From an uncultured Tropicimonas sp. (GTDB taxonomy: Bacteria > Pseudomonadota > Alphaproteobacteria > Rhodobacterales > Rhodobacteraceae): a stretch of DNA of 64,000 nucleotides. The stretch lies in NCBI GenBank assembly GCA_947497945.1, contig CANMIP010000007.1:1-64000 (forward strand). The letters run 5' to 3'. A program made the position numbers and the translations under genes. Below the pieces are notes generated by a model. That model was not told the origin of the DNA. It made no database searches and saw only the letters and a list, made by a program, of their open reading frames with translations. This document shows positions 1 to 64,000 of this stretch, piece by piece. Numbering within the stretch: position 1 is the first letter of the stretch; every line of letters begins with the position of its first letter.

Positions 1-118
1 TAGTGAGCGCATCAGGATCGGTTGCCACGCTGCCGCGCGCAAGGACATTCCCGCTCCCGTCCACCACACAGATCGAAGCCTCTTTCAATGAAACGTCGAG
101 ACCAACATATTGGCACAT
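1..118 (-). CDS. IS110-family transposase, N-terminal fragment cut by the window edge
   Basis: The reverse strand opens at an ATG (116-118) and reads MCQYVGLDVSLKEASICVVD, then about 19 more residues to the window edge. This is the start of the RuvC-like DEDD domain of IS110 transposases; the Asp in GLDVS is the expected first catalytic acid. The rest of the gene lies outside the window, so intactness and element ends cannot be judged. It sits downstream of the catabolic cluster, consistent with mobile-element activity in this island. Confidence 0.85.
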   Translation of the reverse strand, partial: MCQYVGLDVSLKEASICVVDGSGNVLARGSVATDPDALT

Positions 119-403
119 GGTCGTTCTCCTCTCGGCTGAACCTTGGTGAGGCCAATACTATCGGACCTCGTTTGCCCTTGGAGACCGACCGCCGCGATCA
201 CACCATGTCATTCATGCGGTGTGCAGCGAGATTCATGGTGGCAACGACCGGGTCGCGGACACTCCGGTCGTCCGGCCCCGAGTGGTAAACTGGCGCTACC
301 GGCGCATAGCTGACAGTGGTCGTTGTCTGACAAGGTCGGTTTTATTCGGTCTTTCCGACGGCATTCGGGCTGAAGCACTGTGGGGTTGGGAGATACATCG
401 TGC
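119..403. other. Intergenic gap between IS110 start and catabolic cluster
   Basis: No convincing gene is seen here. The stretch next to position 118 should include the IS110 left end and its promoter, but IS110 elements often lack clear terminal inverted repeats and none is visible. Nothing resembling a strong terminator for the minus-strand catabolic cluster was found. Confidence 0.5.
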
Positions 404-1414
404 TCAACCCTCCTCCGCCAGCATCTGCGCCTTGATCCCAAGTTCCATCACCTTGAAGCAATGACTTTGAGGCATGGCTGTCTCGGTGCGGTTCAACACA
501 TCGTGCTTGAGCCGCCCGAAATAGGGCAACCCGGCATCGGAACAATCGATTTTCTCGTAGCGATCTCCGGTGACGAGAAACAAGTGATCGGTACCCGCCG
601 GGTTGGCAATGTCCACGTATTTCCGAAGCTCGATATACCCTTCGGTGCCCAGAATGGTCAGCCGTCCGTCGCCCCAGTTCGGCAGCGCGTCGGGCGTGTA
701 CCAGTCGACGCGGATATACCCGTGGGCCCGCTCGTTGCGCAGCACGATCTCACCGAAATCCTGCAAACCCGGCGTGTCAGGGTTGGCATAGTTGCGCGCG
801 CAGGACGTGGCGATTTCGGCATCGGTGGAGCCGGTGAAGAAGAGGAACTGGTCGATCTGGTGGCTGGCGATATCGGTGAGCACGCCGCCATATGCCTGTC
901 GGTCAAAGAACCAGTCCGGGCGCGTGGGCTTGTTGAGCCGGTGAGGCCCAAAGCCTGCGGTTTGCACCACCCTGCCGATAACACCCTCGGCCACCAACTC
1001 AGAGGCGCGCGTCACGCAGGGCACCTCGAAACGTTCGGAAAAGTCGACCGACCAGACGCGCCCCGTCCGCGCTTGCGTCTCGCGCAAGGCATCGAGTTGC
1101 TCCAGCGTCGTGCAGCCTGGCTTGTCCGCCATCACGTCCTTGCCCGCTTCCATCGCCTCGACTGCCAGCGCGGCCCGGCGCGCAGGAATGTCGGCCACGA
1201 GGATCAAGTCGATCTCCGGGTCGTTGAGGATCTCGTCGCGATCCATCCTCCGCGGTACATCCGGAAAGAGCTTGAGGAACTTCTCGGTCGGTTTGGCGTC
1301 GCCGTCGTTCCACCAGCCGACGAACTCCGCGCCAGCCTCGATCATGTTGCCGGCCATGCCGAAGATATGGAAATGCTCGATGCCGAGGGCGGCGATTTTC
1401 AGGGTGCGGGTCAT
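404..1414 (-). CDS. Gfo/Idh/MocA-family oxidoreductase (atypical N-terminus)
   Basis: A 336-residue protein starting MTRTLKIAALGIEHFHIFG. The longer open frame upstream is rejected because this ATG has a GGAG ribosome site and overlaps the TGA of the preceding gene by four bases, implying translational coupling. The family uses NAD(P) to oxidise or reduce sugars, inositols and related hydroxyl compounds. ADKPG near residue 96 replaces the usual EKP motif, and the His/Asp pair in SHQIDQ (about 185-188) fits the catalytic region. The classical GxGxxG dinucleotide loop is not seen at the N-terminus, so cofactor binding may differ. It is the last gene of the minus-strand catabolic cluster; the substrate is unknown. 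Confidence 0.8.
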   Translation of the reverse strand: MTRTLKIAALGIEHFHIFGMAGNMIEAGAEFVGWWNDGDAKPTEKFLKLFPDVPRRMDRDEILNDPEIDLILVADIPARRAALAVEAMEAGKDVMADKPGCTTLEQLDALRETQARTGRVWSVDFSERFEVPCVTRASELVAEGVIGRVVQTAGFGPHRLNKPTRPDWFFDRQAYGGVLTDIASHQIDQFLFFTGSTDAEIATSCARNYANPDTPGLQDFGEIVLRNERAHGYIRVDWYTPDALPNWGDGRLTILGTEGYIELRKYVDIANPAGTDHLFLVTGDRYEKIDCSDAGLPYFGRLKHDVLNRTETAMPQSHCFKVMELGIKAQMLAEEG

Positions 1415-2460
1415 GACTGCTCCAGGTCCGAAAGGAGGATTGCGCGTTCTTGTTCCGATGACAGTGTAAGCGCCTCGATCAGGCGATGCACCGTCATGGC
1501 GGCGCGACCGGAGGCCACGGGCGGGCGGTTGCTGTCGAGCGCGGCAGCGAAGTCCTCGATGACCCCCTGATGCCATTCATGCGTGAACGCCATCGGGTCA
1601 GCACCGCCACCGGTTCCACCGGCTTCGCCTAGGGTTTCCTGGCGCCCGTCCTGCCAGTCGAGTTGCAACTGCCCGGATTTCAGAACAGCAGAGCCTTTGG
1701 TGCCATGCAGCACAATGCTCTCCGCCCCTCCTGGATAGCTCGCCGTCGATGCCACAAACGAGCCCACCGCACCATTTGCGAAATCGAGCCCGGCAGTCAC
1801 GAAATTTTCCGACTCCATCCTGTGCGACCGCGTCGTTCGGGCCATCGCCTGGACCTTGGTCACCGGGCCTGCCAGCAAAAGAGCAAGGTCCAACGTGTGG
1901 ATTGCCTGGCTGATCATCACCCCGCCGCCGTCGCGCGAATAGCTTCCGCGACCCGGCTCATCGTAATAGCCCTGCGCTCGCCACCAGGGCACCGCGATTT
2001 CGACCAGCGCTAGGTCCCCGAGCGCGCCCTGTTCCACGAGATCGAGCAACATGCGAGAGCTTTCCCGCACCCGGTGCTGCAGCACGATTCCCAATGGCAC
2101 GCCGGCCTCTTCGCAACAGCGCACGATGGTCTCGGCGGCACCGGCTGTTCGCTCCACTGGCTTTTCCATCAGCACGGGCAGACCTGCGCTCGCCAACGCC
2201 TCGATGATCGGCAAGCGGGCATTGGGCGGGGTGCAGAGATCGATGAAATCGACCTGTGTGTCCGCGATCACGTCTTCAAGGTGCTCAAAAACCCTTGGCG
2301 CAGGCTGCCCGTGCGTTTCCACGAAACGCGTCACAAAGCCCTCGGAGTCATCGACGCTTGCCGACAGGACACCATAGAGCGTCACCACATCAGAAGCAGC
2401 AATCGCCGCCGCGTGGGTTCCGGCCACCATGCCGACCCCGATCAGAACAACCTTTTTCAT
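1411..2460 (-). CDS. Gfo/Idh/MocA-family oxidoreductase
   Basis: A 349-residue NAD(P)-dependent oxidoreductase. The start MKKVVLIGVGMVAGTHAAAI gives the N-terminal Rossmann fold and is preceded by a GAGAGGGA ribosome site. EKP lies near residues 99-101, and the His/Asp pair of IHTLD (about 188-191) matches the family active site. It overlaps the next oxidoreductase by four bases, so the two are probably made together and may act in sequence or as partners. A 320-bp gap separates it from the rest of the cluster upstream, so it may have its own promoter. Sugar or cyclitol dehydrogenase is the best general call; the exact substrate cannot be read. Confidence 0.85.
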   Translation of the reverse strand: MKKVVLIGVGMVAGTHAAAIAASDVVTLYGVLSASVDDSEGFVTRFVETHGQPAPRVFEHLEDVIADTQVDFIDLCTPPNARLPIIEALASAGLPVLMEKPVERTAGAAETIVRCCEEAGVPLGIVLQHRVRESSRMLLDLVEQGALGDLALVEIAVPWWRAQGYYDEPGRGSYSRDGGGVMISQAIHTLDLALLLAGPVTKVQAMARTTRSHRMESENFVTAGLDFANGAVGSFVASTASYPGGAESIVLHGTKGSAVLKSGQLQLDWQDGRQETLGEAGGTGGGADPMAFTHEWHQGVIEDFAAALDSNRPPVASGRAAMTVHRLIEALTLSSEQERAILLSDLEQS

Positions 2461-2780
2461 CGTTCCCTCTCGCTTATTTGCGTCCCGTTTTCGAGTCCAA
2501 GTCTCCATCGTCGCGAAGGGCAACATAGCGGAGACAAGACAGTGTCCGACCTCGTGTTTGCGGACCGTCCAGGAACCGCGCTTTCGATGGCGCGCGCGAC
2601 ATGGGCGATGAAACGGGCCATGTTGTGCGGCGTCCGTCAACGTATTCGCAGCCGCCGTTCCGACCTTCGTCAAAACGGGGCTCAGTCTGCCATCGACAGC
2701 TGGACGTCAACCACACGAGCGCACCGCCAGGTAGTGAGCGGGACCGTGTCGTGCCAGAACGGAGGCTTTCGGACGTCCGC
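2461..2780. other. Intergenic gap inside the catabolic cluster
   Basis: This 320-bp stretch separates the isomerase from the two last oxidoreductases. Short frames in it do not resemble any family I recognise. It could hold a promoter for the downstream pair or be the scar of a deleted gene. No clear hairpin or palindrome was seen. Confidence 0.4.
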
Positions 2781-3602
2781 TCAACAGCTTGTTCGTCCCC
2801 GTTCGACAATTGTGCGCAACACGTCGTCAGGGTCCCTCTTCCACCAGTTTCCGGCCGAGAATATCTCGACCTCGTTCAACCCGGTGAACCCGGCCGCTTC
2901 CACCTCGGCCCTCAGGCCGGGAATATCGGCAACGCCGTCTCCCATCATGCCCCGGTCCTCAAGGATGTCCTGCGTTGGAACAAGCCAGTCGCAGATGTGG
3001 AAGCCCAGAAGGCGCTCCTTGCCCGCGCGACGGATTTGTTCTCGGATCTCGGGGTCCCACCAGATGTGATAGACATCCAGAGCTACGCCGATCCCCTCTC
3101 CCAGACGGTCACAGATATCCAGCGCCTGACCGGTCGTGTTCACGCAAGCCCGGTCGCCGGCATACATCGGGTGCAGCGGCTCGATCGCCACCGGCATCCC
3201 GGCGCTGCGCGCGTATTCCAGCGTCATCACCAGCCCGTCTTCGATCATGCTGCGCGCCCCGTCGATGTCCCTGGAGCCGGGCGGCAGGCCGCCCACAACC
3301 ATCACAAGGCATTCCGCGCCGATCCCCGTAGCTTCATCCACCGCGCGAAGATTGTCGTCCAGAACGACCTGGGTCAGTTTTCCTTCGCCGGTGTACCAGC
3401 CCCCACGACAGAGGCCCGAGACCCGCAGGCCCGCGTCGCGAATAGCGCGCGCTGCAGGCTCCACCCCCATCTCCTGAAGCTTGTCCCGCCAGGGGCCAAT
3501 GCCGCCGAACCCGTGACGGGCGCAGCCCTCGATGGCCTCGGCCAGCGACCACTGCATCTTGATCGTGGCGGTGTTGAGCGAAATGCGATCCGGTGTCAGC
3601 AT
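2781..3602 (-). CDS. Sugar phosphate isomerase/epimerase (xylose isomerase-like TIM barrel)
   Basis: A 273-residue TIM-barrel protein of the AP-endonuclease-2/xylose-isomerase fold. The start MLTPDRISLN lies one base after the TGA of the DUF993 gene. Probable metal-binding residues are seen in order: Glu in AIEPLHP (about 141), Asp and His in ALDVYHIW (about 176 and 179), His in GFHICDW (about 202) and Glu in NEVEIFS (about 246). Such enzymes isomerise, epimerise or dehydrate keto sugars and inosose-like intermediates, usually working with Gfo/Idh/MocA dehydrogenases as here. The tight spacing places it in one operon with the DUF993 gene. Confidence 0.8.
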   Translation of the reverse strand: MLTPDRISLNTATIKMQWSLAEAIEGCARHGFGGIGPWRDKLQEMGVEPAARAIRDAGLRVSGLCRGGWYTGEGKLTQVVLDDNLRAVDEATGIGAECLVMVVGGLPPGSRDIDGARSMIEDGLVMTLEYARSAGMPVAIEPLHPMYAGDRACVNTTGQALDICDRLGEGIGVALDVYHIWWDPEIREQIRRAGKERLLGFHICDWLVPTQDILEDRGMMGDGVADIPGLRAEVEAAGFTGLNEVEIFSAGNWWKRDPDDVLRTIVERGRTSC

Positions 3603-3603
3603 G

Positions 3604-4746
3604 TCAGACCTCCACCCCACGCGCCGCGAATACCGGACGCGCACGCGCTGCCACCCGTTCGGGGTCTGTGAACGATCCGCATGCATTGGCCATGCGAATG
3701 ATATCTGCCAGATGAAGCGTCGAGCGTGCGCTCTCTTGCCCGCCGATCATGGTGAAGTGATCCTGATGGCCGCACAAGTAGGCCATGAAGACCACACCGG
3801 TCTTGTAGAACCGGGTCGGCGCCTTGAAGATATGTCGAGAGAGCGGAACCGATGGCGCGAAAGTGGCGTGATAGCCCTTCAGGTCCTTTTTCCCCAGTTG
3901 CCCGAGCGCCCGGGCCGCGACAGCCGCGATGGGGTCGAAGATGCCGAGAAGGGCATGGGAATAACCCTCGTCGTCGCCCGCGATCAGGTCCGGATAGTTG
4001 AAGTCGTCGCCCGTATACATGCGTACGCCCTCCGGCAAGCGGCGGCGCATGGCGATCTCCTTCTCCGCGGACAGCAGAGAGACCTTGATGCCGTCCACCT
4101 TGGCAGCATTGGCCCGGATAACCTCAAGCGCGGTGTCCATCGCCACCACGTGATCCTCGGCGCCCCAATACCCAGCCAACGCGGGGTCGAACATCTCACC
4201 CAGCCAGTGCAGGATCGCCGGTTGCTCGAGCCCGCCCAACACGCGCTCGTAGACGCGCGCGTAATCCTCCGGACCTTTCGCCGCCTGAACCAACGCACGC
4301 GAGGCCATGAGGATGACGCGGGAGCCCGCCGCCTCCACAGCCTCGCATTGCGTTTCGTAGGCTGCGATGACCTGGTCCAGTGTCACATCCGGGCCGGGGG
4401 CGAGATGGTCGGTTCCCGCGCCAGAGGCGATCAGGTGCCCACCGGCTTTTGCCAGGGCGGTCGAGCGCCGGATCAGCTCCAACGAAGTCGGCCAGTCCAT
4501 CCCCATACCGCGTTGCGCGGTGTCCATCGCCTCGGCGACACCGAAGCCCAACGCCCAGAGGTGCTCGCGGAAGGCCAGCGTGCGATCCCAGTCCACGGCG
4601 CAATCCAGCCAAGGATCGTTGTCCGCCATCGGGTTGGCCACCACATGCGAAGCGGCATAGGCCGTGCGCGTCCAGCCTGTCGCCGAGGTCGGCGCGGGGC
4701 CTGCAACAAGGGTGACTGCGCCACCCGGGAGGTTCAGCTCAGTCAT
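3604..4746 (-). CDS. DUF993 dihydrodipicolinate synthase-like protein
   Basis: A 380-residue protein that I recognise as DUF993, distantly related to the class I aldolases DapA and NanA. DGIKVSLL (Lys about 221) sits where the Schiff-base lysine of this superfamily would be. Members are found beside sugar oxidoreductases, but I know of no firm biochemical function. Here it lies four bases after a Gfo/Idh/MocA gene and one base before a sugar isomerase, which suggests carbon-carbon cleavage of an oxidised sugar or cyclitol. It is full length with no lesions. The family call is solid; the reaction is inference. Confidence 0.75.
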   Translation of the reverse strand: MTELNLPGGAVTLVAGPAPTSATGWTRTAYAASHVVANPMADNDPWLDCAVDWDRTLAFREHLWALGFGVAEAMDTAQRGMGMDWPTSLELIRRSTALAKAGGHLIASGAGTDHLAPGPDVTLDQVIAAYETQCEAVEAAGSRVILMASRALVQAAKGPEDYARVYERVLGGLEQPAILHWLGEMFDPALAGYWGAEDHVVAMDTALEVIRANAAKVDGIKVSLLSAEKEIAMRRRLPEGVRMYTGDDFNYPDLIAGDDEGYSHALLGIFDPIAAVAARALGQLGKKDLKGYHATFAPSVPLSRHIFKAPTRFYKTGVVFMAYLCGHQDHFTMIGGQESARSTLHLADIIRMANACGSFTDPERVAARARPVFAARGVEV

Positions 4747-4749
4747 CGA

Positions 4750-5901
4750 TCAGATCTCCAGATCCGCAAGGTCAATCCAGCGCCGCTCGCGCCAGCTCTG
4801 ATAGCCGGCCTCGGCCAACTGCACCCCCTTGGCGCCTTCGGCGAGGGAGTAGCTCCAGGGCGCATCCTCGGCCACGTGGCGCAAGAACTGCTCCCATTGC
4901 ACCTTGAACCCATTGTCGAATACCGTGTTGTCCGGCACGTCTTCCCAACCGTCGAAGAAGTCCAGCGCCTGTGGGACGTCGGGGTTCCACACCGGCTTGG
5001 GCGTGTTTACGCGGGCTTGGCTGCGGCAGGAATGCAGTCCCGCCACGGCCGAGCCATGCGTGCCGTCAACATGGAAGGTCACCAGATCGTCGCGACGCAC
5101 ACGCGTGCACCAGCTGGAGTTGATCTGTGCCACGATGTCCCCTTCCAGGAGGAAGGTCGCATAAGCGGCGTCATCGGCATCCGCGGGATATTCCGCGCCC
5201 TGTTCGTCCCAGCGGGTGGGGATATGGGTTGCGCCCATGCAGGAAACCGACTTCACCGGCGCAACCACGTTGTCGAGCACGTAGCGCCAGTGGCACAGCA
5301 TGTCGGAAATGATCCCGCCGCCATCGGCCGCGCGGTAGTTCCAGGACGGGCGTTGTGCCGGCATCCAGTCCCCTTCGAACACCCAATAGCCGAACTCGCC
5401 GCGCACCGAGAGAATGCGGCCGAAGAAGCCGCTGTCACGTAGCCGTTTGAGCTTCAGCAGGCCCGGCAGGTCGAGCTTGTCGTGTACGATGCCGTTTTTG
5501 ACCCCTCTTTCGCGGGCGTAACGGGCGATTTCGACCGCTTCGTCCAGCCCTTCTGAGATCGGTTTTTCGCAATAGACATGCTTGCCGGCGTCAATCGCGC
5601 TCCGCAGCAGCGCCGGGCGCAGCTTTGTCGAAGCCGCGTCGAAGAACAGCGTGTCATCTGGGTTGGTCAGCGCCGCGTCCAGATCGGTGGTCCAACGCTC
5701 GACCCCATGGGCCGCAGCCAGCGCCTCGATCTTGTCGGCATTGCGGCCAACCAGGATCGGGTCCGGAATCAGCCGTGTGCCGTCGGAGAGCAGCACTCCG
5801 CCCTCATCGCGGATCGCCAGAACCGAACGGATAAGATGCTGGTTCATTCCCATGCGCCCCGTGACGCCGTGCATGACGATTCCGATACGTTCCTGTTTCA
5901 T
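4750..5901 (-). CDS. Gfo/Idh/MocA-family oxidoreductase
   Basis: A 383-residue oxidoreductase. The N-terminus MKQERIGIVMHGVTGRMGMN carries a Rossmann loop of DapB-like wording, CEKPIS sits near residue 111, and GGGIISDMLCHW fits the active-site helix. It opens the enzyme part of the cluster, 74 bp after tetR, and is followed after three bases by the DUF993 gene. It probably performs the first oxidation of the imported substrate, but that order is inferred from position only. An alternative is a dehydrogenase acting on a later keto intermediate. Confidence 0.85.
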   Translation of the reverse strand: MKQERIGIVMHGVTGRMGMNQHLIRSVLAIRDEGGVLLSDGTRLIPDPILVGRNADKIEALAAAHGVERWTTDLDAALTNPDDTLFFDAASTKLRPALLRSAIDAGKHVYCEKPISEGLDEAVEIARYARERGVKNGIVHDKLDLPGLLKLKRLRDSGFFGRILSVRGEFGYWVFEGDWMPAQRPSWNYRAADGGGIISDMLCHWRYVLDNVVAPVKSVSCMGATHIPTRWDEQGAEYPADADDAAYATFLLEGDIVAQINSSWCTRVRRDDLVTFHVDGTHGSAVAGLHSCRSQARVNTPKPVWNPDVPQALDFFDGWEDVPDNTVFDNGFKVQWEQFLRHVAEDAPWSYSLAEGAKGVQLAEAGYQSWRERRWIDLADLEI

Positions 5902-5975
5902 GAGTATTGTCCTTTCGTCATTCAGTGATCCGGCCCTGCATGTGCATGGCCAGAAAAGTGTGGCGCGGTGACCAC

Positions 5976-6632
5976 TCAGTCAGTGCCGCAGGTTTCCGGT
6001 GTCGCCCGCAGGTAGCAAAGGATCATCTTGCTGGCCTCTTCGGCCCGGCGCTTCAGCCAGGTGTCGTCTATCGGAACATTGAAGACGACGCGCAGCGTGT
6101 ACTTGTTGGACACCGGGAAGAAGCAGAGCGAGGCAATAGTCAGGTAGAGTTCGGTGGGATCGACCCCCGGTTGGAAAGCGCCCTCGGCCACGCCGCGTTC
6201 GAGGATGGAACTGATCTGATGGATCAGCGGCGACTGGATGTCGTTGAGATGATCGATTTCGCGCACCGTCACACCCTTGCGCAGGTTCTCGGTGTTGAGC
6301 ATCGAGGTGAACCAGGGCTTGGAAATGAAGTGATCCATGGTGAAGTGCACCAACTCGCGGATCGCGTCCTCTGGCGTCATGTGGTCGGTGTCGATGGCAC
6401 GTTCGCCCTTGCGGATCTGCAGGTAGCTTTCCTTGAGCGCCGCCTTGTAGAGGTCTTCCTTGTCGCCGAAGTAGCTGTAGATCATCGGCTTGGAGACCCC
6501 GGCCGACTCGGCGATCCTGTCAACTCGCGCGCCACCATGCCCTTGTGTGGCAAACTCGTTCAGGGCAGCGTCTAGGATACGCCGCTGGGTGGCGGCAGCA
6601 TCGCGACTGGCAGGTTTTGGTTTGTCGTTCAT
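5976..6632 (-). CDS. TetR-family transcriptional regulator of the TctABC cluster
   Basis: A 218-residue TetR/AcrR-type repressor. The N-terminal helix-turn-helix is plain in AESAGVSKPMIYSYFGDKED (roughly residues 42-61), followed by a helical ligand-binding domain. Its start codon overlaps the tctA stop by four bases, so it is translated with the transporter genes rather than from a divergent promoter. A probable operator lies upstream of tctC at 9766-9794, which would make the operon autoregulated. The inducer is presumably the transported compound or an early product of it. Confidence 0.88.
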   Translation of the reverse strand: MNDKPKPASRDAAATQRRILDAALNEFATQGHGGARVDRIAESAGVSKPMIYSYFGDKEDLYKAALKESYLQIRKGERAIDTDHMTPEDAIRELVHFTMDHFISKPWFTSMLNTENLRKGVTVREIDHLNDIQSPLIHQISSILERGVAEGAFQPGVDPTELYLTIASLCFFPVSNKYTLRVVFNVPIDDTWLKRRAEEASKMILCYLRATPETCGTD

Positions 6633-8155
6633 GACTTGCTCTTCCCCTTGAGGCGCGACGTAAGACGAGCGAAGCTGCGGCGAACCGGTGCCAGACCCAT
6701 GGCGATGCTCACCACGATCACCACCACGAAGAACAGCGAGATCGGGCGGCTGAAGAAGGGCTCCAGCGAGCCGTCCGAGAGCGTCAGACCGCGGCGCAGA
6801 CTCTTGTCCAACAGGGATCCGAGGATGATCCCGAGCACCAGCGGCGCCATCGGGTACTTCATCTGCCGAAGCACGAAGCCGATCAGCCCGAACGCCACCA
6901 TCACCCCGATGTCGAAGGTGCGTTGAGTCAACGCGTAGGGGCCGATGACGCAGAGAGTGAAGACCACTGGCATCAGGATTTCGCGTGGGATCTTCAGCAC
7001 CAGAATGAACAGCCGTGTCAACGAGAGGCCGTAGATCGCGATGGCGATGGTGGCAAAAACCAGCATGGCGGCGATCGAATAGATGAAGGTTGGCTGTTCG
7101 ATCATGATCATCGGGCCGGGCCGGATGCCATGAATGAAGAGCGCGGCGATCAGCACGGCAGCAGGAGCGGAGCCGGGCACAGCCAGTGTGAGCGCCGGGA
7201 TCAGCGAGCCGGGCACCACGGCTGAGTTTCCGGTTTCGGCCGCTGTCAGCCCTTCGCGCGATCCCTTGCCGAACTCCTCCCGCTCAGGGCTGGTGCGTTT
7301 GGCCGCCGCATAGGAGGCCCACGCGCCGATATCTTCGCCCACACCGGGGATGATTCCCACCAGCGTGCCGATGATGCCGGAGCGGATGATGGTGTATTTG
7401 TAGCGGATCAGGTCTGCAAGGCGCGGCAGCACGCGGTCGTCGGTGCTGTTCTTTTCCACCAGTTCTGGCTTGTTGCGCCACATTACCGTTAACACCTCAG
7501 CAAAGCCGAACGCACCCACCATCGCCGGTATCAGAGCAATGCCACCGTTCATCTGGTGAAAGCCAAGGTTGAAGCGGACATGGGCGTGGATGCCTTCGGA
7601 GCCGATCATGGCGACCATCAGGCCAAGCAGCCCGGCGATATAGCCCTTGAGCGGGGCCACACCACCGGTCAACTGGCCAGAGATGACAATGCCGAAGACG
7701 GCAAGCCAGAAGAACTCGAAGGACCCGAAATCGAGCGCGATCTCGGCCAGTGGCGGGGCGAGCACGACAAGCATGACAATACCCACCAGCGTGCCCAGCG
7801 CCGACCCAGCGGTGGCCAGTGCCATTGCGTAGCCGGCTTGCCCCTTTTGTGCCAAAGGGTAGCCGTCGAGCGAGGTCGCCGCCGAGGCGGGGGTCCCGGG
7901 AATGTTGAGCAGGATGGCGCTGCGCGAGCCGCCATAGATCGCGCCGACATACATGCAGATCAGCACAAGGATCGCGGTGTCGCGCTCCATCGTGTAGGTC
8001 AGCGTGGTCAGCAGCGCGACCCCCATGGTGGCGGTCAAGCCGGGAAGGCTGCCGACGAAAATGCCAAGCAGGGTCGCCCAGGCTACATGAAAGACCGACA
8101 TCGGGGTGGCAAGGGCGACAATCGCAGCGGCAAAGCCGGCAAGTCCTTCCATCAT
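6629..8155 (-). CDS. Tripartite tricarboxylate transporter, large permease (TctA)
   Basis: A 508-residue membrane protein with the length and glycine/proline-rich motifs of TctA: GSLPGLTATMG near residue 30, IYGGSRSAILLNIPGTPASA, and a second repeat with GIIPGVGEDIGAW. About a dozen hydrophobic helices are visible. It is the large channel subunit of a secondary, binding-protein-dependent carboxylate importer. The start at 8155 follows a GAGG site and overlaps the tctB stop; a second Met follows immediately. Its 3' end overlaps tetR by four bases. Confidence 0.92.
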   Translation of the reverse strand: MMEGLAGFAAAIVALATPMSVFHVAWATLLGIFVGSLPGLTATMGVALLTTLTYTMERDTAILVLICMYVGAIYGGSRSAILLNIPGTPASAATSLDGYPLAQKGQAGYAMALATAGSALGTLVGIVMLVVLAPPLAEIALDFGSFEFFWLAVFGIVISGQLTGGVAPLKGYIAGLLGLMVAMIGSEGIHAHVRFNLGFHQMNGGIALIPAMVGAFGFAEVLTVMWRNKPELVEKNSTDDRVLPRLADLIRYKYTIIRSGIIGTLVGIIPGVGEDIGAWASYAAAKRTSPEREEFGKGSREGLTAAETGNSAVVPGSLIPALTLAVPGSAPAAVLIAALFIHGIRPGPMIMIEQPTFIYSIAAMLVFATIAIAIYGLSLTRLFILVLKIPREILMPVVFTLCVIGPYALTQRTFDIGVMVAFGLIGFVLRQMKYPMAPLVLGIILGSLLDKSLRRGLTLSDGSLEPFFSRPISLFFVVVIVVSIAMGLAPVRRSFARLTSRLKGKSKS

Positions 8156-8637
8156 GGCAACCTCACCAGGAAACCGTAGCGGAAGAGCGCCGAGATGGCA
8201 CCGGCCGTGACGGCGCCGAACAGCATCACGAAGAGCGCGGTTTTCATGCGTCCCGACCCGATAGGCGCGGCCGGGACGAGGAACCAGCCGGCGAACCCGG
8301 CGATATAGATGGCGGCCCCCGCCGCAAACGGGATCCGACCGACAAGCACCAACGCAAACACGCAACTCCAGATGGCGGTAAAGGTGAAGTCCTGTAGCGA
8401 GCCGCTGTCGTCGTCTTCTGTGTCACGCGGGGTGGCAGCGGCCGAACGTGCCAGCAGTATCGCGCAGAGCATCAATGCGGCACCAAGGATCATGGGAACA
8501 AGACCGGGGATCGACGCAGGATGGATCTGCCGGATCTCCAACCGGTCCATCACATAGCCACCCCAGGCCATTGCCGCGCCAAGCGCGAAGAATACAGCCG
8601 CCGTGGCACGGTCGGCTGTCGCGGAATTGAAACGCAT
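8152..8637 (-). CDS. Tripartite tricarboxylate transporter, small permease (TctB)
   Basis: A 161-residue protein with four hydrophobic segments and the usual TctB length. It is the small membrane subunit that pairs with TctA. It lies between tctC and tctA in the standard order and overlaps tctA by four bases. TctB sequences are poorly conserved, so the call rests on length, topology and gene order as much as on motifs. Confidence 0.85.
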   Translation of the reverse strand: MRFNSATADRATAAVFFALGAAMAWGGYVMDRLEIRQIHPASIPGLVPMILGAALMLCAILLARSAAATPRDTEDDDSGSLQDFTFTAIWSCVFALVLVGRIPFAAGAAIYIAGFAGWFLVPAAPIGSGRMKTALFVMLFGAVTAGAISALFRYGFLVRLP

Positions 8638-8724
8638 GGATGTGAGCCTTCTACACCCTCGGCCGTGGCCGATGCAGGCAGATGTGCGGGGCCGGAGCCC
8701 CGCACGGTTTGCGAAAGCGGGACC

Positions 8725-9747
8725 TTATTCGGTCGGGCAGGTGATACCGATCTCGGACGGGTCAAGCACCGCTTCGCCTCGGGACACGCGGGCGCAGGCC
8801 TCTGCGATGACCACGGGCATGGCACGATCCATGGCTGCCTGGCCGAAGCTCGGATCAAACACCGCACCGCGCTCGGAGGCATATGCCATCATCGCCTCGG
8901 ACGTCATGACCTTCTCTTCCCAGACCTTGCCGACTGTCTCATAGACCTCGTCAGGGGCGCCAACCGGGATGAACACGCCGAAGTAATCGGGTGCGACCGG
9001 CATGTCGGGCAGCCATTGGGTGATCGGTGGGATCGCATCGAGCCCTTCCACTTCGAGCGGCTTGTCGGACAGGACCGCAAGACTGCGCAGTTTGCCAGCC
9101 TTGATCATCTCTGTCTGCTCCGTGGCCAACTGCGTGGTCGCATCGACTTCGCCCGATGCCGCAGCGAGAACCGCGGGGTTGCCGCCGTCATAGGTGACCA
9201 TGCGCGCCGACAATTCGTCGCCGCCCGCAGCCTCCTTGATCGCTGCCATCGCCATGCCGCCGGACGAGTTCACACCGGCGGTGCCGATCTTCACATCCCC
9301 GGTCTTCATGGCCTCAAGAAACGCGCCAAAGTCCGTGTAGTCCTTGTCGGCGTTGACGCTGACCACCGGCACGTTCGCGACGTGAAGCATCACGTAGTAG
9401 TCGTTGATCGACGTGCCTTCGATCATGCCGGTCACCGAATAGGTGGCGTTGTTGGCAATCGCGTTGGCGGTCCAGGTGTAGCCGTCGCGCGGCGCATCCA
9501 GAGCGGCCTTGGTGCCGATGGACCCGGACGCACCGGGCTGGTTGACGATCACGATCGGCGTGCCGAGCGCTTCTTCAAGAATCGGGGCCACGACGCGCGT
9601 GACCTGATCGGTCGATCCACCGGCTGACCATGGCACGATGATGTTGATGGGCTTGTCCGGCTTCCATTCGGCCATTGCCGGTGTGCTGAAAACGGCCGTA
9701 ACGGCAAGCGCCATGGCAGTCAGGCTGGTTCCTCTCCGAGCTAGCAT
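8725..9747 (-). CDS. Tripartite tricarboxylate transporter, periplasmic binding protein (TctC/Bug)
   Basis: A 340-residue periplasmic protein with an N-terminal signal peptide and a clear cleavage site after STPAMA. The mature start KPDKPINIIVPWSAGGSTDQ is the classic TctC/Bug opening, and NQPGASGSIG follows. Bug proteins grip carboxylates or other small polar ligands between two lobes, and ligand type cannot be predicted from sequence. It is the first gene of the cluster, behind the putative TetR operator. The following oxidoreductases suggest a sugar-acid or cyclitol-like ligand. Confidence 0.93.
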   Translation of the reverse strand: MLARRGTSLTAMALAVTAVFSTPAMAEWKPDKPINIIVPWSAGGSTDQVTRVVAPILEEALGTPIVIVNQPGASGSIGTKAALDAPRDGYTWTANAIANNATYSVTGMIEGTSINDYYVMLHVANVPVVSVNADKDYTDFGAFLEAMKTGDVKIGTAGVNSSGGMAMAAIKEAAGGDELSARMVTYDGGNPAVLAAASGEVDATTQLATEQTEMIKAGKLRSLAVLSDKPLEVEGLDAIPPITQWLPDMPVAPDYFGVFIPVGAPDEVYETVGKVWEEKVMTSEAMMAYASERGAVFDPSFGQAAMDRAMPVVIAEACARVSRGEAVLDPSEIGITCPTE

Positions 9748-9765
9748 CTGTCTACTCCCAGTTTG

Positions 9766-9794
9766 CTACTATTTGGTAACTTACCAAGTGGTAG
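9766..9794 (-). promoter_or_regulatory. Putative TetR operator overlapping the tctC promoter
   Basis: A 29-bp imperfect palindrome centred on 9780. Its core TTGGTAACTTACCAA is a perfect 7+1+7 repeat, and the extended arms match at 12 of 14 positions. On the minus strand a -35-like TTGACC (9812-9817) lies 17 bases before a weak -10-like CTACCA, so the palindrome overlaps the -10 region and the start of transcription. It lies 19 bases upstream of the tctC ATG. The nearby tetR gene is the obvious ligand. Confidence 0.7.
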
Positions 9795-9974
9795 CTTTCA
9801 GTTCAGGAATTGGTCAAGCCTTTTTTGTTAGCACCCCACATAGCGGCCAGTCCGCCGCGCGGCCGGCCGTCGGGAACGCCAGGAATGGGATGTGGTGATG
9901 TCAGGGGAACTTGGTTTGCGACGGGGCAGGGGGCTGAGTAGCGTCCTCGGATGACGAAACGCGGCCCGTTCTAG

Positions 9975-10813
9975 GGCCTGTGGACAATCAGGATTCCCAA
10001 GCGCTGTGATTTCTGATTCAGACTTCCCAAATGGAGGTTTGAATGAACGAGCAGCGTTTTGTGGTTTCGGATCAAGTGTGGCAGCGGCTTGAGGGGCACA
10101 TACCGGGGAAGACTGGCGATGCCGGAGCCACGGCAAGGGACAATCGCCTGTTTCTGGAAGCGGTTTTCTGGAGAGTTCGGACCGGTTCACCATGGCGCGA
10201 CCTGCCGTCTGCCTTTGGCAACTGGAACAGCCAGTTCCGGCGTTTCCGGCTTTGGGCGGAAGCCGGTGTATTCGAGAGCCTTTTCAACGCGATGCACGAT
10301 GACCCCGACTTCGAGTGCGCACTTATCGACGGCACCATCGTTTCGGTTCACCAGAAGGCATCTGGCGCAAAAGGGGGACTCAGAATCAGGCCATCGGGCG
10401 CTCGCGCAGCGGGCGGACGACCAAGATCGTTGCCCTGGTTGACGCACTCGGAAATCTGGTTCGGTTCATGCTACTGCCCGGTCAGGCACACGACATGAAA
10501 GGCGTTTCGCCACTGATCCGAGGCATCTCATTCGGCGCTCTTCTGGCGGACAAGGCGTTCGACGCGAATTGGCTGCTCGAAGAACTGGATGCGCGCGGCG
10601 CAACTGCGGTGGTCCCGCCAAAAACAAATCGAAGGCACCAGCGCGACTATGACGCCGATGCCTACACATGGCGGCATCTGGTCGAGAACTACTTCGCCAA
10701 GATCAAGAAATTCAGGGGAATAGCCACACGTTACGACCAAACAGATTGCAGCTACGCTGCCAACTGGAACCTCGTCGCAGCCCCCATCGCTTCAAGGTGA
10801 TTGTCCACAGGCC
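9975..10813 (+). mobile_element. IS5-family (IS427-like) insertion sequence, 839 bp
   Basis: Perfect 16-bp inverted repeats GGCCTGTGGACAATCA lie at 9975-9990 and, inverted, at 10798-10813. CTAG flanks both ends (9971-9974 and 10814-10817), which fits the target duplication common in this group; a shorter TA duplication cannot be excluded. The element is complete, with one two-frame transposase inside, and is inserted in an IS6-type transposase gene. The transposase stop codon lies inside the right repeat. Confidence 0.9.
10043..10800 (+). CDS. IS5-family (IS427 group) transposase made by -1 frameshifting
   Basis: OrfA starts MNEQRFVVSDQVWQRLEGHI at 10043 and holds the first catalytic Asp in ALIDGTIV. 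OrfB continues in the -1 frame with Asp in LADKAFDAN and Glu in LVENYFAKIKKFRGI, completing the DDE set, and stops at 10800. The frames meet at an AAAAGGGGG run (10369-10377); slipping there yields SGAKGGTQNQAIGRS, the normal junction for this group. The two-frame layout is therefore probably programmed, not damage. The element may still be active. Confidence 0.85.
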
Positions 10814-11750
10814 CTAGTACTTCAAGACATCGCCGGAAGTCATCCGTCTGGCTGTGATGCTCTACGTCCATTTCCCACTGTCGCTTAGAAATATGGAGAT
10901 CCTGCTGAATGAGCGCGGTATCGATGTCAGCCACCAGTCCGTTTGGTTCTGGCGGAACAGGTTTGGCCCGATGTTCGCCTCCGAAATCCGCAAAAGGCGC
11001 GCTGACTGCCTGCATTCTGGGCCGCAATGGCGGTGGTACCTGGATGAAGTGTTCGTGGAGATCAACGGCGAGCGGAATTACCTCTGGCGGGCCGTCGATC
11101 ATGAGGGCGAGGTTCTTGAAAGCTTCGTCACAAAGGCGCGGGACAAGAAAGCTACATTGAAATTATTGAAGAAAACGATGCGGCGGTATGACCGGCCCGG
11201 AACCATCGTGACTGACTTGCTTCGGTCCTACGGCGCCGCACTGAGGGAAATCGGCGCTACGGGCCTACAGGAAACGGGCCGTTGGCTGAACAATCGGGCG
11301 GAGAATTCGCATCCGCCATTCCTACGACGAGAGCGAGCGATGCAGCGGTTCCGTCGGACACGCAGTTTGCAGATATTCGCATCCGCCGACGCCTCGGTTT
11401 TCAACCATTTCGATTCGGAGCGCAGTCTCTCCTCCAGAGTCAGTTTCAAGAAGAACCGCATCGCTGCTCTCGCCAAGTGGCGCGGTCTTTGCGCGGCATA
11501 ACGGACAGCCACCTTGTCCTTGCTGAGACCGGTTCGAATTTGTCTGACACCACCATGCGGACCCTTGTGGAGAACGCGGCGAATGTCCGTTCGCCGCCCT
11601 TCCTTCCAAATGCTGCACCCGCATTGGTCGGATTTTCGCGCTCGCGGCGAATGTCCGGAAGGTCGGCAGAGCACCAGTTCGTCCAGGTTGCAGCATTCGG
11701 AACAATGGGCTCACGTTCGCGAACCTTCGCTGCTCTCGGACCGAATGTCA

Positions 11751-11825
11751 GCTGTTGGGCCGACTGAGATCGCCAAGAAGCTGGGGATTGCGAGGACGTC
11801 GGTCTACCGGGCGCTGCAGGAATAG
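11751..11825 (+). pseudogene. C-terminal remnant of a serine resolvase/invertase
   Basis: The last 24 codons of a frame ending TAG at 11825 read AVGPTEIAKKLGIARTSVYR and then ALQE. This is the DNA-binding helix-turn-helix tail of Tn3-type resolvases and Hin-type invertases. No catalytic domain lies upstream in any frame; the IS6 gene occupies that side. It looks like the stump of a transposon resolvase left by rearrangement. Confidence 0.75.
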
Positions 11826-11840
11826 CAGTCCCTTGACTGT

Positions 11841-11878
11841 ATTGCGCATGTTCTTCTTGATTGCGCATGTTCTTCTTG
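11841..11878. repeat. Tandem duplication of 19 bp
   Basis: The unit ATTGCGCATGTTCTTCTTG occurs twice in direct succession, at 11841-11859 and 11860-11878. It lies between the resolvase stump and the decayed integrase in a non-coding stretch. A slippage duplication is the simplest explanation. Confidence 0.85.
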
Positions 11879-12001
11879 GGATTTGCTCTTTCGGTACTAG
11901 GCACCAAATGAGAGAAGATGCCAACCATAGAGCTCGAAAGCTAGGCGTCCTGCTTCCCGAGTTGCGAGGAGGAGTGGCGGAAGACATCGAGTGAGTTTGC
12001 C

Positions 12002-13088
12002 CTAGAACCCTTCCAGATAGCCTGAGCGCTCCAACTTATCCCAGACCCGCTGCTGAGCCTCCACGAGTTGCTCCTTCAGCAAACCGTGGTCGTATGTAGA
12101 GTTCGAGGTGCGAGGTCCCGCCCAGCCTCCGAGGTCGTTAACGGTCGCCTCAGCTATCCCTGCCCGACGAGCTGCAGTGCGCCATGTATGACGGGTGGAG
12201 TGGAGGACCAAGCGGCCATCGCTGTCGGCTCCCAATGCTTTCCGTCGGAGGTCGATGAACCAGCGGGTGACGGCTCCACACTTCCCTGTGGAAGGTTTGA
12301 TGGGCCATTCTGGGAAAACTCTGCCTGTTTCGCTGTGGGTCGCCAGACGGGCGCTTAGGAGATCTCTTGCAGGGCTGATGAGGGGAACGAACCGAGAGGC
12401 ATTCTCCGTCTTGCCATCCCTGATGTGAAATCCAGACCCATCGGGTTCTGCATCCACGGATCGAAGGAGAACAAGTTCGTTGATGCGGACGCCAGTGGCG
12501 AGCGACAGACGGAAGGCATCGCCGCCTCTCGTGCCGCGCTGGGTGGCCGCGAGGATTTTGGCGGTCTCGATTGCGGAGAAGTCACTGCGTTCCGGCTTGT
12601 CGCGGGAACGTTTCGAGCGGGGGACGGATTTGTCGAAGGTCCAAGGGTTCTTCTCATATCTGGGGGAGGTGAGGCGACGGTCGGACACTGCCCAGTCCCA
12701 CATTGGGCGTAGCATAGTGACGTATTTGTCAGCTGTGCGGGCAGACATCCCCTTCTTGGTCTGCTTGGACGTGACCGAGGGGAGATACTCATACCGGAAA
12801 CGACGCGCCAGTTCGGGCGACACATCCTCCATGCAAGCCGTCTCTTCCGTGTCTTCTAGGAAAGAACGGAGGTGCTTTAGGGCTATCTCGAGTTCCTTTA
12901 CCGACGCGGGAGAGAGCGGCTTGAAGTTGAAGGCGTTGCCGGGGCTAAGGTGTTCCCAAGCCCCTCGTGATTGCCTTGCGGAGCGGCTTTCCGTCCCACG
13001 GGTTCGGTAATCCGACGAGATTTAACGGTGTAACCATGCGGAAGACCCAGCTTTTTCCGGGTCCACGAGGCTGTTTAAGGTATCGCAT
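12002..13088 (-). pseudogene. Tyrosine-recombinase integrase, decayed (internal deletion and frameshift)
   Basis: The N-terminal part starts MRYLKQPRGPGKSWVFRMVT at 13088 and breaks at a TAG (12945-12947) just after RGLGTP. The remainder resumes in another frame from about 12935, reading SPGNAFNFKPLSPASVKELE and on to the stop at 12002. The catalytic domain keeps Arg (GVRINEL), the HxxR pair (HSTRHTW) and Tyr (STYDHGL). The stretch between the halves is much shorter than in intact relatives, so part of the arm-binding region is missing. It lies beside the 3' end of tRNA-Cys, the usual place for a site-specific island integrase. A truncated catalytic protein from 12832 could still be made. Confidence 0.85.
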
Positions 13089-13182
13089 ATCGTTCTCGTT
13101 CGCCTCCTTGTTGTACAAAGTGGACAACGCGGGCTTGGACAACGTTTCGACTTCCTTAGGAATATCAGCAGTTTATGGTAAT

Positions 13183-13256
13183 TGGAGGCGAGTACCGGAA
13201 TCGAACCGGTGTACACGGATTTGCAATCCGCTGCGTCACCACTCCGCCAACTCGCC
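13183..13256 (-). tRNA. tRNA-Cys (GCA), CCA encoded
   Basis: The reverse strand folds as a complete 74-nt tRNA. The 7-bp acceptor stem GGCGAGT/ACTCGCC is followed by a T discriminator and an encoded CCA (13183-13185). The T arm has CCGGTTCGATTCCGG, and the anticodon loop TTGCAAA gives anticodon GCA (13222-13224). Its 3' end points at the decayed integrase, so it is the probable attachment site of the island to the left. The other island border is not visible in this window. Confidence 0.97.
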
Positions 13257-13352
13257 GAAGGGTCACGGTTCTCTATTGGGTGGGCGGAGCGGCGTCAACA
13301 GGGAATGACGCCTTCGCCCGGCTTTGTTGATATGCCTCCGTGGGGAGTCGGC

Positions 13353-13381
13353 TTGACAGGGGGACACAGTCGCCTTATCGA
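13353..13381 (+). promoter_or_regulatory. Predicted sigma-70 promoter of rpsD
   Basis: A TTGACA -35 box (13353-13358) is followed, after 17 bases, by a TATCGA -10 box (13376-13381). Transcription would start about 140 bases before rpsD. The long leader may allow S4 autoregulation, but no known S4-binding fold could be confirmed by eye. Confidence 0.6.
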
Positions 13382-13532
13382 GCGCCATCCGCGGCTCGGA
13401 GAGTCGTGGTCTTATTGGTGTTGGTGGCCCCCGCGAGGGGATGCCTGTCTCCCGAAAGGGAAAGGACAACGCCCTTCATAGGTGCCCAGGTCTTCACAGT
13501 CACGGGCACCGCGCAACAGAAGGAGATCAGCC

Positions 13533-14153
13533 GTGACCAAACGCACGTCTGCCAAGTACAAGATCGATCGCCGCATGGGCGAAAACATCTGGGGCCGCCC
13601 CAAATCCCCCGTCAACCGCCGCGAATACGGCCCGGGCCAGCACGGTCAGCGCCGCAAGGGCAAGATGTCCGATTTTGGCCTGCAGCTCCGCGCCAAGCAG
13701 AAGCTTAAGGGCTATTACGGCGACCTGACCGAGAAGCAGTTCCGCCGCATCTATGCCGAAGCCGAGCGTGTGCGTGGCGACACCGGTGAGAACCTGATCG
13801 GCCTGCTCGAGCGCCGCCTGGACTCGGTCGTCTACCGCGCCAAGTTCGTGCCGACCATCTTCGCCGCCCGCCAGTTCGTGAACCACGGCCATGTGCTGGT
13901 GAACGGCAAGCGCGTGAACATCCCGTCCTACCGGGTCAAGGAAGGCGACGTGATCGAGGTGCGCGAGCGCTCCCGCCAGCTCGCCGTTGTTCTCGAAGCT
14001 GTCCAACTGCCCGAGCGCGACGTTCCCGACTATGTCGATGCCGATCATTCCAAGATGACCGCGACCTTCGTCCGGACCCCGGGTCTTGGCGATGTGCCTT
14101 ACGCGGTGCAGATGGAACCGAACCTCGTCATCGAATACTACGCCCAGAACTAA
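13533..14153 (+). CDS. rpsD: 30S ribosomal protein S4
   Basis: A 206-residue protein starting at GTG with AAGGAG upstream, reading (M)[20 protein letters not shown]. It carries the S4 N-terminal domain and the S4 RNA-binding fold ([18 protein letters not shown], about residues 94-111). S4 nucleates 30S assembly by binding 16S rRNA and often represses its own operon. Here it is monocistronic, with a strong terminator behind it. An upstream ATG at 13482 is rejected because it adds a non-homologous tail and lacks the ribosome site. Confidence 0.98.
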
Positions 14154-14177
14154 GCTTCGGGCTCAGGATTTCGAAAG

Positions 14178-14209
14178 GCCGCGCCGGGCAATCCGGCGCG
14201 GCTTTTTTT
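14178..14209 (+). terminator. Rho-independent terminator of rpsD
   Basis: A 10-bp GC stem GCCGCGCCGG (14178-14187) pairs with 14193-14202 around a 5-base loop and is followed by seven T residues. It sits 24 bases after the rpsD stop. Confidence 0.92.
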
Positions 14210-14347
14210 GTTGCCGGGCGGGCATCGGCAAGAGGCCTGTTCGCCCGCTGCACCCGCAATGCCGCAAAAAACTTCTTCACCCAGTCGCCCGGCAGATGAG
14301 ACACTTGCCGCATTCACGATCCTTTGGATGCATTTGGGGAGGCTATC

Positions 14348-15385
14348 ATGGCAAGACGCGACATTTCCTTTGCGAGTTTCAACCTGCTGAACCTGCAATT
14401 GCCGGGGCAAGCGATCTATGGCGATACCGATGGCTGGGATGCCGGGGTCTACGCGAAAAAGGTCGACTACACGGCGCAGATGTTGTGGCGCATGTCGGCC
14501 GATGTGTTCGGGTTCCAGGAACTCTGGGCAAAGGCCGCCCTGGAGGAGGTCTTTGCCACGGCGGGACTGGAGGACGACTACACGCTGCTGGTGCCGCCGG
14601 GCCATCCCGGGAACCGGATCGTCTGCGCAGGCGCAGTGCGCAAGGAGATGCTCGTCGGCACGCCGGAATGGATCACCGACTTCCCGGAGGAACTTGTTCT
14701 CAGATCCGGGGGCGATGATCCCCAGACCGCCGATATCTCCGTGTCGCTGACCAGTTTTTCCCGCCCGGTCCTGCGTTTCCGGGCACAGCCCGACGCCTCG
14801 GCCCCGGAGATCAACGTCTTCGTCTGCCATTTCAAGTCACGCCGCCCGACCCAGATCTGGCGCGAGCGGAGCTGGTACGAAAAGGATATCCACGGGCCAC
14901 ATTCCAACGCGCTCGGCTACGCGGTCTCGACCATCCGCCGAACCGCCGAGGCGACGGCCCTGCGGGTCCTGGTCACCGGGATCACGAAGAAGACCGACCT
15001 TCCCGTGGTCCTGATCGGCGACATGAATGACGGCAAGGACAGCAACACGCTGAACATCCTGACCGAGCAGCCCTCCTATCTTTCGCCGCTCTCGCGGGGC
15101 GGTGGCGACAACGCGCTCTATACCGCGCAGACGATGCAGGAATACCGCTCGGTCCGGGATGTCTACTACACCCATGTCTACAAGGGGCAGCGCGAGAGCC
15201 TCGACCATGTGCTGTTCAGCGAGCAGTTCTACGACAATTCGAAGAAACGGCTTTGGGCCTTCGACGAGATGCTGGTGGCGAATGATCACCTCAATTTCGA
15301 CGATCACAAGGAGAGCGGCAGCACGGATCACGGCGTGATCCGGGTCGGATTCCGCTGGAAGCCGGAGCCGGGCGCGACCTCCTAG
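14348..15385 (+). CDS. Endonuclease/exonuclease/phosphatase (EEP) family protein
   Basis: A 345-residue protein with EEP motifs in order: Asn in FASFNLLN, Glu in FGFQELW, Asp/Asn in VLIGDMND, the LDHV pair and STDHG near the end. The fold cleaves phosphodiesters in nucleic acids, phospholipids or nucleotides using Mg2+. The start MARRDISFAS at 14348 is preferred because GGGGAGG lies just upstream; an ATG eight codons earlier lacks a site. No signal peptide is seen, so it is probably cytoplasmic. The substrate is unknown. Confidence 0.8.
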   Translation: MARRDISFASFNLLNLQLPGQAIYGDTDGWDAGVYAKKVDYTAQMLWRMSADVFGFQELWAKAALEEVFATAGLEDDYTLLVPPGHPGNRIVCAGAVRKEMLVGTPEWITDFPEELVLRSGGDDPQTADISVSLTSFSRPVLRFRAQPDASAPEINVFVCHFKSRRPTQIWRERSWYEKDIHGPHSNALGYAVSTIRRTAEATALRVLVTGITKKTDLPVVLIGDMNDGKDSNTLNILTEQPSYLSPLSRGGGDNALYTAQTMQEYRSVRDVYYTHVYKGQRESLDHVLFSEQFYDNSKKRLWAFDEMLVANDHLNFDDHKESGSTDHGVIRVGFRWKPEPGATS

Positions 15386-15489
15386 ATGCGCGGAAACCGG
15401 GCAGGCAGGGCGGGGCGCCGCTGACGGCGCGCCTGCGCTCTGGCATCGGCCTCGGGCTGCTTGTATGAAGCTCGCGCAAGGAGACAGGC

Positions 15490-16575
15490 ATGCCCACCAT
15501 TACCCCCCAACCCGGCATCATGGACATCGCGCTCTACGAGGGCGGGCAGTCCCATGTCGACGGCGTGAGCGATATTCTCAAGCTCAGCTCGAACGAGAAC
15601 CCTTTCGGTCCCAGCCCGAAGGCGAAACAGGCGATTTCAGAGGCCGTCTCCGAGGTCCATCGCTATCCCAACACCGACCATGCCCCGCTGCGCGAAGCGA
15701 TCGGCGAGGTGCACGGGCTCGACCCCGAGCGGATCATCTGCGGCGTCGGCTCCGACGAGATCCTGCAATTCCTCTGCCAGGCCTATGCCGGGCCCGGCGA
15801 CGAGGTGGTCCACACCGAACACGGCTTCGCCATGTATCGCATCCTCGGACTGGCCGCGGGGGCGACGCCGGTCGAGGCGCCCGAGCGCGAGCGCGTGACG
15901 GATGTGGATGCGCTGCTCGCCGTCTGCACCGAGCGCACGAAGCTGGTCTTCATCGCCAACCCGAACAACCCCACCGGCACCATGATCGGCGGCAACGACA
16001 TGGCGCGGCTGGCCGATGGCATCCCCGAAGGCGCGATCCTCGTGCTCGACGGCGCCTATGCCGAGTTCGTCGATGGCTATGACGGTGGTGTCAGCCTCGT
16101 CGATGCGCGCGACAACGTGATCATGACCCGCACCTTTTCCAAGCTCTACGGGCTTGGCGGGCTGCGCATCGGCTGGGGTTATGGGCCGAAGGAGATCATC
16201 GATGTGCTCAAGCGCATCCGGCAGCCCTTCAACCTCTCCGAGATCCAGATGGCGGCGGCCATTGCCGCGATCCGCGACCGCGATTATGCGGCGCGCTGCG
16301 TGGCCGAAAATGCGCGGATGCGGGTCTGGCTTTCCGAGCAGTTGGCCGCGCTCGGCATCCCCTCGGACACGAGCCTCGCCAATTTCGTCCTCGCCCGCTT
16401 TGCCGACCAGCAGGAGGCGGAGGCGGTGGATGCGCATCTCAAGTCCTGTGGCGTGATCGTGCGCCGGGTGGCGGGCTACGGCTTGCCCAACTGCCTGCGC
16501 ATCACCGTGGGCGACGAGGCCGGTTGCCAGCGCGTGATCGATGGCATCCGTTCTTTCCAGGAGAGCCGCGCATGA
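15490..16575 (+). CDS. hisC: Histidinol-phosphate aminotransferase
   Basis: A 361-residue class I/II PLP aminotransferase. [13 protein letters not shown] marks the HisC substrate region, and the PLP lysine lies in [14 protein letters not shown] (Lys about 218). The enzyme makes histidinol phosphate; many alphaproteobacterial HisC enzymes also transaminate aromatic amino acids. It overlaps the next gene, an arogenate/prephenate dehydrogenase, by four bases, and this pairing supports a role in tyrosine/phenylalanine synthesis as well as histidine. The start has AAGGAG upstream. Confidence 0.93.
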
Positions 16576-17498
16576 GCCGTATCTACGACCGCGTCGCCTA
16601 TATCGGGCTGGGCCTCATCGCGTCCTCCATGATCCATGCCGGCCGGCGGGCCGGGCTGCAGGGCGAGGTTGTCGGCACCGCCCGCTCGCCCGAGACCCGC
16701 GCCATCGCACGGCAGGACGGGCTCTGCGATATCGTGACCGACACCGCGGCCGAGGCCGTCCGGGACGCCGATCTGGTCGTGCTCTGCGTGCCCGTGGGCG
16801 CCATGGGCCGGGTTGCCGCCGAGATCGGTCCGCATCTGAAACCGGGGGCCACGGTCTCCGATGTCGGCTCCGTCAAACGCGCCGTGATCGACGCCGTTGC
16901 GCCGCATCTTCCGGAGGGCGTCCATTTCATCCCCGCCCACCCGCTGGCGGGCACCGAGCATTCCGGCCCCCGCTCCGGCTTTGCCGAGCTTTTCGAGAAT
17001 CGCTACACGCTGATCGTCCCCGATGGCGAGGTCGACCCGACCGCACTGGCCCGGCTGGAGCAGTTCTGGATCGGCATGGGCGCCAATGTCGAGATGATGG
17101 AGCCCGAGCATCACGACCTCACCCTCATGGTCACATCCCACGCGCCACACCTGATCGCCTATACGATGGTCGGCGTGGCCGACGACCTGCGGCGAGTGAC
17201 CGACAGCGAGGTCATCAAGTATTCCGCCGCCGGTTTCAGGGACTTCACCCGGATCGCGGCCTCCGACCCGACCATGTGGCGCGACGTGTTCCTCAACAAC
17301 AAGGAGGCCACGATGGAGATCCTCGGTCGCTTCATCGAGGAGTTGATGAGCCTTCAGCGCGCCATCCGCACCGGCGATGGCGACCACCTGCACGATTATT
17401 TTACCCGTACACGCGCCATCCGCCGTGGTATTATCGAAGCAGGGCAGGATACCGATGCACCCGATTTCGGACGGGGCGCGAAGGGAGCAGGAGAATGA
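16572..17498 (+). CDS. tyrC: Prephenate/arogenate dehydrogenase
   Basis: A 308-residue NAD(P)-dependent dehydrogenase of tyrosine synthesis. The N-terminus [17 protein letters not shown] forms the nucleotide loop, and [14 protein letters not shown] and [15 protein letters not shown] carry family active-site residues. It oxidatively decarboxylates arogenate or prephenate. It overlaps hisC upstream and the extensin-like gene downstream by four bases each, so all three are co-translated. Whether it prefers arogenate or prephenate cannot be read from sequence. Confidence 0.92.
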
Positions 17499-18568
17499 CG
17501 GCAGGGCTCCGCAACATGGCAAGGCGAGGTGGGCGCAAGCGCGGATTCGCACGGCTTTCGCTGGTGGCCGCGGCCCTCTTCGGGGCCGGGATCTCTGCGG
17601 CCGAGGCGCCCTCGAGCAGCCTGCGGCCGCCGGCTCGCCCCGGCAATGAGGTCCAGGCGGCGCCTGTCGACCTGGCCGCATTGGCAAGCAGAGCGATCGA
17701 GACCGCCGAGCCCACGCCTGAATCGATCGACCGTGTGCAGGTCACCGACGCCGGCATCCGCGTCCAGATCGGCGCGGAGATCCGTCCGCGCCCGCGCGGC
17801 GGCGTCTTCACCAGCGAGACGATTCCCGGCGATTCCGCGATCCAGGTCGCGCGGCAGGTCACGCGCGTGCATTACAATGCCGAGATCCGTCCCAACCCGC
17901 GCCCGGCCCATCCGCTGGCCGATTACACGGTCACCCTCGCCTCCGCGATGGCGGCCTCCGCGCATGGCGTTCCTGCGCCCAGGGCCCGCCCGGCCGGTTT
18001 CGCCAAGCTTTTCCAGAAGCGCGACCGGACCAGCTATTCGAAGAAGGGTTCGGTCTGCGGGGTCAACGCGATCAAGGGCACGACGCAGCAGAGCTTCGGC
18101 AATCCCGGCGGCGGCTGCGGGATCTCCAGCCCGGTCAAGGTCACGGAGGTCTCCGGCGTGCGCCTGAGCACCGCCGCAACGATCGACTGCAAAACGGCCA
18201 AGGCGCTGAATTCCTGGGTGCAAAAGGGGATCAAGCCTGCCTTCGGCCGGAAGGGTGGCGGGGTGAAGGAGATCAAGGTCGTCGCCAGCTATGCCTGCCG
18301 CAGGCGCAACAACCGGCCCAGCGGCAAGCTTTCCGAACATGCCAAGGGTCATGCGGTCGATCTCGCCGCGATCCGGCTCAATGACGGGACGGAAGTCTCG
18401 GTGCTCAAGGACTGGCGCTCCAAGAAATGGTCCAAGGCGATGCGCAATGTGCACAAATCGGCCTGCGGACCGTTCGGCACCGTGCTCGGCCCGAATGCGG
18501 ACCGCTACCACCAGGACCATTTCCACGTCGATACCGCGCGCTATCGCAGCGGCACCTATTGCCGCTGA
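17495..18568 (+). CDS. Extensin-like family exported protein
   Basis: A 357-residue protein. After a basic start, a hydrophobic stretch LSLVAAALFGAGISAAEA (about 22-39) gives a signal peptide, followed by a proline/arginine-rich linker. The C-terminal half is the extensin-like domain, with paired cysteines (SVCGVNAI, GGGCGIS, SACGPFG), SEHAKGHAVDLA and the terminal DHFHVDTARY. The His/Asp pattern resembles peptidase M15-type zinc sites, which suggests cell-envelope hydrolysis, but activity is not established for the family. It is co-translated with tyrC. Confidence 0.85.
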   Translation: MTAGLRNMARRGGRKRGFARLSLVAAALFGAGISAAEAPSSSLRPPARPGNEVQAAPVDLAALASRAIETAEPTPESIDRVQVTDAGIRVQIGAEIRPRPRGGVFTSETIPGDSAIQVARQVTRVHYNAEIRPNPRPAHPLADYTVTLASAMAASAHGVPAPRARPAGFAKLFQKRDRTSYSKKGSVCGVNAIKGTTQQSFGNPGGGCGISSPVKVTEVSGVRLSTAATIDCKTAKALNSWVQKGIKPAFGRKGGGVKEIKVVASYACRRRNNRPSGKLSEHAKGHAVDLAAIRLNDGTEVSVLKDWRSKKWSKAMRNVHKSACGPFGTVLGPNADRYHQDHFHVDTARYRSGTYCR

Positions 18569-18675
18569 TCGGCTGACGCCCCGTCACCATCTCGTGACAG
18601 GGCTGACACAGGGCTTGGGGCAGGCGTCGGGAAGGCCCATGCTCTTGGGGACCGCAACATCCCGGATCCGATCCC

Positions 18676-19887
18676 ATGGAACGCATAACCTTCACCGGCG
18701 CGCAGGGCCACGAGTTGGCCGCGCGCCTCGACCGCCCCGAGGGGCCGCACCTGGCGACGGCCATCTTCGCGCATTGCTTTTCCTGCTCCAAGGACATCGC
18801 CGCCGCGCGGCGGATCGCGCAGCGGTTGGCGACGATGGGAGTCGCCGTGCTGCGGTTCGATTTCACCGGGCTTGGCCATTCGGATGGCGAGTTCGAGAAC
18901 ACGACCTTCACCTCCAATGCCGGCGACCTCACAGCGGCGGCTGCCTACCTGGCTGACCGCGGCATGGCCCCGGGTCTGATGATCGGCCATTCGCTGGGCG
19001 GGGCGGCGGTGCTGCGGGCGGCCGGCGCGCTCGAGAGCGTCCGGGCGGTCGTGACGCTGGGCGCGCCCTTCGATCCTGGCCATGTGACCCATAATTTCCA
19101 CGACGCGTTGCCCGAGATCGCCGCGCGTGGCGCGGCCGAGGTGATCCTCGGCGGGCGTCCGTTCCGGATCGGGCAGGATTTCGTCGAGGATGCCATCGAG
19201 GCCGACCTGACGGCGGACATCGCCGGGCTGCACAAGGCGCTTCTGGTGATGCATGCGCCGTTGGACGATGTCGTCTCCATCGACAACGCCACCGCGATCT
19301 TTTCTGCCGCGCGCCACCCCAAGAGCTTCGTCACGCTGGACGATGCCGACCACCTGCTCAGCCGTGCCCGCGATGCCGAATATGCCGCTGAGGTGATCGC
19401 CGCCTGGGCCGGCCGCTATCTCGACCTGCGTCCGCCCGCGCCGCCCCCCGGCGCGCCGGAAGGCATCATCCGCGCCTCCGAGGCCGACCCGGCGGGGTTC
19501 CTGCAGGACATCAATGCCGGTCCGCGCCATTACCTGCGCGCCGACGAGCCGAAAGCCTATGGCGGCACGGATCGCGGCATGACGCCCTATGGGCTGCTCT
19601 CCGCGTCCCTGGCGGCCTGTTCGTCGATGACGATCCGCATGTATGCGCGCCGCAAGGGCTGGCCGCTGGAGCATGTCTCGGTCGATATCAGCCATGAGAA
19701 GGTTCATGCGCAGGACAGTGACCTGACCGGGCCAAACCGGATCGACCTGTTCCATCGCCGGATTCGCCTCGACGGCCCGCTCTCGGCGGAACAGCGCGCC
19801 CGGCTGATGGAAATCGCCGATCGCTGCCCGGTTCACAAGACGCTGGAAGCCGGGGCCGAGGTCCGGACGCGGGAAGTGGTGCGTTAG
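18676..19887 (+). CDS. Fused alpha/beta hydrolase - OsmC-type thiol peroxidase-like protein
   Basis: A 403-residue two-domain protein. Residues 1-250 form an alpha/beta hydrolase with the nucleophile in IGHSLGG (Ser about 106) and a probable His in DDADHLL. Residues 260-403 are OsmC/Ohr-like, with the two conserved cysteines in AACSSMT (about 315) and RCPVHKTL (about 384). OsmC domains reduce organic hydroperoxides, and the hydrolase may free the peroxide or its product from an ester. The fusion is known from other bacteria; its natural substrate is not known to me. It appears to be monocistronic. Confidence 0.88.
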   Translation: MERITFTGAQGHELAARLDRPEGPHLATAIFAHCFSCSKDIAAARRIAQRLATMGVAVLRFDFTGLGHSDGEFENTTFTSNAGDLTAAAAYLADRGMAPGLMIGHSLGGAAVLRAAGALESVRAVVTLGAPFDPGHVTHNFHDALPEIAARGAAEVILGGRPFRIGQDFVEDAIEADLTADIAGLHKALLVMHAPLDDVVSIDNATAIFSAARHPKSFVTLDDADHLLSRARDAEYAAEVIAAWAGRYLDLRPPAPPPGAPEGIIRASEADPAGFLQDINAGPRHYLRADEPKAYGGTDRGMTPYGLLSASLAACSSMTIRMYARRKGWPLEHVSVDISHEKVHAQDSDLTGPNRIDLFHRRIRLDGPLSAEQRARLMEIADRCPVHKTLEAGAEVRTREVVR

Positions 19888-20121
19888 AGGAAAGGCCCGG
19901 GGCACCGTACCGTGACTTGGGTTCGGAGGAGAGGGCAGCATGCGCCCCGGGAAGTATGTCCGGTGCTCGAGCTGGCGCCGGTGTACACCCTATCTGGGAA
20001 GCCTTCGCGCCGGCGGGGAGTCGCGCAGTCAGGGGACAAGGCGGAACTGCGTCCACCTGCTCTGGACAAGCCGGGCGGCTGAGGTCACTGTCGCGCCGAC
20101 CCTGAGGAGAAGCCGAAGACA

Positions 20122-21063
20122 ATGCCCCCCCGCAAGATCATCATCGACACCGATCCCGGCCAGGACGACGCCGTCGCTATCCTGCTCGCCCTGGCCTCGC
20201 CGGAAGAGCTGGAGGTGCTGGCGATCACGGCCGTGGCCGGAAACGTGCCGCTGGACAAGACATCGCGCAATGCCCGCGTGATCTGCGAGCTGGCCGGCAA
20301 GCCCGATGTTCCCGTGCATGAAGGCTGCGACCGGCCGATGGAGCGCGTCCTGGTCACCGCGGAGCACGTTCATGGCGCCAGCGGGCTGGACGGGATCGAG
20401 CTGCCGGAGCCGACGATGCCGGTGGCCGATCTGCACGCGGTCGAGGCGATCATCCACCATGTCCGTCGCGAGCCGCGCGGGTCCGTGACGCTCTGCCCGC
20501 TCGGCCCGCTGACCAATGTGGCCACCGCGCTGACCCGCGCGCCCGATATCGCGGAGCGACTGGCCGGGATCGCGCTCATGGGCGGCGCCTATTTCGAGGT
20601 TGGCAACGTCACGCCCGCGGCCGAGTTCAATATCTATGTCGATCCGGAAGCCGCAGATATCGTTATGAAATCCGGCGTGGACATCACCATCCTTCCGCTC
20701 GACGTCACGCATAAGGCGCTGATCACGCGCGACTGGCTCGACCGGATCGAGGCCCTCGGCACACCGGTTTCCAAGGTCGTCTGCGCCTGGCTCGATTTCT
20801 ACGAGCGTTTCGACGTGGAGAAATACGGGGGCGCCGGCGGGCCGTTGCATGACCCCTGCGTCATCGCCTGGCTGCTGCGTCCGGAGCTGTTTTCCGGCCG
20901 CCGGATCAATGTCGAGATCGAATGCCAGAGCGACCTGACGCGCGGCATGACCGTGGCCGACTGGTGGGGCGTGACCGACCGTGCGGCCAATGCGCTCTTC
21001 ATCGGCGATATCGACGCGGACGGCTTCTTCGACCTTCTCGCCGAGAGGGTGGCACGGCTGTGA
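20122..21063 (+). CDS. Nucleoside hydrolase (IUNH family)
   Basis: A 313-residue protein. IIIDTDPGQDDAVAI near the N-terminus is the calcium-binding signature, and NIYVDPEAAD plus the late Asp in LHDPCVIAW complete the active site. It splits the N-glycosidic bond of nucleosides to base and ribose for salvage. A GAGGAG site precedes the ATG. The gene overlaps the GrpB gene by four bases, forming a three-gene operon. Base preference (purine or pyrimidine) cannot be assigned with confidence. Confidence 0.92.
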   Translation: MPPRKIIIDTDPGQDDAVAILLALASPEELEVLAITAVAGNVPLDKTSRNARVICELAGKPDVPVHEGCDRPMERVLVTAEHVHGASGLDGIELPEPTMPVADLHAVEAIIHHVRREPRGSVTLCPLGPLTNVATALTRAPDIAERLAGIALMGGAYFEVGNVTPAAEFNIYVDPEAADIVMKSGVDITILPLDVTHKALITRDWLDRIEALGTPVSKVVCAWLDFYERFDVEKYGGAGGPLHDPCVIAWLLRPELFSGRRINVEIECQSDLTRGMTVADWWGVTDRAANALFIGDIDADGFFDLLAERVARL

Positions 21064-21587
21064 GGGTCGAGATCGCCAGCTATGATCCGGCCTGGCCGGA
21101 CCAGGCCGACCATGAGGCCGGGCGCTGGAAGACCGCGCTTGGCGCCGCGCTGGTCGAGGTCCACCATATCGGTTCGACCTCGGTGCCCAACCTGGCCGCG
21201 AAGCCGGTGCTCGATCTTATCCCGGTCATCGCCGAAGGGGTTGAGCTTGACAGCCTGCAACCTGCTGTACACGCAATGGGCTACGAATGGCTCGGCCCTC
21301 ATGGCCTGCCGCGCCGTCGCTATTGCCGCCGCTCCAGCGCGACGACGGGCAAGCGGCTGGTCCAGGCGCATATCTGGAGCGAAGGCGACAGCGAAATCCG
21401 CCGCCATCTCGCCTTTCGGGACCTGCTGCGGGCCGACCCGCTGATGATGGGGGCCTATGAAACGCTCAAACGGCATTGCGCCTCGCATTTTGGCGATGAT
21501 CCCGCCGGGTATTGCGATTGCAAGGCTGCGTGGATTGCCAATGCCGAGGCAAAGGCCCTTCGCTATCTGGAAGAGGATGGGACGTGA
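21060..21587 (+). CDS. GrpB/UPF0157-family nucleotidyltransferase-like protein
   Basis: A 175-residue protein starting at a GTG that overlaps the nucleoside hydrolase TGA. VEIASYDPAWPDQ and VHHIGSTSVPNLAAKPVLDL are typical of GrpB proteins, which share the nucleotidyltransferase fold. The GSTSVP loop and the Asp of LDLIPVI fit that fold. The biochemical role is unknown. Translational coupling to a nucleoside hydrolase and a GNAT gene hints at nucleotide or aminoglycoside-like chemistry, but this is inference. Confidence 0.85.
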   Translation: MRVEIASYDPAWPDQADHEAGRWKTALGAALVEVHHIGSTSVPNLAAKPVLDLIPVIAEGVELDSLQPAVHAMGYEWLGPHGLPRRRYCRRSSATTGKRLVQAHIWSEGDSEIRRHLAFRDLLRADPLMMGAYETLKRHCASHFGDDPAGYCDCKAAWIANAEAKALRYLEEDGT

Positions 21588-22039
21588 AGACCAAGCTGCA
21601 TATGGCGCGGATCGAGGACCTGGAGAGGCTTCTCGGCATGGTCGCGGCCTTTCACGCCGAGTTCGGGATTGTCCAGGATGACGAGACCCGGCTGGCGGCT
21701 GTCCTGCCGCTGCTGGAGGGCTCGCCGCTGGGCGTCGTCTACATCCTCGGGCCGCGCAACGCGCCGGTCGGCTATGTCGCGATCAGCTTCGGATGGTCGA
21801 TCGAGCTGGGCGGGATCGACGGCTATATCGACGAGTTCTGGGTCCGCCCGGCCGTGCGCAACAAGGGGATGGGGGGCGAGGCACTTTCCGCGCTGATCCG
21901 GGCTCTGAAGGACGCGGGCGTACGGGCGCTGCACCTGGAGGTCGAGCGCGAGAGCCCGGTCAACAAGCTTTATGAGCGGCTTGGTTTCGAGAAGCGCGAA
22001 AAATACTGTCTGATGACATCGGATCTGGCCCGGGCGTGA
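21584..22039 (+). CDS. GNAT-family N-acetyltransferase
   Basis: A 151-residue acetyltransferase starting at a GTG that overlaps the GrpB stop. VRPAVRNKGMGGEALSALI is the acetyl-CoA pyrophosphate-binding loop, and VNKLYERLGFEKREKY is the usual C-terminal strand-helix. The acceptor is unknown. An ATG six codons in is an alternative start. It closes the three-gene operon. Confidence 0.88.
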   Translation: MKTKLHMARIEDLERLLGMVAAFHAEFGIVQDDETRLAAVLPLLEGSPLGVVYILGPRNAPVGYVAISFGWSIELGGIDGYIDEFWVRPAVRNKGMGGEALSALIRALKDAGVRALHLEVERESPVNKLYERLGFEKREKYCLMTSDLARA

Positions 22040-22372
22040 TCCGGTCAACGTGACAGGGTCGAAACTCCGGAAGCCGGGCTGGGCAACCGGAAGCTGCGGG
22101 TGCCGGGAGGAGGAGGGGGAACCGGGTCGATCGACGCCAGCCCTTCGGGGACGGCGGAGCCTGTCCGCGGTCCAGGGCCGCGTCCGGCGGCGCGGGAGGC
22201 GAATGCCCAGGAACGCACGGCCCTCCTTGGAAGGAAATGGCTCTCCCGGGACGTATGCCGCGATCCCGAGGGCGTGATTGAGACCCACTCCGGAACGTTC
22301 CGCCGGCGACCAGGCGGTCAGCGGCACCATGCCGCCTGTTGCCGCGTTGCGGTCCCGGCGCAGTCTCGCCGC
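22040..22372. other. Intergenic gap before the DUF3445 gene
   Basis: This 333-bp stretch is GC-rich, and long frames run through it on both strands, but none resembles a family I recognise. It probably holds the promoter of the DUF3445 gene. No terminator with a T run was found. Confidence 0.4.
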
Positions 22373-23170
22373 ATGACCTGTCCGGCGCCTGCTCCCGCAA
22401 TCCTCAATCATGTCCTGCCAGGCCGCCCTTGGTGCTTGCCGCAGGCTGGCCGGCTGCCCGGCATCGCGCCCATCGAGATGTCCGACTGGCTCTGGCAGCT
22501 CGACAGCTATGCCGCCCAGATGGCAGCGCGCGAAGGCTTGCTGGCGGAGCGTCCAGACAAGGTCCACGCGCTCCTGCCGGAGGCCGAACACGCGGCACAG
22601 GAGCTGTTCGATCTCGTGTTGCTCCAGCTGGAACACCGCACGGCGTTCCGCCGCGAAGGTGCGTCGATGCGCTGCCCGGATGGTCGCCGTGTTCCGCTGG
22701 ACCGCGCCGCGCCCCTGTTGACCCTCGGCCGCCTTGTCCAGGAAGATCTCTGCCTGTTGCAGAAGCCCGTCGGGGCAGAGGAGCATCTCCTTGTCGGCGC
22801 GGTGCTCTGCTTCCCGGCAAGCTGGACCCTGGCCGAGAAAATCGGCCGGCCGATGCTGGCGATCCATCGACCCGTTCAGAGCTATGACGAGACGCTCGCC
22901 CGTCGGGTCGCGCGGCTGCTCGACGGCGTGCGGCCAGGCCGGCCGCTCGCCCGCTCCAACGCGCTGTTCTATGATGACCCGGCGCTCTACCAGCCGCGGT
23001 CCGAAGCTGATCCGCGCCCGGTCGGCGGGCCGAGCGCGCCGTTCTTCCGATCCGAGCGTCAATGCCTGCTGCGCCTGCCGGAAAGCGGCGCCGTGGCCTT
23101 CTCGATCCACACCATCCTGCTTGCGCGCAGCGCCTTGACCGAGGCGGACTTCGCCGTGCTGGACGGCTGA
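22373..23170 (+). CDS. DUF3445 haem-dependent oxidative N-demethylase-like protein
   Basis: A 265-residue protein. The start MTCPAPAPAILNHVLPGRPW is chosen where family similarity begins; the frame stays open upstream but looks random. LLPEAEHAAQELFDLVLLQL, GRLVQEDLCLLQKP and ALCFPASWTLAEKIGRPM are DUF3445 landmarks. The family includes the haem-binding subunit of a dimethylamine-type oxidative N-demethylase that works with reductase partners. No reductase gene lies beside it here, so it must recruit a partner from elsewhere or have a different role. Confidence 0.8.
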   Translation: MTCPAPAPAILNHVLPGRPWCLPQAGRLPGIAPIEMSDWLWQLDSYAAQMAAREGLLAERPDKVHALLPEAEHAAQELFDLVLLQLEHRTAFRREGASMRCPDGRRVPLDRAAPLLTLGRLVQEDLCLLQKPVGAEEHLLVGAVLCFPASWTLAEKIGRPMLAIHRPVQSYDETLARRVARLLDGVRPGRPLARSNALFYDDPALYQPRSEADPRPVGGPSAPFFRSERQCLLRLPESGAVAFSIHTILLARSALTEADFAVLDG

Positions 23171-23172
23171 GT

Positions 23173-24030
23173 TCAGGGCGCGGCGGGAACGGGGTGGCCG
23201 TCCTTCATCTCGACATGAACCGTCAGGCCTTGATCGCCGTTTTCACTCAGGCGAAACCGTTCCCCCGGTGCCGTCGCGAAGGTCAGGCCGCCCCCCGCAG
23301 CCGTCTTGTCCGCACGCAGATGGGAGACGAGGGCCAGCAGGCGCGGCATCAGCCAGGCGAACTCCACCGGGGCCGGCGCCGACCGCAACCGCTGGCCGAC
23401 CAGATCCTCCGCCCCCGCCACGTCCAGCGACAGCCAGTCCCAGCGGCCCGCATGCCGGATTTCCGGCCTTGGATGCAGGAAGAGGGGCAGGGGGAAGAGC
23501 ATTCGCGACATCGCTCCGAAACGGTCCGCACTCAGGAATTGCTCCGACTGCGCCCAATGCACCGCCAGGGTCGCATTCTCCTGCGCGAGCCGGGTCGTGC
23601 TGTGGTGGCAGAGGATCAGCAACTGGTCGAAGCTGTCCTGTGTCGCCGGAGGCGCGGCGTCGGCAGGGGCCGGCTCCGCGCCGGTGCCGACGGTCACGGT
23701 CACCGCCGCACGATGCTGCGCAATCGCGCTGCCCGGGTCCTCGCGCAACAGCGGCAGGAGCCCGGACGCGAGTGCCTTCTCGAACCTGTTTCCGGCCACG
23801 GGCAGGTCGCGCGGTTGCACCAGCACATGCGCCAAAGGGGCCGAAAGCAGCGGTGCGCCGCGCCATGTCCGGCAGGAGAGCTCCTCGAAATCCGGCCCCA
23901 TCCGCGCCGCCAGCGCCTTGCACAGCGCCTCGCTGTCAATCTTCGCGGGACGGGACAACAGGAGCGTTGCCGTGATCGAGGAGGGCAGGGGCATTGGGGG
24001 GAGTCGCAGCTGGGAACGGATGCCATCCAT
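23173..24030 (-). CDS. Conserved protein of unknown function
   Basis: About 286 residues, read toward the DUF3445 gene, with only two bases between the stop codons. I do not firmly recognise the family; the SITATLLLSRPAKIDSEAL opening vaguely recalls DUF4261 proteins. It has no signal peptide or membrane segment and is rich in Leu, Ala and Arg. Two starts are possible: 24030 (MDGIRSQ) and 23994 (MPLPSSI); neither has a strong ribosome site. It lies downstream of the lrp-type gene on the same strand and may be co-transcribed with it. Confidence 0.6.
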   Translation of the reverse strand: MDGIRSQLRLPPMPLPSSITATLLLSRPAKIDSEALCKALAARMGPDFEELSCRTWRGAPLLSAPLAHVLVQPRDLPVAGNRFEKALASGLLPLLREDPGSAIAQHRAAVTVTVGTGAEPAPADAAPPATQDSFDQLLILCHHSTTRLAQENATLAVHWAQSEQFLSADRFGAMSRMLFPLPLFLHPRPEIRHAGRWDWLSLDVAGAEDLVGQRLRSAPAPVEFAWLMPRLLALVSHLRADKTAAGGGLTFATAPGERFRLSENGDQGLTVHVEMKDGHPVPAAP

Positions 24031-24088
24031 CCTGCCGCGCGACTTGGGTAAGAATGCGGCAGCGTCGGGTTTTTCGCGGGCCGGCGCG

Positions 24089-24535
24089 TCAGACGGAACT
24101 GAGATAGAGGCTGGTCTCGCTGTTGAGCACCCCGTCGGTGAGCCGCACTTCACGCAGCACGCGATCGAAATCGGAGAGCGAGCCGGCCTGGATCTCGGCC
24201 ACGAGGTCCCATTTCCCATTGGTCGTGTGGAGCTGTTGCAACTCCGGGATGCCGCGCAGGCGCCGGATCACCTCCGTGGTCGACTTGCCGACGACCTCGA
24301 TCATCATCACCGCCCGGATCGCTTCCGTATCGGCATCCTCCCGGACCCGCACCGTGAAGCCCAGCACGGTGCCCGAGGCCAGCATTCGGTCGAGCCTGTT
24401 CTGCACCGTCCCGCGCGAGACGCCGAGGATCTCGGCCAGTTTCGACAGCGGCGCGCGGCCGTCCCGGCGCAGGATGGCGACAAGCTCGCGGTCGAGCGCG
24501 TCGAGAGCTTGCTTGGCTTCGGTCTTGGGGGGCAT
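24089..24535 (-). CDS. Lrp/AsnC-family transcriptional regulator
   Basis: About 148 residues. An N-terminal winged helix (LSKLAEILGVSRGTVQNRLD, about 30-49) is followed by a RAM ligand-binding domain ending TSLYLSSV. The gene is divergent from ornithine cyclodeaminase, the classic layout in which an Lrp-type regulator senses an amino acid and activates its catabolism. Ornithine, citrulline or arginine is the likely effector. The ATG at 24535 is chosen; a TTG at 24565 would add ten residues, and neither has a strong ribosome site. Confidence 0.88.
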   Translation of the reverse strand: MPPKTEAKQALDALDRELVAILRRDGRAPLSKLAEILGVSRGTVQNRLDRMLASGTVLGFTVRVREDADTEAIRAVMMIEVVGKSTTEVIRRLRGIPELQQLHTTNGKWDLVAEIQAGSLSDFDRVLREVRLTDGVLNSETSLYLSSV

Positions 24536-24681
24536 TTCTGTCAAAATGTGAGTTCGGTCGATCAATTTGTAAGATGGCTTGTGAAATATTGCAAGAATTT
24601 GCGATTTAGACAGAATTTTGAGCGGGATATCCTTCCAGGATCAATTCCGCCAGATGCCAGACCCAGCGAAAGGCCGCCTGA

Positions 24682-25746
24682 ATGTCCTTCGATTCCTCGC
24701 CGATCAAGTCGCTCAACCTCGTCCCCTTCGTCTCGGTGGACGACATGATGCACACGGTGCTCGATATCGGCGTGACCGAGATGATCACCGGGATTGCCGG
24801 CTATATCGAGCAGGATTTCGCCCGCTGGGAGCTCTTCGACAAGACGCCGCGCGTCGCCGCGCACAGCTCCGTGGGCGTGATCGAACTGATGCCGACCTCG
24901 GACGGGGTGGAATATGCGTTCAAATACGTGAACGGCCACCCGAAAAACACCCGCGAAGGGCTGCAGACAGTCACGGCCTTCGGCGTGCTGGCCGATGTGG
25001 ATTCGGGTTACCCGGTGCTGATCTCGGAGATGACCATCCTGACGGCGCTGCGCACGGCGGCAATGTCGGCGGTCGCGGCGCGCCCGCTGGCGCTGGCGGG
25101 GGCCGACACGATGGCGATCATCGGCAATGGCGCACAGTCCGAGTTCCAGGCCATCGCCTTCCAGGCGCTGCTCGGGATCAACAAGCTGCGGCTCTACGAT
25201 ATCGACCCGGTGGCGACCGAGAAATGCGCCGCCAATCTCACCGGGCGCGGCTTCGAGATCGTGAAATGCCGGAGCGGCGAAGAGGCGGTCGAGGGCGCTC
25301 AGATCATCACCACCGTCACCGCCGACAAGCAATGCGCCACCATCCTGACCGACAACATGGTGGGAGCGGGCGTGCATATCAACGCGATCGGCGGCGATTG
25401 CCCGGGCAAGACCGAGCTGCACAGGGATATCCTTCTGCGCTCCGAGATTTTCGTTGAGTTTCCGCCGCAGACCCGGATCGAGGGCGAGATCCAGCAGCTC
25501 GACGCCGATCACCCGGTGACCGAGCTCTGGCAGGTCCTGATAGGGCAGCAAGCGGGACGCAGTTCCGAGCGGCAGGTGACGCTGTTCGACTCCGTCGGCT
25601 TCGCCATCGAGGATTTCTCTGCGCTGCGCTTCCTGCGCGACCAGCTCGAGCGCACCGGCCGCTATGAAAATCTCGACATGATCGCCGATCCGGACGAGCC
25701 GCGCGATCTTTTCGGGATGATCCAGCGGGCGGCCGCAACGCGATGA
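24682..25746 (+). CDS. ocd: Ornithine cyclodeaminase
   Basis: A 354-residue protein of the OCD/mu-crystallin family. IIGNGAQSEFQAIAFQALLG (about 150-169) is the NAD-binding loop, and the INAIGGDCPGKTELH region is characteristic of true ornithine cyclodeaminases. It converts ornithine directly to proline and ammonia with bound NAD+. It starts 146 bp from the divergent lrp-type gene and overlaps ctlX by four bases, so both enzymes are produced together. Confidence 0.92.
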   Translation: MSFDSSPIKSLNLVPFVSVDDMMHTVLDIGVTEMITGIAGYIEQDFARWELFDKTPRVAAHSSVGVIELMPTSDGVEYAFKYVNGHPKNTREGLQTVTAFGVLADVDSGYPVLISEMTILTALRTAAMSAVAARPLALAGADTMAIIGNGAQSEFQAIAFQALLGINKLRLYDIDPVATEKCAANLTGRGFEIVKCRSGEEAVEGAQIITTVTADKQCATILTDNMVGAGVHINAIGGDCPGKTELHRDILLRSEIFVEFPPQTRIEGEIQQLDADHPVTELWQVLIGQQAGRSSERQVTLFDSVGFAIEDFSALRFLRDQLERTGRYENLDMIADPDEPRDLFGMIQRAAATR

Positions 25747-26681
25747 TGGAAGCGCATCTGCGCCGTTCCGTGCAGGCGCCGGGCGCGGTTGTCATGATCC
25801 GCCCGCATCACTTCTGTCCCAATCGCGAGACTGCCGAGGACAATGCCTTTCAGCAGGATGCCTCGCATCTCGACCGGGCCGATGTCGCGCGGACAGCCTT
25901 TGACGAGGTGACACGGGCGGCCGCGACGCTGGAGGCGGCCGGGGTGCGGGTCCATGTCTTCGAGGACGAGACGGAGGCGACGCCGGATTCGGTCTTCCCG
26001 AATAACTGGTTTTCCACCCATCCGGGCGGCCATGTCGCGATCTACCCGATGTTTGCCGAGACCCGCCGGGCCGAGCGGCGCGCGGATGTGACCGAGCTGC
26101 TCAAGCGCGACTACCGGGTGCAGGAGGTCGTGGATTATTCTGGGCTGGAGCCGGACGGGCTGTTCCTTGAAGGGACAGGGGCGATGGTGCTCGATCATAT
26201 CGACCGGGTGGCCTATGTCGTGCGCTCGAACCGGGCCGACCCGATCATCCTCGAACGCTTTTGTTCGCATTTCAAATACGAGCCGATGGTGTTCGATGCG
26301 CATGATGCGCGGGGCGTTCCGGTCTATCACACCAATGTGCTGATGTGCATCGCAACCGAATTCGTGATGGTCGGGCTCGACATGATGGTCGACGATGCCC
26401 GCCGCGCGCATATCCTCGAGCGTTTCGAGGAATCCGGTCGGCAGGTGATCGCACTCAGCAATGCCCAGATCGCCGATTTTGCCGGCAATGCCATCGAGCT
26501 CCAGGGAGATGCCGGGCGCGTGCTGGCCCTGTCGGCCCGGGCCCTCGGCGCGCTGCGCCCGGAACAACGCACCATTGTCGAGCAGAGCGCCAGGTTGCTT
26601 CCGCTTGAGGTCCCGACGATCGAGATGGCGGGCGGATCTGTCCGGTGCATGTTTGCCGGCGTGCACCTGTCGCATCGCTGA
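25743..26681 (+). CDS. ctlX: Citrulline-utilising hydrolase CtlX (amidinotransferase fold)
   Basis: A 312-residue member of the arginine deiminase/amidinotransferase superfamily. VMIRPHHFCPNRETAEDN and PDSVFPNNWFSTHPGG are typical of CtlX, with the catalytic His in VYHTNVLMCI and the nucleophilic Cys near the end in GSVRCMFAGVHL. CtlX is thought to hydrolyse citrulline to ornithine. It overlaps ocd, which would take that ornithine on to proline. Dimethylarginine or arginine hydrolysis is an alternative. Confidence 0.85.
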   Translation: MMEAHLRRSVQAPGAVVMIRPHHFCPNRETAEDNAFQQDASHLDRADVARTAFDEVTRAAATLEAAGVRVHVFEDETEATPDSVFPNNWFSTHPGGHVAIYPMFAETRRAERRADVTELLKRDYRVQEVVDYSGLEPDGLFLEGTGAMVLDHIDRVAYVVRSNRADPIILERFCSHFKYEPMVFDAHDARGVPVYHTNVLMCIATEFVMVGLDMMVDDARRAHILERFEESGRQVIALSNAQIADFAGNAIELQGDAGRVLALSARALGALRPEQRTIVEQSARLLPLEVPTIEMAGGSVRCMFAGVHLSHR

Positions 26682-26952
26682 TCCGCTGCGATCCTTTCCG
26701 GATGGAAGGAGAGCGTGCGGCGGTCCGCCGCCGCATCGCTTCGGCCCGATTGCCGCCCGGCCCCGAAGGGCGGGCTTGGGCAGGCGGCACGCGCCTATCG
26801 CCTCGTCACATATCTCTGAAAAGAATGGCTGCGATCTCGAAATGCCGGGCGGGCATTTCGCGCGGCCCAAGACCCGGAAAATCGTGTCCGAGGTCTCGTC
26901 ACTGGCAGAAGACCGCGATGAACCGGGGCCAGGGCCAGCCCCGGGAACGGGA

Positions 26953-27714
26953 TTACTCCGCCGCTTCCGGGGAGTTCGTTCCGTCGCCGGAGGAAGCTGC
27001 TGCCTCGCCGGGATCGGAGGTTTCCGGCGCGGGCTTTGCCTTTGGCTTGCGGGTCCGCTTCGGCTTGGGGGCGGCCTCGGCGGCCTGCTCTTCGCCGCCG
27101 GCTTCCGGCGCATCTGCCTTCGGCTTGCGGGTCCGTGGGCGGCGCGGCTTGGGTTTGCTTTCCTCTGCCGCGGCAGGGGCGGCGTCCGGCTGCGGTTGCG
27201 GCTCGTCTTTCCTCGAAGGGGTGTCGATCAGCAGGTCCGGCTGGGGCGGGCTCTGGATCTCGTCCTCGATCACATCGGGACCACCGCTTCCGACCGGTTC
27301 CACCGATTGCAGCGCTTCGGGTTCGGACTGGTGCGGGCGCGGTTGGTGCTGCGGCTGCGGCTGCCCGCCTTGCGGATTTGCGCCGCCAGGCTGGTTGCCG
27401 GTATTGTCGTGCCGGTCGCGTTGCCGGTCGCGCTGCTGCTGTTCCTGCTGCTCGCGGCGGGCTTCCTGCTCACGTTGCGCTTCGCCCAGCATGCGGGTGT
27501 AATGCTCCGAATGCTGTTGGAAATTCTCCATCGCAACGCGGTCATTGCCGAGCGCGGCATCGCGGGAAAGCTGGTTGTATTTGTCGATGATCTGCTGCGG
27601 GGTGCCACGCACCTTGCCTTCCGGGCCGGAAGAATCGAAGACCCGGTTGACGATATTTCCCACCGAGCGCTGGCGGTTCGACTTGGAACGCGAACGTGAC
27701 TTGGATGATCTCAT
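26953..27714 (-). CDS. DUF4167 domain protein, low-complexity C-terminus
   Basis: A 253-residue protein. The N-terminal 80 residues carry the conserved alphaproteobacterial DUF4167 block (RVFDSSGPEGKVRGTPQQII, DNFQQH-type region). The rest is low complexity: a Gln/Arg-rich coil, then Pro/Glu and repeated Lys-Pro-Arg-rich segments that suggest nucleic-acid binding. No function is established to my knowledge. The gene lies downstream of prfA-prmC on the same strand, a neighbourhood that seems common in Rhodobacteraceae. Confidence 0.85.
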   Translation of the reverse strand: MRSSKSRSRSKSNRQRSVGNIVNRVFDSSGPEGKVRGTPQQIIDKYNQLSRDAALGNDRVAMENFQQHSEHYTRMLGEAQREQEARREQQEQQQRDRQRDRHDNTGNQPGGANPQGGQPQPQHQPRPHQSEPEALQSVEPVGSGGPDVIEDEIQSPPQPDLLIDTPSRKDEPQPQPDAAPAAAEESKPKPRRPRTRKPKADAPEAGGEEQAAEAAPKPKRTRKPKAKPAPETSDPGEAAASSGDGTNSPEAAE

Positions 27715-27927
27715 TGTTTTGTACGTTTCCGCCTTGTTGCGGGCTCCGGACCTTGTTTTCGGCTTGCGGAAGAAGTCTCCGCCGGGTGGTCCAAATTGTT
27801 GTGACTATCTGCGCGGGGGGCCGTTCGCCCAACGCTCCGTGCTAGGTCTGATTGGCATGGGCTGGCGACGGTGACAAGGGAAAATCCGTTCATGCGATGC
27901 CAAACTGCCTGTTTTGGCAGATAAACG

Positions 27928-28773
27928 TCACCTTTTGGCGACTCCCAGACGCGCGGACACGACCCGGTCCCTGCCATCCATGTCGGGGCGGATGGCGATA
28001 TCGTCAAGCCCTGCCGCCTCAAAAAGGGAAACAACGCAAGCGCCCTGGCTGGGGCCGATCTCGACAATGAGCCGACCGCCCGGAACCAGATGGTCCGGCG
28101 CTCCGGCGGCAATCTTGCGGTAGCAGGCCAGCCCGTCGCCCTCATCCGTCAAGGCGATGCGGGGCTCATGCGACAGCACCTCCTTCTGCAGGCCGGACAT
28201 CTCCGACAGGGCGATATAGGGCGGGTTCGAGACGATAAGGTCGAACCTGCCGTCAACATCCTGATACCAATCGGAAAGTCTCAACTCGAAGCGGGGGGCG
28301 AGGGCATGGGCCTGAGCATTGGTCCGGGCCAGCTCGAGCGCGTCCGCCGAGACATCCACGCCCAGCCCGACGGCCTGCACCCGCTCCGCCAGCAGGGTCA
28401 CGAGGATGCAGCCGGAACCGGTGCCGAGATCCAGAACGCGGGCAAAGGGCGCGCGCAGGGCCTCCGCGATCAACTCCTCGGTCTCGGGGCGCGGGTCGAG
28501 CACACGGGAATCGACCGAGAATCGCCGTCCCCAGAAGTCGCGATAGCCGCGGATATGGCTCAGAGGCTCGCCGGTCCGGCGACGGCGGCACATGTCCAGG
28601 GTCGCCGCGAGATCGTCCGCGTCGAGCGGGTCGGGCAGATGCAGGGAGAGCCGTGACGGATCGAGTCCCAGCTGGTGCGCGAGCAGCAGGCGCGCCTCGC
28701 GGGCCGGACTGTCGATCTCGCCTTCCGACAGGTCGCGGGCAAGCGCCGCGAGACCGTCCTGGATTGTCCGCAT
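27928..28773 (-). CDS. prmC: Release factor N5-glutamine methyltransferase
   Basis: A 281-residue SAM-dependent methyltransferase. DPRPETEEL (about 93-101), the SAM loop DLGTGSG (115-121) and the NPPY catalytic motif (183-186) identify PrmC/HemK. It methylates the Gln of the GGQ motif in release factors, whose gene prfA lies seven bases upstream on the same strand, so the enzyme and its target are co-transcribed. The start MRTIQDGLAA is chosen over an upstream Met because it lies just after the prfA stop. Confidence 0.95.
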   Translation of the reverse strand: MRTIQDGLAALARDLSEGEIDSPAREARLLLAHQLGLDPSRLSLHLPDPLDADDLAATLDMCRRRRTGEPLSHIRGYRDFWGRRFSVDSRVLDPRPETEELIAEALRAPFARVLDLGTGSGCILVTLLAERVQAVGLGVDVSADALELARTNAQAHALAPRFELRLSDWYQDVDGRFDLIVSNPPYIALSEMSGLQKEVLSHEPRIALTDEGDGLACYRKIAAGAPDHLVPGGRLIVEIGPSQGACVVSLFEAAGLDDIAIRPDMDGRDRVVSARLGVAKR

Positions 28774-28780
28774 CGCCCGC

Positions 28781-29836
28781 TTACCCGTCCAGGTCGGCCA
28801 GCTTGCGGGCCTGGTCATCCGCGGTGAGCGCATCGATCACCTCGGAAAGGTCGCCCTGCATGACCTGGTCGAGCTTGTAGAGCGTGAGGTTGATCCGGTG
28901 GTCCGTCATCCGGCCCTGCGGGAAGTTGTAGGTCCGGATGCGTTCGGAGCGGTCGCCGGAGCCGACCTGCGAGCGGCGGTCGGCGGCGCGCTCGTCATCG
29001 GCCTTCTGGCGCTCGGCGTCGTAGAGCCGCGCCCGCAGCACCTGCATGGCGATCTCGCGGTTGCGGTGCTGGGACTTCTCCGAGCTGGTCACGACGATGC
29101 CGGTCGGCAGGTGGGTGATGCGCACGGCGGAATCGGTGGTGTTGACATGCTGTCCGCCGGCCCCGGAGGCGCGCATCGTGTCGATGCGGATGTCGGTTGC
29201 GGGGATGTCGATATCGACATCCTCGGCTTCCGGCAGCACGGCGACGGTGGCGGCCGATGTGTGGATGCGGCCACCGGATTCGGTCTCGGGAACACGCTGG
29301 ACACGGTGGACGCCGGATTCGTATTTCAGCCGGGCAAAGACGCCTTCGCCCTGGACATGGGCGACGGCCTCCTTGATGCCGCCAAGCTCGCTCTCCTGCG
29401 CCTCGATCAGCTCGAATTTCCAACCCTGCGCCTCGGCATGGCGCTGATACATGCGCAGCAGGTCGCCGGCGAAAAGCGCCGCTTCCTCGCCGCCGGTGCC
29501 GGGGCGGATCTCGATCATCGCCGGGCGGGCATCGGCGGCGTCCTTGGGAAGGAGCGCCAGTTGCAGCGCGGCTTCATGCTCGGGCAGCCGGGCGCGCAGG
29601 TCGGGCAGCTCTTCCTCGGCCAACTCGCGCATCTCGGGGTCGTCGAGCATCGCCTCGGCCGCCTCGATATCGGCCCGGCAGCGTTTCCAGGCGTCGATCT
29701 CGGCCACGACGGGCTTGAGATCGGAATATTCCTTGGCAAGGCGGGCGATCTCGCCCGGCTCGGCGCCGGACGCCATCTTGGCTTCGAGAAACTCGAAGCG
29801 TTGGGCGATTTCGTGCAATCTTTCCTCGGGAACCAT
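28781..29836 (-). CDS. prfA: Peptide chain release factor 1
   Basis: A 351-residue class I release factor. The PAT tripeptide (about 212-214) is the RF1-specific stop-codon reader, and GGQ (about 227-229) triggers hydrolysis. [18 protein letters not shown] is also standard. It terminates at UAA and UAG. The start [12 protein letters not shown] matches family length; an extra 22 residues upstream look non-homologous. It heads the prfA-prmC operon. Confidence 0.97.
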
Positions 29837-29900
29837 GGAGCGCTGCGTGCCGGAATGCGCCGGTTTGGTCAAGGGGGCGAGACGTGCTAGGTTTTCTTTC

Positions 29901-30185
29901 ATGGCTAGATTTGTGCTCCTCGCGCTTGCCGTCCTGGCCGGACCCGGCCTTGCGGATGTAACACCCCCCTCGGGCGGGGTGATTGACTGTTACTGCACGG
30001 ATCGCGCTGGCGAACGGGTCGCGTTGGGCGAGGTGATCTGCCTCCACGTCGATGGCCGGATGTTCCTTGCGCGTTGCGAGATGTCCCTGAACAACCCGAT
30101 GTGGCGCGAAGTGCAGGAGGGCTGCACGGTTTCGCGCCTGCCCGAGCTTTCTCCCGTCATGACCGCGGAGGCGGAGCGTTCCTGA
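29901..30185 (+). CDS. Small exported cysteine-containing protein
   Basis: A 94-residue protein with an N-terminal signal peptide ([20 protein letters not shown], cleavage probably after GLA). The mature part has four cysteines (DCYCTD, EVICLH, ARCEMS, EGCTVS; five Cys in all counting both in DCYC), so disulfide bonding in the periplasm is likely. It is divergent from prfA with only 64 bases between. I know no family function. Its start is secure because the reading frame upstream overlaps prfA. Confidence 0.7.
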
Positions 30186-30383
30186 CACCCTGTCCGCTGC
30201 TGTCCCGGCGATAGCGCCTGCGCGGAGGGGGCGTGCCGCCGAACGGGGTTCGAGCGGCGGTGGCGCCGCTTCGCGGCGTGGACCGGGCGGCGAATGTCGG
30301 GGGAAACCATTCGCGGGATTGAGTTTTTGACGCAAAGCGGGTGTGATTGAGGCAGGGAAGAGTTTGACAGGAGGCCGGTGCCC

Positions 30384-32261
30384 ATGGGCGAAATAGCCCT
30401 CACCTACGAGATGATCGTGGTGCTTTGCGTGCTTGGGCTGACGGTTGGGCTCTTCGTGACCGAGGTGGTGCGGGTCGATGTTGCCGCTTTTCTGATCATG
30501 GTGCTGCTGGGCTGCCTGGCCTCGCTGCCGGGCCTCTCCCATATCGTCGACGTGAACCACCTCTTCGCGGGGTTCGGCTCCAACGCCGTGGTCTCGATCA
30601 TCGCGGTGATGATCCTTGGCGCGGGGCTGGACCGGACCGGCGTGATGTCCACCGTTGCCGCCTGGATCCTCCAGGTCGGCGGGCGCACGGAGGGGCGCAT
30701 CATCCTGCTGATCTCCTCGACCGTGGCGGTGATCTCTTCCTTCATGCAGAATGTGGGCGCAGCGGCGCTCTTCCTGCCGGTGGTCTCGCGGATCTCGGCC
30801 CGCACGGAGCTGCCGATGTCGCGGCTGCTGATGCCGATGGGGTTCTGCGCCATTCTCGGCGGGACGATGACCATGGTCGGGTCCTCGCCGCTGATCCTGC
30901 TCAATGACCTGATGGAAGGCATCAACCCGACCCTGCCGCCGGAGAGCCAGATGGCCGATTTCAGCCTGTTTTCGGTGGCGCCGATCGGGCTGGCGCTGGT
31001 CGGCGCGGGGCTGGTCTATTTCATCCTCTTCGGCAAGCTGATCCTGCCGGGCAGGACCCTGCGCCCGGAAGAAGGCGGCGCGCGCGGGCGATCCTTGCTG
31101 GAATATGTCTCGCGCACCTACGGGATCGACGGGGCGATCCACGAGATTATCGTCCCGCCGGGCTCGATCCTGGTCGGCCAGACCATCGACGACATCCAGC
31201 GCGCCATGCGGCTGCAGGTCGTGGCAACGCAATATGAGGGCAAGACCTACACCTCGCCGCCGCGCGATACGGTGCTGGAAGCGCCGGCGCGGCTGGCGAT
31301 CATTGCCGGGCCGGAGGCGGTGGAGGCGTTCAAGTTCTGCTTCGACCTGGAGGAGGCGCCGGTTCTCGCGGGCTTTGCCGAGGATCTCGGGCCGACACGC
31401 GCCGGCATTGCCGAGGTCGTCATCCCGCCCGGCTCCGACGTGATCGGCAAATCGGCGCGGGACCTGTGGCTGCGCAAGGTGCATGGGCTGGCGCCGCTTC
31501 TGATGTATCGCGGCGGCAAGGCCTATTCGCGTGAGAATGACGAGGTGGATTTCGGCGAGATCCCCTTTCAGGCCGGCGACACGGTGCTTGGCCATATCGC
31601 CTGGGACGCGCTGACCCGTTTGGAGAAGGATCGCGACTTCGTGGTCGTCACGCAGGATTACCCGCGCGAGACCGTCCGTCCGCAGAAGGTCGGCTGGGCG
31701 CTGGCCTTCTTCGCGCTGGCGATCACGCTGGTGCTCTTCACCGATATGCGCCTGTCGCTCTGCCTGCTGGTCGGGGCCATCGGCATGATCCTGACCAACG
31801 TGCTCTCCATCGACGAGGCCTACGAATCGGTGAGTTGGAGCACGGTCTTCCTGCTGGCGTCGCTCATTCCGCTGGGCCAGGCGGTCCAGAGCACGGGCAC
31901 GGCTGAATGGATCGCCCACCAGGCGCTGATCGTGCTCGACGGGATGCCGGTCTGGGTCGTGCAGGCCGGGGTGGCGATCCTGTCCACGGTCTTCACGCTG
32001 GTCATGTCCAATGTCGGCGCCACGGTCCTGCTGGTGCCGCTGGCGGTCAATATCGCGCTCGGGATCGGCGCCGATCCGGCGCTCTTCGCGCTGACCGTCG
32101 CGATCTCGACCTCCAACTCCTTCCTGATCCCGACGCATCAGGTGAACGCGCTGCTGATGGGGCCGGGCGGCTACACGGTGCGCGATTTCATCCGGGCCGG
32201 CGGGATCATGACGGTGGTCTTCCTCGTGGTGTCACTGGGAGCGCTCAACCTGTGGTATTGA
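30384..32261 (+). CDS. SLC13-family anion permease with central RCK_C domains
   Basis: A 625-residue membrane transporter. Hydrophobic helices at both ends flank a soluble middle region (about 220-430) with two TrkA-C/RCK_C-like repeats (IIVPPGSILVGQTIDDIQ and VVIPPGSDVIGKSARDLW). This layout is typical of the large DASS/SLC13 members that carry sulfate, dicarboxylates or similar anions with sodium. AGGAGG lies nine bases before the ATG at 30384; a GTG two codons earlier is less well placed. The substrate is unknown. Confidence 0.88.
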   Translation: MGEIALTYEMIVVLCVLGLTVGLFVTEVVRVDVAAFLIMVLLGCLASLPGLSHIVDVNHLFAGFGSNAVVSIIAVMILGAGLDRTGVMSTVAAWILQVGGRTEGRIILLISSTVAVISSFMQNVGAAALFLPVVSRISARTELPMSRLLMPMGFCAILGGTMTMVGSSPLILLNDLMEGINPTLPPESQMADFSLFSVAPIGLALVGAGLVYFILFGKLILPGRTLRPEEGGARGRSLLEYVSRTYGIDGAIHEIIVPPGSILVGQTIDDIQRAMRLQVVATQYEGKTYTSPPRDTVLEAPARLAIIAGPEAVEAFKFCFDLEEAPVLAGFAEDLGPTRAGIAEVVIPPGSDVIGKSARDLWLRKVHGLAPLLMYRGGKAYSRENDEVDFGEIPFQAGDTVLGHIAWDALTRLEKDRDFVVVTQDYPRETVRPQKVGWALAFFALAITLVLFTDMRLSLCLLVGAIGMILTNVLSIDEAYESVSWSTVFLLASLIPLGQAVQSTGTAEWIAHQALIVLDGMPVWVVQAGVAILSTVFTLVMSNVGATVLLVPLAVNIALGIGADPALFALTVAISTSNSFLIPTHQVNALLMGPGGYTVRDFIRAGGIMTVVFLVVSLGALNLWY

Positions 32262-32302
32262 GGTGATGGCGGCCGGATCGATCCGGCGTCGCGGGACGGG
32301 CG

Positions 32303-33076
32303 CTAGAAGAACGCCCGCCGCACGAGGTTCAGGCCCGCAATGATCAGCACCAGCAATGTCAGCCGCCGGAACGCCGCCTGGTCCAGCCGGTCATGGATGC
32401 CCTGCCCGAGCCGCATCCCGAGCAGCGCCGGCAGGACCATCGCCGCCGAGAAGGGCAGGGTCTGCGCGTTCAGCACGCCGGTCTGCAGATGGGTGAGCAG
32501 CAGCAGGATGGCGCCAAGCCCGAAAGCCACGCCAAGCACGCGGAGCTGATCCCCCTTGGGGGTCTCGATGGCGGTGAGATAGAGCACGAGTGGCGGACCC
32601 CAGACGCCCGAGACGCCACCGACAATGCCCGACAGCGCGCCGAGGCAGATCTCGGCGAAGGTGCGGCGATGATCGGGGATGTGCGGATGCAATCCGGCGA
32701 GCTGCATCAGGCCGAATCCCGTGATCGGGACGCCGATCATGGCGAAGAGCAGGCGTTCGTCGATGACGCGGACGAGCTGCGCCGAGGCGATGAGGCAGAG
32801 CCCGCCAATGCCGAGATAGACCCGGTAGCGCCGGATCGTGGAGATCACGGCGCTCGGCCCGTCGCGGAAGGCCTGGAAACCGTTTGTGATCACGGTCGGC
32901 AGGATCAGCGCGACCAGCGCCATCTGCGGCGAGAGGAAGGCCGCGAGCCCCGAGACCATGATCATTGGCATGGCAAAGCCGGTGGCGCCCTTCACGAAGG
33001 CTGCCACCAGCGCCACGCCGCAGGCCAGCGCGAAGAAGAGGGGCGTCAGCCCGCCCATGAACAAGCTCGGATCCAT
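32303..33076 (-). CDS. TauE/SafE-family sulfite/anion exporter-like permease
   Basis: About 257 residues with eight hydrophobic segments in two repeats. FVKGATGFAMPMI and IVGGVSGVWGPPLVLYL are the paired TauE motifs. The family moves sulfite, sulfoacetate or related organic anions. It converges on the SLC13 gene, but co-function is not implied. The start MDPSLFMGGLT lacks a strong ribosome site; a GGLTP-proximal Met is an alternative. Confidence 0.82.
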   Translation of the reverse strand: MDPSLFMGGLTPLFFALACGVALVAAFVKGATGFAMPMIMVSGLAAFLSPQMALVALILPTVITNGFQAFRDGPSAVISTIRRYRVYLGIGGLCLIASAQLVRVIDERLLFAMIGVPITGFGLMQLAGLHPHIPDHRRTFAEICLGALSGIVGGVSGVWGPPLVLYLTAIETPKGDQLRVLGVAFGLGAILLLLTHLQTGVLNAQTLPFSAAMVLPALLGMRLGQGIHDRLDQAAFRRLTLLVLIIAGLNLVRRAFF

Positions 33077-33229
33077 TATTCGGCGAATATCGCATTGAAA
33101 CTCTCGCTGCACCCGCTAAATGGTGGCGACATATTGAGACGAAACGCCATGTCATATTGAAATTATGTTGCGCTGCACCTGCAAAGTGACTATCACCATC
33201 CGAAACCCGATGATCGAAGGATTCGAGCC

Positions 33230-34915
33230 ATGCCGCATGATGGACAGGACCTGCCCCAGAGCCCCATTCTCGACAACCTGCTGACGCTGACCCGTGCGGC
33301 GATCCCGCCCGTGAAGGAGCTGGTCGAAGCGGCGACCGCAGCCGTGCGGGCGCGGGTTCTCGATGGCGGGCGCGTTTCCGGCGCGCTGCTAGAGCAGAAC
33401 CAGACCGCCGCCCATGCGCTGGCCTGGCTGGCGACCTATGGGCAGTCGCTCGAGCAGATGCAGGCCTGGGCCGAGCGGCTTGAGGCCGAGGGCAAGTTCG
33501 GCGAGATCGAGCAGCTCATCCACCAGATCGCCTTTGGCGAATACCTGCTGCAGATCCAGGGCGGCATCCCGATGTCCCAGGGCGAGATCGTCCGGGTCCG
33601 CGATATGGGGCTGGACGAGCTGGAGGACCTGCAGCGGCTGCATTCGACCGAGATCGCCGCGCTCTGCCAGAACGGCAACAGCCAGCGCGCGCGGACGCGG
33701 CTTGTCGAGCTGATGCAGGAGCAATCGGCCAATATCACCGTCGGCGCGACGGGGCTTGAGGACGAGCTGGAGATGATCCGCGAGCAGTTCCGCCGCTACG
33801 CGGTGGACCGCGTGGAGCCGAACGCGCATGAGTGGCATCTCAAGGATGAGCTGATCCCGATGGAGATCATCGAGGAACTGGCCGAGATGGGCGTGTTCGG
33901 ACTGACCATCCCGGAGGAATATGGCGGGTTCGGGCTCTCGAAAGCCTCGATGGTGGTCGTTTCCGAGGAGCTGTCGCGCGGCTATATCGGTGTCGGTTCG
34001 CTGGGCACGCGTTCCGAGATCGCCGCCGAGCTGATCCTCGCCGGCGGCACGGATGCGCAGAAGGAATACTGGCTGCCGAAGCTTTCGAGCGCCGAGATCC
34101 TGCCCACGGCCGTCTTCACCGAACCCAATACCGGCTCCGATCTGGGCAGCCTGCGCGCCCGCGCCGTGAAGGACGAGACTGGCGATTACAAGGTGACGGG
34201 CAACAAGACCTGGATCACCCATGCCGCGCGGACGCATGTGATGACGCTGCTGGCCCGGACCGATCCGGAGAGCACGGATCACAAGGGGCTGAGCATGTTC
34301 CTGGCCGAGAAGATCCCCGGCACCGAGGAAGACCCGTTCCCGACCGAGGGCATGACAGGCGGCGAGATCGAGGTGCTGGGCTATCGCGGCATGAAGGAAT
34401 ACGAACTGGGCTTCGACAATTTCCACGTCAAGGGCGAGAACCTGCTTGGCGGTGTTGAAGGGCAGGGCTTCAAGCAGCTGATGAAGACCTTCGAGGCGGC
34501 GCGGATCCAGACCGCGGCGCGGGCCATAGGCGTGGCGCAATCGGCGCTCGATATCGCGACGCAATATGCCCAGGACCGCAAGCAGTTCGGCAAGGCGCTG
34601 ATCGCCTTCCCGCGCGTCTCCGGCAAACTGGCGATGATGGCGGTGGAGATCATGGTGGCGCGTCAGCTGACCTATTTCTCCGCCTGGGAGAAGGATCACG
34701 ACCAGCGCTGCGACCTGGAGGCCGGGATGGCCAAGCTGCTGGGCGCACGGGTCGCCTGGGCGGCGGCCGATAACGGGCTGCAGATCCATGGCGGCAACGG
34801 GTTTGCCTGTGAATATGCGATCAGCCGGGTGCTCTGCGATGCGCGGATCCTCAATATCTTCGAGGGCGCCGCCGAGATCCAGGCCCAGGTGATCGCCCGG
34901 CGCCTGCTGGGATAA
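33230..34915 (+). CDS. mcd: (2S)-methylsuccinyl-CoA dehydrogenase
   Basis: A 561-residue acyl-CoA dehydrogenase. Unlike ordinary members (about 380 residues) it has a helical N-terminal extension of about 170 residues, the mark of Mcd. The FAD/acyl-CoA core shows EYGGFGLSKASMVVVSEE, TEPNTGSDLGSLRARAVKDE and the C-terminal RILNIFEGAAEIQ with its Glu. It oxidises methylsuccinyl-CoA to mesaconyl-CoA in the ethylmalonyl-CoA pathway for acetate and C1 assimilation. The other pathway genes are not adjacent; meaB, for methylmalonyl-CoA mutase, is 22 kb downstream. Confidence 0.87.
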   Translation: MPHDGQDLPQSPILDNLLTLTRAAIPPVKELVEAATAAVRARVLDGGRVSGALLEQNQTAAHALAWLATYGQSLEQMQAWAERLEAEGKFGEIEQLIHQIAFGEYLLQIQGGIPMSQGEIVRVRDMGLDELEDLQRLHSTEIAALCQNGNSQRARTRLVELMQEQSANITVGATGLEDELEMIREQFRRYAVDRVEPNAHEWHLKDELIPMEIIEELAEMGVFGLTIPEEYGGFGLSKASMVVVSEELSRGYIGVGSLGTRSEIAAELILAGGTDAQKEYWLPKLSSAEILPTAVFTEPNTGSDLGSLRARAVKDETGDYKVTGNKTWITHAARTHVMTLLARTDPESTDHKGLSMFLAEKIPGTEEDPFPTEGMTGGEIEVLGYRGMKEYELGFDNFHVKGENLLGGVEGQGFKQLMKTFEAARIQTAARAIGVAQSALDIATQYAQDRKQFGKALIAFPRVSGKLAMMAVEIMVARQLTYFSAWEKDHDQRCDLEAGMAKLLGARVAWAAADNGLQIHGGNGFACEYAISRVLCDARILNIFEGAAEIQAQVIARRLLG

Positions 34916-34953
34916 GGCGGCGAAACCTCCGCATCGAGAAGTGATTTTCCGTC

Positions 34954-34989
34954 AACGGCCGTCCCATTGGGGCGGTCGTTGCGCCTTTT
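34954..34989 (+). terminator. Probable terminator after mcd
   Basis: A 12-bp stem with two G-T wobbles (34954-34965 pairing with 34969-34980) closes on an ATT loop and is followed by a short T run (34986-34989). It lies 39 bases after the mcd stop. The weak T run lowers confidence. Confidence 0.5.
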
Positions 34990-35145
34990 ACGCTTGAACA
35001 GTGGAGGTCGGTTTGCCGGTCGAAGGCAATCGAAGGGGGCAAGTTTTTGAAATAATGGGGCAAATTGGCGGCTGCGGGTCGCGCGGCTTGCATCTGCCGA
35101 AACGGACCCAATCTGCGGCTGGAATCGCGCAGGAGAGGGGACAGA

Positions 35146-36102
35146 ATATTCGAACGTGCCTGGCAGGCCACCATGATCGCCGCCGCCCGCTCAAAGCGCC
35201 TCAAGAGCTTGATGCAGGGAAAGCGCGCGACCTCCTTTCTGGCGTGCCGGTATGTGGCGGGAAAGAGCGTCGCGGAGGCCGTCGTGCGCGCCGAGGCCTT
35301 GCAGGCGGAGCAAGGCATCCGGGCCTCGCTCTTCTTCATGGGCGAATATGTCGACAGCCTGGAACTGGTCGAGGAGAATGTCGCCCGCAAGCTGGAGGCG
35401 GCGGCAGCCCTGTCGGAGACCGGGCTTGACCTGCATATCTCCGTCGACCCGACATAAATCGGTCATGCGATCGATCCGGCAATGGTCCGGTCGCGAGCCG
35501 AGGCGATTGCGCGGGAGATCGCGGCGCGGGCCGGCGGGCGTGGCGGCGTTACCTGCATGATGATCGACATGGAGGATGAAAGCGTCACCGGCCCGACCAT
35601 TGCGCTGCATGAAGCGCTGGCCGAGATCGGACTGCCGGTGGCGCTGACCTTGCAGGCCTATCTGCGGCGCAGCGAGGCCGACATGGCGGCGCAGGTCGCG
35701 CGCGGCGGGCGGGTGCGGTTGGTGCGCGGCGCGTTTGTCGGTCATGAGGCGGTTGCCTTCACGCGGGAGGCGGAGATCAAGCAGAGCTACCGTCGACTGA
35801 TCGGGCAGATGTTCTCGCCGGAGGCTTTCAAGAGCGGATTCTATCCGATCGTGGCCACGCATGACGAAGCGCTGCACGCCTATGCGATCGAGCAGGCGGA
35901 GGCGGGCGGCTGGCCGAAGGACCGCTATGAGTTCGAGATGCTGCTGGGTGTGCGGGAGGAGAGCGCGCGCGCATTGGCGGCGCGCGGGGAACGGGTTCGG
36001 CTCTATCTTCCTTTCGGGCGGGACTGGTGGCCCTATGCGGTGCGTCGGATCGGAGAGTATCCGGGCAATGCGCGGCTACTGCTGAGATCGCTTCTGTCGT
36101 GA
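35146..36102 (+). pseudogene. Proline dehydrogenase broken by an in-frame stop
   Basis: One reading frame encodes a PutA-type proline dehydrogenase domain from about 35146 to 36102 but contains TAA at 35455-35457. Before it the frame reads LDLHISVDPT and after it IGHAIDPAM; relatives have Gln between, so one C-to-T change made the stop. Downstream landmarks are intact: MMIDMEDESVTGPTIALHE, VALTLQAYLRR, VRLVRGAFVG, YPIVATHDEALHAYA and RLYLPFGRDWWPYAVRRIGE. The best-placed start relative to an AGGAG box is an ATA (35146) in front of FERAWQATM; an ATG follows at 35173. A sequencing error cannot be ruled out. Confidence 0.85.
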
Positions 36103-36154
36103 GCAAGGCGCTGGGGCGGAGCGTCATCCGGCAGCGGGAGGCACCCCCTCGGTC

Positions 36155-36210
36155 CTCGACGCCTTCGGCATCTCGAACCATTGGGGTCGGGCGCGCCTTC
36201 GGCGCGTGGA
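36155..36210. repeat. GC-rich intergenic repeat, copy 1
   Basis: This segment holds TTGGGGTCGGGCGCGCCT and a CGCGCCTTCGGCGCG hairpin. A closely similar segment occurs at 58715-58767, also intergenic, with matching order and spacing. About two thirds of the aligned bases agree, and the hairpin half is nearly identical. It looks like a dispersed chromosomal repeat rather than a terminator, since no T run follows. Confidence 0.65.
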
Positions 36211-36396
36211 CGTATTTCATGATCGGCGAATTCCTTTGATCTGGCGCCCTTGGTGCCTGTCGGGACCGTTGGACGTGGCGATGGATGCGTCCGCGCAGGA
36301 GCGGGACCGGATTGGCCGCATTGGCGCCGCGGGCCTTTTGCGGCATGCAGGGCGGCGACCGCGTTGCCGACCATGACACCTGAAAGGGCCCCCAAG

Positions 36397-37551
36397 ATGC
36401 TGCCTGCATTTTCCTTCGTCACCGCTTCCGACATCCGTTTCGGCCGGGGAGAAGCCGCGAGGTCGGTGCCAGACCTAGCGAAAATGGGAGACCGGATCCT
36501 CTTGGTGACCGGGGCGGAGGCCGCGCGGGCCGACTGGTTGGCCGAGGCGCTTGCCGCGCGCGGCGTGGCGTTGGAGAGGTTCAGCGTTCCGGGAGAGCCG
36601 GATCTCGCCCGGATCGAGGCCGGGGTCGCGGTCGCGCGGGAATTCGGCACGCAGGCCGTGATCGCCATCGGCGGCGGTGCGGCCTTGGATGGGGGCAAGG
36701 CGATTGCCGCGCTGGCGCCCGCGCCACGCCCGGCGATGGATCATCTCGAAGTGGTCGGCAAGGGGTTGCCGCTTGAGGTGCCGCCCTTGCCCTTCGCCGC
36801 GCTGCCCACGACGGCCGGAACCGGTACGGAAGTTACCCGCAACGCCGTGATCTCGGTCCCCGAGGCGCGGCGCAAGGTCAGCCTGCGGGACCGTGCGATG
36901 TTGCCCGATCTCGCCATTGTCGATCCCGCGCTGACCGACAGTTGCCCGCGTGGGGTGACGCTGGCGGCCGGGCTCGACGCGGTCACCCAGGTGATCGAGC
37001 CCTATCTGTGCACCCGTGCGAACCCGATGACGGACGCGCTCTGCCGGCCGGCCATCCTGAACGGGATGGCGGCCCTGAAGCTGCTCATGGAGGGGGCGCC
37101 CGAGGCTCAGCAGGCGGCGCAGGACCGGATGTCCTGGGTCGCGCTTTGCGGCGGGTTGGCGCTGGCCAATGCGGGGCTTGGCGTGATCCATGGCCTTGCC
37201 GGACCGTTGGGAGGGCTGTCGGGGGCGGCGCATGGGGCGATCTGCGGCGCGTTGCTGCCGCATGGGCTGGCCCTGAATGCGGCGCGCAGCGAGGACGCGC
37301 AGACCCTGTCCCGGATCGAGGAGCTGCGCGGCTGGATCGGACAGGTGCTGGGCTGCGATGCGCCTGCGAGCTTCATGCGGCTCGCCGACTGGTCGCGCGG
37401 ATGCGGCCTGCTCGGGTTGGACGCGCTCGGGATCTCGGGCGAGCATCGGGAGAAAGCGGCCGAGGCGGCGGCGAGTTCGTCTTCGATGAAAGCCAACCCG
37501 GCCCTGCTGACGGCGCCGGAGATGCTGGAGATGATGGCGCAGGCGCGTTAG
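36397..37551 (+). CDS. Iron-containing alcohol dehydrogenase
   Basis: A 384-residue group III (iron-dependent) alcohol dehydrogenase. The NAD region has VIAIGGGAALDGGKAIAALA (about 87-106), followed by LPTTAGTGTEVTRNAVIS, the nucleotide/metal motif. The histidine ligands lie in VIHGLAGPLGG and AAHGAICGALL. The enzyme interconverts alcohols and aldehydes; its substrate is unknown. An ATG at 36373 would add eight residues. It stands alone between decayed genes yet has no visible lesion. Confidence 0.88.
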   Translation: MLPAFSFVTASDIRFGRGEAARSVPDLAKMGDRILLVTGAEAARADWLAEALAARGVALERFSVPGEPDLARIEAGVAVAREFGTQAVIAIGGGAALDGGKAIAALAPAPRPAMDHLEVVGKGLPLEVPPLPFAALPTTAGTGTEVTRNAVISVPEARRKVSLRDRAMLPDLAIVDPALTDSCPRGVTLAAGLDAVTQVIEPYLCTRANPMTDALCRPAILNGMAALKLLMEGAPEAQQAAQDRMSWVALCGGLALANAGLGVIHGLAGPLGGLSGAAHGAICGALLPHGLALNAARSEDAQTLSRIEELRGWIGQVLGCDAPASFMRLADWSRGCGLLGLDALGISGEHREKAAEAAASSSSMKANPALLTAPEMLEMMAQAR

Positions 37552-37653
37552 GGCGTTCGTCATCGCGCATCAGGCTTTGGGCATCTTGCTATCGACGGTG
37601 CCAGCGGGGCTGCTAGACTGCGCCATCTACGACGGTTTCGGGAAGACGGGCTC

Positions 37654-38340
37654 ATGAAAGAGGCGCTGCAATGGGTAGGCGACGTGGCCGAGGGGCTGGC
37701 GCTCGAAGCTGAGATGTTCACCGCTTCGGAGGCGCTCGTGAATCTCTGGTCGGCCGAGACCGAAGCGCTGGTCTGCCCCCGGGCTTACCGGACCCGGCCG
37801 GGATTCGAGCTGGCCGTTTCACGTTCCGGGGAGCGCGGCTGGCCGGTTCATCAGCGCCGCACGGGGGGCGGAACGGTGCCGCAGGGACCGGGAGTGCTGA
37901 ACCTGAGCTTCGCGGTGACGGTCGGGCGGGGTTTCACGATCGAGGCGGGCTACCTGCTTGTCACCCGGATCATCCGCTCGGTCACCGGAGAGCTGGGGCT
38001 GATGGCCCATACCGGCGCCACACCGGGCAGCTTCTGTGACGGCACCTGGAATCTCTCGCTCGACGGGCGGAAATTCGTCGGGACGGCGCAGCGCTGGCGT
38101 TCCCGGGGCGGCGGCCGGTCGCGCATGCTGGCCCATGCGCTGATCCTGGCCGAAGGAGAGATCGCGCCGGGGGCCGAGGCGGTGGATGCCTTCCATGCCG
38201 ATCTTGGACTCGACCCGGTGCGGAGCGAAGTGCACACCACCTTGGCGGCCGAGCTTGGCGGAGACGCGCCCGAAGGGGAGCCGTTCGCGCAGGCATTGAG
38301 GGCCGCAACGCTGCGGGAACTGGCTGAGCTGGCGGTGTGA
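37654..38340 (+). CDS. Lipoate-protein ligase A-like protein (BPL/LPL fold)
   Basis: A 228-residue protein of the biotin/lipoate ligase fold. QRRTGGGTVPQGPGVLNLSF (about 67-86) is the conserved RRxxGG region, and Lys about 140 in DGRKFVGTAQRW is the probable catalytic lysine. It would attach or transfer lipoyl or octanoyl groups to dehydrogenase E2 subunits or GcvH. At 228 residues it is shorter than typical LplA and lacks its C-terminal accessory domain, as in LipM/LipL-like amidotransferases. The start has only a weak site. Confidence 0.72.
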   Translation: MKEALQWVGDVAEGLALEAEMFTASEALVNLWSAETEALVCPRAYRTRPGFELAVSRSGERGWPVHQRRTGGGTVPQGPGVLNLSFAVTVGRGFTIEAGYLLVTRIIRSVTGELGLMAHTGATPGSFCDGTWNLSLDGRKFVGTAQRWRSRGGGRSRMLAHALILAEGEIAPGAEAVDAFHADLGLDPVRSEVHTTLAAELGGDAPEGEPFAQALRAATLRELAELAV

Positions 38341-38557
38341 AGCGTCGGGCAGGGGCCCCGGCCAGACAGGGCGCGACGAGACGTGTGCGGATTTTGGGGT
38401 GATGCGCTTTTGGGTCCGGAGGCAGGCCGAAGGCGCCTTGCCAGCTCCGAACGGTCCCGGCAGTCCGGTGCAGTGCCACCTTGTGCAACGCTCTGACCTT
38501 CTTCGGACATGGCTGGGAGAACGCGCGCTGTTCAAGTGTTGCGGCGTCAGCCCACGC

Positions 38558-39329
38558 TCCGGCGTCGCAACCGCGCTTGTCGGCGCCGGCTCGGCGGCGC
38601 TCGCCGAAGACCCCATCGTCCCCAACTGGGCTGGCGCCTGCTTCCGACGAACCCGACTTCGCCCGGTTCTACCAGCCCGTCGGCGGCGTGCTGCAGGATC
38701 CGGAGACCGGAAAGCCGGTGCCGGACAAGGCCACGATGGAAGCCGTGTACCAGTTCTTTGCCGATGCGATGGCGACCGGTGTGACCCGCAAGACCCATAT
38801 TGGCACCGATTTGAACCAGTGGTCTAACCGGGTCACCAATGGCAAGGGTGCGCCTTGCAATTGGCATTACGCCCGCTCTTCCGGCAAGGATGGTTTCCTT
38901 GGCACGATCGAGTTCTCGCCGATCCTCGCTGGCAACGAATCCGGCCGCGCCAACATGATCACCCATCCGCTGGTCTGCCGGATCAACGACCAGACCGAGG
39001 ACGATCAAGAGGATATCGCGGCCCAGCCGGTCAGGATCGCCTCCGGGCTTCGGAGGAACGCGCTGCACGACCTCCAGCCCGCGCATCTGGACATCACCCA
39101 ACAGCAGTCGAACGTCGCGCTCGGCGCCAATGACCGTTGGGCCGCCGAGGCCGCCAAACGCCTGCTCGGAACCGCCAATGCGCAGCCGAACCACGTCCGG
39201 TTCGACGCCTTCTCCGAAATCATTTGGACAGGTCGCGAAGCGACCTGGACCGGGATCAGGTCCCTGGCCGATGCCGTGGCCGAGGTCGAGCTGAAGGCGC
39301 AGCTGGACGACGCGCTGATCTTCTGCTGA
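38558..39329 (+). pseudogene. Sugar ABC transporter substrate-binding protein, degenerate
   Basis: A signal-peptide-like scrap (VATALVGAGSAALAEDPIV, one frame) is followed in another frame by DFARFYQPVGGVLQDPETGK and THIGTDLNQWSNRV. It ends with NHVRFDAFSEIIWTGREATW and a C-terminal Leu/Ala-rich helix. These match a family of periplasmic sugar-binding proteins normally of 450-500 residues; only about half remains, so there are internal deletions plus a frameshift near 38640. The neighbouring permease, LacI and IMPase fragments decayed with it. Confidence 0.7.
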
Positions 39330-39391
39330 TCCAGCGAAGAGGGGGGGGGCGGTGTTCCGCCCCTTTGCCGCCGTCCGGCAGGAGGCGGCCA

Positions 39392-39950
39392 ATGAAGGGC
39401 ATGAACCGTCTCAGGCTGGCATTTCTTCCGCCCGCCCTGATCGTGATCGCCCTCCTCTTTCTCACGCCCGTCATTGTGACCGGGTTCTTCGCCTTCACCA
39501 AAATGAGCGCCCAACCGGTGTCACGGGCGGCGACTACAGGTTGAACAAGGCGCCCCACCTGCGGTTGACGATGCGGGGCTTCCCGTCGGCACGTTCGAAC
39601 ATCTTGAAAATGCGGGTTTCCTGGTCGGTACGACGGGCCTCGCCGCGCCGATCGAAATGCACGACCTGGCGTCTGCCGACGCGTCCGACGGGCTGTATGG
39701 CGGTGCTTTCTTCGCGGCCCGGCGCGATGTCGAGCGTGCGCCGAAGGATCTCAAGCAGAACCGCATCCGCAAGACCAGGGACCGCAAATCAGCCATCGTG
39801 CTGTTCGAACTCTCCATGCTGAACGAGTGCCAAGCCTCCGAAGTCGAGCTCCGCGCCATCCGGCTCCTGCCGCCCGTGCTCCACGTTCTGATGTGGAAAC
39901 GGTTCACCCGGGATACGGATTTCCTGTCCGCCGTCACTGGGTGGTTTGGC
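39392..39950 (+). pseudogene. Sugar ABC transporter permease, degenerate
   Basis: A good ribosome site (AGGAGG) precedes MKGMNRLRLAFLPPALIVIA and one further membrane helix, LFLTPVIVTGFFAFTKMS. The frame stops at 39542. Recognisable pieces of the same long-insertion permease continue in another frame (ARRDVERAPKDLKQNRIRKT, ELSMLNECQASEVELRA) up to about 39950. The later transmembrane part is missing. The order binding protein then permease is the usual operon order. Confidence 0.65.
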
Positions 39951-39999
39951 ATCAGATCCGAAAATCTGGATGCTGGACAGCGCCACCCATGCCACGACC

Positions 40000-40425
40000 G
40001 CCATCATGCGGATCAATCGAGATACCGGCCTCGAAGGCGCAGGCCGGGTCCGGATCGACATTGCCACCTCGGGGCGCATGGCCTTCGAGATGTTGCAGGA
40101 GCGCGCCGGAAGCCGGTTTGCCGTGCTGCGGCCGCGCGGATCCGGTTCTTTGCACAACCGCCCGGTTCGCGCTCGGCTTCCTGGCCGGGCTGCGCCGGCG
40201 GCAAGGGGACGAAGTGCCGGATGCGCTCCATTTTCCGGACTTCTATGACATTCCGCAACCCGCCTGGCCGTCCAGCCGCCTGTCGATGGAGCGCCTCTGC
40301 TTTGAAGCGGCGTCGGTGGATGCGGTTGCGCTGATCCTCCAGTGCATCGCCGATCCCGCGCGCCTGCGCCGGACCCGGATCTTCCAGATCCGTCCGGCTC
40401 ATCGGGGGACAACGCGGGACCGACG
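40000..40425 (+). pseudogene. LacI-family regulator, C-terminal fragment with frameshift
   Basis: The later part (from about 40158) reads FALGFLAGLRRRQGDEVPDA, then DFYDIPQPAWPSSRL and IADPARLRRTRIFQIRP. These are the hinge-distal landmarks of LacI ligand-binding domains (the DDIP..AWP region). Slightly upstream, in another frame, SGRMAFEMLQERAGSRFAVL fits the preceding helix-strand. No DNA-binding headpiece is found. Boundaries are approximate. Confidence 0.6.
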
Positions 40426-40428
40426 CCT

Positions 40429-41230
40429 ATGCGACCGGGCCGGGAGCTGGAAGTTGCCGACGCGCTGGCCGAGGAGGCCGGGCGGCTCGCGCAGGATCTG
40501 CGCGCCGGCGCGCCACGGCATTTCGTCGAGACGAAGGGTGAGATGGATTTCGTCACCCATGCCGGCACGCAGGTCGAGGCCATGATCCGTCGCCGGATCG
40601 TCGGTTTTCATCCCGATGCGGCGATCCTTGTGGCAGGCAAAAGCGGCGCGGCGTCAGTGGCCTTCCGGATCGTCAGCCCGGTCAGATGAAAAAAAATATC
40701 TCAAGGGGTTGTCGGGTTGGGGCATGTGCGTCGCGCGGGCGCAGGGCGTCGCGATCTTGCAAGGCGTGATTGCCTGCCCGGGCCTGGGGCGGATCGCGAT
40801 GGCGGCAAGCGGGGGCGGGGCCGTCCACGATGGGGCGGCCGCGCGGGCGCGGGCCGAGCGGTCGGTTGCGCTCGTGCAGCTTGGATATTCACCCCGGATC
40901 GACCTTTCGGAGCAACTTGGCCATGTCGAGCGGGTGATCGCGCGTGGTGCGGATTCCCGCCGGAGCGGCGCGGGTTGTATCGGGCTTCTGAACGTGGCGA
41001 CGGGCGGGTCGAATATCGATTACGAGAAACAGTACAATCTTTGGGACGTCGCGCCGGGACTGCTCTTCCTAGCCGACATGGGCGGGATCTGCCTGTATGA
41101 GCGGCTCGATGCTTTCGTGGCACGAGGGAGCGAGGTGCTCGCCCTCAACTTCGCAGTCTGGCCACAGGTCGAGGTGTGGAAGGCTGCCTTCGACCCTGCG
41201 CTCGCAGCGCTGACGGGCGAGGCAGGGCGC
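40429..41230 (+). pseudogene. Inositol monophosphatase-family protein, frameshifted
   Basis: The first half (from ATG 40429) reads HFVETKGEMDFVTHAGTQVE, typical of the IMPase N-terminus. It stops at 40687-40689, beside a run of eight A (40689-40696). The second half continues in the +1 register with VIACPGLGRIAMAASGGGAV, LVQLGYSPRIDLSEQLGHVE and YNLWDVAPGLLFLADMGG. The metal motif DPxDGT, expected at the junction, is destroyed (VSPVR). The product would be inactive even if frameshifting restored it. The 3' end overlaps nothing essential. Confidence 0.78.
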
Positions 41231-41327
41231 CCGGAAAAGGAGGCGCCGGGAGGGGGGAGCGCTTTGCTGGCGCCATTGCGGGTCTTGCAGATCGCCCCGC
41301 ACCGCGCCGTCCCGATCGCGTCAACGC

Positions 41328-42191
41328 TCAGGAAATTGCCTGCCGGAACACGCTCGGCGTCGTGCCCGTTCCTTCGCGAAAGGCACGCGACAGGTGGCTC
41401 TGGGAGCTGAAACCGCAGGCAGCGGCGACCTGCGCGAACGGCTCGCCGGTACGGATAAGCCCCTTCGCCCGTTCGATTCGCCGCTGCGCGATCCATCTCT
41501 GCGGCGAGAGCCCGCTGGTCTCGCGGAAGCTGCGTTGCAGGTGAAACTCGCTGAGCCCGACCAGGGCGGACAGCTCGCGCAGGCGCAGGGTCTGGTCCAG
41601 GTTGGCCTCGATGAAGTCGCGCAGACGGGCGAAATGCCGGGGCGAGAGCCCGCCTGAGAGCGGCAATCGGACCTGGTTGGCGAAACGGTCGGAAGACAGG
41701 ATAGCCGCCACCAACTCGACCGTTGCCGCGTCGGCACGAGCCGGATCGCTGCCCTGGATCGCGGCGAGCAGGGCCCGGAAGGGCAGGGCGAGTTGCTCGG
41801 GCTCGACATAGGTCCGCTCGGCCAGTTCCAGCAGGCGAGCGTCCCGGTCGAAGGTTTCGGCGAAGCTGCGGCGCAGTTCTGCGTCCGGCAGGTAGAGATG
41901 CAGGAAGATGAAGGGCCGGGTGATGCGCCAGACCGAGCTTTGCCCCTGCGGCATGACGCAGACCGCGCCCGGCCAGCCATGCGCCCGCGCGCCATCGACG
42001 CGCCACGTGCCCTCGCCGCCGCGCAGGTAGAAGCTGAACGTATGCCCGGTGGGCTCCTCCACGGAGACCTGGTCGTTCCGGTTGCACCAGATCGTCGTCG
42101 AACGGCCAAAGCCAAGTTCCATCCGCGCCAGGGCCCGAGCCGTCGGGGAGGCGGAGAGAAAGCTGGACAGGGGTCTCGACTGGGCGGGCAT
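41328..42191 (-). CDS. AraC-family transcriptional regulator
   Basis: A 287-residue regulator. The N-terminal half is a cupin-like effector domain, and the C-terminal 100 residues carry two helix-turn-helix units (LRLRELSALVGLSEFHLQRS and FAQVAAACGFSSQSHLSRAF, ending GTTPSVFRQ). It is divergent from a DMT exporter with 157 bases between, so the exporter is the likely target. The ligand is unknown. The start MPAQSRPLSSF is chosen; the open frame extends further upstream without similarity. Confidence 0.88.
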   Translation of the reverse strand: MPAQSRPLSSFLSASPTARALARMELGFGRSTTIWCNRNDQVSVEEPTGHTFSFYLRGGEGTWRVDGARAHGWPGAVCVMPQGQSSVWRITRPFIFLHLYLPDAELRRSFAETFDRDARLLELAERTYVEPEQLALPFRALLAAIQGSDPARADAATVELVAAILSSDRFANQVRLPLSGGLSPRHFARLRDFIEANLDQTLRLRELSALVGLSEFHLQRSFRETSGLSPQRWIAQRRIERAKGLIRTGEPFAQVAAACGFSSQSHLSRAFREGTGTTPSVFRQAIS

Positions 42192-42348
42192 CGGTTCCGG
42201 AGGGGTTCGGGGTGCTTTCGACCGGGATAGCGCCTGTCCGGTTCGACCGCCAAGCGAATCCGCTGCGCGGGGCGTCATTTGCCGCAAGATCATGCAAAAC
42301 CGGCGCGGCCTTAGCGTCTATCCCGGCAACACCACGAAAGGAATCGCC

Positions 42349-43254
42349 ATGAATGCCGTGCTGTTCGCCACGACCGTCCTGATCTGGGGCACGACCTGGA
42401 TCGCCATCACCCTGCAGGTCGGACCGGTCCCGGTGGTGGTCTCGGTCTTTTACCGTTTCGCAACGGCAGGCGGGTTGTTCCTGCTCGGGCTGGCGCTGAC
42501 CGGCCGGCTGCGCCTGCCCGACCGGCGGCACCGGCCCTGGATCCTGGCGCAGGCGCTCTGCCTCTTCAGCCTCAACTTCATCTGCTTCTATGCCGCTGCC
42601 GCCTACATCCCCTCCGGGCTGGCCTCCGTGGTGTTTTCCCTTGCAACCCTGTTCAACGCCTTCAACGCGCGTCTCTTCTACGGCGACCGGGTCACCGGGC
42701 GGGTGATGCTTGCCAGCGCGCTCGGGGTGCTTGGCCTTGTTTTCCTCTTCGGGCCCGAAATGTCCCTGGATGCCGCCGGCCAGACGCTGCGCGGCGTCGC
42801 GCTGGCAGGGCTCGGGACGCTGTTCTTCTCGCTGGGAAACATGGTCTCGCGCCGGAACTCGGCCGCTGGGCTGGGCACTGTTGCGGCGAATGCCTGGGGC
42901 ATGGCCTGCGGCGCAGTCATCCTGCTGGCGGTGATCCTGGCCAGTGGCACGCCCATGGTGCCCCCCCCGGATGCGACCTATCTCGGCGCCATGCTCTATC
43001 TCGCCATCTTCGGGTCCATCATCGCCTTCACCACCTATCTGCTGCTGGTGGCCCGGGTCGGCTCTTCGCGCGCGGCCTATGCGACGGTCTTGTTCCCGAT
43101 CGTGGCGCTGGCGATCTCGACCGTTTTCGAGGGTTATGATTGGAGCTGGATCAGCGGCGCCGGCCTGCTGCTCGCGCTGCTGGGCAACGCGGTGATGTTT
43201 GTCCGCCTGCCAAGTGGACGCCTGCGCGGCCCGGCAGAAAGCTGTGCGAAATAG
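42349..43254 (+). CDS. DMT-superfamily (EamA) transporter
   Basis: A 301-residue inner-membrane protein with ten predicted helices in two EamA repeats; LIWGTTWIAITLQVG starts the first. Such proteins usually export amino acids or other metabolites. GAAAGGAAT lies just upstream of the ATG. It is divergent from an AraC regulator, which probably controls it. The substrate cannot be read from sequence. Confidence 0.88.
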   Translation: MNAVLFATTVLIWGTTWIAITLQVGPVPVVVSVFYRFATAGGLFLLGLALTGRLRLPDRRHRPWILAQALCLFSLNFICFYAAAAYIPSGLASVVFSLATLFNAFNARLFYGDRVTGRVMLASALGVLGLVFLFGPEMSLDAAGQTLRGVALAGLGTLFFSLGNMVSRRNSAAGLGTVAANAWGMACGAVILLAVILASGTPMVPPPDATYLGAMLYLAIFGSIIAFTTYLLLVARVGSSRAAYATVLFPIVALAISTVFEGYDWSWISGAGLLLALLGNAVMFVRLPSGRLRGPAESCAK

Positions 43255-43342
43255 AACAGGGCCGGCGATCTGCATCGCCGGCCCGCTTGTCTTGCAAGAT
43301 CGCCGCCGGAAGCTGGCGGCACGAGCCGAAGCCCTGTCCGTG

Positions 43343-44383
43343 TCAGCTGGCCTGTTTGAGAAAAGCGGTCAGGATGTCCCGCGCGGCCTGAAGGTCGCGA
43401 CGGTCGGCCATCTCGGTCACGGTATGGATATAGCGGGTGCCAACCACGATGCCGACGGCGCGGGCACCGGCCGCGGCCTGCTGGGCGGCAGCGCCGTCCT
43501 GGCCGCCAGCGCGCAGCATGGTGCGCTGGAAGGGGATGTCCTCGGCGCGGGCCAGCGCGTCGAACTCGGCCACCAGCGCGGTGTCGGCGATGAAGGACGT
43601 GTCGCGCACATGCAGACCGAAGCCCTTGCCCTGCTCGGTTGTGCGGTCCTGCTCCGGCACGCCGGGCGTGTCGCAGGCCAGCGTGGTATCGACGCCGATG
43701 CCGATATCGGGCTGAATCCGGTGCGCCGCGGTTCGCGCGCCGCGCAGCCCAACCTCCTCCTGGCAGGTGAAGGCGACGTGGATCTCGACGTCGTTTGCTG
43801 CGTCTCCAAGGCCGCGCAGCGCCTCGATGCCGAGCCAGCAGGCGATCCGATTGTCCAGTGCCTTGGAGACGAATTTCTCGCCCATCTCCAGGAAAGGCTC
43901 GTCCATCACCACCATGTCGCCGACCTTCACCCGTTCGGCGGCGGCCTCTCCGAGGCCGGTATCGACGATGAATTCATGCACTTCCGGGACCTTCTTGCGG
44001 TCCTCCAGCTTGGTGATGTGCACGCCGGGCCCGGCCGGGTTCATCACGCCCTTGAGGTCGCCCTCATCGGTGCAGACGAGAACGCGGCGCGCGAACAGCG
44101 TGCGCGGGTCGAAGCCGCCGACGGGCTGGAGGTAGAGGAAGCCTTCCTTGGAGATGTGGCTCACGAGGAAGCCGATCTCGTCCATATGGCAGAGCAGCAT
44201 GACCTTTGTCGGGTTTTCCGCGCCGCCGCGCGCGTCGCGCCGGCAGAGCAGCGAGCCCATCGGGTCGGTCTCGACATGGTCGAAGAGGCCCTGGATCTCG
44301 GAGAGGATCAGGTTCCGGACCCGGTGCTCATGGCCCGGGACGCCGGGGGTCTCGCAGAGGCGCTTGAGAAGATCGGTGTTCAT
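43343..44383 (-). CDS. M42-family metallopeptidase
   Basis: A 346-residue aminopeptidase/endoglucanase-like M42 protein. LCHMDEIGFLV (His 66, Asp 68) gives the first metal ligands, SKALDNRIACWLG the bridging Asp, CQEEVGLRGA the catalytic and metal-binding Glu pair, and GVDTTLACDTPG a further Asp. M42 enzymes form large tetrahedral complexes that trim peptides in the cytoplasm. The C-terminal THTVTEM-type region (RYIHTVTEM) holds the last His. It appears to be monocistronic. Confidence 0.88.
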   Translation of the reverse strand: MNTDLLKRLCETPGVPGHEHRVRNLILSEIQGLFDHVETDPMGSLLCRRDARGGAENPTKVMLLCHMDEIGFLVSHISKEGFLYLQPVGGFDPRTLFARRVLVCTDEGDLKGVMNPAGPGVHITKLEDRKKVPEVHEFIVDTGLGEAAAERVKVGDMVVMDEPFLEMGEKFVSKALDNRIACWLGIEALRGLGDAANDVEIHVAFTCQEEVGLRGARTAAHRIQPDIGIGVDTTLACDTPGVPEQDRTTEQGKGFGLHVRDTSFIADTALVAEFDALARAEDIPFQRTMLRAGGQDGAAAQQAAAGARAVGIVVGTRYIHTVTEMADRRDLQAARDILTAFLKQAS

Positions 44384-44937
44384 GCTCGCTCCATTGCTAG
44401 GCTACCTTTGCCCAGTGGCATAGGGCCGGCCGGCGCGCTCTGCAACAGGTGCAATGAAGCCACGGATCGGCCGGGTGGCGACGACTTTCGCCGCACTCGC
44501 AAGGACGCGCCACGAGGGCTGTACCCTCCTGGAGAGCGCGGGGTGTGACGCTGTGTCCGCGCGCCGGGATCGCCATCGGTCCGTGCAACACTGTCGACTC
44601 TGGCGCAGGCCGGGTGGGTCCTGGTCCGGAGCCTGTGTGGAAGGCGCAGTGTTCCAACGCCTCATGACAGCTCCGAACTGAGCCTTCGATTCGCCGCCTG
44701 CCAAGAAATCCGGATCCGTAGAGGATGTGGTGGAGGTCCGCAATTGCAGCGGCGACAGGGTTGTCCTCCAGTGGTTTCGTCCTGGCTGTCCGTCGACTGC
44801 GCAATACTGCCGCAGAACGGAAATGAGCCAATGACCGCTCCATTTGCAAAATGTCGCCAGAACAGGTCCGGATTTGCGCCGAATTTTCGCCGAATTACGC
44901 GGTCTATCTGCAAGCTGAAAACCAAGGCGACGCGTGA
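44384..44937. other. Intergenic stretch of 554 bp, nothing recognised
   Basis: Short frames here on both strands do not resemble any family I know. Base composition becomes AT-richer toward the right end, matching the following gene. It may be the border of an acquired segment. No tRNA, inverted repeat pair or insertion-sequence end was found. Confidence 0.4.
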
Positions 44938-46725
44938 ATGAACAAGAGCATATACCTTGTATTGGGCGGAGCGCTCATGACCGCAGTGTTCATGCTTCGG
45001 TTCGAAGGTATCGACAATTATCTGTACGAAACCCGTGACGACGGGGTGATCACGATGAGCGTCGGCCGGAACCTGGTCGATTATGGTTTTGTCGGCGTGA
45101 GCCCGTCGGGCCCAATTGTCGAGGCGTCGTCCAGCCCCGTGCAAATGCTTGTCTATGCCTTCACCTACTGGACAACAGAAGCCTCATACCAATCATTTGC
45201 ATATGCGCAGACGCTCGTCGCATCTTTTGTCCTCGGCCTGTCTATTCTGGTGGCCCTGGAAACGCCTGTTTCAGCAGGGCTCGTTACCATCGGTCTCTTT
45301 TCGCTGATCCTCAGTTTCATTTATCCTTTCTTTTTGTGGCATGGCTCGGGAATGGAAAACCCGATCACGCATGCACTCCTGGTGTCAAGCATTGCCGGAA
45401 CCACCCGAATGGTAAGAACCGAGCGAGTGTCACTCTGGTGGGCAATCCCGCTGTCATTGGCCTGTTTTGTTCGATTTGAGCTGATGATAACGATCTTTGC
45501 CTTGCTGGGATTTTTCGCGATCTATTGGAGAGTCACTTTCCGCAGCATGGACGCATTTCGGCTTCTGCTCCTGGTAGGGCTTTCTTGCCTGGCTGGACAC
45601 TCATTTCGGATCTATTACTTCGGGTCCTTCTTTCCGAACACTGCTGTCGCACAGGCAATATCTCCCGGCGAACGTCTGGCAATGTTGCTTTCAGGCTCCA
45701 CGTCCCCCCTGCGAGAAGGGTTCCACATTTCCTGGCATAACTTCCGTGTCGGAGCCTGGTGGCTTGCGTTTGCGAGCCTGCCTTTCGCTTTGAGCCGCAA
45801 CCTGAGAAGGGATCAGCGCTTCCTGATCGCTGCCGTCCTGCTGGTTGTCGGAATAGCGGTGGTGAGTCCGGTTGTGCTGGGCCCCCCGCGGATCGACTGG
45901 AGCCGAACCTATTCGCACGTAACCCCAGTGGCGATGTTGATACCGGCGCTTGTCGTGTCTTACGCCTTTACTTCAATGAAACCCGCGCGCATTGCACTCG
46001 CCGGGGCCGCTGTCGCACTTTCGGTAACGTGGCTTTCGCTAAAGTCTCCGTACTACCTGGGCTGGCACGTCGGGGATTTCGACCAGACCCGCAATGAGTT
46101 CTCTGCGCTGGCAATGGAGCATGACATCCAAAGACCATTGGTCTCGAATCCCGACCTGGGCATTATGACCTGGCACAAGGGCCGCAACGTTTTGGACCTG
46201 GGCGCACTTGGCAGCCCAGTGGTCGCAGGGTTGCAGGGAAATCCGAGGATCGCCGATTATATTCTTGATCTCGCGCGTCCCGATTTCATCGAGAGTCATG
46301 GCTATTGGACGCTCCGATACTGCAGGGACGTCTTCCTGGACCGCCGATTCAATGAGCGGTACCGGTCAACAATTTCGGGCGATGACCCATCGTCTATTTG
46401 TTCGAGTAGTACCCCAGAGAAAGAGATTTGGGTCCGTCGTGACATTGAGCTCGGAAGCTTGAGTGACGAGCGAGCTTTTCTCGACAAGATGCAGAAAAAC
46501 CCAGGGACGGAACTGGTTTCGATGGAGCTGGACCGCTGTCGATCAGTGGAGGGAGATTGCAGCTACATTATGCGAACGGTCTTTCGCTTCATTCCCGATT
46601 TTTCGGAGGGAAACACGTTCCTGGACGTTGTCGAGTTGTTCGATGACTTGATTGAGAGGGACTATCTCCTGGGGAAGGTCGATGCGGAAGCGCCCCGGCG
46701 GATTATTGGCGCCCTTGAGAATTGA
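44938..46725 (+). CDS. GT-C fold glycosyltransferase-like membrane protein
   Basis: A 595-residue protein with about ten membrane helices over the first 375 residues and a soluble C-terminal domain. After the first helix comes TRDDGVITMSVGRNLVDYG (Asp 34, Asp 35), the loop that carries the catalytic acid in GT-C enzymes. VEASSSPVQMLVYAFTYW is like the VEGYSSPLW region of arabinofuranosyl-/mannosyl-type transferases. It probably adds a sugar from a polyprenyl-phosphate donor to an envelope glycan. Codon choice and lower GC differ clearly from its neighbours, suggesting horizontal acquisition. The exact sugar and acceptor are unknown. Confidence 0.65.
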   Translation: MNKSIYLVLGGALMTAVFMLRFEGIDNYLYETRDDGVITMSVGRNLVDYGFVGVSPSGPIVEASSSPVQMLVYAFTYWTTEASYQSFAYAQTLVASFVLGLSILVALETPVSAGLVTIGLFSLILSFIYPFFLWHGSGMENPITHALLVSSIAGTTRMVRTERVSLWWAIPLSLACFVRFELMITIFALLGFFAIYWRVTFRSMDAFRLLLLVGLSCLAGHSFRIYYFGSFFPNTAVAQAISPGERLAMLLSGSTSPLREGFHISWHNFRVGAWWLAFASLPFALSRNLRRDQRFLIAAVLLVVGIAVVSPVVLGPPRIDWSRTYSHVTPVAMLIPALVVSYAFTSMKPARIALAGAAVALSVTWLSLKSPYYLGWHVGDFDQTRNEFSALAMEHDIQRPLVSNPDLGIMTWHKGRNVLDLGALGSPVVAGLQGNPRIADYILDLARPDFIESHGYWTLRYCRDVFLDRRFNERYRSTISGDDPSSICSSSTPEKEIWVRRDIELGSLSDERAFLDKMQKNPGTELVSMELDRCRSVEGDCSYIMRTVFRFIPDFSEGNTFLDVVELFDDLIERDYLLGKVDAEAPRRIIGALEN

Positions 46726-46951
46726 AATGCCCGCATGGAATAGGAAAAATGTCTCAAGCGAGCCGTACAGTCCCTTGAACCAAGGAAAGCTCCCGCGTTC
46801 CCAAAACTCCCATCTGGATGTGAAACCGACATCTGAAGGGAACGTTCGGATGTCCTCAGGCTCGGTGTGACGGATGGCCCCAACCGCTTCGTTCAGCCAA
46901 CGATACCGGCCACCCGTGGAGAGGCTCGATCACCTCTTTGACCTACCCATG

Positions 46952-46983
46952 AAAAAAAACGCCGCCCCGGAGGGACGGCGTTT
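46952..46983 (-). terminator. Rho-independent terminator of rplS-rpmE
   Basis: On the minus strand AACGCCGTCCC pairs with GGGGCGGCGTT around a short loop and runs into eight T residues. It lies 26 bases after the rpmE stop. Confidence 0.9.
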
Positions 46984-47008
46984 CGGTCGATCCGAAATCT
47001 GCGGCGTC

Positions 47009-47230
47009 TTAGAAGCCCAGACCTTCGTATTTCTTCTTGAACTTGGAAACCCGGCCGCCGGAATCCATCAGCTTGGCCGAACCGCCGGTCCATGCGGGGT
47101 GCACGGTGGGGTCGATATCCAGCGACAGCTGGTCGCCTTCCTTGCCCCAGGTCGATTTCATCTGGAACACAGTGCCATCGGTCATCTTGACGTCGATGAT
47201 GTGGTACTCGGGATGCAGATCCTTTTTCAT
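47009..47230 (-). CDS. rpmE: 50S ribosomal protein L31 (cysteine-free type)
   Basis: A 73-residue protein starting [20 protein letters not shown]. It contains no cysteine, so it is the zinc-independent form. [18 protein letters not shown] and the C-terminal [10 protein letters not shown] match L31. AAGGAG lies seven bases before the chosen ATG; a GTG one codon earlier is possible. It follows rplS by 11 bases in one operon. Confidence 0.95.
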
Positions 47231-47241
47231 CACGTCTCTCC

Positions 47242-47613
47242 TTACGACTTGGGCTTGTAGGTGTTGTCTTCCGCGATCCGGGCGGACTTGCCGCGGCGGG
47301 AGCGCAGGTAGTACAGCTTGGCGCGGCGCACGCGGCCACGGCGCACGACGGTGATGCTGTCGATATTGGTCGAGTGCAGCGGGAAGACACGCTCCACGCC
47401 CTCACCGAAGGAGATCTTGCGAACCGTGAACGAGCCGGCAATGCCAGCGCCATTCTTGCGCGCGATGCAGACGCCTTCGTAGTTCTGGACCCGGCTGCGC
47501 GAGCCCTCGGTCACCTTGTAGCCGACGCGAACGGTGTCGCCGGCCTTGAAGTCGGGAATCTCGTTCCCGAGGGAGGCGATCTGTTCCGCCTCCAGTTCCG
47601 CGATCAGATTCAT
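47242..47613 (-). CDS. rplS: 50S ribosomal protein L19
   Basis: A 123-residue protein starting [20 protein letters not shown] after an AGGAGCG site. [29 protein letters not shown]-like ([11 protein letters not shown]) and [20 protein letters not shown] are L19 signatures. L19 sits at the interface of the 30S and 50S subunits. In many bacteria it follows rpsP-rimM-trmD; here those genes are absent and it heads a two-gene operon with rpmE. Confidence 0.97.
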
Positions 47614-47849
47614 CTGAAACGCTCCTATGTTGCTTGCGGTTGTTCCGCAAAGTGTTTGCCGCGCCCCGGAGCTCCAGGTCTTCATCGGGTCCGCACACCG
47701 TCTGATCGGGGCGCCCGCCGGAGGTCAGGTCGTCATTCCTTGTCAGGTATCGCCACGCGCCGGCGGGGAGGGGCCGAAGAAGGCCTGCCCGGAAAGCCCG
47801 GTGCGCGATACGAAAACCGCCCGAGTCGGTTGCCCGCTCGGGATGGCGC

Positions 47850-47878
47850 TATGTAGGCCAATGGGGGGGTCATTGCAA
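47850..47878 (-). promoter_or_regulatory. Predicted promoter of rplS-rpmE
   Basis: On the minus strand TTGCAA (47873-47878) lies 17 bases before TACATA (47850-47855). Transcription would start near 47843, leaving a leader of about 230 nt before rplS. The leader contains a CCCGAG...CTCGGG inverted pair just after the start. Confidence 0.6.
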
Positions 47879-48134
47879 GCGGCCCGTCAGGTGGATTCGC
47901 GCAGCCGTGCCGCGCCAGCGCGAGCGCATTCAAGCGGGGCGAGGCTGGCCGCTCGGAGGGCGATGGGAGAGGGCTCATGCCGTGGTGGCTGGGCCGGTGG
48001 TTCAAGGGATGCGGCGGCATTGCGACGCTGGACGCGGACGGGCTTTCGACAGGTCGCGTTTCGCCCGCCGCGCACGGCCATCCGGGCCGCAGCGCCGGTG
48101 GCCCGCCGCGCGGCTCCGCCCTGGACCGCGCTGT

Positions 48135-49307
48135 TCAGGCTTCCGTTTCCAGCGGCAGCCCGCGCTCGACCAGCCGTGCGAAATAGCTCGCCCCGATCGG
48201 CGTCACCTCGTCGTTGAAGTCAAATGCCGGGTGATGGCAGCGCGGCCCCTTTCCCTGTCCGAGGAACAGGTAGGCTCCCGGGCGCACCTCCAACATGAAG
48301 GAAAAATCCTCCGCCCCCATCTCGGCCGGCCAGTCCGGATCGACCCGGTCCTCGCCGACCACCTCGCGCGCCACCTCGACCGCAAAGCCGGTCTCGTCGG
48401 GATGGTTGATCGTTGGCGGGTAATCCTCGGTATAGTCGAGCGTGACCTCCACCCCCATGGACAGCGCCACCCCGTCGCAGATTTCGCCGATCCGACGTTT
48501 CATCAGCGCCCGCGCCTCATGCGTGAAACACCGCACCGTCCCGGCCACCAGCCCTTCGGCCGGCACCACATTGGTCGCGTGTCCGGCCTGGATCTGCGTC
48601 ACCGAAAGCACGACATTCTCGAAGGCGCTCACATTGCGCGTCAGCACCGTGTTCAGCGCCGAAACCAGCTGGACACAGGCCGCCACCGGGTCGACGCAAT
48701 CCTGCGGCCAGGCCGCGTGGCCGCCAACGCCGCGCAGCGTGATCGCAAAATCATCCACCGCCGCCATCATCGGCCCGACCCGAGTCGCGAAGCGCCCCGC
48801 CTCCATGTCCGGCGAATTGTGCAGCGCATAGACCTGCCCGATCCCGAATCGTTCCATGATGCCCTCGTCACACATCACCTTTCCGCCGCCGCCCAGTTCC
48901 TCGCCCGGCTGGAAGATCAGCGCCACCGTGCCGGCAAAGCGCCGCGTCTCGGCGAGGTATTTCGCCGCCCCCAGCAGCATGGTCGTGTGCCCGTCATGGC
49001 CGCAGGCATGCATCCGTCCCTCGGTCTCCGAGGCATGCTCCGCCCCTGTCTCCTCGACGATCGGCAAGGCATCCATATCGGCCCTAAGCCCGATCACCGG
49101 CCCGTCTGCCTGTCCGCGGATCAGCGCCACAATGCCGGTCTCGGCATAGCCCTCATGCAGCTCGTCGACGCCGAATTCCCGCAGCCGCTCGGCCACGAAA
49201 GCCGCCGTCACCGGCAGGTCCAGCCCAAGTTCCGGATGCCGGTGCAACCAGCGTCGCCAGCCCTGCATTTCCTCCGCATATCCCGCGATACGATTGAGAA
49301 CCGGCAT
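48135..49307 (-). CDS. M20-family amidohydrolase (hippurate hydrolase/aminoacylase type)
   Basis: A 390-residue metal-dependent amidohydrolase. HRHPELGLDLP opens the domain, MHACGHDGHTTMLLGAAKYL carries the metal ligands, FQPGEELGGGGKVM the catalytic Glu pair, and MGAEDFSFML the last ligand region. These enzymes split N-acyl amino acids or related amides. The start MPVLNRIAGYAEE has GGGAG eight bases upstream; an ATG two codons earlier is less well spaced. Confidence 0.9.
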   Translation of the reverse strand: MPVLNRIAGYAEEMQGWRRWLHRHPELGLDLPVTAAFVAERLREFGVDELHEGYAETGIVALIRGQADGPVIGLRADMDALPIVEETGAEHASETEGRMHACGHDGHTTMLLGAAKYLAETRRFAGTVALIFQPGEELGGGGKVMCDEGIMERFGIGQVYALHNSPDMEAGRFATRVGPMMAAVDDFAITLRGVGGHAAWPQDCVDPVAACVQLVSALNTVLTRNVSAFENVVLSVTQIQAGHATNVVPAEGLVAGTVRCFTHEARALMKRRIGEICDGVALSMGVEVTLDYTEDYPPTINHPDETGFAVEVAREVVGEDRVDPDWPAEMGAEDFSFMLEVRPGAYLFLGQGKGPRCHHPAFDFNDEVTPIGASYFARLVERGLPLETEA

Positions 49308-49370
49308 GGACATATCTCCCGAATGCGCCCTAATTCGGCGCGACCCTAGAACAAGGCCGGAGCGAAGCCC

Positions 49371-50183
49371 ATGCCCGAATCCCTGATCTTCGACCCCAAG
49401 GGCGGCATGCCGCGCCTGCTGGAAATCATGGCCCGCCTGCGAGACCCGCAGACCGGCTGCCCCTGGGATATCGAGCAAAGCTGGGACACCATCGCACCCT
49501 ACACGATCGAGGAGGCTTACGAGGTCGCCGACGCCATAGAGCGCGAGGCCTGGGACGAGCTCAAGGGCGAGCTGGGCGACCTGCTGCTCCAGGTGGTCTA
49601 CTACACGCAAATGGGCACGGAGGAAGGCCGCTTCACCTTCGCTGAAATTGCCGACACGATCTCTGACAAGATGGTTGCCCGCCATCCGCATGTCTTCGGG
49701 ACCGAGAGCCGCGACAAGTCCGCCGAGCAGCAGACTCGCGACTGGGAGGTGGTCAAGGCCGCCGAGCGCAAGGCCAAGGGCGAGCACCGGACGCTGGATG
49801 GCGTGGCCCAGGGCCTTCCGGCGCTGCTGCGCGCCTACAAGCTTCAGAAACGCGCCGCCCGGGTCGGCTTCGACTGGGACAATGCGGATCTCGTCCTCGA
49901 CAAGATCCGCGAAGAGGCGGAGGAGCTTGCCGAGGCTGCGAAATCCGGCGACCATGACGCCATCGAGGACGAAATGGGCGACATGCTCTTCGTGCTGGCC
50001 AATCTCTCCCGCCATCTCGGCATCGAGCCCGAACAGGCGCTGCGCCGCACCAATGCCAAGTTCACCCGCCGCTTCAATGCAATCGAGGACGCGCTCCACG
50101 CGAAGGGCAGCTCCCCAGCGGAGTCCACGCTGGACGAAATGGACGCGCTCTGGAACGAGGCCAAGCGCGCCGAACGCAGCTGA
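49371..50183 (+). CDS. mazG: Nucleoside triphosphate pyrophosphohydrolase MazG
   Basis: A 270-residue protein with two MazG repeats. The first shows CPWDIEQSWDTIAPYTIEEA and ELKGELGDLLLQVVYY, with the EExxE...ExxD metal sites. The second, AEELAEAAKSGDHDAIEDE and GDMLFVLANLSRHL, repeats them. It hydrolyses NTPs to NMP and pyrophosphate, clearing aberrant nucleotides. It is divergent from the amidohydrolase with 63 bases between. Confidence 0.95.
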   Translation: MPESLIFDPKGGMPRLLEIMARLRDPQTGCPWDIEQSWDTIAPYTIEEAYEVADAIEREAWDELKGELGDLLLQVVYYTQMGTEEGRFTFAEIADTISDKMVARHPHVFGTESRDKSAEQQTRDWEVVKAAERKAKGEHRTLDGVAQGLPALLRAYKLQKRAARVGFDWDNADLVLDKIREEAEELAEAAKSGDHDAIEDEMGDMLFVLANLSRHLGIEPEQALRRTNAKFTRRFNAIEDALHAKGSSPAESTLDEMDALWNEAKRAERS

Positions 50184-50294
50184 CGGCGCCGGAAGCGCCA
50201 CGGCGCGAAGCGCGCAGGAAGAACGCGCCGGAAGGCGCACATTCTGCTAGGCTGTCCGGACGCAATTCCTTCAGGCAAGCTCCGGACCCGACAC

Positions 50295-50903
50295 ATGCAG
50301 CCCGCCCCGATCACCGACCTCGACACGCTGGCCCGGATCTACGGGTCGGCCATCCCGTCCTCCCTCGACAAGGTGATGGACCATATCACGCCGCTCTATC
50401 ATCGCTGGATCACCGCGTCCCGTTTCGTCATCCTGTCGACGGTCGGCCCGGAAGGCACGGATGCCAGCCCGCGCGGCGATGTCGAGCCCGTCCTGCGCAT
50501 CGCCGACCCCGCAACGCTGCTCCTGCCGGATTGGCGCGGCAACAACCGGATCGACTCGCTGCGCAATATCGTCCGCGATCCGCGCGTGAGTCTCCTGTTC
50601 CTCGTCCCCGGCTGCAACAATGTCGTCCGCATCAACGGCACCGCAATCGTGACCGCCGATACGGAGATGCTCGAAAGCTTCGAACAGAAAGGGCGGCACC
50701 CCCGGACGGTCATCGTCATCACCGTCCGGGAGGCGTATTTCCAATGTGCCAAGGCGCTGATGCGCTCCGCCCTCTGGAGCCGTGGCGACGAAAGCGGCCT
50801 CGTCCCGACCGCCGGGGAGTTCCTCCGCGCCCGGGAGGTCGAGTTCGACGCAGACGGCTATGATGCCGGCTACGCGGAATATGCGCGCGACCGGATGTGG
50901 TAG
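50295..50903 (+). CDS. Pyridoxamine 5'-phosphate oxidase-like FMN-binding protein (MSMEG_1061 type)
   Basis: A 202-residue split-barrel flavoprotein. ILSTVGPEGTDASPRGDVEP and NNRIDSLRNIVRDPRVSLLF are typical of the PPOx-related subgroup exemplified by MSMEG_1061. It probably binds FMN or F420-like flavin and reduces a small molecule; it is not expected to be the vitamin B6 PdxH enzyme. It follows mazG by 111 bases on the same strand but an operon is uncertain. Confidence 0.82.
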   Translation: MQPAPITDLDTLARIYGSAIPSSLDKVMDHITPLYHRWITASRFVILSTVGPEGTDASPRGDVEPVLRIADPATLLLPDWRGNNRIDSLRNIVRDPRVSLLFLVPGCNNVVRINGTAIVTADTEMLESFEQKGRHPRTVIVITVREAYFQCAKALMRSALWSRGDESGLVPTAGEFLRAREVEFDADGYDAGYAEYARDRMW

Positions 50904-50918
50904 CCCGCAAAAGGCGCC

Positions 50919-52520
50919 TCAGGACAGGAGGCTTGCCAGCACTGCGGGGATTGCCTCCGGAAGATCCTCGGCAATGAGTCCCGGGCCAATCCGGCGCCCC
51001 GCCTCGACATGCATCCATGTCCCGGTCACTGCCGCGTCGATCGGCCAGCCGCCGCGTGCCAGCAGCCCCGTCACCAGCCCCGACAGGACATCGCCCGAGC
51101 CCGCCGTCGCCAGCCAGGGCGCGGCGCGCCCGTAGCTGGCCGCACTTACCACGGCCCGCCCGCCCGGCTCGGCAATCACCGTGTCCGGCCCTTTCAGCAG
51201 GACAAGGCAGCCCGCCCGCGCCGCCGCTTCCTGCACCGCCTCCACCTTCGAATAGACCGGCCCAAGCTCCGGATCGACGTGGAGCTTGTCGGCAATGTCG
51301 GGAAACAGCCGGGCAAACTCGCCCATATGCGGCGTCAGCACGACCTTCGAATGCAGATGCGCGAAGAGGCTCGGCGGGTGATCGGCGAAGGAGGTCAGGG
51401 CATCCGCGTCCAGCACGCAGCGCCGCCGGCTGCCGAGCGCGGTGACAACCATGTCCCGGGTCCCCGCGCCGATCCCCAGCCCGGGCCCGAGGCAGAGCGC
51501 GTTCAGTCGCTCATCCTCCAGCAACAGGCCGAGATCCGAGGCGCCGTTGCAGCGCGCCAGCATGATCGCCGTGACCTGTGCGGCGCATTCCGTGATCGCC
51601 GTGCCGGGGGCGGCCAGCGTTACCAGCCCGGCGCCGACCCGCAGCGCCGCCCGCGCCGCAAGCCGCGCAGCCCCGGTCCGTCCCGGCCCCCCGGAAACGA
51701 CCAGCGCATGACCGTAATCATATTTATGCCCGCGCGGGAGGTCTTCCCCGCCCTTGGCCAGCAGGTCCGGGCGGGGGGCTGCCAGCACGGCCAGGTCCTT
51801 GAGGATCTGGGCCAGTCCCGGTTCCGCCCGCCGCAGCTCACGCTCCTTCAAACCGATATCGGCAACCCGCACCTCGCCGCACCATTCCGGCCCATCGGCA
51901 AGAACATGGCCACGTTTCAGCGCGTGGAAGGAGATCGTCAGTGCCTGTCGCAGCGGCAGCCGGCCCACGGTGCTGCCCGGACGCACCAGCACCCGCCCCG
52001 AGTCCATGCACAAGCCGGACGGCGCATCCACCGCCACGAAGCGGACTGCTCCTTCCGGCAGGCCGGCTTCGAAATCGGCCAGCGCCTGGTCGAGCTCCTG
52101 TGGCAGCGGCCGGGTCAGCCCGGTTCCGAAAAGCGCATCAACGACGAGATCCGGCGCCTTGCGTTCTGCAAGAGCCCAATCCGCGAACTCGCTCACCGGG
52201 CCGAGCTCGCGCCAGCGCCCGCAGTTTTCCCGCGCGTCGCCGCGCAGCGCATCGGCCTCGCCATAGAGGAAGACCTGCACCATCCAGCCGCGTTCGCGCA
52301 GCATCCGCGCGATCACGAATCCGTCGCCGCCATTGTTGCCCGGCCCGCAGAGAACGACCGCTTCCCGCGCGCCCTCCTCCAGTTCCGGCCAACGTTCGAA
52401 GATTGCCGCGACGACACCCGCGCCGGCGCGCTCCATCAATTCCATCCCGCTCGCAAGGCCGGTGTTGAAAGCCGCCTGCTCGATGGCGCGCATTTGGGCA
52501 GATGTCAGAAGTTCGGTCAT
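50919..52520 (-). CDS. nnr: Bifunctional NAD(P)H-hydrate epimerase/dehydratase
   Basis: A 533-residue fusion. The N-terminal YjeF domain has VLCGPGNNGGDGFVIARMLR (about 61-80) and epimerises NAD(P)HX. The C-terminal carbohydrate-kinase-like domain, with VVSGGPGRTGAARLAARAAL and ATAGSGDVLSGLVTGLLA, dehydrates it using ADP or ATP. Together they repair damaged NAD(P)H hydrates. The start MTELLTSAQMRAIE is chosen where similarity begins. It is divergent from glnB. Confidence 0.95.
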   Translation of the reverse strand: MTELLTSAQMRAIEQAAFNTGLASGMELMERAGAGVVAAIFERWPELEEGAREAVVLCGPGNNGGDGFVIARMLRERGWMVQVFLYGEADALRGDARENCGRWRELGPVSEFADWALAERKAPDLVVDALFGTGLTRPLPQELDQALADFEAGLPEGAVRFVAVDAPSGLCMDSGRVLVRPGSTVGRLPLRQALTISFHALKRGHVLADGPEWCGEVRVADIGLKERELRRAEPGLAQILKDLAVLAAPRPDLLAKGGEDLPRGHKYDYGHALVVSGGPGRTGAARLAARAALRVGAGLVTLAAPGTAITECAAQVTAIMLARCNGASDLGLLLEDERLNALCLGPGLGIGAGTRDMVVTALGSRRRCVLDADALTSFADHPPSLFAHLHSKVVLTPHMGEFARLFPDIADKLHVDPELGPVYSKVEAVQEAAARAGCLVLLKGPDTVIAEPGGRAVVSAASYGRAAPWLATAGSGDVLSGLVTGLLARGGWPIDAAVTGTWMHVEAGRRIGPGLIAEDLPEAIPAVLASLLS

Positions 52521-52660
52521 CGGATTCGTCTCTTTTGTTCGTCGATTGCCCAGCATCGGAGCAATTTGCACAATTTTTAACCACACCCGGCGGAAAGACC
52601 CTTTCCGCACTGGCCCCGCCCCGCCTCATGAATTGTCCCGCTCCGGGGATAGTGGTCTGA

Positions 52661-53038
<378 letters not shown>

Positions 53039-53099
53039 GCCGCGCAAGCATCATCATCGAAATTACCAGTCTAACAGAAAAAGAGGAAACCAAGGTCAC

Positions 53100-54506
53100 A
53101 TGAGCAAGGAAGCTGTTCTCAAGACCATCGCCGACGAGGAAGTCGCCTACGTCGATATCCGCTTTACCGACCCGCGCGGCAAGCTGCAGCACGTCACCGT
53201 GATGGCCGACCAGGTCGACGAAGACTTCCTCGAGGAAGGCTTCATGTTCGACGGTTCCTCCATCGCCGGCTGGAAGGCGATCGACGAATCCGACATGAAG
53301 CTGATGCCCGACACCGAGTCGGTCTACATGGACCCGTTCTACGCCGAGAAGACCCTCGCCGTGCATTGCTCGGTCGTCGAGCCCGACACCGGCGAGCACT
53401 ATGACCGTGACCCGCGCGGCACCGCCGAGAAGGCCGAGGCCTACCTGAAATCCTCCGGTATCGGCGATGTGGCCTATATGGGGCCGGAAGCCGAGTTCTT
53501 CCTGTTCGACGATGTGCGTTTCTCCGTCGAGATGAACAAGGTCTCCTACCAGGTCGATGCCATCGACGCTTCCTGGAACACCGATACCGAGTACGAGATG
53601 GGCAATATGGGCCATCGTCCGGGAATCAAGGGCGGCTACTTCCCGGTCAACCCGATTGACGAAAGCCAGGATCTGCGCTCCGAAATGCTCTCGACCATGA
53701 AGCGCATGGGCATGAAGGTCGACAAGCACCATCACGAGGTTGCCTCCTGTCAGCACGAGCTTGGCCTGATTTTCGGATCGCTCACCAAGCAGGCCGATGA
53801 ACTTCAGAAATACAAATACGTCGTGCACAACGTTGCCCACGCCTATGGCAAGTCCGCGACCTTCATGCCGAAGCCGATCTCCGGCGACAACGGCACCGGC
53901 ATGCATGTCAACATGTCGATCTTCAAGGACGGCAAGCCGCTCTTCTCGGGCGACAAATACGCCGATCTCTCTGATGAGGCCCTGTGGTATATCGGCGGCA
54001 TCCTGAAGCACGCCAAGACGCTGAATGCCTTCACCAACCCGTCGACCAACTCCTACAAGCGCCTGATCCCCGGCTTCGAAGCCCCGGTTCTGCGCGCCTA
54101 TTCGGCTCGCAACCGCTCCGGCTGCGTCCGTATCCCGTGGGCCGAGTCGCCGAAGGCCAAGCGTGTCGAGGCTCGTTTCCCCGATCCGGCAGCGAACCCC
54201 TACCTGTGCTTCGCCGCCCTCCTGATGGCCGGCCTCGACGGCATCAAGAACAAGATCGATCCGGGCGAAGCCATGGACAAGGACCTCTACGACCTGCCCG
54301 CCGAAGAGCTGGCCGGTATCCCGACGGTTTGTGCCTCCCTGCGCGAAGCCATGGAGAGCCTGGAAGCTGATCACGACTTCCTGCTGGCCGGCGACGTGTT
54401 CACCAAAAGCCAGATCGAAGGCTACATGGATCTCAAGTGGGAAGAGATCTATGCCTACGAGCACACGCCGCACCCGATAGAATACAAGCTGTACTACAGC
54501 TGCTAA
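53100..54506 (+). CDS. glnA: Glutamine synthetase, type I
   Basis: A 468-residue [41 protein letters not shown] (catalytic ATP/glutamate region), [17 protein letters not shown] and the adenylylation loop [11 protein letters not shown] (Tyr 397) are all present. The adenylylation Tyr marks the regulated beta form. It makes glutamine from glutamate and ammonia and is co-transcribed with glnB; a strong terminator follows. Confidence 0.98.
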
Positions 54507-54534
54507 GCCCAAGAAAAACAGGGACAGTGACAGT

Positions 54535-54565
54535 GGGAGGCGCCTTCAGGGGCGCCTCCCTTTTA
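54535..54565 (+). terminator. Rho-independent terminator of glnB-glnA
   Basis: A perfect 10-bp stem GGGAGGCGCC (54535-54544) pairs with 54551-54560 and is followed by TTTTA. It lies 29 bases after the glnA stop. Confidence 0.9.
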
Positions 54566-54606
54566 TTGTCGGCCTGCGGGCCGTGCGCGCCCTTGCAAAA
54601 GAACAA

Positions 54607-54626
54607 TTGAGAAGCATTTTTCTCAA
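54607..54626. repeat. Inverted repeat upstream of the VPLPA-CTERM gene
   Basis: TTGAGAA (54607-54613) and TTCTCAA (54620-54626) form a perfect 7-bp inverted repeat with a six-base spacer, in a visibly AT-rich stretch about 95 bases before the gene start. It could be an operator or an RNA hairpin; no assigned regulator. Confidence 0.45.
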
Positions 54627-54718
54627 TGCCCGGACATTTTTGTTTTTTCTTAGTCTTCGGATCCTAGGACTGGCTTGCCGGAAAACGGCACCGCGTAGAA
54701 AGCCGATGGGAAGAACGA

Positions 54719-55561
54719 ATGGCGTTGGCCTCCAGAATATCATGCGTCTGTTCGGCTTGTCGCGCTGTGGCGATCAGCGTCGCCTCTGTCTTCTGGGCTC
54801 TCTCCCCGGCCTGGGCGGACGCCGTGACCTATGACTACGTGCTCGACATCACGAGGATCAAGGGCGCCCTCGAGGCGTCTCCGTTCAGCCTGTCGGACGA
54901 TGTCCAGATCTTCGGCCGTTTCAGCATGGACATCTCCAGCAAGGACAAGGCAGCGGAGAATCCGGCATTCGGAAACTACGATGTCAGCATCCTCGACAGT
55001 GTGTTTGCATTCTCCTGGGACAGTGGCAGCTACGAGAGCGGCGCCGCGTCCGGGAGCAAGTTCAGCTCGAAGCTCGTCAACGAGACCCAGGGAGCGGCAG
55101 GCGATCTCGGGAAGTCCGCAGCGCAGGACCTGTTCGAGTTCAAGGACAAGTCCTCGCATGAGACCCTGGGCGCGTTCGAGTTCACCAGCCTGAAGATAAC
55201 GCTCGAAGACAATGCCGATGCCGCTGCCTTCTCGGATGACGGCCTGCCGGACCTGCTGGATCTGGACGATTTCGACAACGCCACCTTCTCGCTGCGGTTC
55301 AAGGACAAGAACAGGAAGATCACCTACACGGGCTTCGTGTCGTCGCTGGAAGCTTTCGCTGCGAGCGGCGGGAATCTCGATGTGGATGCAGCCGTTCCGC
55401 TTCCGCCGAGCCTGTTCGGTTTGCTCGGTGGTTTCGGTTTGCTGTGGCTGAGGCACTCCGGGAGAAAGGGTTCCGGGCGATGCAATGCCGCACCGGCAGG
55501 CGGGCTGTCGTTGCGTCGGCGCTGGCGCAGGGTTTTGATGTCACGGACAGTGCACCCCTGA
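54719..55561 (+). CDS. Exported VPLPA-CTERM (exosortase-sorted) protein
   Basis: A 280-residue protein. A signal peptide ends near SPAWADA (about residue 35). The body (36-222) is rich in Ser, Asp and Phe, with no recognised domain. DAAVPLPPSLFGLLGGFGLL (about 223-242) is a VPLPA-type sorting signal: VPLP, a short membrane helix, then Arg. Such proteins are anchored or released at the cell surface by an exosortase. Unusually, about 35 more residues follow, including an Arg-rich run; the TGC codon after SGR may be a mutated stop. GGGAAG lies five bases before the ATG. Confidence 0.78.
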   Translation: MALASRISCVCSACRAVAISVASVFWALSPAWADAVTYDYVLDITRIKGALEASPFSLSDDVQIFGRFSMDISSKDKAAENPAFGNYDVSILDSVFAFSWDSGSYESGAASGSKFSSKLVNETQGAAGDLGKSAAQDLFEFKDKSSHETLGAFEFTSLKITLEDNADAAAFSDDGLPDLLDLDDFDNATFSLRFKDKNRKITYTGFVSSLEAFAASGGNLDVDAAVPLPPSLFGLLGGFGLLWLRHSGRKGSGRCNAAPAGGLSLRRRWRRVLMSRTVHP

Positions 55562-55746
55562 AACGCCCCGGACCAGTTTTGAAACGCACCAGGCCAGCGG
55601 GCGTTTCTCCAGCACTCGTGGCGCTTCCCTGAGGCAGCAGAGACTGCCCGCCCTGTCCGCAATGCCGCCCCTTGCGAAACTCGGGAGCGGCAATCGGCCG
55701 GGGGCGGTTGGCAAATGTCTGGCCAGCAGGCCGGGCGCTTAAGAAC

Positions 55747-56616
55747 CTAGCTCACCCGGTTCTGGCGGAACATGATGTAGAGCCCGGAGAGGAGGATCAC
55801 CGCTGCGCCGGCATAGCTCATCATGTCGGGGCGCTCGCCAAAAGCGATCATGCCGAGGCCGACGCCGAAAAGGATGCGCGTGTAGCGGAAGGGCGTGACG
55901 AAGGAGACCTCGCCGGTCCGCATCGCCTGGGTCAACGACATATAGGCCCCGAGCCCGAAGAAGGCACCGAACAGCAATGTCAGGCTGGCCGTGATGTCCG
56001 GCACCGTCGCGCCGCCAGAGAAAGCCAGGAGAAGGAACCCGGTCGGGAGCAGGATCGAGAAGCCACAAATGCCGATCTGGGCATTGGACAGGGTGCGCGG
56101 CGCGGCGCGGGTGGCAAGGTCCCGCCCGGCAAATCCCGCCATGCCGGCAATCGCAAGCAGGGTCGCAACGCTGAAGCTGTCCGTGCCCGGACGCAGGATC
56201 ATCAGCACGCCGACAAAGCCGACCAGGATCGCCAGCCAGCGCCGCCAGCCGACTTTTTCGTGCAGGAAGAGTGCTGCCCCCGCGACGACGACGATCGGTG
56301 TTGCCTGCATGATGGCGGAGGCGTCCGAAAGCGGGATGAGCGCGATGGCCAGTGTGTACAACAACCGCGCGGAGCCTTCGAAGCCCGCCCGCAGGATCAT
56401 GGGCCTGGAGAACATGTCGCGATGCAGGATCGGCTCGCCGCGTGACACCGCCAGAAAGCTGAAAAAGACAGTCCCAAGCAGGCCCCAGACCATCAGAACC
56501 TGCCCGACGGGCATCTGTCCGGCAGCGGTCTTGAGGCACATGTCTTCGAGGGCGAATCCGACCATGGACAGGGTCATGAAGCCGGCGCCGACGAGGTTGT
56601 CGGGCAGGGTGCGCAC
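55747..56616 (-). CDS. DMT-superfamily (EamA) transporter
   Basis: A 289-residue protein with ten hydrophobic segments in two EamA repeats (GFALEDMCLKTAAGQMPVGQ near the start, ending GAAVILLSGLYIMF). It may export a metabolite of unknown type. It begins at a GTG directly after the meaB stop, so it depends on meaB translation; an ATG 13 codons in is an alternative start. The EDMCLK motif is typical of a Rhodobacteraceae-rich subgroup. Confidence 0.85.
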   Translation of the reverse strand: MRTLPDNLVGAGFMTLSMVGFALEDMCLKTAAGQMPVGQVLMVWGLLGTVFFSFLAVSRGEPILHRDMFSRPMILRAGFEGSARLLYTLAIALIPLSDASAIMQATPIVVVAGAALFLHEKVGWRRWLAILVGFVGVLMILRPGTDSFSVATLLAIAGMAGFAGRDLATRAAPRTLSNAQIGICGFSILLPTGFLLLAFSGGATVPDITASLTLLFGAFFGLGAYMSLTQAMRTGEVSFVTPFRYTRILFGVGLGMIAFGERPDMMSYAGAAVILLSGLYIMFRQNRVS

Positions 56617-57600
56617 TCAGCTGTCGCCGGAGAGAAGCGACAGCATCTCATGTGCCGCCGCTGCCGGCGCGAGCTCGCCACCGGCCACGCGACTGCCCAG
56701 CCGGTCCATCTGAGACCGCATCTCGGCAGAGTTGCTCAGCCGCGCCAGCAGGCCCATCCGGACCTCTTCCTCGAACCATTTGCGCGCCTGGTTGGCTCGC
56801 CGGGCGTCCCAGTAGCCGTGTTCCCGGCGCCAATCGGCGAGGGTGTTCATCTCGTCCCAGGCGACCTCGAGCCCGTTGCCTTCGACCGCGGAGACGGTCA
56901 TCGCCTTGGGGAAATCCGCCGGGTCCTCGGGCCGCTTGCGCAGCAGGCGCAGCGCACCGGCGTAATCGGCGCAGGTCCGGTTGGCGACCGGCTTCAGCTC
57001 GCCATCGGCCTTGTTGATCAGGATCATGTCGGCAATCTCCATGATGCCGCGCTTGACGCCCTGCAGCTCGTCGCCGCCCGCAGGGGCCAGCAGCAGCAGG
57101 AAGAGGTCCGACATCTCCGCGACCATGGTCTCGGACTGGCCGACCCCGACCGTCTCGATCAGGACGACGTCATAGGCGGCGGCTTCGCAGAGCGTGACGA
57201 CCTCACGCGTGCGCCGGGCGACACCGCCGAGCTGGCTCTGGCTGGGCGAGGGGCGGATGAAGGCTTCGCGTTTGCGCGAAAGCTCTTCCATCCGGGTCTT
57301 GTCACCGAGGATCGAGCCGCCGGAGCGGGCGGAGGAGGGATCGACTGCCAGCACGGCGACCTTCAGCCCGCGCTCGACCAGCATCAGGCCGAAGGCTTCG
57401 ATAAAGGTGGATTTGCCGACGCCCGGCGTTCCGGAAAGTCCGAGCCGCAGCGCCTGCCGTCCGGAGCTGGCAACACGTTCGCCGAGGATCGTGGCCTGGG
57501 CCCTGTGATCCTCCCGGCTGCTTTCGACCAGGGTGATGGCTCGGGCCAGTGCCCGGCGTTCGCCGTTCATAACCCGGCGTGCAAGATCGTCGATATCCAT
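56617..57600 (-). CDS. meaB: Methylmalonyl-CoA mutase-associated GTPase MeaB
   Basis: A 327-residue G3E GTPase. GTPGVGKST (57-65) is the Walker A loop, ETVGVGQSE the switch region, and LINKADGE the guanine-specificity motif. It loads and protects adenosylcobalamin in methylmalonyl-CoA mutase. That reaction finishes the ethylmalonyl-CoA pathway to which mcd in this window also belongs. GAGGAAGAG precedes the ATG. Confidence 0.93.
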   Translation of the reverse strand: MDIDDLARRVMNGERRALARAITLVESSREDHRAQATILGERVASSGRQALRLGLSGTPGVGKSTFIEAFGLMLVERGLKVAVLAVDPSSARSGGSILGDKTRMEELSRKREAFIRPSPSQSQLGGVARRTREVVTLCEAAAYDVVLIETVGVGQSETMVAEMSDLFLLLLAPAGGDELQGVKRGIMEIADMILINKADGELKPVANRTCADYAGALRLLRKRPEDPADFPKAMTVSAVEGNGLEVAWDEMNTLADWRREHGYWDARRANQARKWFEEEVRMGLLARLSNSAEMRSQMDRLGSRVAGGELAPAAAAHEMLSLLSGDS

Positions 57601-57963
57601 CCGCTCTTCCTCGATCGCTGTCTTGCCGCTGTCTTTGTGCCCAAGCGCGCGGAATGTCCAGAACCGGCCAGGCCGTTTCTCCGTGCCTGGCCCGGTTTGG
57701 GGCGGCGGGGCGGTGGCGTCGATGCACTTTGCCCGGTGTCTGAATCGCAACGCCACGTGGGGATTGCGGGCCGATGCCGAGGCGCGGTGGCTCGGTATGG
57801 GGGCCGCGTCGCCACAGCGAGGTGAATAGCAGGATTGCACTCTGGTCGCGGCTTTCGGCCGGACAGCGGCCCGGTGCCGGCAGAAGGGCGGCGGGTCAAA
57901 ATCCTGTTCAATGGCGGCCGAAAAGGCTCTATGCAGGCGCGGACCTCAGAATAGGAGCCCCCC
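57601..57963. other. Divergent promoter region between meaB and pyrF
   Basis: This 363-bp region separates two divergent genes and should hold both promoters. No convincing gene is present. An AGGAG box lies just before the pyrF ATG. No clear -35/-10 pair was assigned. Confidence 0.4.
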
Positions 57964-58680
57964 ATGTCCGATGACCGCCTGATCGTTGCCCTCGATGTTC
58001 CCAATGCCATCGCCGGGCTGGAGCTTGCCGGCAAGCTGGGGGATGCCGTCTCCTTCTACAAGATCGGGCTGGGCATGCTGACGGGCGGCGGGTTGGCGCT
58101 GGCAAACGAGCTCAAGGGCGAGCATGGCAAGCGCATCTTCCTCGACATGAAACTCTTCGATATTGGCGCGACGGTCGAGGCTGCGGTGCGTGGGCTGGCG
58201 CAGTTTGAGCTCGATTTTCTTACCGTGCATGGCGATCCGCATGTGGTGCGCGCGGCCCAGGAGGGCAAGGGCCGGACGGACATGAAGATCCTCGCCGTGA
58301 CGATCCTGACCTCGATGGATCGAGCCGATCTGGACGCGGGGTGCATCAAGCCGGGGGAGGTTGGCGATATCGTATTGGAGCGCGCCGTGAATGCGCTCGG
58401 CGCCGGAGCGGACGGTCTGATCGCCTCGCCGCTGGAGGCGCCGTTGATCCGGGCGCTGCCGGAGGCGGCAGGCAAGCTTATCGTAACGCCGGGCGTGCGG
58501 CCGGCGGGCGCGGATCTGGGCGATCAGAAACGGGTGCTAACCCCGGCCGAAGCCATTGCCAATGGCGCCGACCATGTCGTCGTGGGCCGGCCGGTCTGGC
58601 AGGCCGATGATCCGAAAGCGGCCGCACAGGCGATCCTGCGCGAGCTGGCCAGCCCGCAGGCCGAACGCCCGAACCGCTGA
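57964..58680 (+). CDS. pyrF: Orotidine 5'-phosphate decarboxylase
   Basis: A 238-residue TIM barrel. The catalytic DxKxxD motif is seen in LDMKLFDIGATV (Asp 61, Lys 63, Asp 66), followed by FLTVHGDPHVV and the phosphate loop VTPGVRPAGADLGDQKRV. It makes UMP from OMP in pyrimidine synthesis. The gene ends just before a GC-rich intergenic repeat. Confidence 0.97.
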   Translation: MSDDRLIVALDVPNAIAGLELAGKLGDAVSFYKIGLGMLTGGGLALANELKGEHGKRIFLDMKLFDIGATVEAAVRGLAQFELDFLTVHGDPHVVRAAQEGKGRTDMKILAVTILTSMDRADLDAGCIKPGEVGDIVLERAVNALGAGADGLIASPLEAPLIRALPEAAGKLIVTPGVRPAGADLGDQKRVLTPAEAIANGADHVVVGRPVWQADDPKAAAQAILRELASPQAERPNR

Positions 58681-58714
58681 GCTAGCTCGAGACGCGGGCG
58701 TCCCCTCGCCCCTT

Positions 58715-58767
58715 GACGCCATAGGCGTCGCGGGGCTTTGGGGCCGGGCGCGCCTGCGGCGCGTGGG
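58715..58767. repeat. GC-rich intergenic repeat, copy 2
   Basis: Similar to 36155-36210. The shared core is TTGGGG, then C or T, then CGGGCGCGCCT, followed by CGGCGCGTGG; the upstream GACGCC box is also shared. It lies in the short gap between pyrF and the acetyltransferase gene. No T run follows, so it is not an obvious terminator. Confidence 0.65.
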
Positions 58768-58807
58768 TTATCGGAGGGGGCGGAACACAGAGGAAAGGAC
58801 GTGCCAG

Positions 58808-59362
58808 ATGAAGACGGAACGACAGAAGATGGCAGCCGGCGAGTGGTACACCTGTCTCGACGACGAGCTTGAAGCGCTGCGGGTCGCCGCCCGGTCGGCG
58901 GTGCATGAACATAACAGCATGCCGCCCGAGACACGCGGGGCCATGGGGCCGAAACTCGCGCGGCTCATCAATTCCGGCGATGTCCTGGTCGAAGCCCCGT
59001 TTCACTGCGCCTATGGCATCAATATTGTCCTCGGGAACCAGGTGTTCCTGAATGCCGGCTGCACGATCCTGGATTGCGCGACCGTCACCATTGGCGATCA
59101 GAGCCAGCTCGGGCCCAATGTTCAGATCTACTGCGCCGAACATCATCAGGATCCGGTCAAGCGAACCGTTGACGGGTTGGAGATCGCGCATCCCGTTCAC
59201 ATCGGAAAGCGAGTCTGGATTGGCGGAGGCGCGATCATCCTGGCTGGTGTGACAATCGGCGACGGCGCGGTCGTTGGGGCGGGCAGCGTGGTCACGCGGG
59301 ATGTCGCCCCGGAGACAGTTGTCGTCGGCAATCCGGCGCGGGTGATCAAGCGGACGGGCTGA
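58808..59362 (+). CDS. Sugar O-acetyltransferase (left-handed beta-helix, Maa/NodL type)
   Basis: A 184-residue acetyltransferase. The N-terminal Mac domain (MAAGEWYTCLDDELEALRVA) is followed by hexapeptide repeats (GINIVLGNQVFLNAGCTILD, IGKRVWIGGGAIILAGVTIG) and ends VVVGNPARVIKR. The catalytic His lies in YCAEHHQDP. It acetylates maltose, Nod-factor-like or other sugars. GGAAAGGA lies before the ATG; the open frame upstream is not conserved. Confidence 0.92.
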   Translation: MKTERQKMAAGEWYTCLDDELEALRVAARSAVHEHNSMPPETRGAMGPKLARLINSGDVLVEAPFHCAYGINIVLGNQVFLNAGCTILDCATVTIGDQSQLGPNVQIYCAEHHQDPVKRTVDGLEIAHPVHIGKRVWIGGGAIILAGVTIGDGAVVGAGSVVTRDVAPETVVVGNPARVIKRTG

Positions 59363-59498
59363 CCCGGTTCAAGCGCAGGCATCCGTAGGAGGCCCGCGCA
59401 AGATCTCGATCCCGTTCCTCGCCGTGCGCGACCCGTGTGGGGGCGAAGGGTGACAGGCTCCGCCCCTCACCCTTTTGGCCCCGTCGGAATAGCGGCCC

Positions 59499-59786
59499 TC
59501 AGTTCTCGTTGATGTCGTGGTCGAAGGTCTTGACGGACCCGCCCCGCAGCCCGAAGACCTGCCGCATCACCAGCCAAGCGGCGAGCGAAAGTACCGAGAA
59601 GGTGACGAGCAGGGTCGGCAGCGAGCCGGCCAGCGCCCCTCCCAGGGCACCGCCCAAGGCCAGCAGGAGCGCGGTCACCCCGGCCCCCACGGCGAAACCG
59701 AGAAAGATCCAGCCCGGCGCGAAGACCTCGAGAATCGCCAGAACGAGCCCGGCTGCCGCCCAGGCCCACCATTCATTCCAGAGCAT
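59499..59786 (-). CDS. NfeD-family membrane protein (short form)
   Basis: A 95-residue protein with three to four membrane helices and the NfeD pattern (ILEVFAPGWIFLGFAVGA). It lacks the soluble OB-fold domain found in longer NfeD proteins. Its ATG overlaps the stop of the SPFH gene, the standard stomatin/NfeD operon. The pair organises membrane microdomains. Confidence 0.88.
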   Translation of the reverse strand: MLWNEWWAWAAAGLVLAILEVFAPGWIFLGFAVGAGVTALLLALGGALGGALAGSLPTLLVTFSVLSLAAWLVMRQVFGLRGGSVKTFDHDINEN

Positions 59787-60676
59787 TACGGCTTTCCCTT
59801 CAGCATCTTGAAGGCGTCGCCGAAGGCTTCCAGCGCGTTGGCTGGCAGCACGATCGTCTGCTTGCCGCTGCCATTGCCGAGCGCGTTCAGCGCCTCGACC
59901 TGTTTCAGCGCGACCTGGTATTGCGCCGCCTCAAGCCCGTTCTCCCGGATCGCCGCGGCAACCACCCCGGTTGCATAGGCTTCCGCGTCGGCCTGGATGC
60001 GACGCGCCTTGGCGATCTGCTCGGCGGCATAGAGCTCGGCATCTGCCGACAGCTCGACGGACCGCTTCTGACCTTCGGCCTCGGTCACCTGCGCCCGCCG
60101 CGCCCGCTCGGCGTTGAGCTGCTGCAGCATCGCTTCGCGCGTGGCGTTATCGAGATTGACGTCCAGGATTTCGGCGCGTGTCACCTCGATGCCCCAATCG
60201 TCCACCGCGTCCTCGACCAGCGCCTTGATCTGCCCGATCAGCTGGGTGCGGTTGGACTGGACCTCGTCCAGCTCCATCTTGCCGATTTCGGCCCGGACGA
60301 TGCCGGCAACGGTGGTGGCAATGGCGCCATCGACATCGCGGATCCGGTAGACGGTCTTCTCCGGCTCGAGGATGCGGTAGAAGACCGAGGTATCGATCTG
60401 CACGAGCACGTTGTCCGAGGTGATCGCGTCCTGGCTGGCATTGGGCAGCTGGCGTTCGAGGATCGAGACGCGGTGTGCGACCCGGTCCAGGAAGGGCACG
60501 ATCAGGTTCAGGCCCGGCCCGAGCACCGCGCGTAGCCGGCCGAAGCGTTCGACCACGTATTTCTCCGATTGCGGGACGATCCGAACCCCGAGAAACACAC
60601 AGACAATAATGAAGACGGCGATCAACAGCAGCACGATCGAGCCGCCGGTCAGGGTTGCAAGAAGATCATTGGGCAT
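59786..60676 (-). CDS. SPFH/Band 7 (stomatin, QmcA-like) membrane protein
   Basis: A 296-residue protein. An N-terminal membrane segment (VLLLIAVFIIVCVFLGV) is followed by the band-7 domain (VPQSEKYVVERFGRLRAVLG) and a coiled-coil, Ala/Glu-rich tail. It probably oligomerises in the inner membrane and works with the NfeD partner. A role with the FtsH protease or in envelope stress is known for relatives; the exact role here is inferred. Confidence 0.92.
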   Translation of the reverse strand: MPNDLLATLTGGSIVLLLIAVFIIVCVFLGVRIVPQSEKYVVERFGRLRAVLGPGLNLIVPFLDRVAHRVSILERQLPNASQDAITSDNVLVQIDTSVFYRILEPEKTVYRIRDVDGAIATTVAGIVRAEIGKMELDEVQSNRTQLIGQIKALVEDAVDDWGIEVTRAEILDVNLDNATREAMLQQLNAERARRAQVTEAEGQKRSVELSADAELYAAEQIAKARRIQADAEAYATGVVAAAIRENGLEAAQYQVALKQVEALNALGNGSGKQTIVLPANALEAFGDAFKMLKGKP

Positions 60677-60777
60677 GGGAATACTGGTCCTGTGGATTTA
60701 CCTGGCGCGACTATGCCTGCCCGCGCCCCGACTGCAAAGGGGCGCAAAAGCGCGGTTTGTCGAATTTCGGCGGGTGA

Positions 60778-61140
60778 TCAGTAGCACAGCACCTTGCTCG
60801 CCTCGTTGGCCAGGCCGACCAGCACGTCCGGCAGGGCAAACTCGGCCGGGCGGCCCTCCAGCAAGCTCTCGTCATAGCCGCGCGCCTTGGCCGACATGCC
60901 GGAGAGATAGAACCGCCCGCCATGTTCCGCGATCGCCTCCAGGTGGTCCGCCAGACGCCCCGTTCCGAGCCCGGTCAGCACCGCCGCCACCTCGGGATCG
61001 AAGAGCCGCACGGCGTCGCCGGCAAGGAAGACCCGCGTCTCATGCCCGGCCTTGGCCGTGGTGGCCGCGACGAGGCACCCCAAAGTTGCCTTGGTCGGGT
61101 CCTCGGGACCGGAAGTGATATGGATCAGGAAGTCGGACAT
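60778..61140 (-). CDS. DsrE/DsrF-like family protein
   Basis: A 120-residue protein starting MSDFLIHITSGPEDPTKATL, with GAGGAGAAGAG before the ATG. LAGDAVRLFD and GGRFYLSGMSAKARGYDE match small DsrE-like proteins. Some members carry sulfur on a conserved Cys; here a Cys lies in GCLVAATTAKAG near residue 24. Sulfur relay is possible but unproven. Confidence 0.8.
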   Translation of the reverse strand: MSDFLIHITSGPEDPTKATLGCLVAATTAKAGHETRVFLAGDAVRLFDPEVAAVLTGLGTGRLADHLEAIAEHGGRFYLSGMSAKARGYDESLLEGRPAEFALPDVLVGLANEASKVLCY

Positions 61141-61629
61141 GGGCTCTTCTCCTCGGACATCCAGCACACCCTGCCACAGGAGCGGCCTTTCGCGAATGTT
61201 TTTGGTGCGTTGCGCGGGAGCAACTTCCTCCAGGGGCTGCAGGCGACCTGCCCACAGGCGCGATTCCACGTCCGGCCCGTCTGGAAGTCCGGGGGCCGGA
61301 ACCTGCCGTCATTGCTGCGCCGCGCTGCCGAACCGGACGCTGTTGGGCGGGCCGCCCAGCGGCTGGGCCACGAAGGCTCAGGGGAGGCAGTGCCCGGGTT
61401 GCGCTTTGTAGACTCGGTGGCTCGATGCCCGCGCCGGCGCGTCAGGCGCCAGCCCAAACGCTTGCCGAAGCGCCGGCGGGGCGCCCCGCTCGGGGCCCGC
61501 AACGCCATCATGGCTATGGCCGGGCCGCTACGGGAGTACCGAAAGGAGGCGCCCAGCCGGTCAATCCGCAGGATCGCCCGGGACCCGCCATCGGTCGGAC
61601 CGCCCGCCTTTGCGCCCAAGAAACCGGTC
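61141..61629. other. Intergenic stretch of 489 bp, nothing recognised
   Basis: Long frames cross this GC-rich stretch on both strands, but none looks like a real protein. It may be the leader of the DsrE gene on the minus strand or the trace of a lost gene. No RNA motif or T-run terminator was identified. Confidence 0.4.
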
Positions 61630-62082
61630 TCAGCCATCGAGCCCCTCCCACCAGAGCGCGACACAGGATTGCAGCTCCCGCACCCCGCGCGGATGGCCGA
61701 GATATTTCGCAACCGGCATCATCTCCCAGCACTGACCCTCGTCGCCGAAGACAATCGCGTCGATCTGCCGGTCGGAGAGGGCCGCCGTGAGAAAGACGCC
61801 CTCGATCCGGCTCGGCTCGAACTTCACGAAACGGGCGGCGAAACCGAACCCGTCCGGCGCCAGCGTGATGCTGAATTCCTCCTGCACCTCCCACATCGCA
61901 CATTCCCGAATCGTCTCGCCCGGCTCGCGCACCCCGCCGGGAAGGTCCCAGTGCCCGGGATCGGGAATATGGTCGAAATCGTCGCGCTTGTAGCAGAGCA
62001 TCCGGGGACCGGACCAAAGCGCCAGCTTCGCCCCGAAGAGCCCGGAATCCTCCAGAAGGGTCTCGAAACCAGCTACAGCCAA
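61630..62082 (-). CDS. NUDIX hydrolase
   Basis: About 150 residues. The Nudix box reads GGVREPGETIRECAMWEVQEEF, split here as GGVREPGE, TIRECAM and WEVQEEF; Trp stands where the consensus has Arg, while the metal-binding EE pair is kept. HIPDPGHWDLPGG precedes it. The TTG at 62082 has a strong GGGGAGG site five bases upstream; an ATG at 62127 would add 15 residues without one. The substrate nucleotide is unknown. It is divergent from the ABC exporter. Confidence 0.82.
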   Translation of the reverse strand: MAVAGFETLLEDSGLFGAKLALWSGPRMLCYKRDDFDHIPDPGHWDLPGGVREPGETIRECAMWEVQEEFSITLAPDGFGFAARFVKFEPSRIEGVFLTAALSDRQIDAIVFGDEGQCWEMMPVAKYLGHPRGVRELQSCVALWWEGLDG

Positions 62083-62219
62083 GTCGGCCTCCCCTGTTGC
62101 ACCGCAAGCGCGCGCCGCGTCCTGCATACAATCCGCGCGAGCTCTGCCCAAGCGCCAAGCGGCTTGCCGCTCCTCCTGCGGACCGCTATTGCTCCTCGAA
62201 CGACATTGGGGAGATGGAA

Positions 62220-64000
62220 ATGGCGCGAAACGCAGCGGAGGCGGAACACCAGCGCGAAAGCTCGAAACGAGTGGGTGCGCTCCGGTCGCTTTTCCCATTC
62301 TTCTCGCCCTATCGCCGCTACGTTGTTCTCGCCGGGATCGCACTTGTCATCACGGCCAGCGTCTCGCTGCTGCTGCCGGTTGCCGCGCGGCGGGTGGTCG
62401 ATGGTTTCGAAGACGGCGCGCTGGCGCTGCTGGACGGCTATTTCATGGCCGCCATCGGCATTGCCGCGATCTTCGCTCTCGGCACGGGGATGCGCTACTA
62501 TATCGTGACCCGGCTCGGCGAGCGGGTCGTGGCCGATCTCCGCAAGGCCGTCTTTGCCCGCATGATCGCGATGAGCCCGACCTATTTCGAGGGGCTGCTG
62601 ACCGGCGAGGTCATCTCCCGCATCACCACCGACACGACGCTTATCCTGCAGGTGATCGGCTCCTCCGTCTCCTGGTTCCTGCGCAATTCGCTGCTCTTCG
62701 TGGGCGGGCTTATTATGATGTTCTTCACCTCGGTGAAGCTGACGCTCATGGTGCTGGCAATCATCCCGGTTGTCATCCTGCCGATCCTCGCCCTCGGCCG
62801 CCGCCTGCGCAAGCTCTCCCGCGAGAACCAGGACTGGATCGCCCAGAGCTCCGGCAATGCCTCCGAGGCGCTGCAGGCAGCGCAGACCGTGCAGGCCTAT
62901 TCCCACGAAGCCGCCAGCCGCGACCGCTTCGGCGAGGTGACCGAAGCCAGCTACCGGTCCGCCAAGACGCGCATTGCCGTGCGCGCGGCGCTGACCATGA
63001 TCATCATCTTCGTCGTCTTCTCCGGCATCCTCGGCGTGCTCTGGATCGGCGCCCGCGACGTGCGCGGCGACGTCATGACCGCCGGCGAACTGGTGCAGTT
63101 CCTGATCTATGCCGGCATCATGGCTGGCTCCGTCGCCGCCCTCTCCGAGATCTGGGGCGAGTTGCAGCGCGCCGCCGGTGCCACCGAACGCCTGGTCGAG
63201 CTGCTGGGCGCCGAGGACACCGTCTCCGATCCCGCCGCCCCCGTCGCGCTTCCTGCGCCCGCGCGCGGCGAGATCACCTTCGAAGACGTGGTCTTCCACT
63301 ACCCGACCCGGCCCGGGGACGCGGCGCTCAACAGCGTGTCCTTCACCGTGAAACCGGGCGAACAGATCGCCCTTGTCGGCCCCTCCGGCGCCGGAAAATC
63401 CACCATCCTCCAGCTCCTTCTGCGCTTCTACGACCCGCAGCAGGGCGCTGTCCGCCTTGACGGCATCGCCCTGCCGGACATGGAACGCGCGGCCTTCCGG
63501 CAGGCGCTGGCGCTGGTCCCGCAGGACCCGGTCATTTTCGCCGACACCGCCCGCGAGAACATCCGCTTCGGCCGGCCCGAGGCGACCGATGCCGAGGTCG
63601 AAGCCGCCGCCCGCGCCGCCCAGGCCCATGACTTCATCACCGCCTTGCCCAATGGCTACAAGAACTATGTCGGCGAACGCGGCGTGATGCTGTCGGGCGG
63701 CCAGAAACAACGCATCGCCATCGCCCGCGCCATCCTGCGCGACGCCCCGGTGCTGCTGCTCGACGAGGCCACCTCCGCGCTGGACGCCGAGAGCGAACGC
63801 GCCGTGCAGGGCGCCGTGGACACGTTGACCGAGGGCCGCACGACCCTGATCGTCGCCCACCGCCTCGCCACCGTGAAACAGGCCGACCGCATCCTCGTCT
63901 TCGAGGCCGGGCAGATCGTCGCCGAAGGCACGCATGACGAACTGGTCGCCCAGGGCGGCCTCTATGCCCGCCTCGCCCGGCTGCAATTCACCGAAGGTCT
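62220..64000 (+). CDS. ABC exporter, fused transmembrane and ATPase domains (3' end cut by window)
   Basis: At least 593 residues; no stop before the window edge. Six membrane helices occupy about residues 25-310 (for example YVVLAGIALVITASVSLLLP). The ATPase domain has Walker A GPSGAGKST (387-395), the Q loop in LVPQDPVIFADT, the signature LSGGQKQR (491-498), Walker B VLLLDEATSALD and the H loop IVAHRL. It forms a homo- or heterodimeric exporter of lipids, drugs or peptides, like MsbA. The ATG at 62220 has GGGGAG six bases upstream; an ATG two codons earlier abuts it. The protein looks nearly complete at the edge. Confidence 0.95.
   Translation, partial: MARNAAEAEHQRESSKRVGALRSLFPFFSPYRRYVVLAGIALVITASVSLLLPVAARRVVDGFEDGALALLDGYFMAAIGIAAIFALGTGMRYYIVTRLGERVVADLRKAVFARMIAMSPTYFEGLLTGEVISRITTDTTLILQVIGSSVSWFLRNSLLFVGGLIMMFFTSVKLTLMVLAIIPVVILPILALGRRLRKLSRENQDWIAQSSGNASEALQAAQTVQAYSHEAASRDRFGEVTEASYRSAKTRIAVRAALTMIIIFVVFSGILGVLWIGARDVRGDVMTAGELVQFLIYAGIMAGSVAALSEIWGELQRAAGATERLVELLGAEDTVSDPAAPVALPAPARGEITFEDVVFHYPTRPGDAALNSVSFTVKPGEQIALVGPSGAGKSTILQLLLRFYDPQQGAVRLDGIALPDMERAAFRQALALVPQDPVIFADTARENIRFGRPEATDAEVEAAARAAQAHDFITALPNGYKNYVGERGVMLSGGQKQRIAIARAILRDAPVLLLDEATSALDAESERAVQGAVDTLTEGRTTLIVAHRLATVKQADRILVFEAGQIVAEGTHDELVAQGGLYARLARLQFTEG

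Follow-up and report, generated by a model that had tools for sequence, protein, structure and literature searches.

Nine genes on the minus strand at 404 to 9747 of the window, by which we mean the whole 64,000-nucleotide stretch of Tropicimonas DNA analysed here, may well form an inducible operon that serves to break down a polyhydroxylated compound (a sugar, cyclitol or sugar acid), with aldol cleavage by the DUF993 protein as a proposed step; we put the probability of this reading at about 0.5. The route of oxidation, isomerisation and cleavage suggested in the earlier note stands as the best reading. The predicted fold of DUF993, the IolI-like residues of the isomerase ISO, the conserved residues of the oxidoreductase GfoC and the linkage of these three genes, which is far above chance expectation, all point to it, and we infer the order of the steps, the aldol cleavage, the function of the operator and the three-carbon (C3) products.

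Gene organization

Read along the strand, the cluster encodes TctC, TctB and TctA, a TetR-family regulator, a Gfo/Idh/MocA oxidoreductase (GfoC), DUF993, a PF01261 isomerase (ISO) and two further Gfo/Idh/MocA oxidoreductases (GfoB and GfoA). All nine frames are open, and a Pfam search assigned families to all nine products, AP_endonuc_2 and three Gfo/Idh/MocA proteins among them. Gene ends overlap by 4 bp at three points, gfoA/gfoB (1411-1414), tetR/tctA (6629-6632) and tctA/tctB (8152-8155), which agrees with the earlier description of nine same-strand genes, several of them overlapping.

A conserved core of DUF993, GfoC and ISO

From 106 stretches (the window and L027-L131) we retained 103 distinct DUF993 loci; L063 and L126 were dropped as duplicates of L039 and L030, and L102 was dropped for having no frame above the codon-score limit, although GfoC, DUF993 and ISO are encoded there. 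GfoC and ISO lie within 6 kb of DUF993 and on its strand at 91 of the 103 loci, a sample weighted to close relatives, and in an even survey of the class with 25 DUF993 loci ISO is found at 22 and GfoC at 18. These counts argue that the linkage did not arise by chance, and far from never being linked to these enzymes elsewhere, DUF993 has a Gfo protein and the isomerase beside it at most loci. Of the 289 genomes of the even survey, 25 encode DUF993, counting that of the window; none of the 14 control genomes does. DUF993 is also present in Beta- and Gammaproteobacteria and Actinomycetota, and 147 plasmid records carry it, of which 63 are typed as conjugative; such plasmid-borne relatives in other genera fit the earlier idea of a transferable trait. 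Solved structures are known for relatives of DUF993, GfoC, ISO and GfoA, under the titles 'uncharacterized protein', 'oxidoreductase' and 'sugar isomerase'. Full-text searches of an open-licence library yielded neither a relevant paper for the structure codes of these relatives or for presumed pSymA locus tags nor a pathway assignment for the gene set, in keeping with its description in the earlier note as possibly new.

A predicted aldolase-like fold for DUF993

The DUF993 product (3604 to 4746, minus strand) matches PF06187 with 570.7 bits (gathering cut-off 24), its sole Pfam family at E 0.001. Foldseek places its predicted model (pLDDT 87.4) closest to 4dnh and next to DHDPS/NAL enzymes at E about 1e-10; the 49 DHDPS-type matches listed range from E about 1e-10 to 1e-8 with query TM 0.58-0.65. 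Judged by the model, DUF993 shares the fold of the DHDPS/NAL class I aldolases, and in this sense of predicted fold the earlier term aldolase-like is apt. Lys221 is shared by all 100 sequences of an alignment, from which short or identical ones had been removed, and aligns with the DapA-type Schiff-base lysine on strand 6, at E 0.0016 but with an hhalign probability of only 15.9%; we propose it as the Schiff-base residue. DUF993 is akin to the DHDPS/NAL superfamily in fold and, tentatively, in lysine position. It differs in having no match to Pfam DHDPS (PF00701), in a chain of 380 residues compared to about 290-300, and in the motif HWLG, which profile alignment puts at the strand that bears the catalytic tyrosine of DHDPS and of which H180 and W181 are invariant in the aligned sequences.

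The DHDPS fold is also used by dehydratases, for example 2-keto-3-deoxy-sugar-acid dehydratases. The foremost alternative is that DUF993 is a dehydratase, hydratase or decarboxylase of this fold and that a sugar acid is oxidised and dehydrated without a retro-aldol step. L-2-keto-3-deoxyarabonate dehydratase (7c0c) is among the fold matches, at rank 35, and an enolase-type gene, a kind of gene typical of acid-sugar dehydration, accompanies 55 of the 103 loci (NCBI names one such product 'enolase C-terminal domain-like protein'). The HWLG motif speaks against a dehydratase, although it renders the DHDPS analogy loose for aldolase and dehydratase alike, and a search of this genome, run without a positive control, gave no close enolase-type match. 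We consider a dehydratase-type function somewhat unlikely. A second isomerase (ISO2) accompanies 21 of the 103 loci, and this genome holds only a weak 28% match to it. The idea that enolase-type or ISO2 genes at other sites of the genome complete the pathway was therefore rejected, and the route used here would differ from that of the other loci or be incomplete.

For the preferred reading with aldol cleavage, the hints at C3 products are few and come from a linked glycerate kinase. This gene adjoins the core on plasmids of Paracoccus yeei, P. pantotrophus, Qingshengfaniella and Erwinia. In Paracoccus the two copies hardly differ from each other, and both plasmids also carry a succinate-semialdehyde-type dehydrogenase. 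Linkage was seen at 8 of 122 loci, 6 of them among 12 hand-picked plasmid loci and 2 among the other 110. At some loci DUF993 and ISO also stand beside GMC, acyl-CoA dehydrogenase and CoA-transferase genes, which suit a simple sugar route poorly. That DUF993 represents a new, widespread and often plasmid-borne family of class I (Schiff-base) aldolases, which together with its IolI-like partner would cleave a keto-cyclitol or keto sugar acid to C3 units that feed into metabolism by way of glycerate, is accordingly put forward as a speculative extension on the unlikely side.

GfoA and GfoB are rare additions to the core

Most loci have GfoC without GfoA (404 to 1414, minus strand; closest solved relative 3u3x, 'Oxidoreductase') or GfoB (1411 to 2460, minus strand). 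The GfoA group is present at 8 of the 103 loci, window included, and close relatives of GfoB were found, among the loci surveyed, only at a Roseibium locus (L098) and in the genus-mates L145 and L148. GfoB falls outside the Gfo29 group.

Codon score favours a GfoB start near 2460 over one at 2673. With this start about 320 bp separate gfoB from ISO, and gfoB-gfoA is therefore a looser sub-module. The pair might even be a unit of its own, with its own substrate, next to an operon of TctABC, TetR, GfoC, DUF993 and ISO. In line with such a division, relatives of the pair are divergent from the tct genes in L145, absent from genus-mate L146, and located upstream of the tct genes on the opposite strand in Roseibium L098. 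Genus-mate L148, however, keeps their order and strand at similar spacing, with GfoA 90% and GfoB 74% identical. We regard two separate units as rather unlikely and favour a single operon.

The isomerase and the oxidoreductases

ISO (2781 to 3602, minus strand) has the close solved relatives 3ju2 (SMc04130), 3qc0 and 7vpf. Among its profile matches IolI comes next after three close relatives that carry only a name or no assignment. The sequence relation to IolI (1i60) is remote, with a profile alignment E of 2e-16. E141, D176, H202, E246 and R217 fall on identical residues of IolI, positions that we take to be its metal ligands and arginine, and all five are invariant in 88 ISO sequences (short or identical ones removed). 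The alignment thus favours the TIM-barrel isomerase that the earlier note had named. In GfoC (4750 to 5901, minus strand; a relative of 3oqb, 'Oxidoreductase'), K113, D200 and H204, presumably the catalytic residues, are found in all 93 sequences aligned, again with short or identical ones removed. The three Gfo proteins score 53.3, 58.6 and 61.9 bits against the NCBIfam levoglucosan dehydrogenase (LgdA; cut-off 650) and 51.1, 84.5 and 55 bits against IolG (TIGR04380; cut-off 355).

These scores bear on two further alternatives. In a 3-keto-glycoside route, of the kind that breaks down levoglucosan or C-/O-glycosides, one Gfo protein would oxidise C3, the PF01261 protein would break the glycosidic bond by beta-elimination and another Gfo protein would reduce the keto sugar, leaving the by-product to DUF993. 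The three Gfo and one PF01261 proteins of the window would suit it, as the Lgd set is drawn from the same families in the sections cited (PMC10066097; PMC7676230), and so would the sugar-type ABC importer of rhizobial relatives. However, all three Gfo proteins lie far below the levoglucosan dehydrogenase cut-off, GfoC mostly occurs without GfoA and GfoB, and ISO has, by its alignment with IolI, Glu141 at what would be the position of the metal ligand His132, printed for the Agrobacterium beta-eliminase AtOGE on strand beta5 (PMC10628242); we judge the route quite improbable. A cyclitol route, with GfoC as inositol-type dehydrogenase, ISO as inosose isomerase and DUF993 acting on an inosose, possibly by ring opening, could draw on the rank of IolI among the ISO matches and on the sub-threshold IolG matches, but we give it little credence in view of the distance of these scores from the cut-off and of the fact that no iolB/C/D/E-type genes were noticed by eye among the neighbours shown.

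Importer, regulator and genomic context

The tripartite tricarboxylate transporter is complete, since TctA (6629 to 8155; 450.8 bits, cut-off 28.9), TctB (8152 to 8637; 38.4 bits, cut-off 29.1) and the TctC/Bug-type periplasmic binding protein (8725 to 9747; 69.7 bits, cut-off 27), all on the minus strand, each exceed their own Pfam cut-off. Several transporter classes accompany the core, with TctA at 24 of the 103 loci and, in the even survey, at 3 of its 25 loci, and in genus-mate L148 the enzymes are present with no tct genes in the 20 kb covered. TctABC being one of several importers near the core, it says little about the ligand, and a substrate assignment from the transporter was rejected. 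On a FastTree phylogeny of 100 DUF993 sequences, with 65 loci scored for three transporter classes and the 33 'other' and 2 'mixed' ones excluded, transporter class requires at least 13 changes, compared to a mean of 25.4 and a minimum of 21 in 200 shuffles.

Relatives of the TetR-family regulator (5976 to 6632, minus strand; TetR_N and TetR_C_29) occur at 77 of the 103 loci and, in the even survey, at 13 of its 25 loci. A 29-bp palindrome at 9766 to 9794, 18 bp upstream of tctC, is a possible TetR operator, judging by its sequence and position. With up to 3 mismatches allowed, the genome has no other such site; the palindrome also scored as a terminator-like hairpin on the plus strand. Two of the three core-carrying genus-mates share similar palindromes, L146 upstream of tctC and L148 upstream of tetR; none was found in L145, although tct genes are present there. 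A scan for sigma-70 promoters gave 0 hits compared to 1.8 in shuffles and is therefore uninformative.

Synteny with the genus-mate G291, which has no DUF993, breaks off at 13181, next to the 3' end of a tRNA-Cys gene (13183-13256). The stretch between this break and the operon holds an integrase gene and transposase-like frames. The earlier placement on an island is half supported by these features, and the flanking repeat is the part that was not recovered: allowing up to 3 mismatches, the 48-base tRNA end occurs only once in the assembly, and the contig begins at base 1.

Discussion

In the operon that we favour, TetR would sit on the palindrome upstream of tctC and block transcription, to be released by the substrate or a metabolite. 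TctABC would take up the substrate and GfoC would turn a hydroxyl into a ketone with NAD(P), perhaps assisted in this variant by GfoA and GfoB as accessory enzymes that act as dehydrogenases or reductases. The metal-dependent, IolI-like ISO could then isomerise or epimerise the keto compound, and DUF993, forming a Schiff base via Lys221, would cleave it in a retro-aldol reaction into small fragments, possibly of three carbons, for use in central metabolism. The DUF993-isomerase pair is largely fixed and the dehydrogenases and importers are interchangeable, hence the function should be testable with few purified enzymes. This could make a pathway of a DUF and of genes labelled 'dihydrodipicolinate synthase family protein'.

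Several known systems invite comparison. Inositol catabolism by IolG and IolI shares the Gfo family and the aligned ISO residues, but the canonical pathway was set aside on the IolG scores, and no other iol genes were noticed by eye. The L-threonate and acid-sugar Otn pathways presumably follow the logic proposed here, namely to oxidise, isomerise with a PF01261 protein and cleave; they would use a class II aldolase where the window has DUF993, and no DUF1537 kinase was noticed here by eye. The levoglucosan Lgd pathway (described in the cited part of PMC7676230) combines Gfo proteins (LgdA, LgdC) and PF01261 proteins (LgdB1, LgdB2; cited part of PMC10066097) with an importer, as does the window, which differs by the presence of DUF993; a full match was set aside on the LgdA score and, less firmly, on the beta5 ligand residue. 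In Sinorhizobium meliloti, SMc04130-SMc04139 form what we partly infer to be an orthologous, uncharacterised cluster, with SMc04130 (3ju2) as relative of ISO and SMc04132 (4dnh) as relative of DUF993. The cited part of a gene table lists the oxidoreductases SMc04133, SMc04138 and SMc04139 beside SMc04132 and describes SMc04135 as an ABC component for amino acids or peptides (PMC12542648); for tags other than SMc04130 and SMc04132 the corresponding gene is presumed. The likely layout of this cluster is that of the Ensifer locus L112, in which a sugar-type ABC importer replaces TctABC and an enolase-type gene and further Gfo genes are added.

Results

All nine operon genes, 404-9747, lie on the minus strand, have open frames and match a named family. 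In transcription order they are tctC (8725-9747), tctB (8152-8637), tctA (6629-8155), a tetR gene (5976-6632), gfoC (4750-5901), the DUF993 gene (3604-4746), the gene for ISO, a PF01261 TIM-barrel isomerase (2781-3602), gfoB (1411-2460) and gfoA (404-1414), the starts of gfoB, gfoA, ISO and tctA being chosen by codon score. From tctB to ISO neighbours overlap or are at most about 75 bp apart, whereas between ISO and gfoB there is a gap of about 320 bp.

DUF993 occurs in 25 of 289 genomes sampled evenly across the class, including the window's own, and in none of 14 control genomes. The 25 neighbourhoods from the other 24 survey genomes were pooled with the best 80 of more than 80 relatives in named genomes; two duplicates and one locus lacking gene calls were left out, giving 103 distinct loci, the window counted. 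In this set, whose best-80 part is biased to close relatives, GfoC and ISO are found together within 6 kb of DUF993 and on its strand in 91 of 103 loci; the core of the grouping described in the earlier note is real. Taken singly, ISO is present in 97 loci, GfoC in 93 and TetR in 77. Rarer companions are TctA (24 loci), a second isomerase, ISO2 (21), a weak DHDPS-family protein (19) and members of the GfoA group (eight); the single close relative of GfoB among these loci is in Roseibium, at L098 (56%). Among the 25 evenly sampled loci the counts are 22 for ISO, 18 for GfoC, 13 for TetR, 10 for an enolase-type gene and three for TctA. This 467-aa enolase-type protein is linked to DUF993 in 55 of the 103 loci; its copy in L080 (7314-8717) matches no Pfam or NCBIfam model at E 0.001, and one relative bears the NCBI name 'enolase C-terminal domain-like protein'. 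By sequence search, no close enolase-type or ISO2 partner was found in the window's genome. Two loci, L034 and L037, carry DUF993 without GfoC or ISO, which counts against a fixed cassette; their neighbours look haem-biosynthesis-like by eye.

The surroundings of the core vary. In L029, L064 and L068 it adjoins genes that by eye resemble urease-accessory and urea-type ABC transporter genes. In L028, L040 and L130 the cluster is larger, the core being joined by proteins of PhyH-type dioxygenase, DHDPS-family, GNAT-type and epimerase-type kinds. In some DUF993-ISO loci an SDR or GMC oxidoreductase replaces GfoC, and the pair is also accompanied by genes for acyl-CoA dehydrogenase, CoA-transferase, enoyl-CoA hydratase, ETF and glycerate kinase, as on a Roseateles plasmid (L157) and, by translated search, S. 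meliloti pSymA (L154). These two share a second architecture of GMC oxidoreductase, acyl-CoA dehydrogenase, CoA-transferase, enoyl-CoA hydratase, glycerate kinase and two aldo/keto reductases, with ETF genes annotated in L157; this is presumably another route. Glycerate kinase is linked in eight of 122 loci, six of them among 12 hand-picked plasmid loci; the remaining 110 loci supply the other two (L044, L048). The GfoC core is present at four of the eight (two near-identical Paracoccus genes, Qingshengfaniella and Erwinia). Together with a glycerate-kinase homologue (45% identity) on a different contig of the window's genome, this linkage is at most a hint of three-carbon products.

Importers at core loci are TctABC, NMT1-type ABC or sugar-type (SBP_bac_1/8) ABC systems; on individual plasmids the locus is flanked at a short distance by a different sugar ABC importer, a TRAP transporter or an MFS transporter. 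Within the 20 kb seen, L148, a genus-mate locus, has the enzymes and no tct genes. Across the 65 loci scored, the DUF993 FastTree requires at least 13 changes of the adjacent importer class, compared with a mean of 25.4 (least 21) in 200 shuffles; the class is thus inherited within clades, yet often exchanged. This fits either one substrate with more than one uptake route or substrates that vary from clade to clade.

A palindrome 17 bp upstream of tctC (9765-9795, 15+15 nt, 87% complementary) is a possible TetR operator. A near-identical 29-bp site lies upstream of tctC in L146 and of tetR in L148; L145, the third core-bearing genus-mate locus, has no match to this pattern, though a shorter palindrome lies there at comparable distance. 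Across the genome the pattern is found at this one place and the reversed-pattern control nowhere; as the pattern was built from the window, L146 and L148 sites themselves, its uniqueness is the sole independent evidence. On the plus strand the palindrome also scores as a terminator-like hairpin.

Discussion

The operon, which the earlier note placed on an island, likely belongs to one. To its right lies a tyrosine integrase (276 aa, phage integrase domain) adjoining tRNA-Cys, the two spanning 12002-13256, and transposase-like frames (10043-11501, by eye probably of two different IS types) separate it from the operon. Synteny with G291, a genus-mate genome without DUF993, ends at 13181, adjoining the tRNA end. 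Three genus-mates out of eight (G290, G295, G296) carry partial tRNA-end copies of about 48 bp on the contig that holds the full gene, as expected if this end were an integration hotspot, which the sequences suggest. Integrase and synteny break speak for the island; no tRNA-end copy occurs in the window's assembly, where the contig begins at base 1 of the window. DUF993 occurs in three of the eight other genomes of the genus, with varying neighbours. Among 72,556 plasmid records 147 carry it, and 63 of these are classed as conjugative and 11 as mobilizable.

The AlphaFold model of DUF993 (mean pLDDT 87.4) matches S. meliloti 4dnh ('hypothetical protein SMc04132') and then many DHDPS-type enzymes, with E about 1e-10 to 1e-8 and TM-scores by query of 0.58-0.65 among the matches listed. 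Model comparison thus shows a DHDPS-type fold, and in fold the family is aldolase-like, as proposed earlier. The Pfam DHDPS model gives no match to DUF993, and a profile of five DHDPS proteins from the same genome aligns weakly (E 0.0016, probability just 15.9%), placing Lys221 on the Schiff-base lysine. All 100 sequences aligned share Lys221, H180, W181, D247, D248 and R304. Schiff-base chemistry is likely; aldol cleavage we infer.

We searched the open-licence literature, with subscription journals and fitness databases outside this scope. No paper there contains the word DUF993 and, in agreement with the earlier note, no assignment of this gene set was seen; one could exist in those other sources. 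A gene table of a PhaR study includes SMc04132, SMc04133, SMc04135, SMc04138 and SMc04139, labelled as uncharacterised protein, oxidoreductases and ABC component (PMC12542648). The operon is a widespread catabolic one of familiar style, its function without assignment in the literature covered. It overturns nothing; it turns an orphan aldolase-like family into a testable one.

The proposal that the pathway oxidises, isomerises and cleaves is the best-supported reading; the DUF993 fold and IolI-like residues of ISO uphold it, and its cleavage step stays at the strength given for DUF993. In GfoC, all 93 sequences aligned retain K113, D200 and H204, and its closest solved relative, 3oqb, is labelled just 'Oxidoreductase'; GfoA, GfoB and GfoC score below the cut-off of every NCBIfam model. 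ISO is 47-71% identical to 14 aligned orthologues. The solved proteins closest to it are 3ju2 (SMc04130, uncharacterised), 3qc0 ('sugar isomerase') and 7vpf ('xylose isomerase'), and the next match in a profile search is IolI (1i60, E 2e-16), an inosose isomerase. E141, D176, H179, H202, R217 and E246 of ISO fall on identical IolI residues in the 1i60 alignment. The Agrobacterium glycoside beta-eliminase AtOGE, in contrast, uses a histidine on strand 5 (PMC10628242). This difference, drawn from published residues rather than from direct alignment to AtOGE or LgdB1, favours ISO as a putative isomerase over an eliminase.
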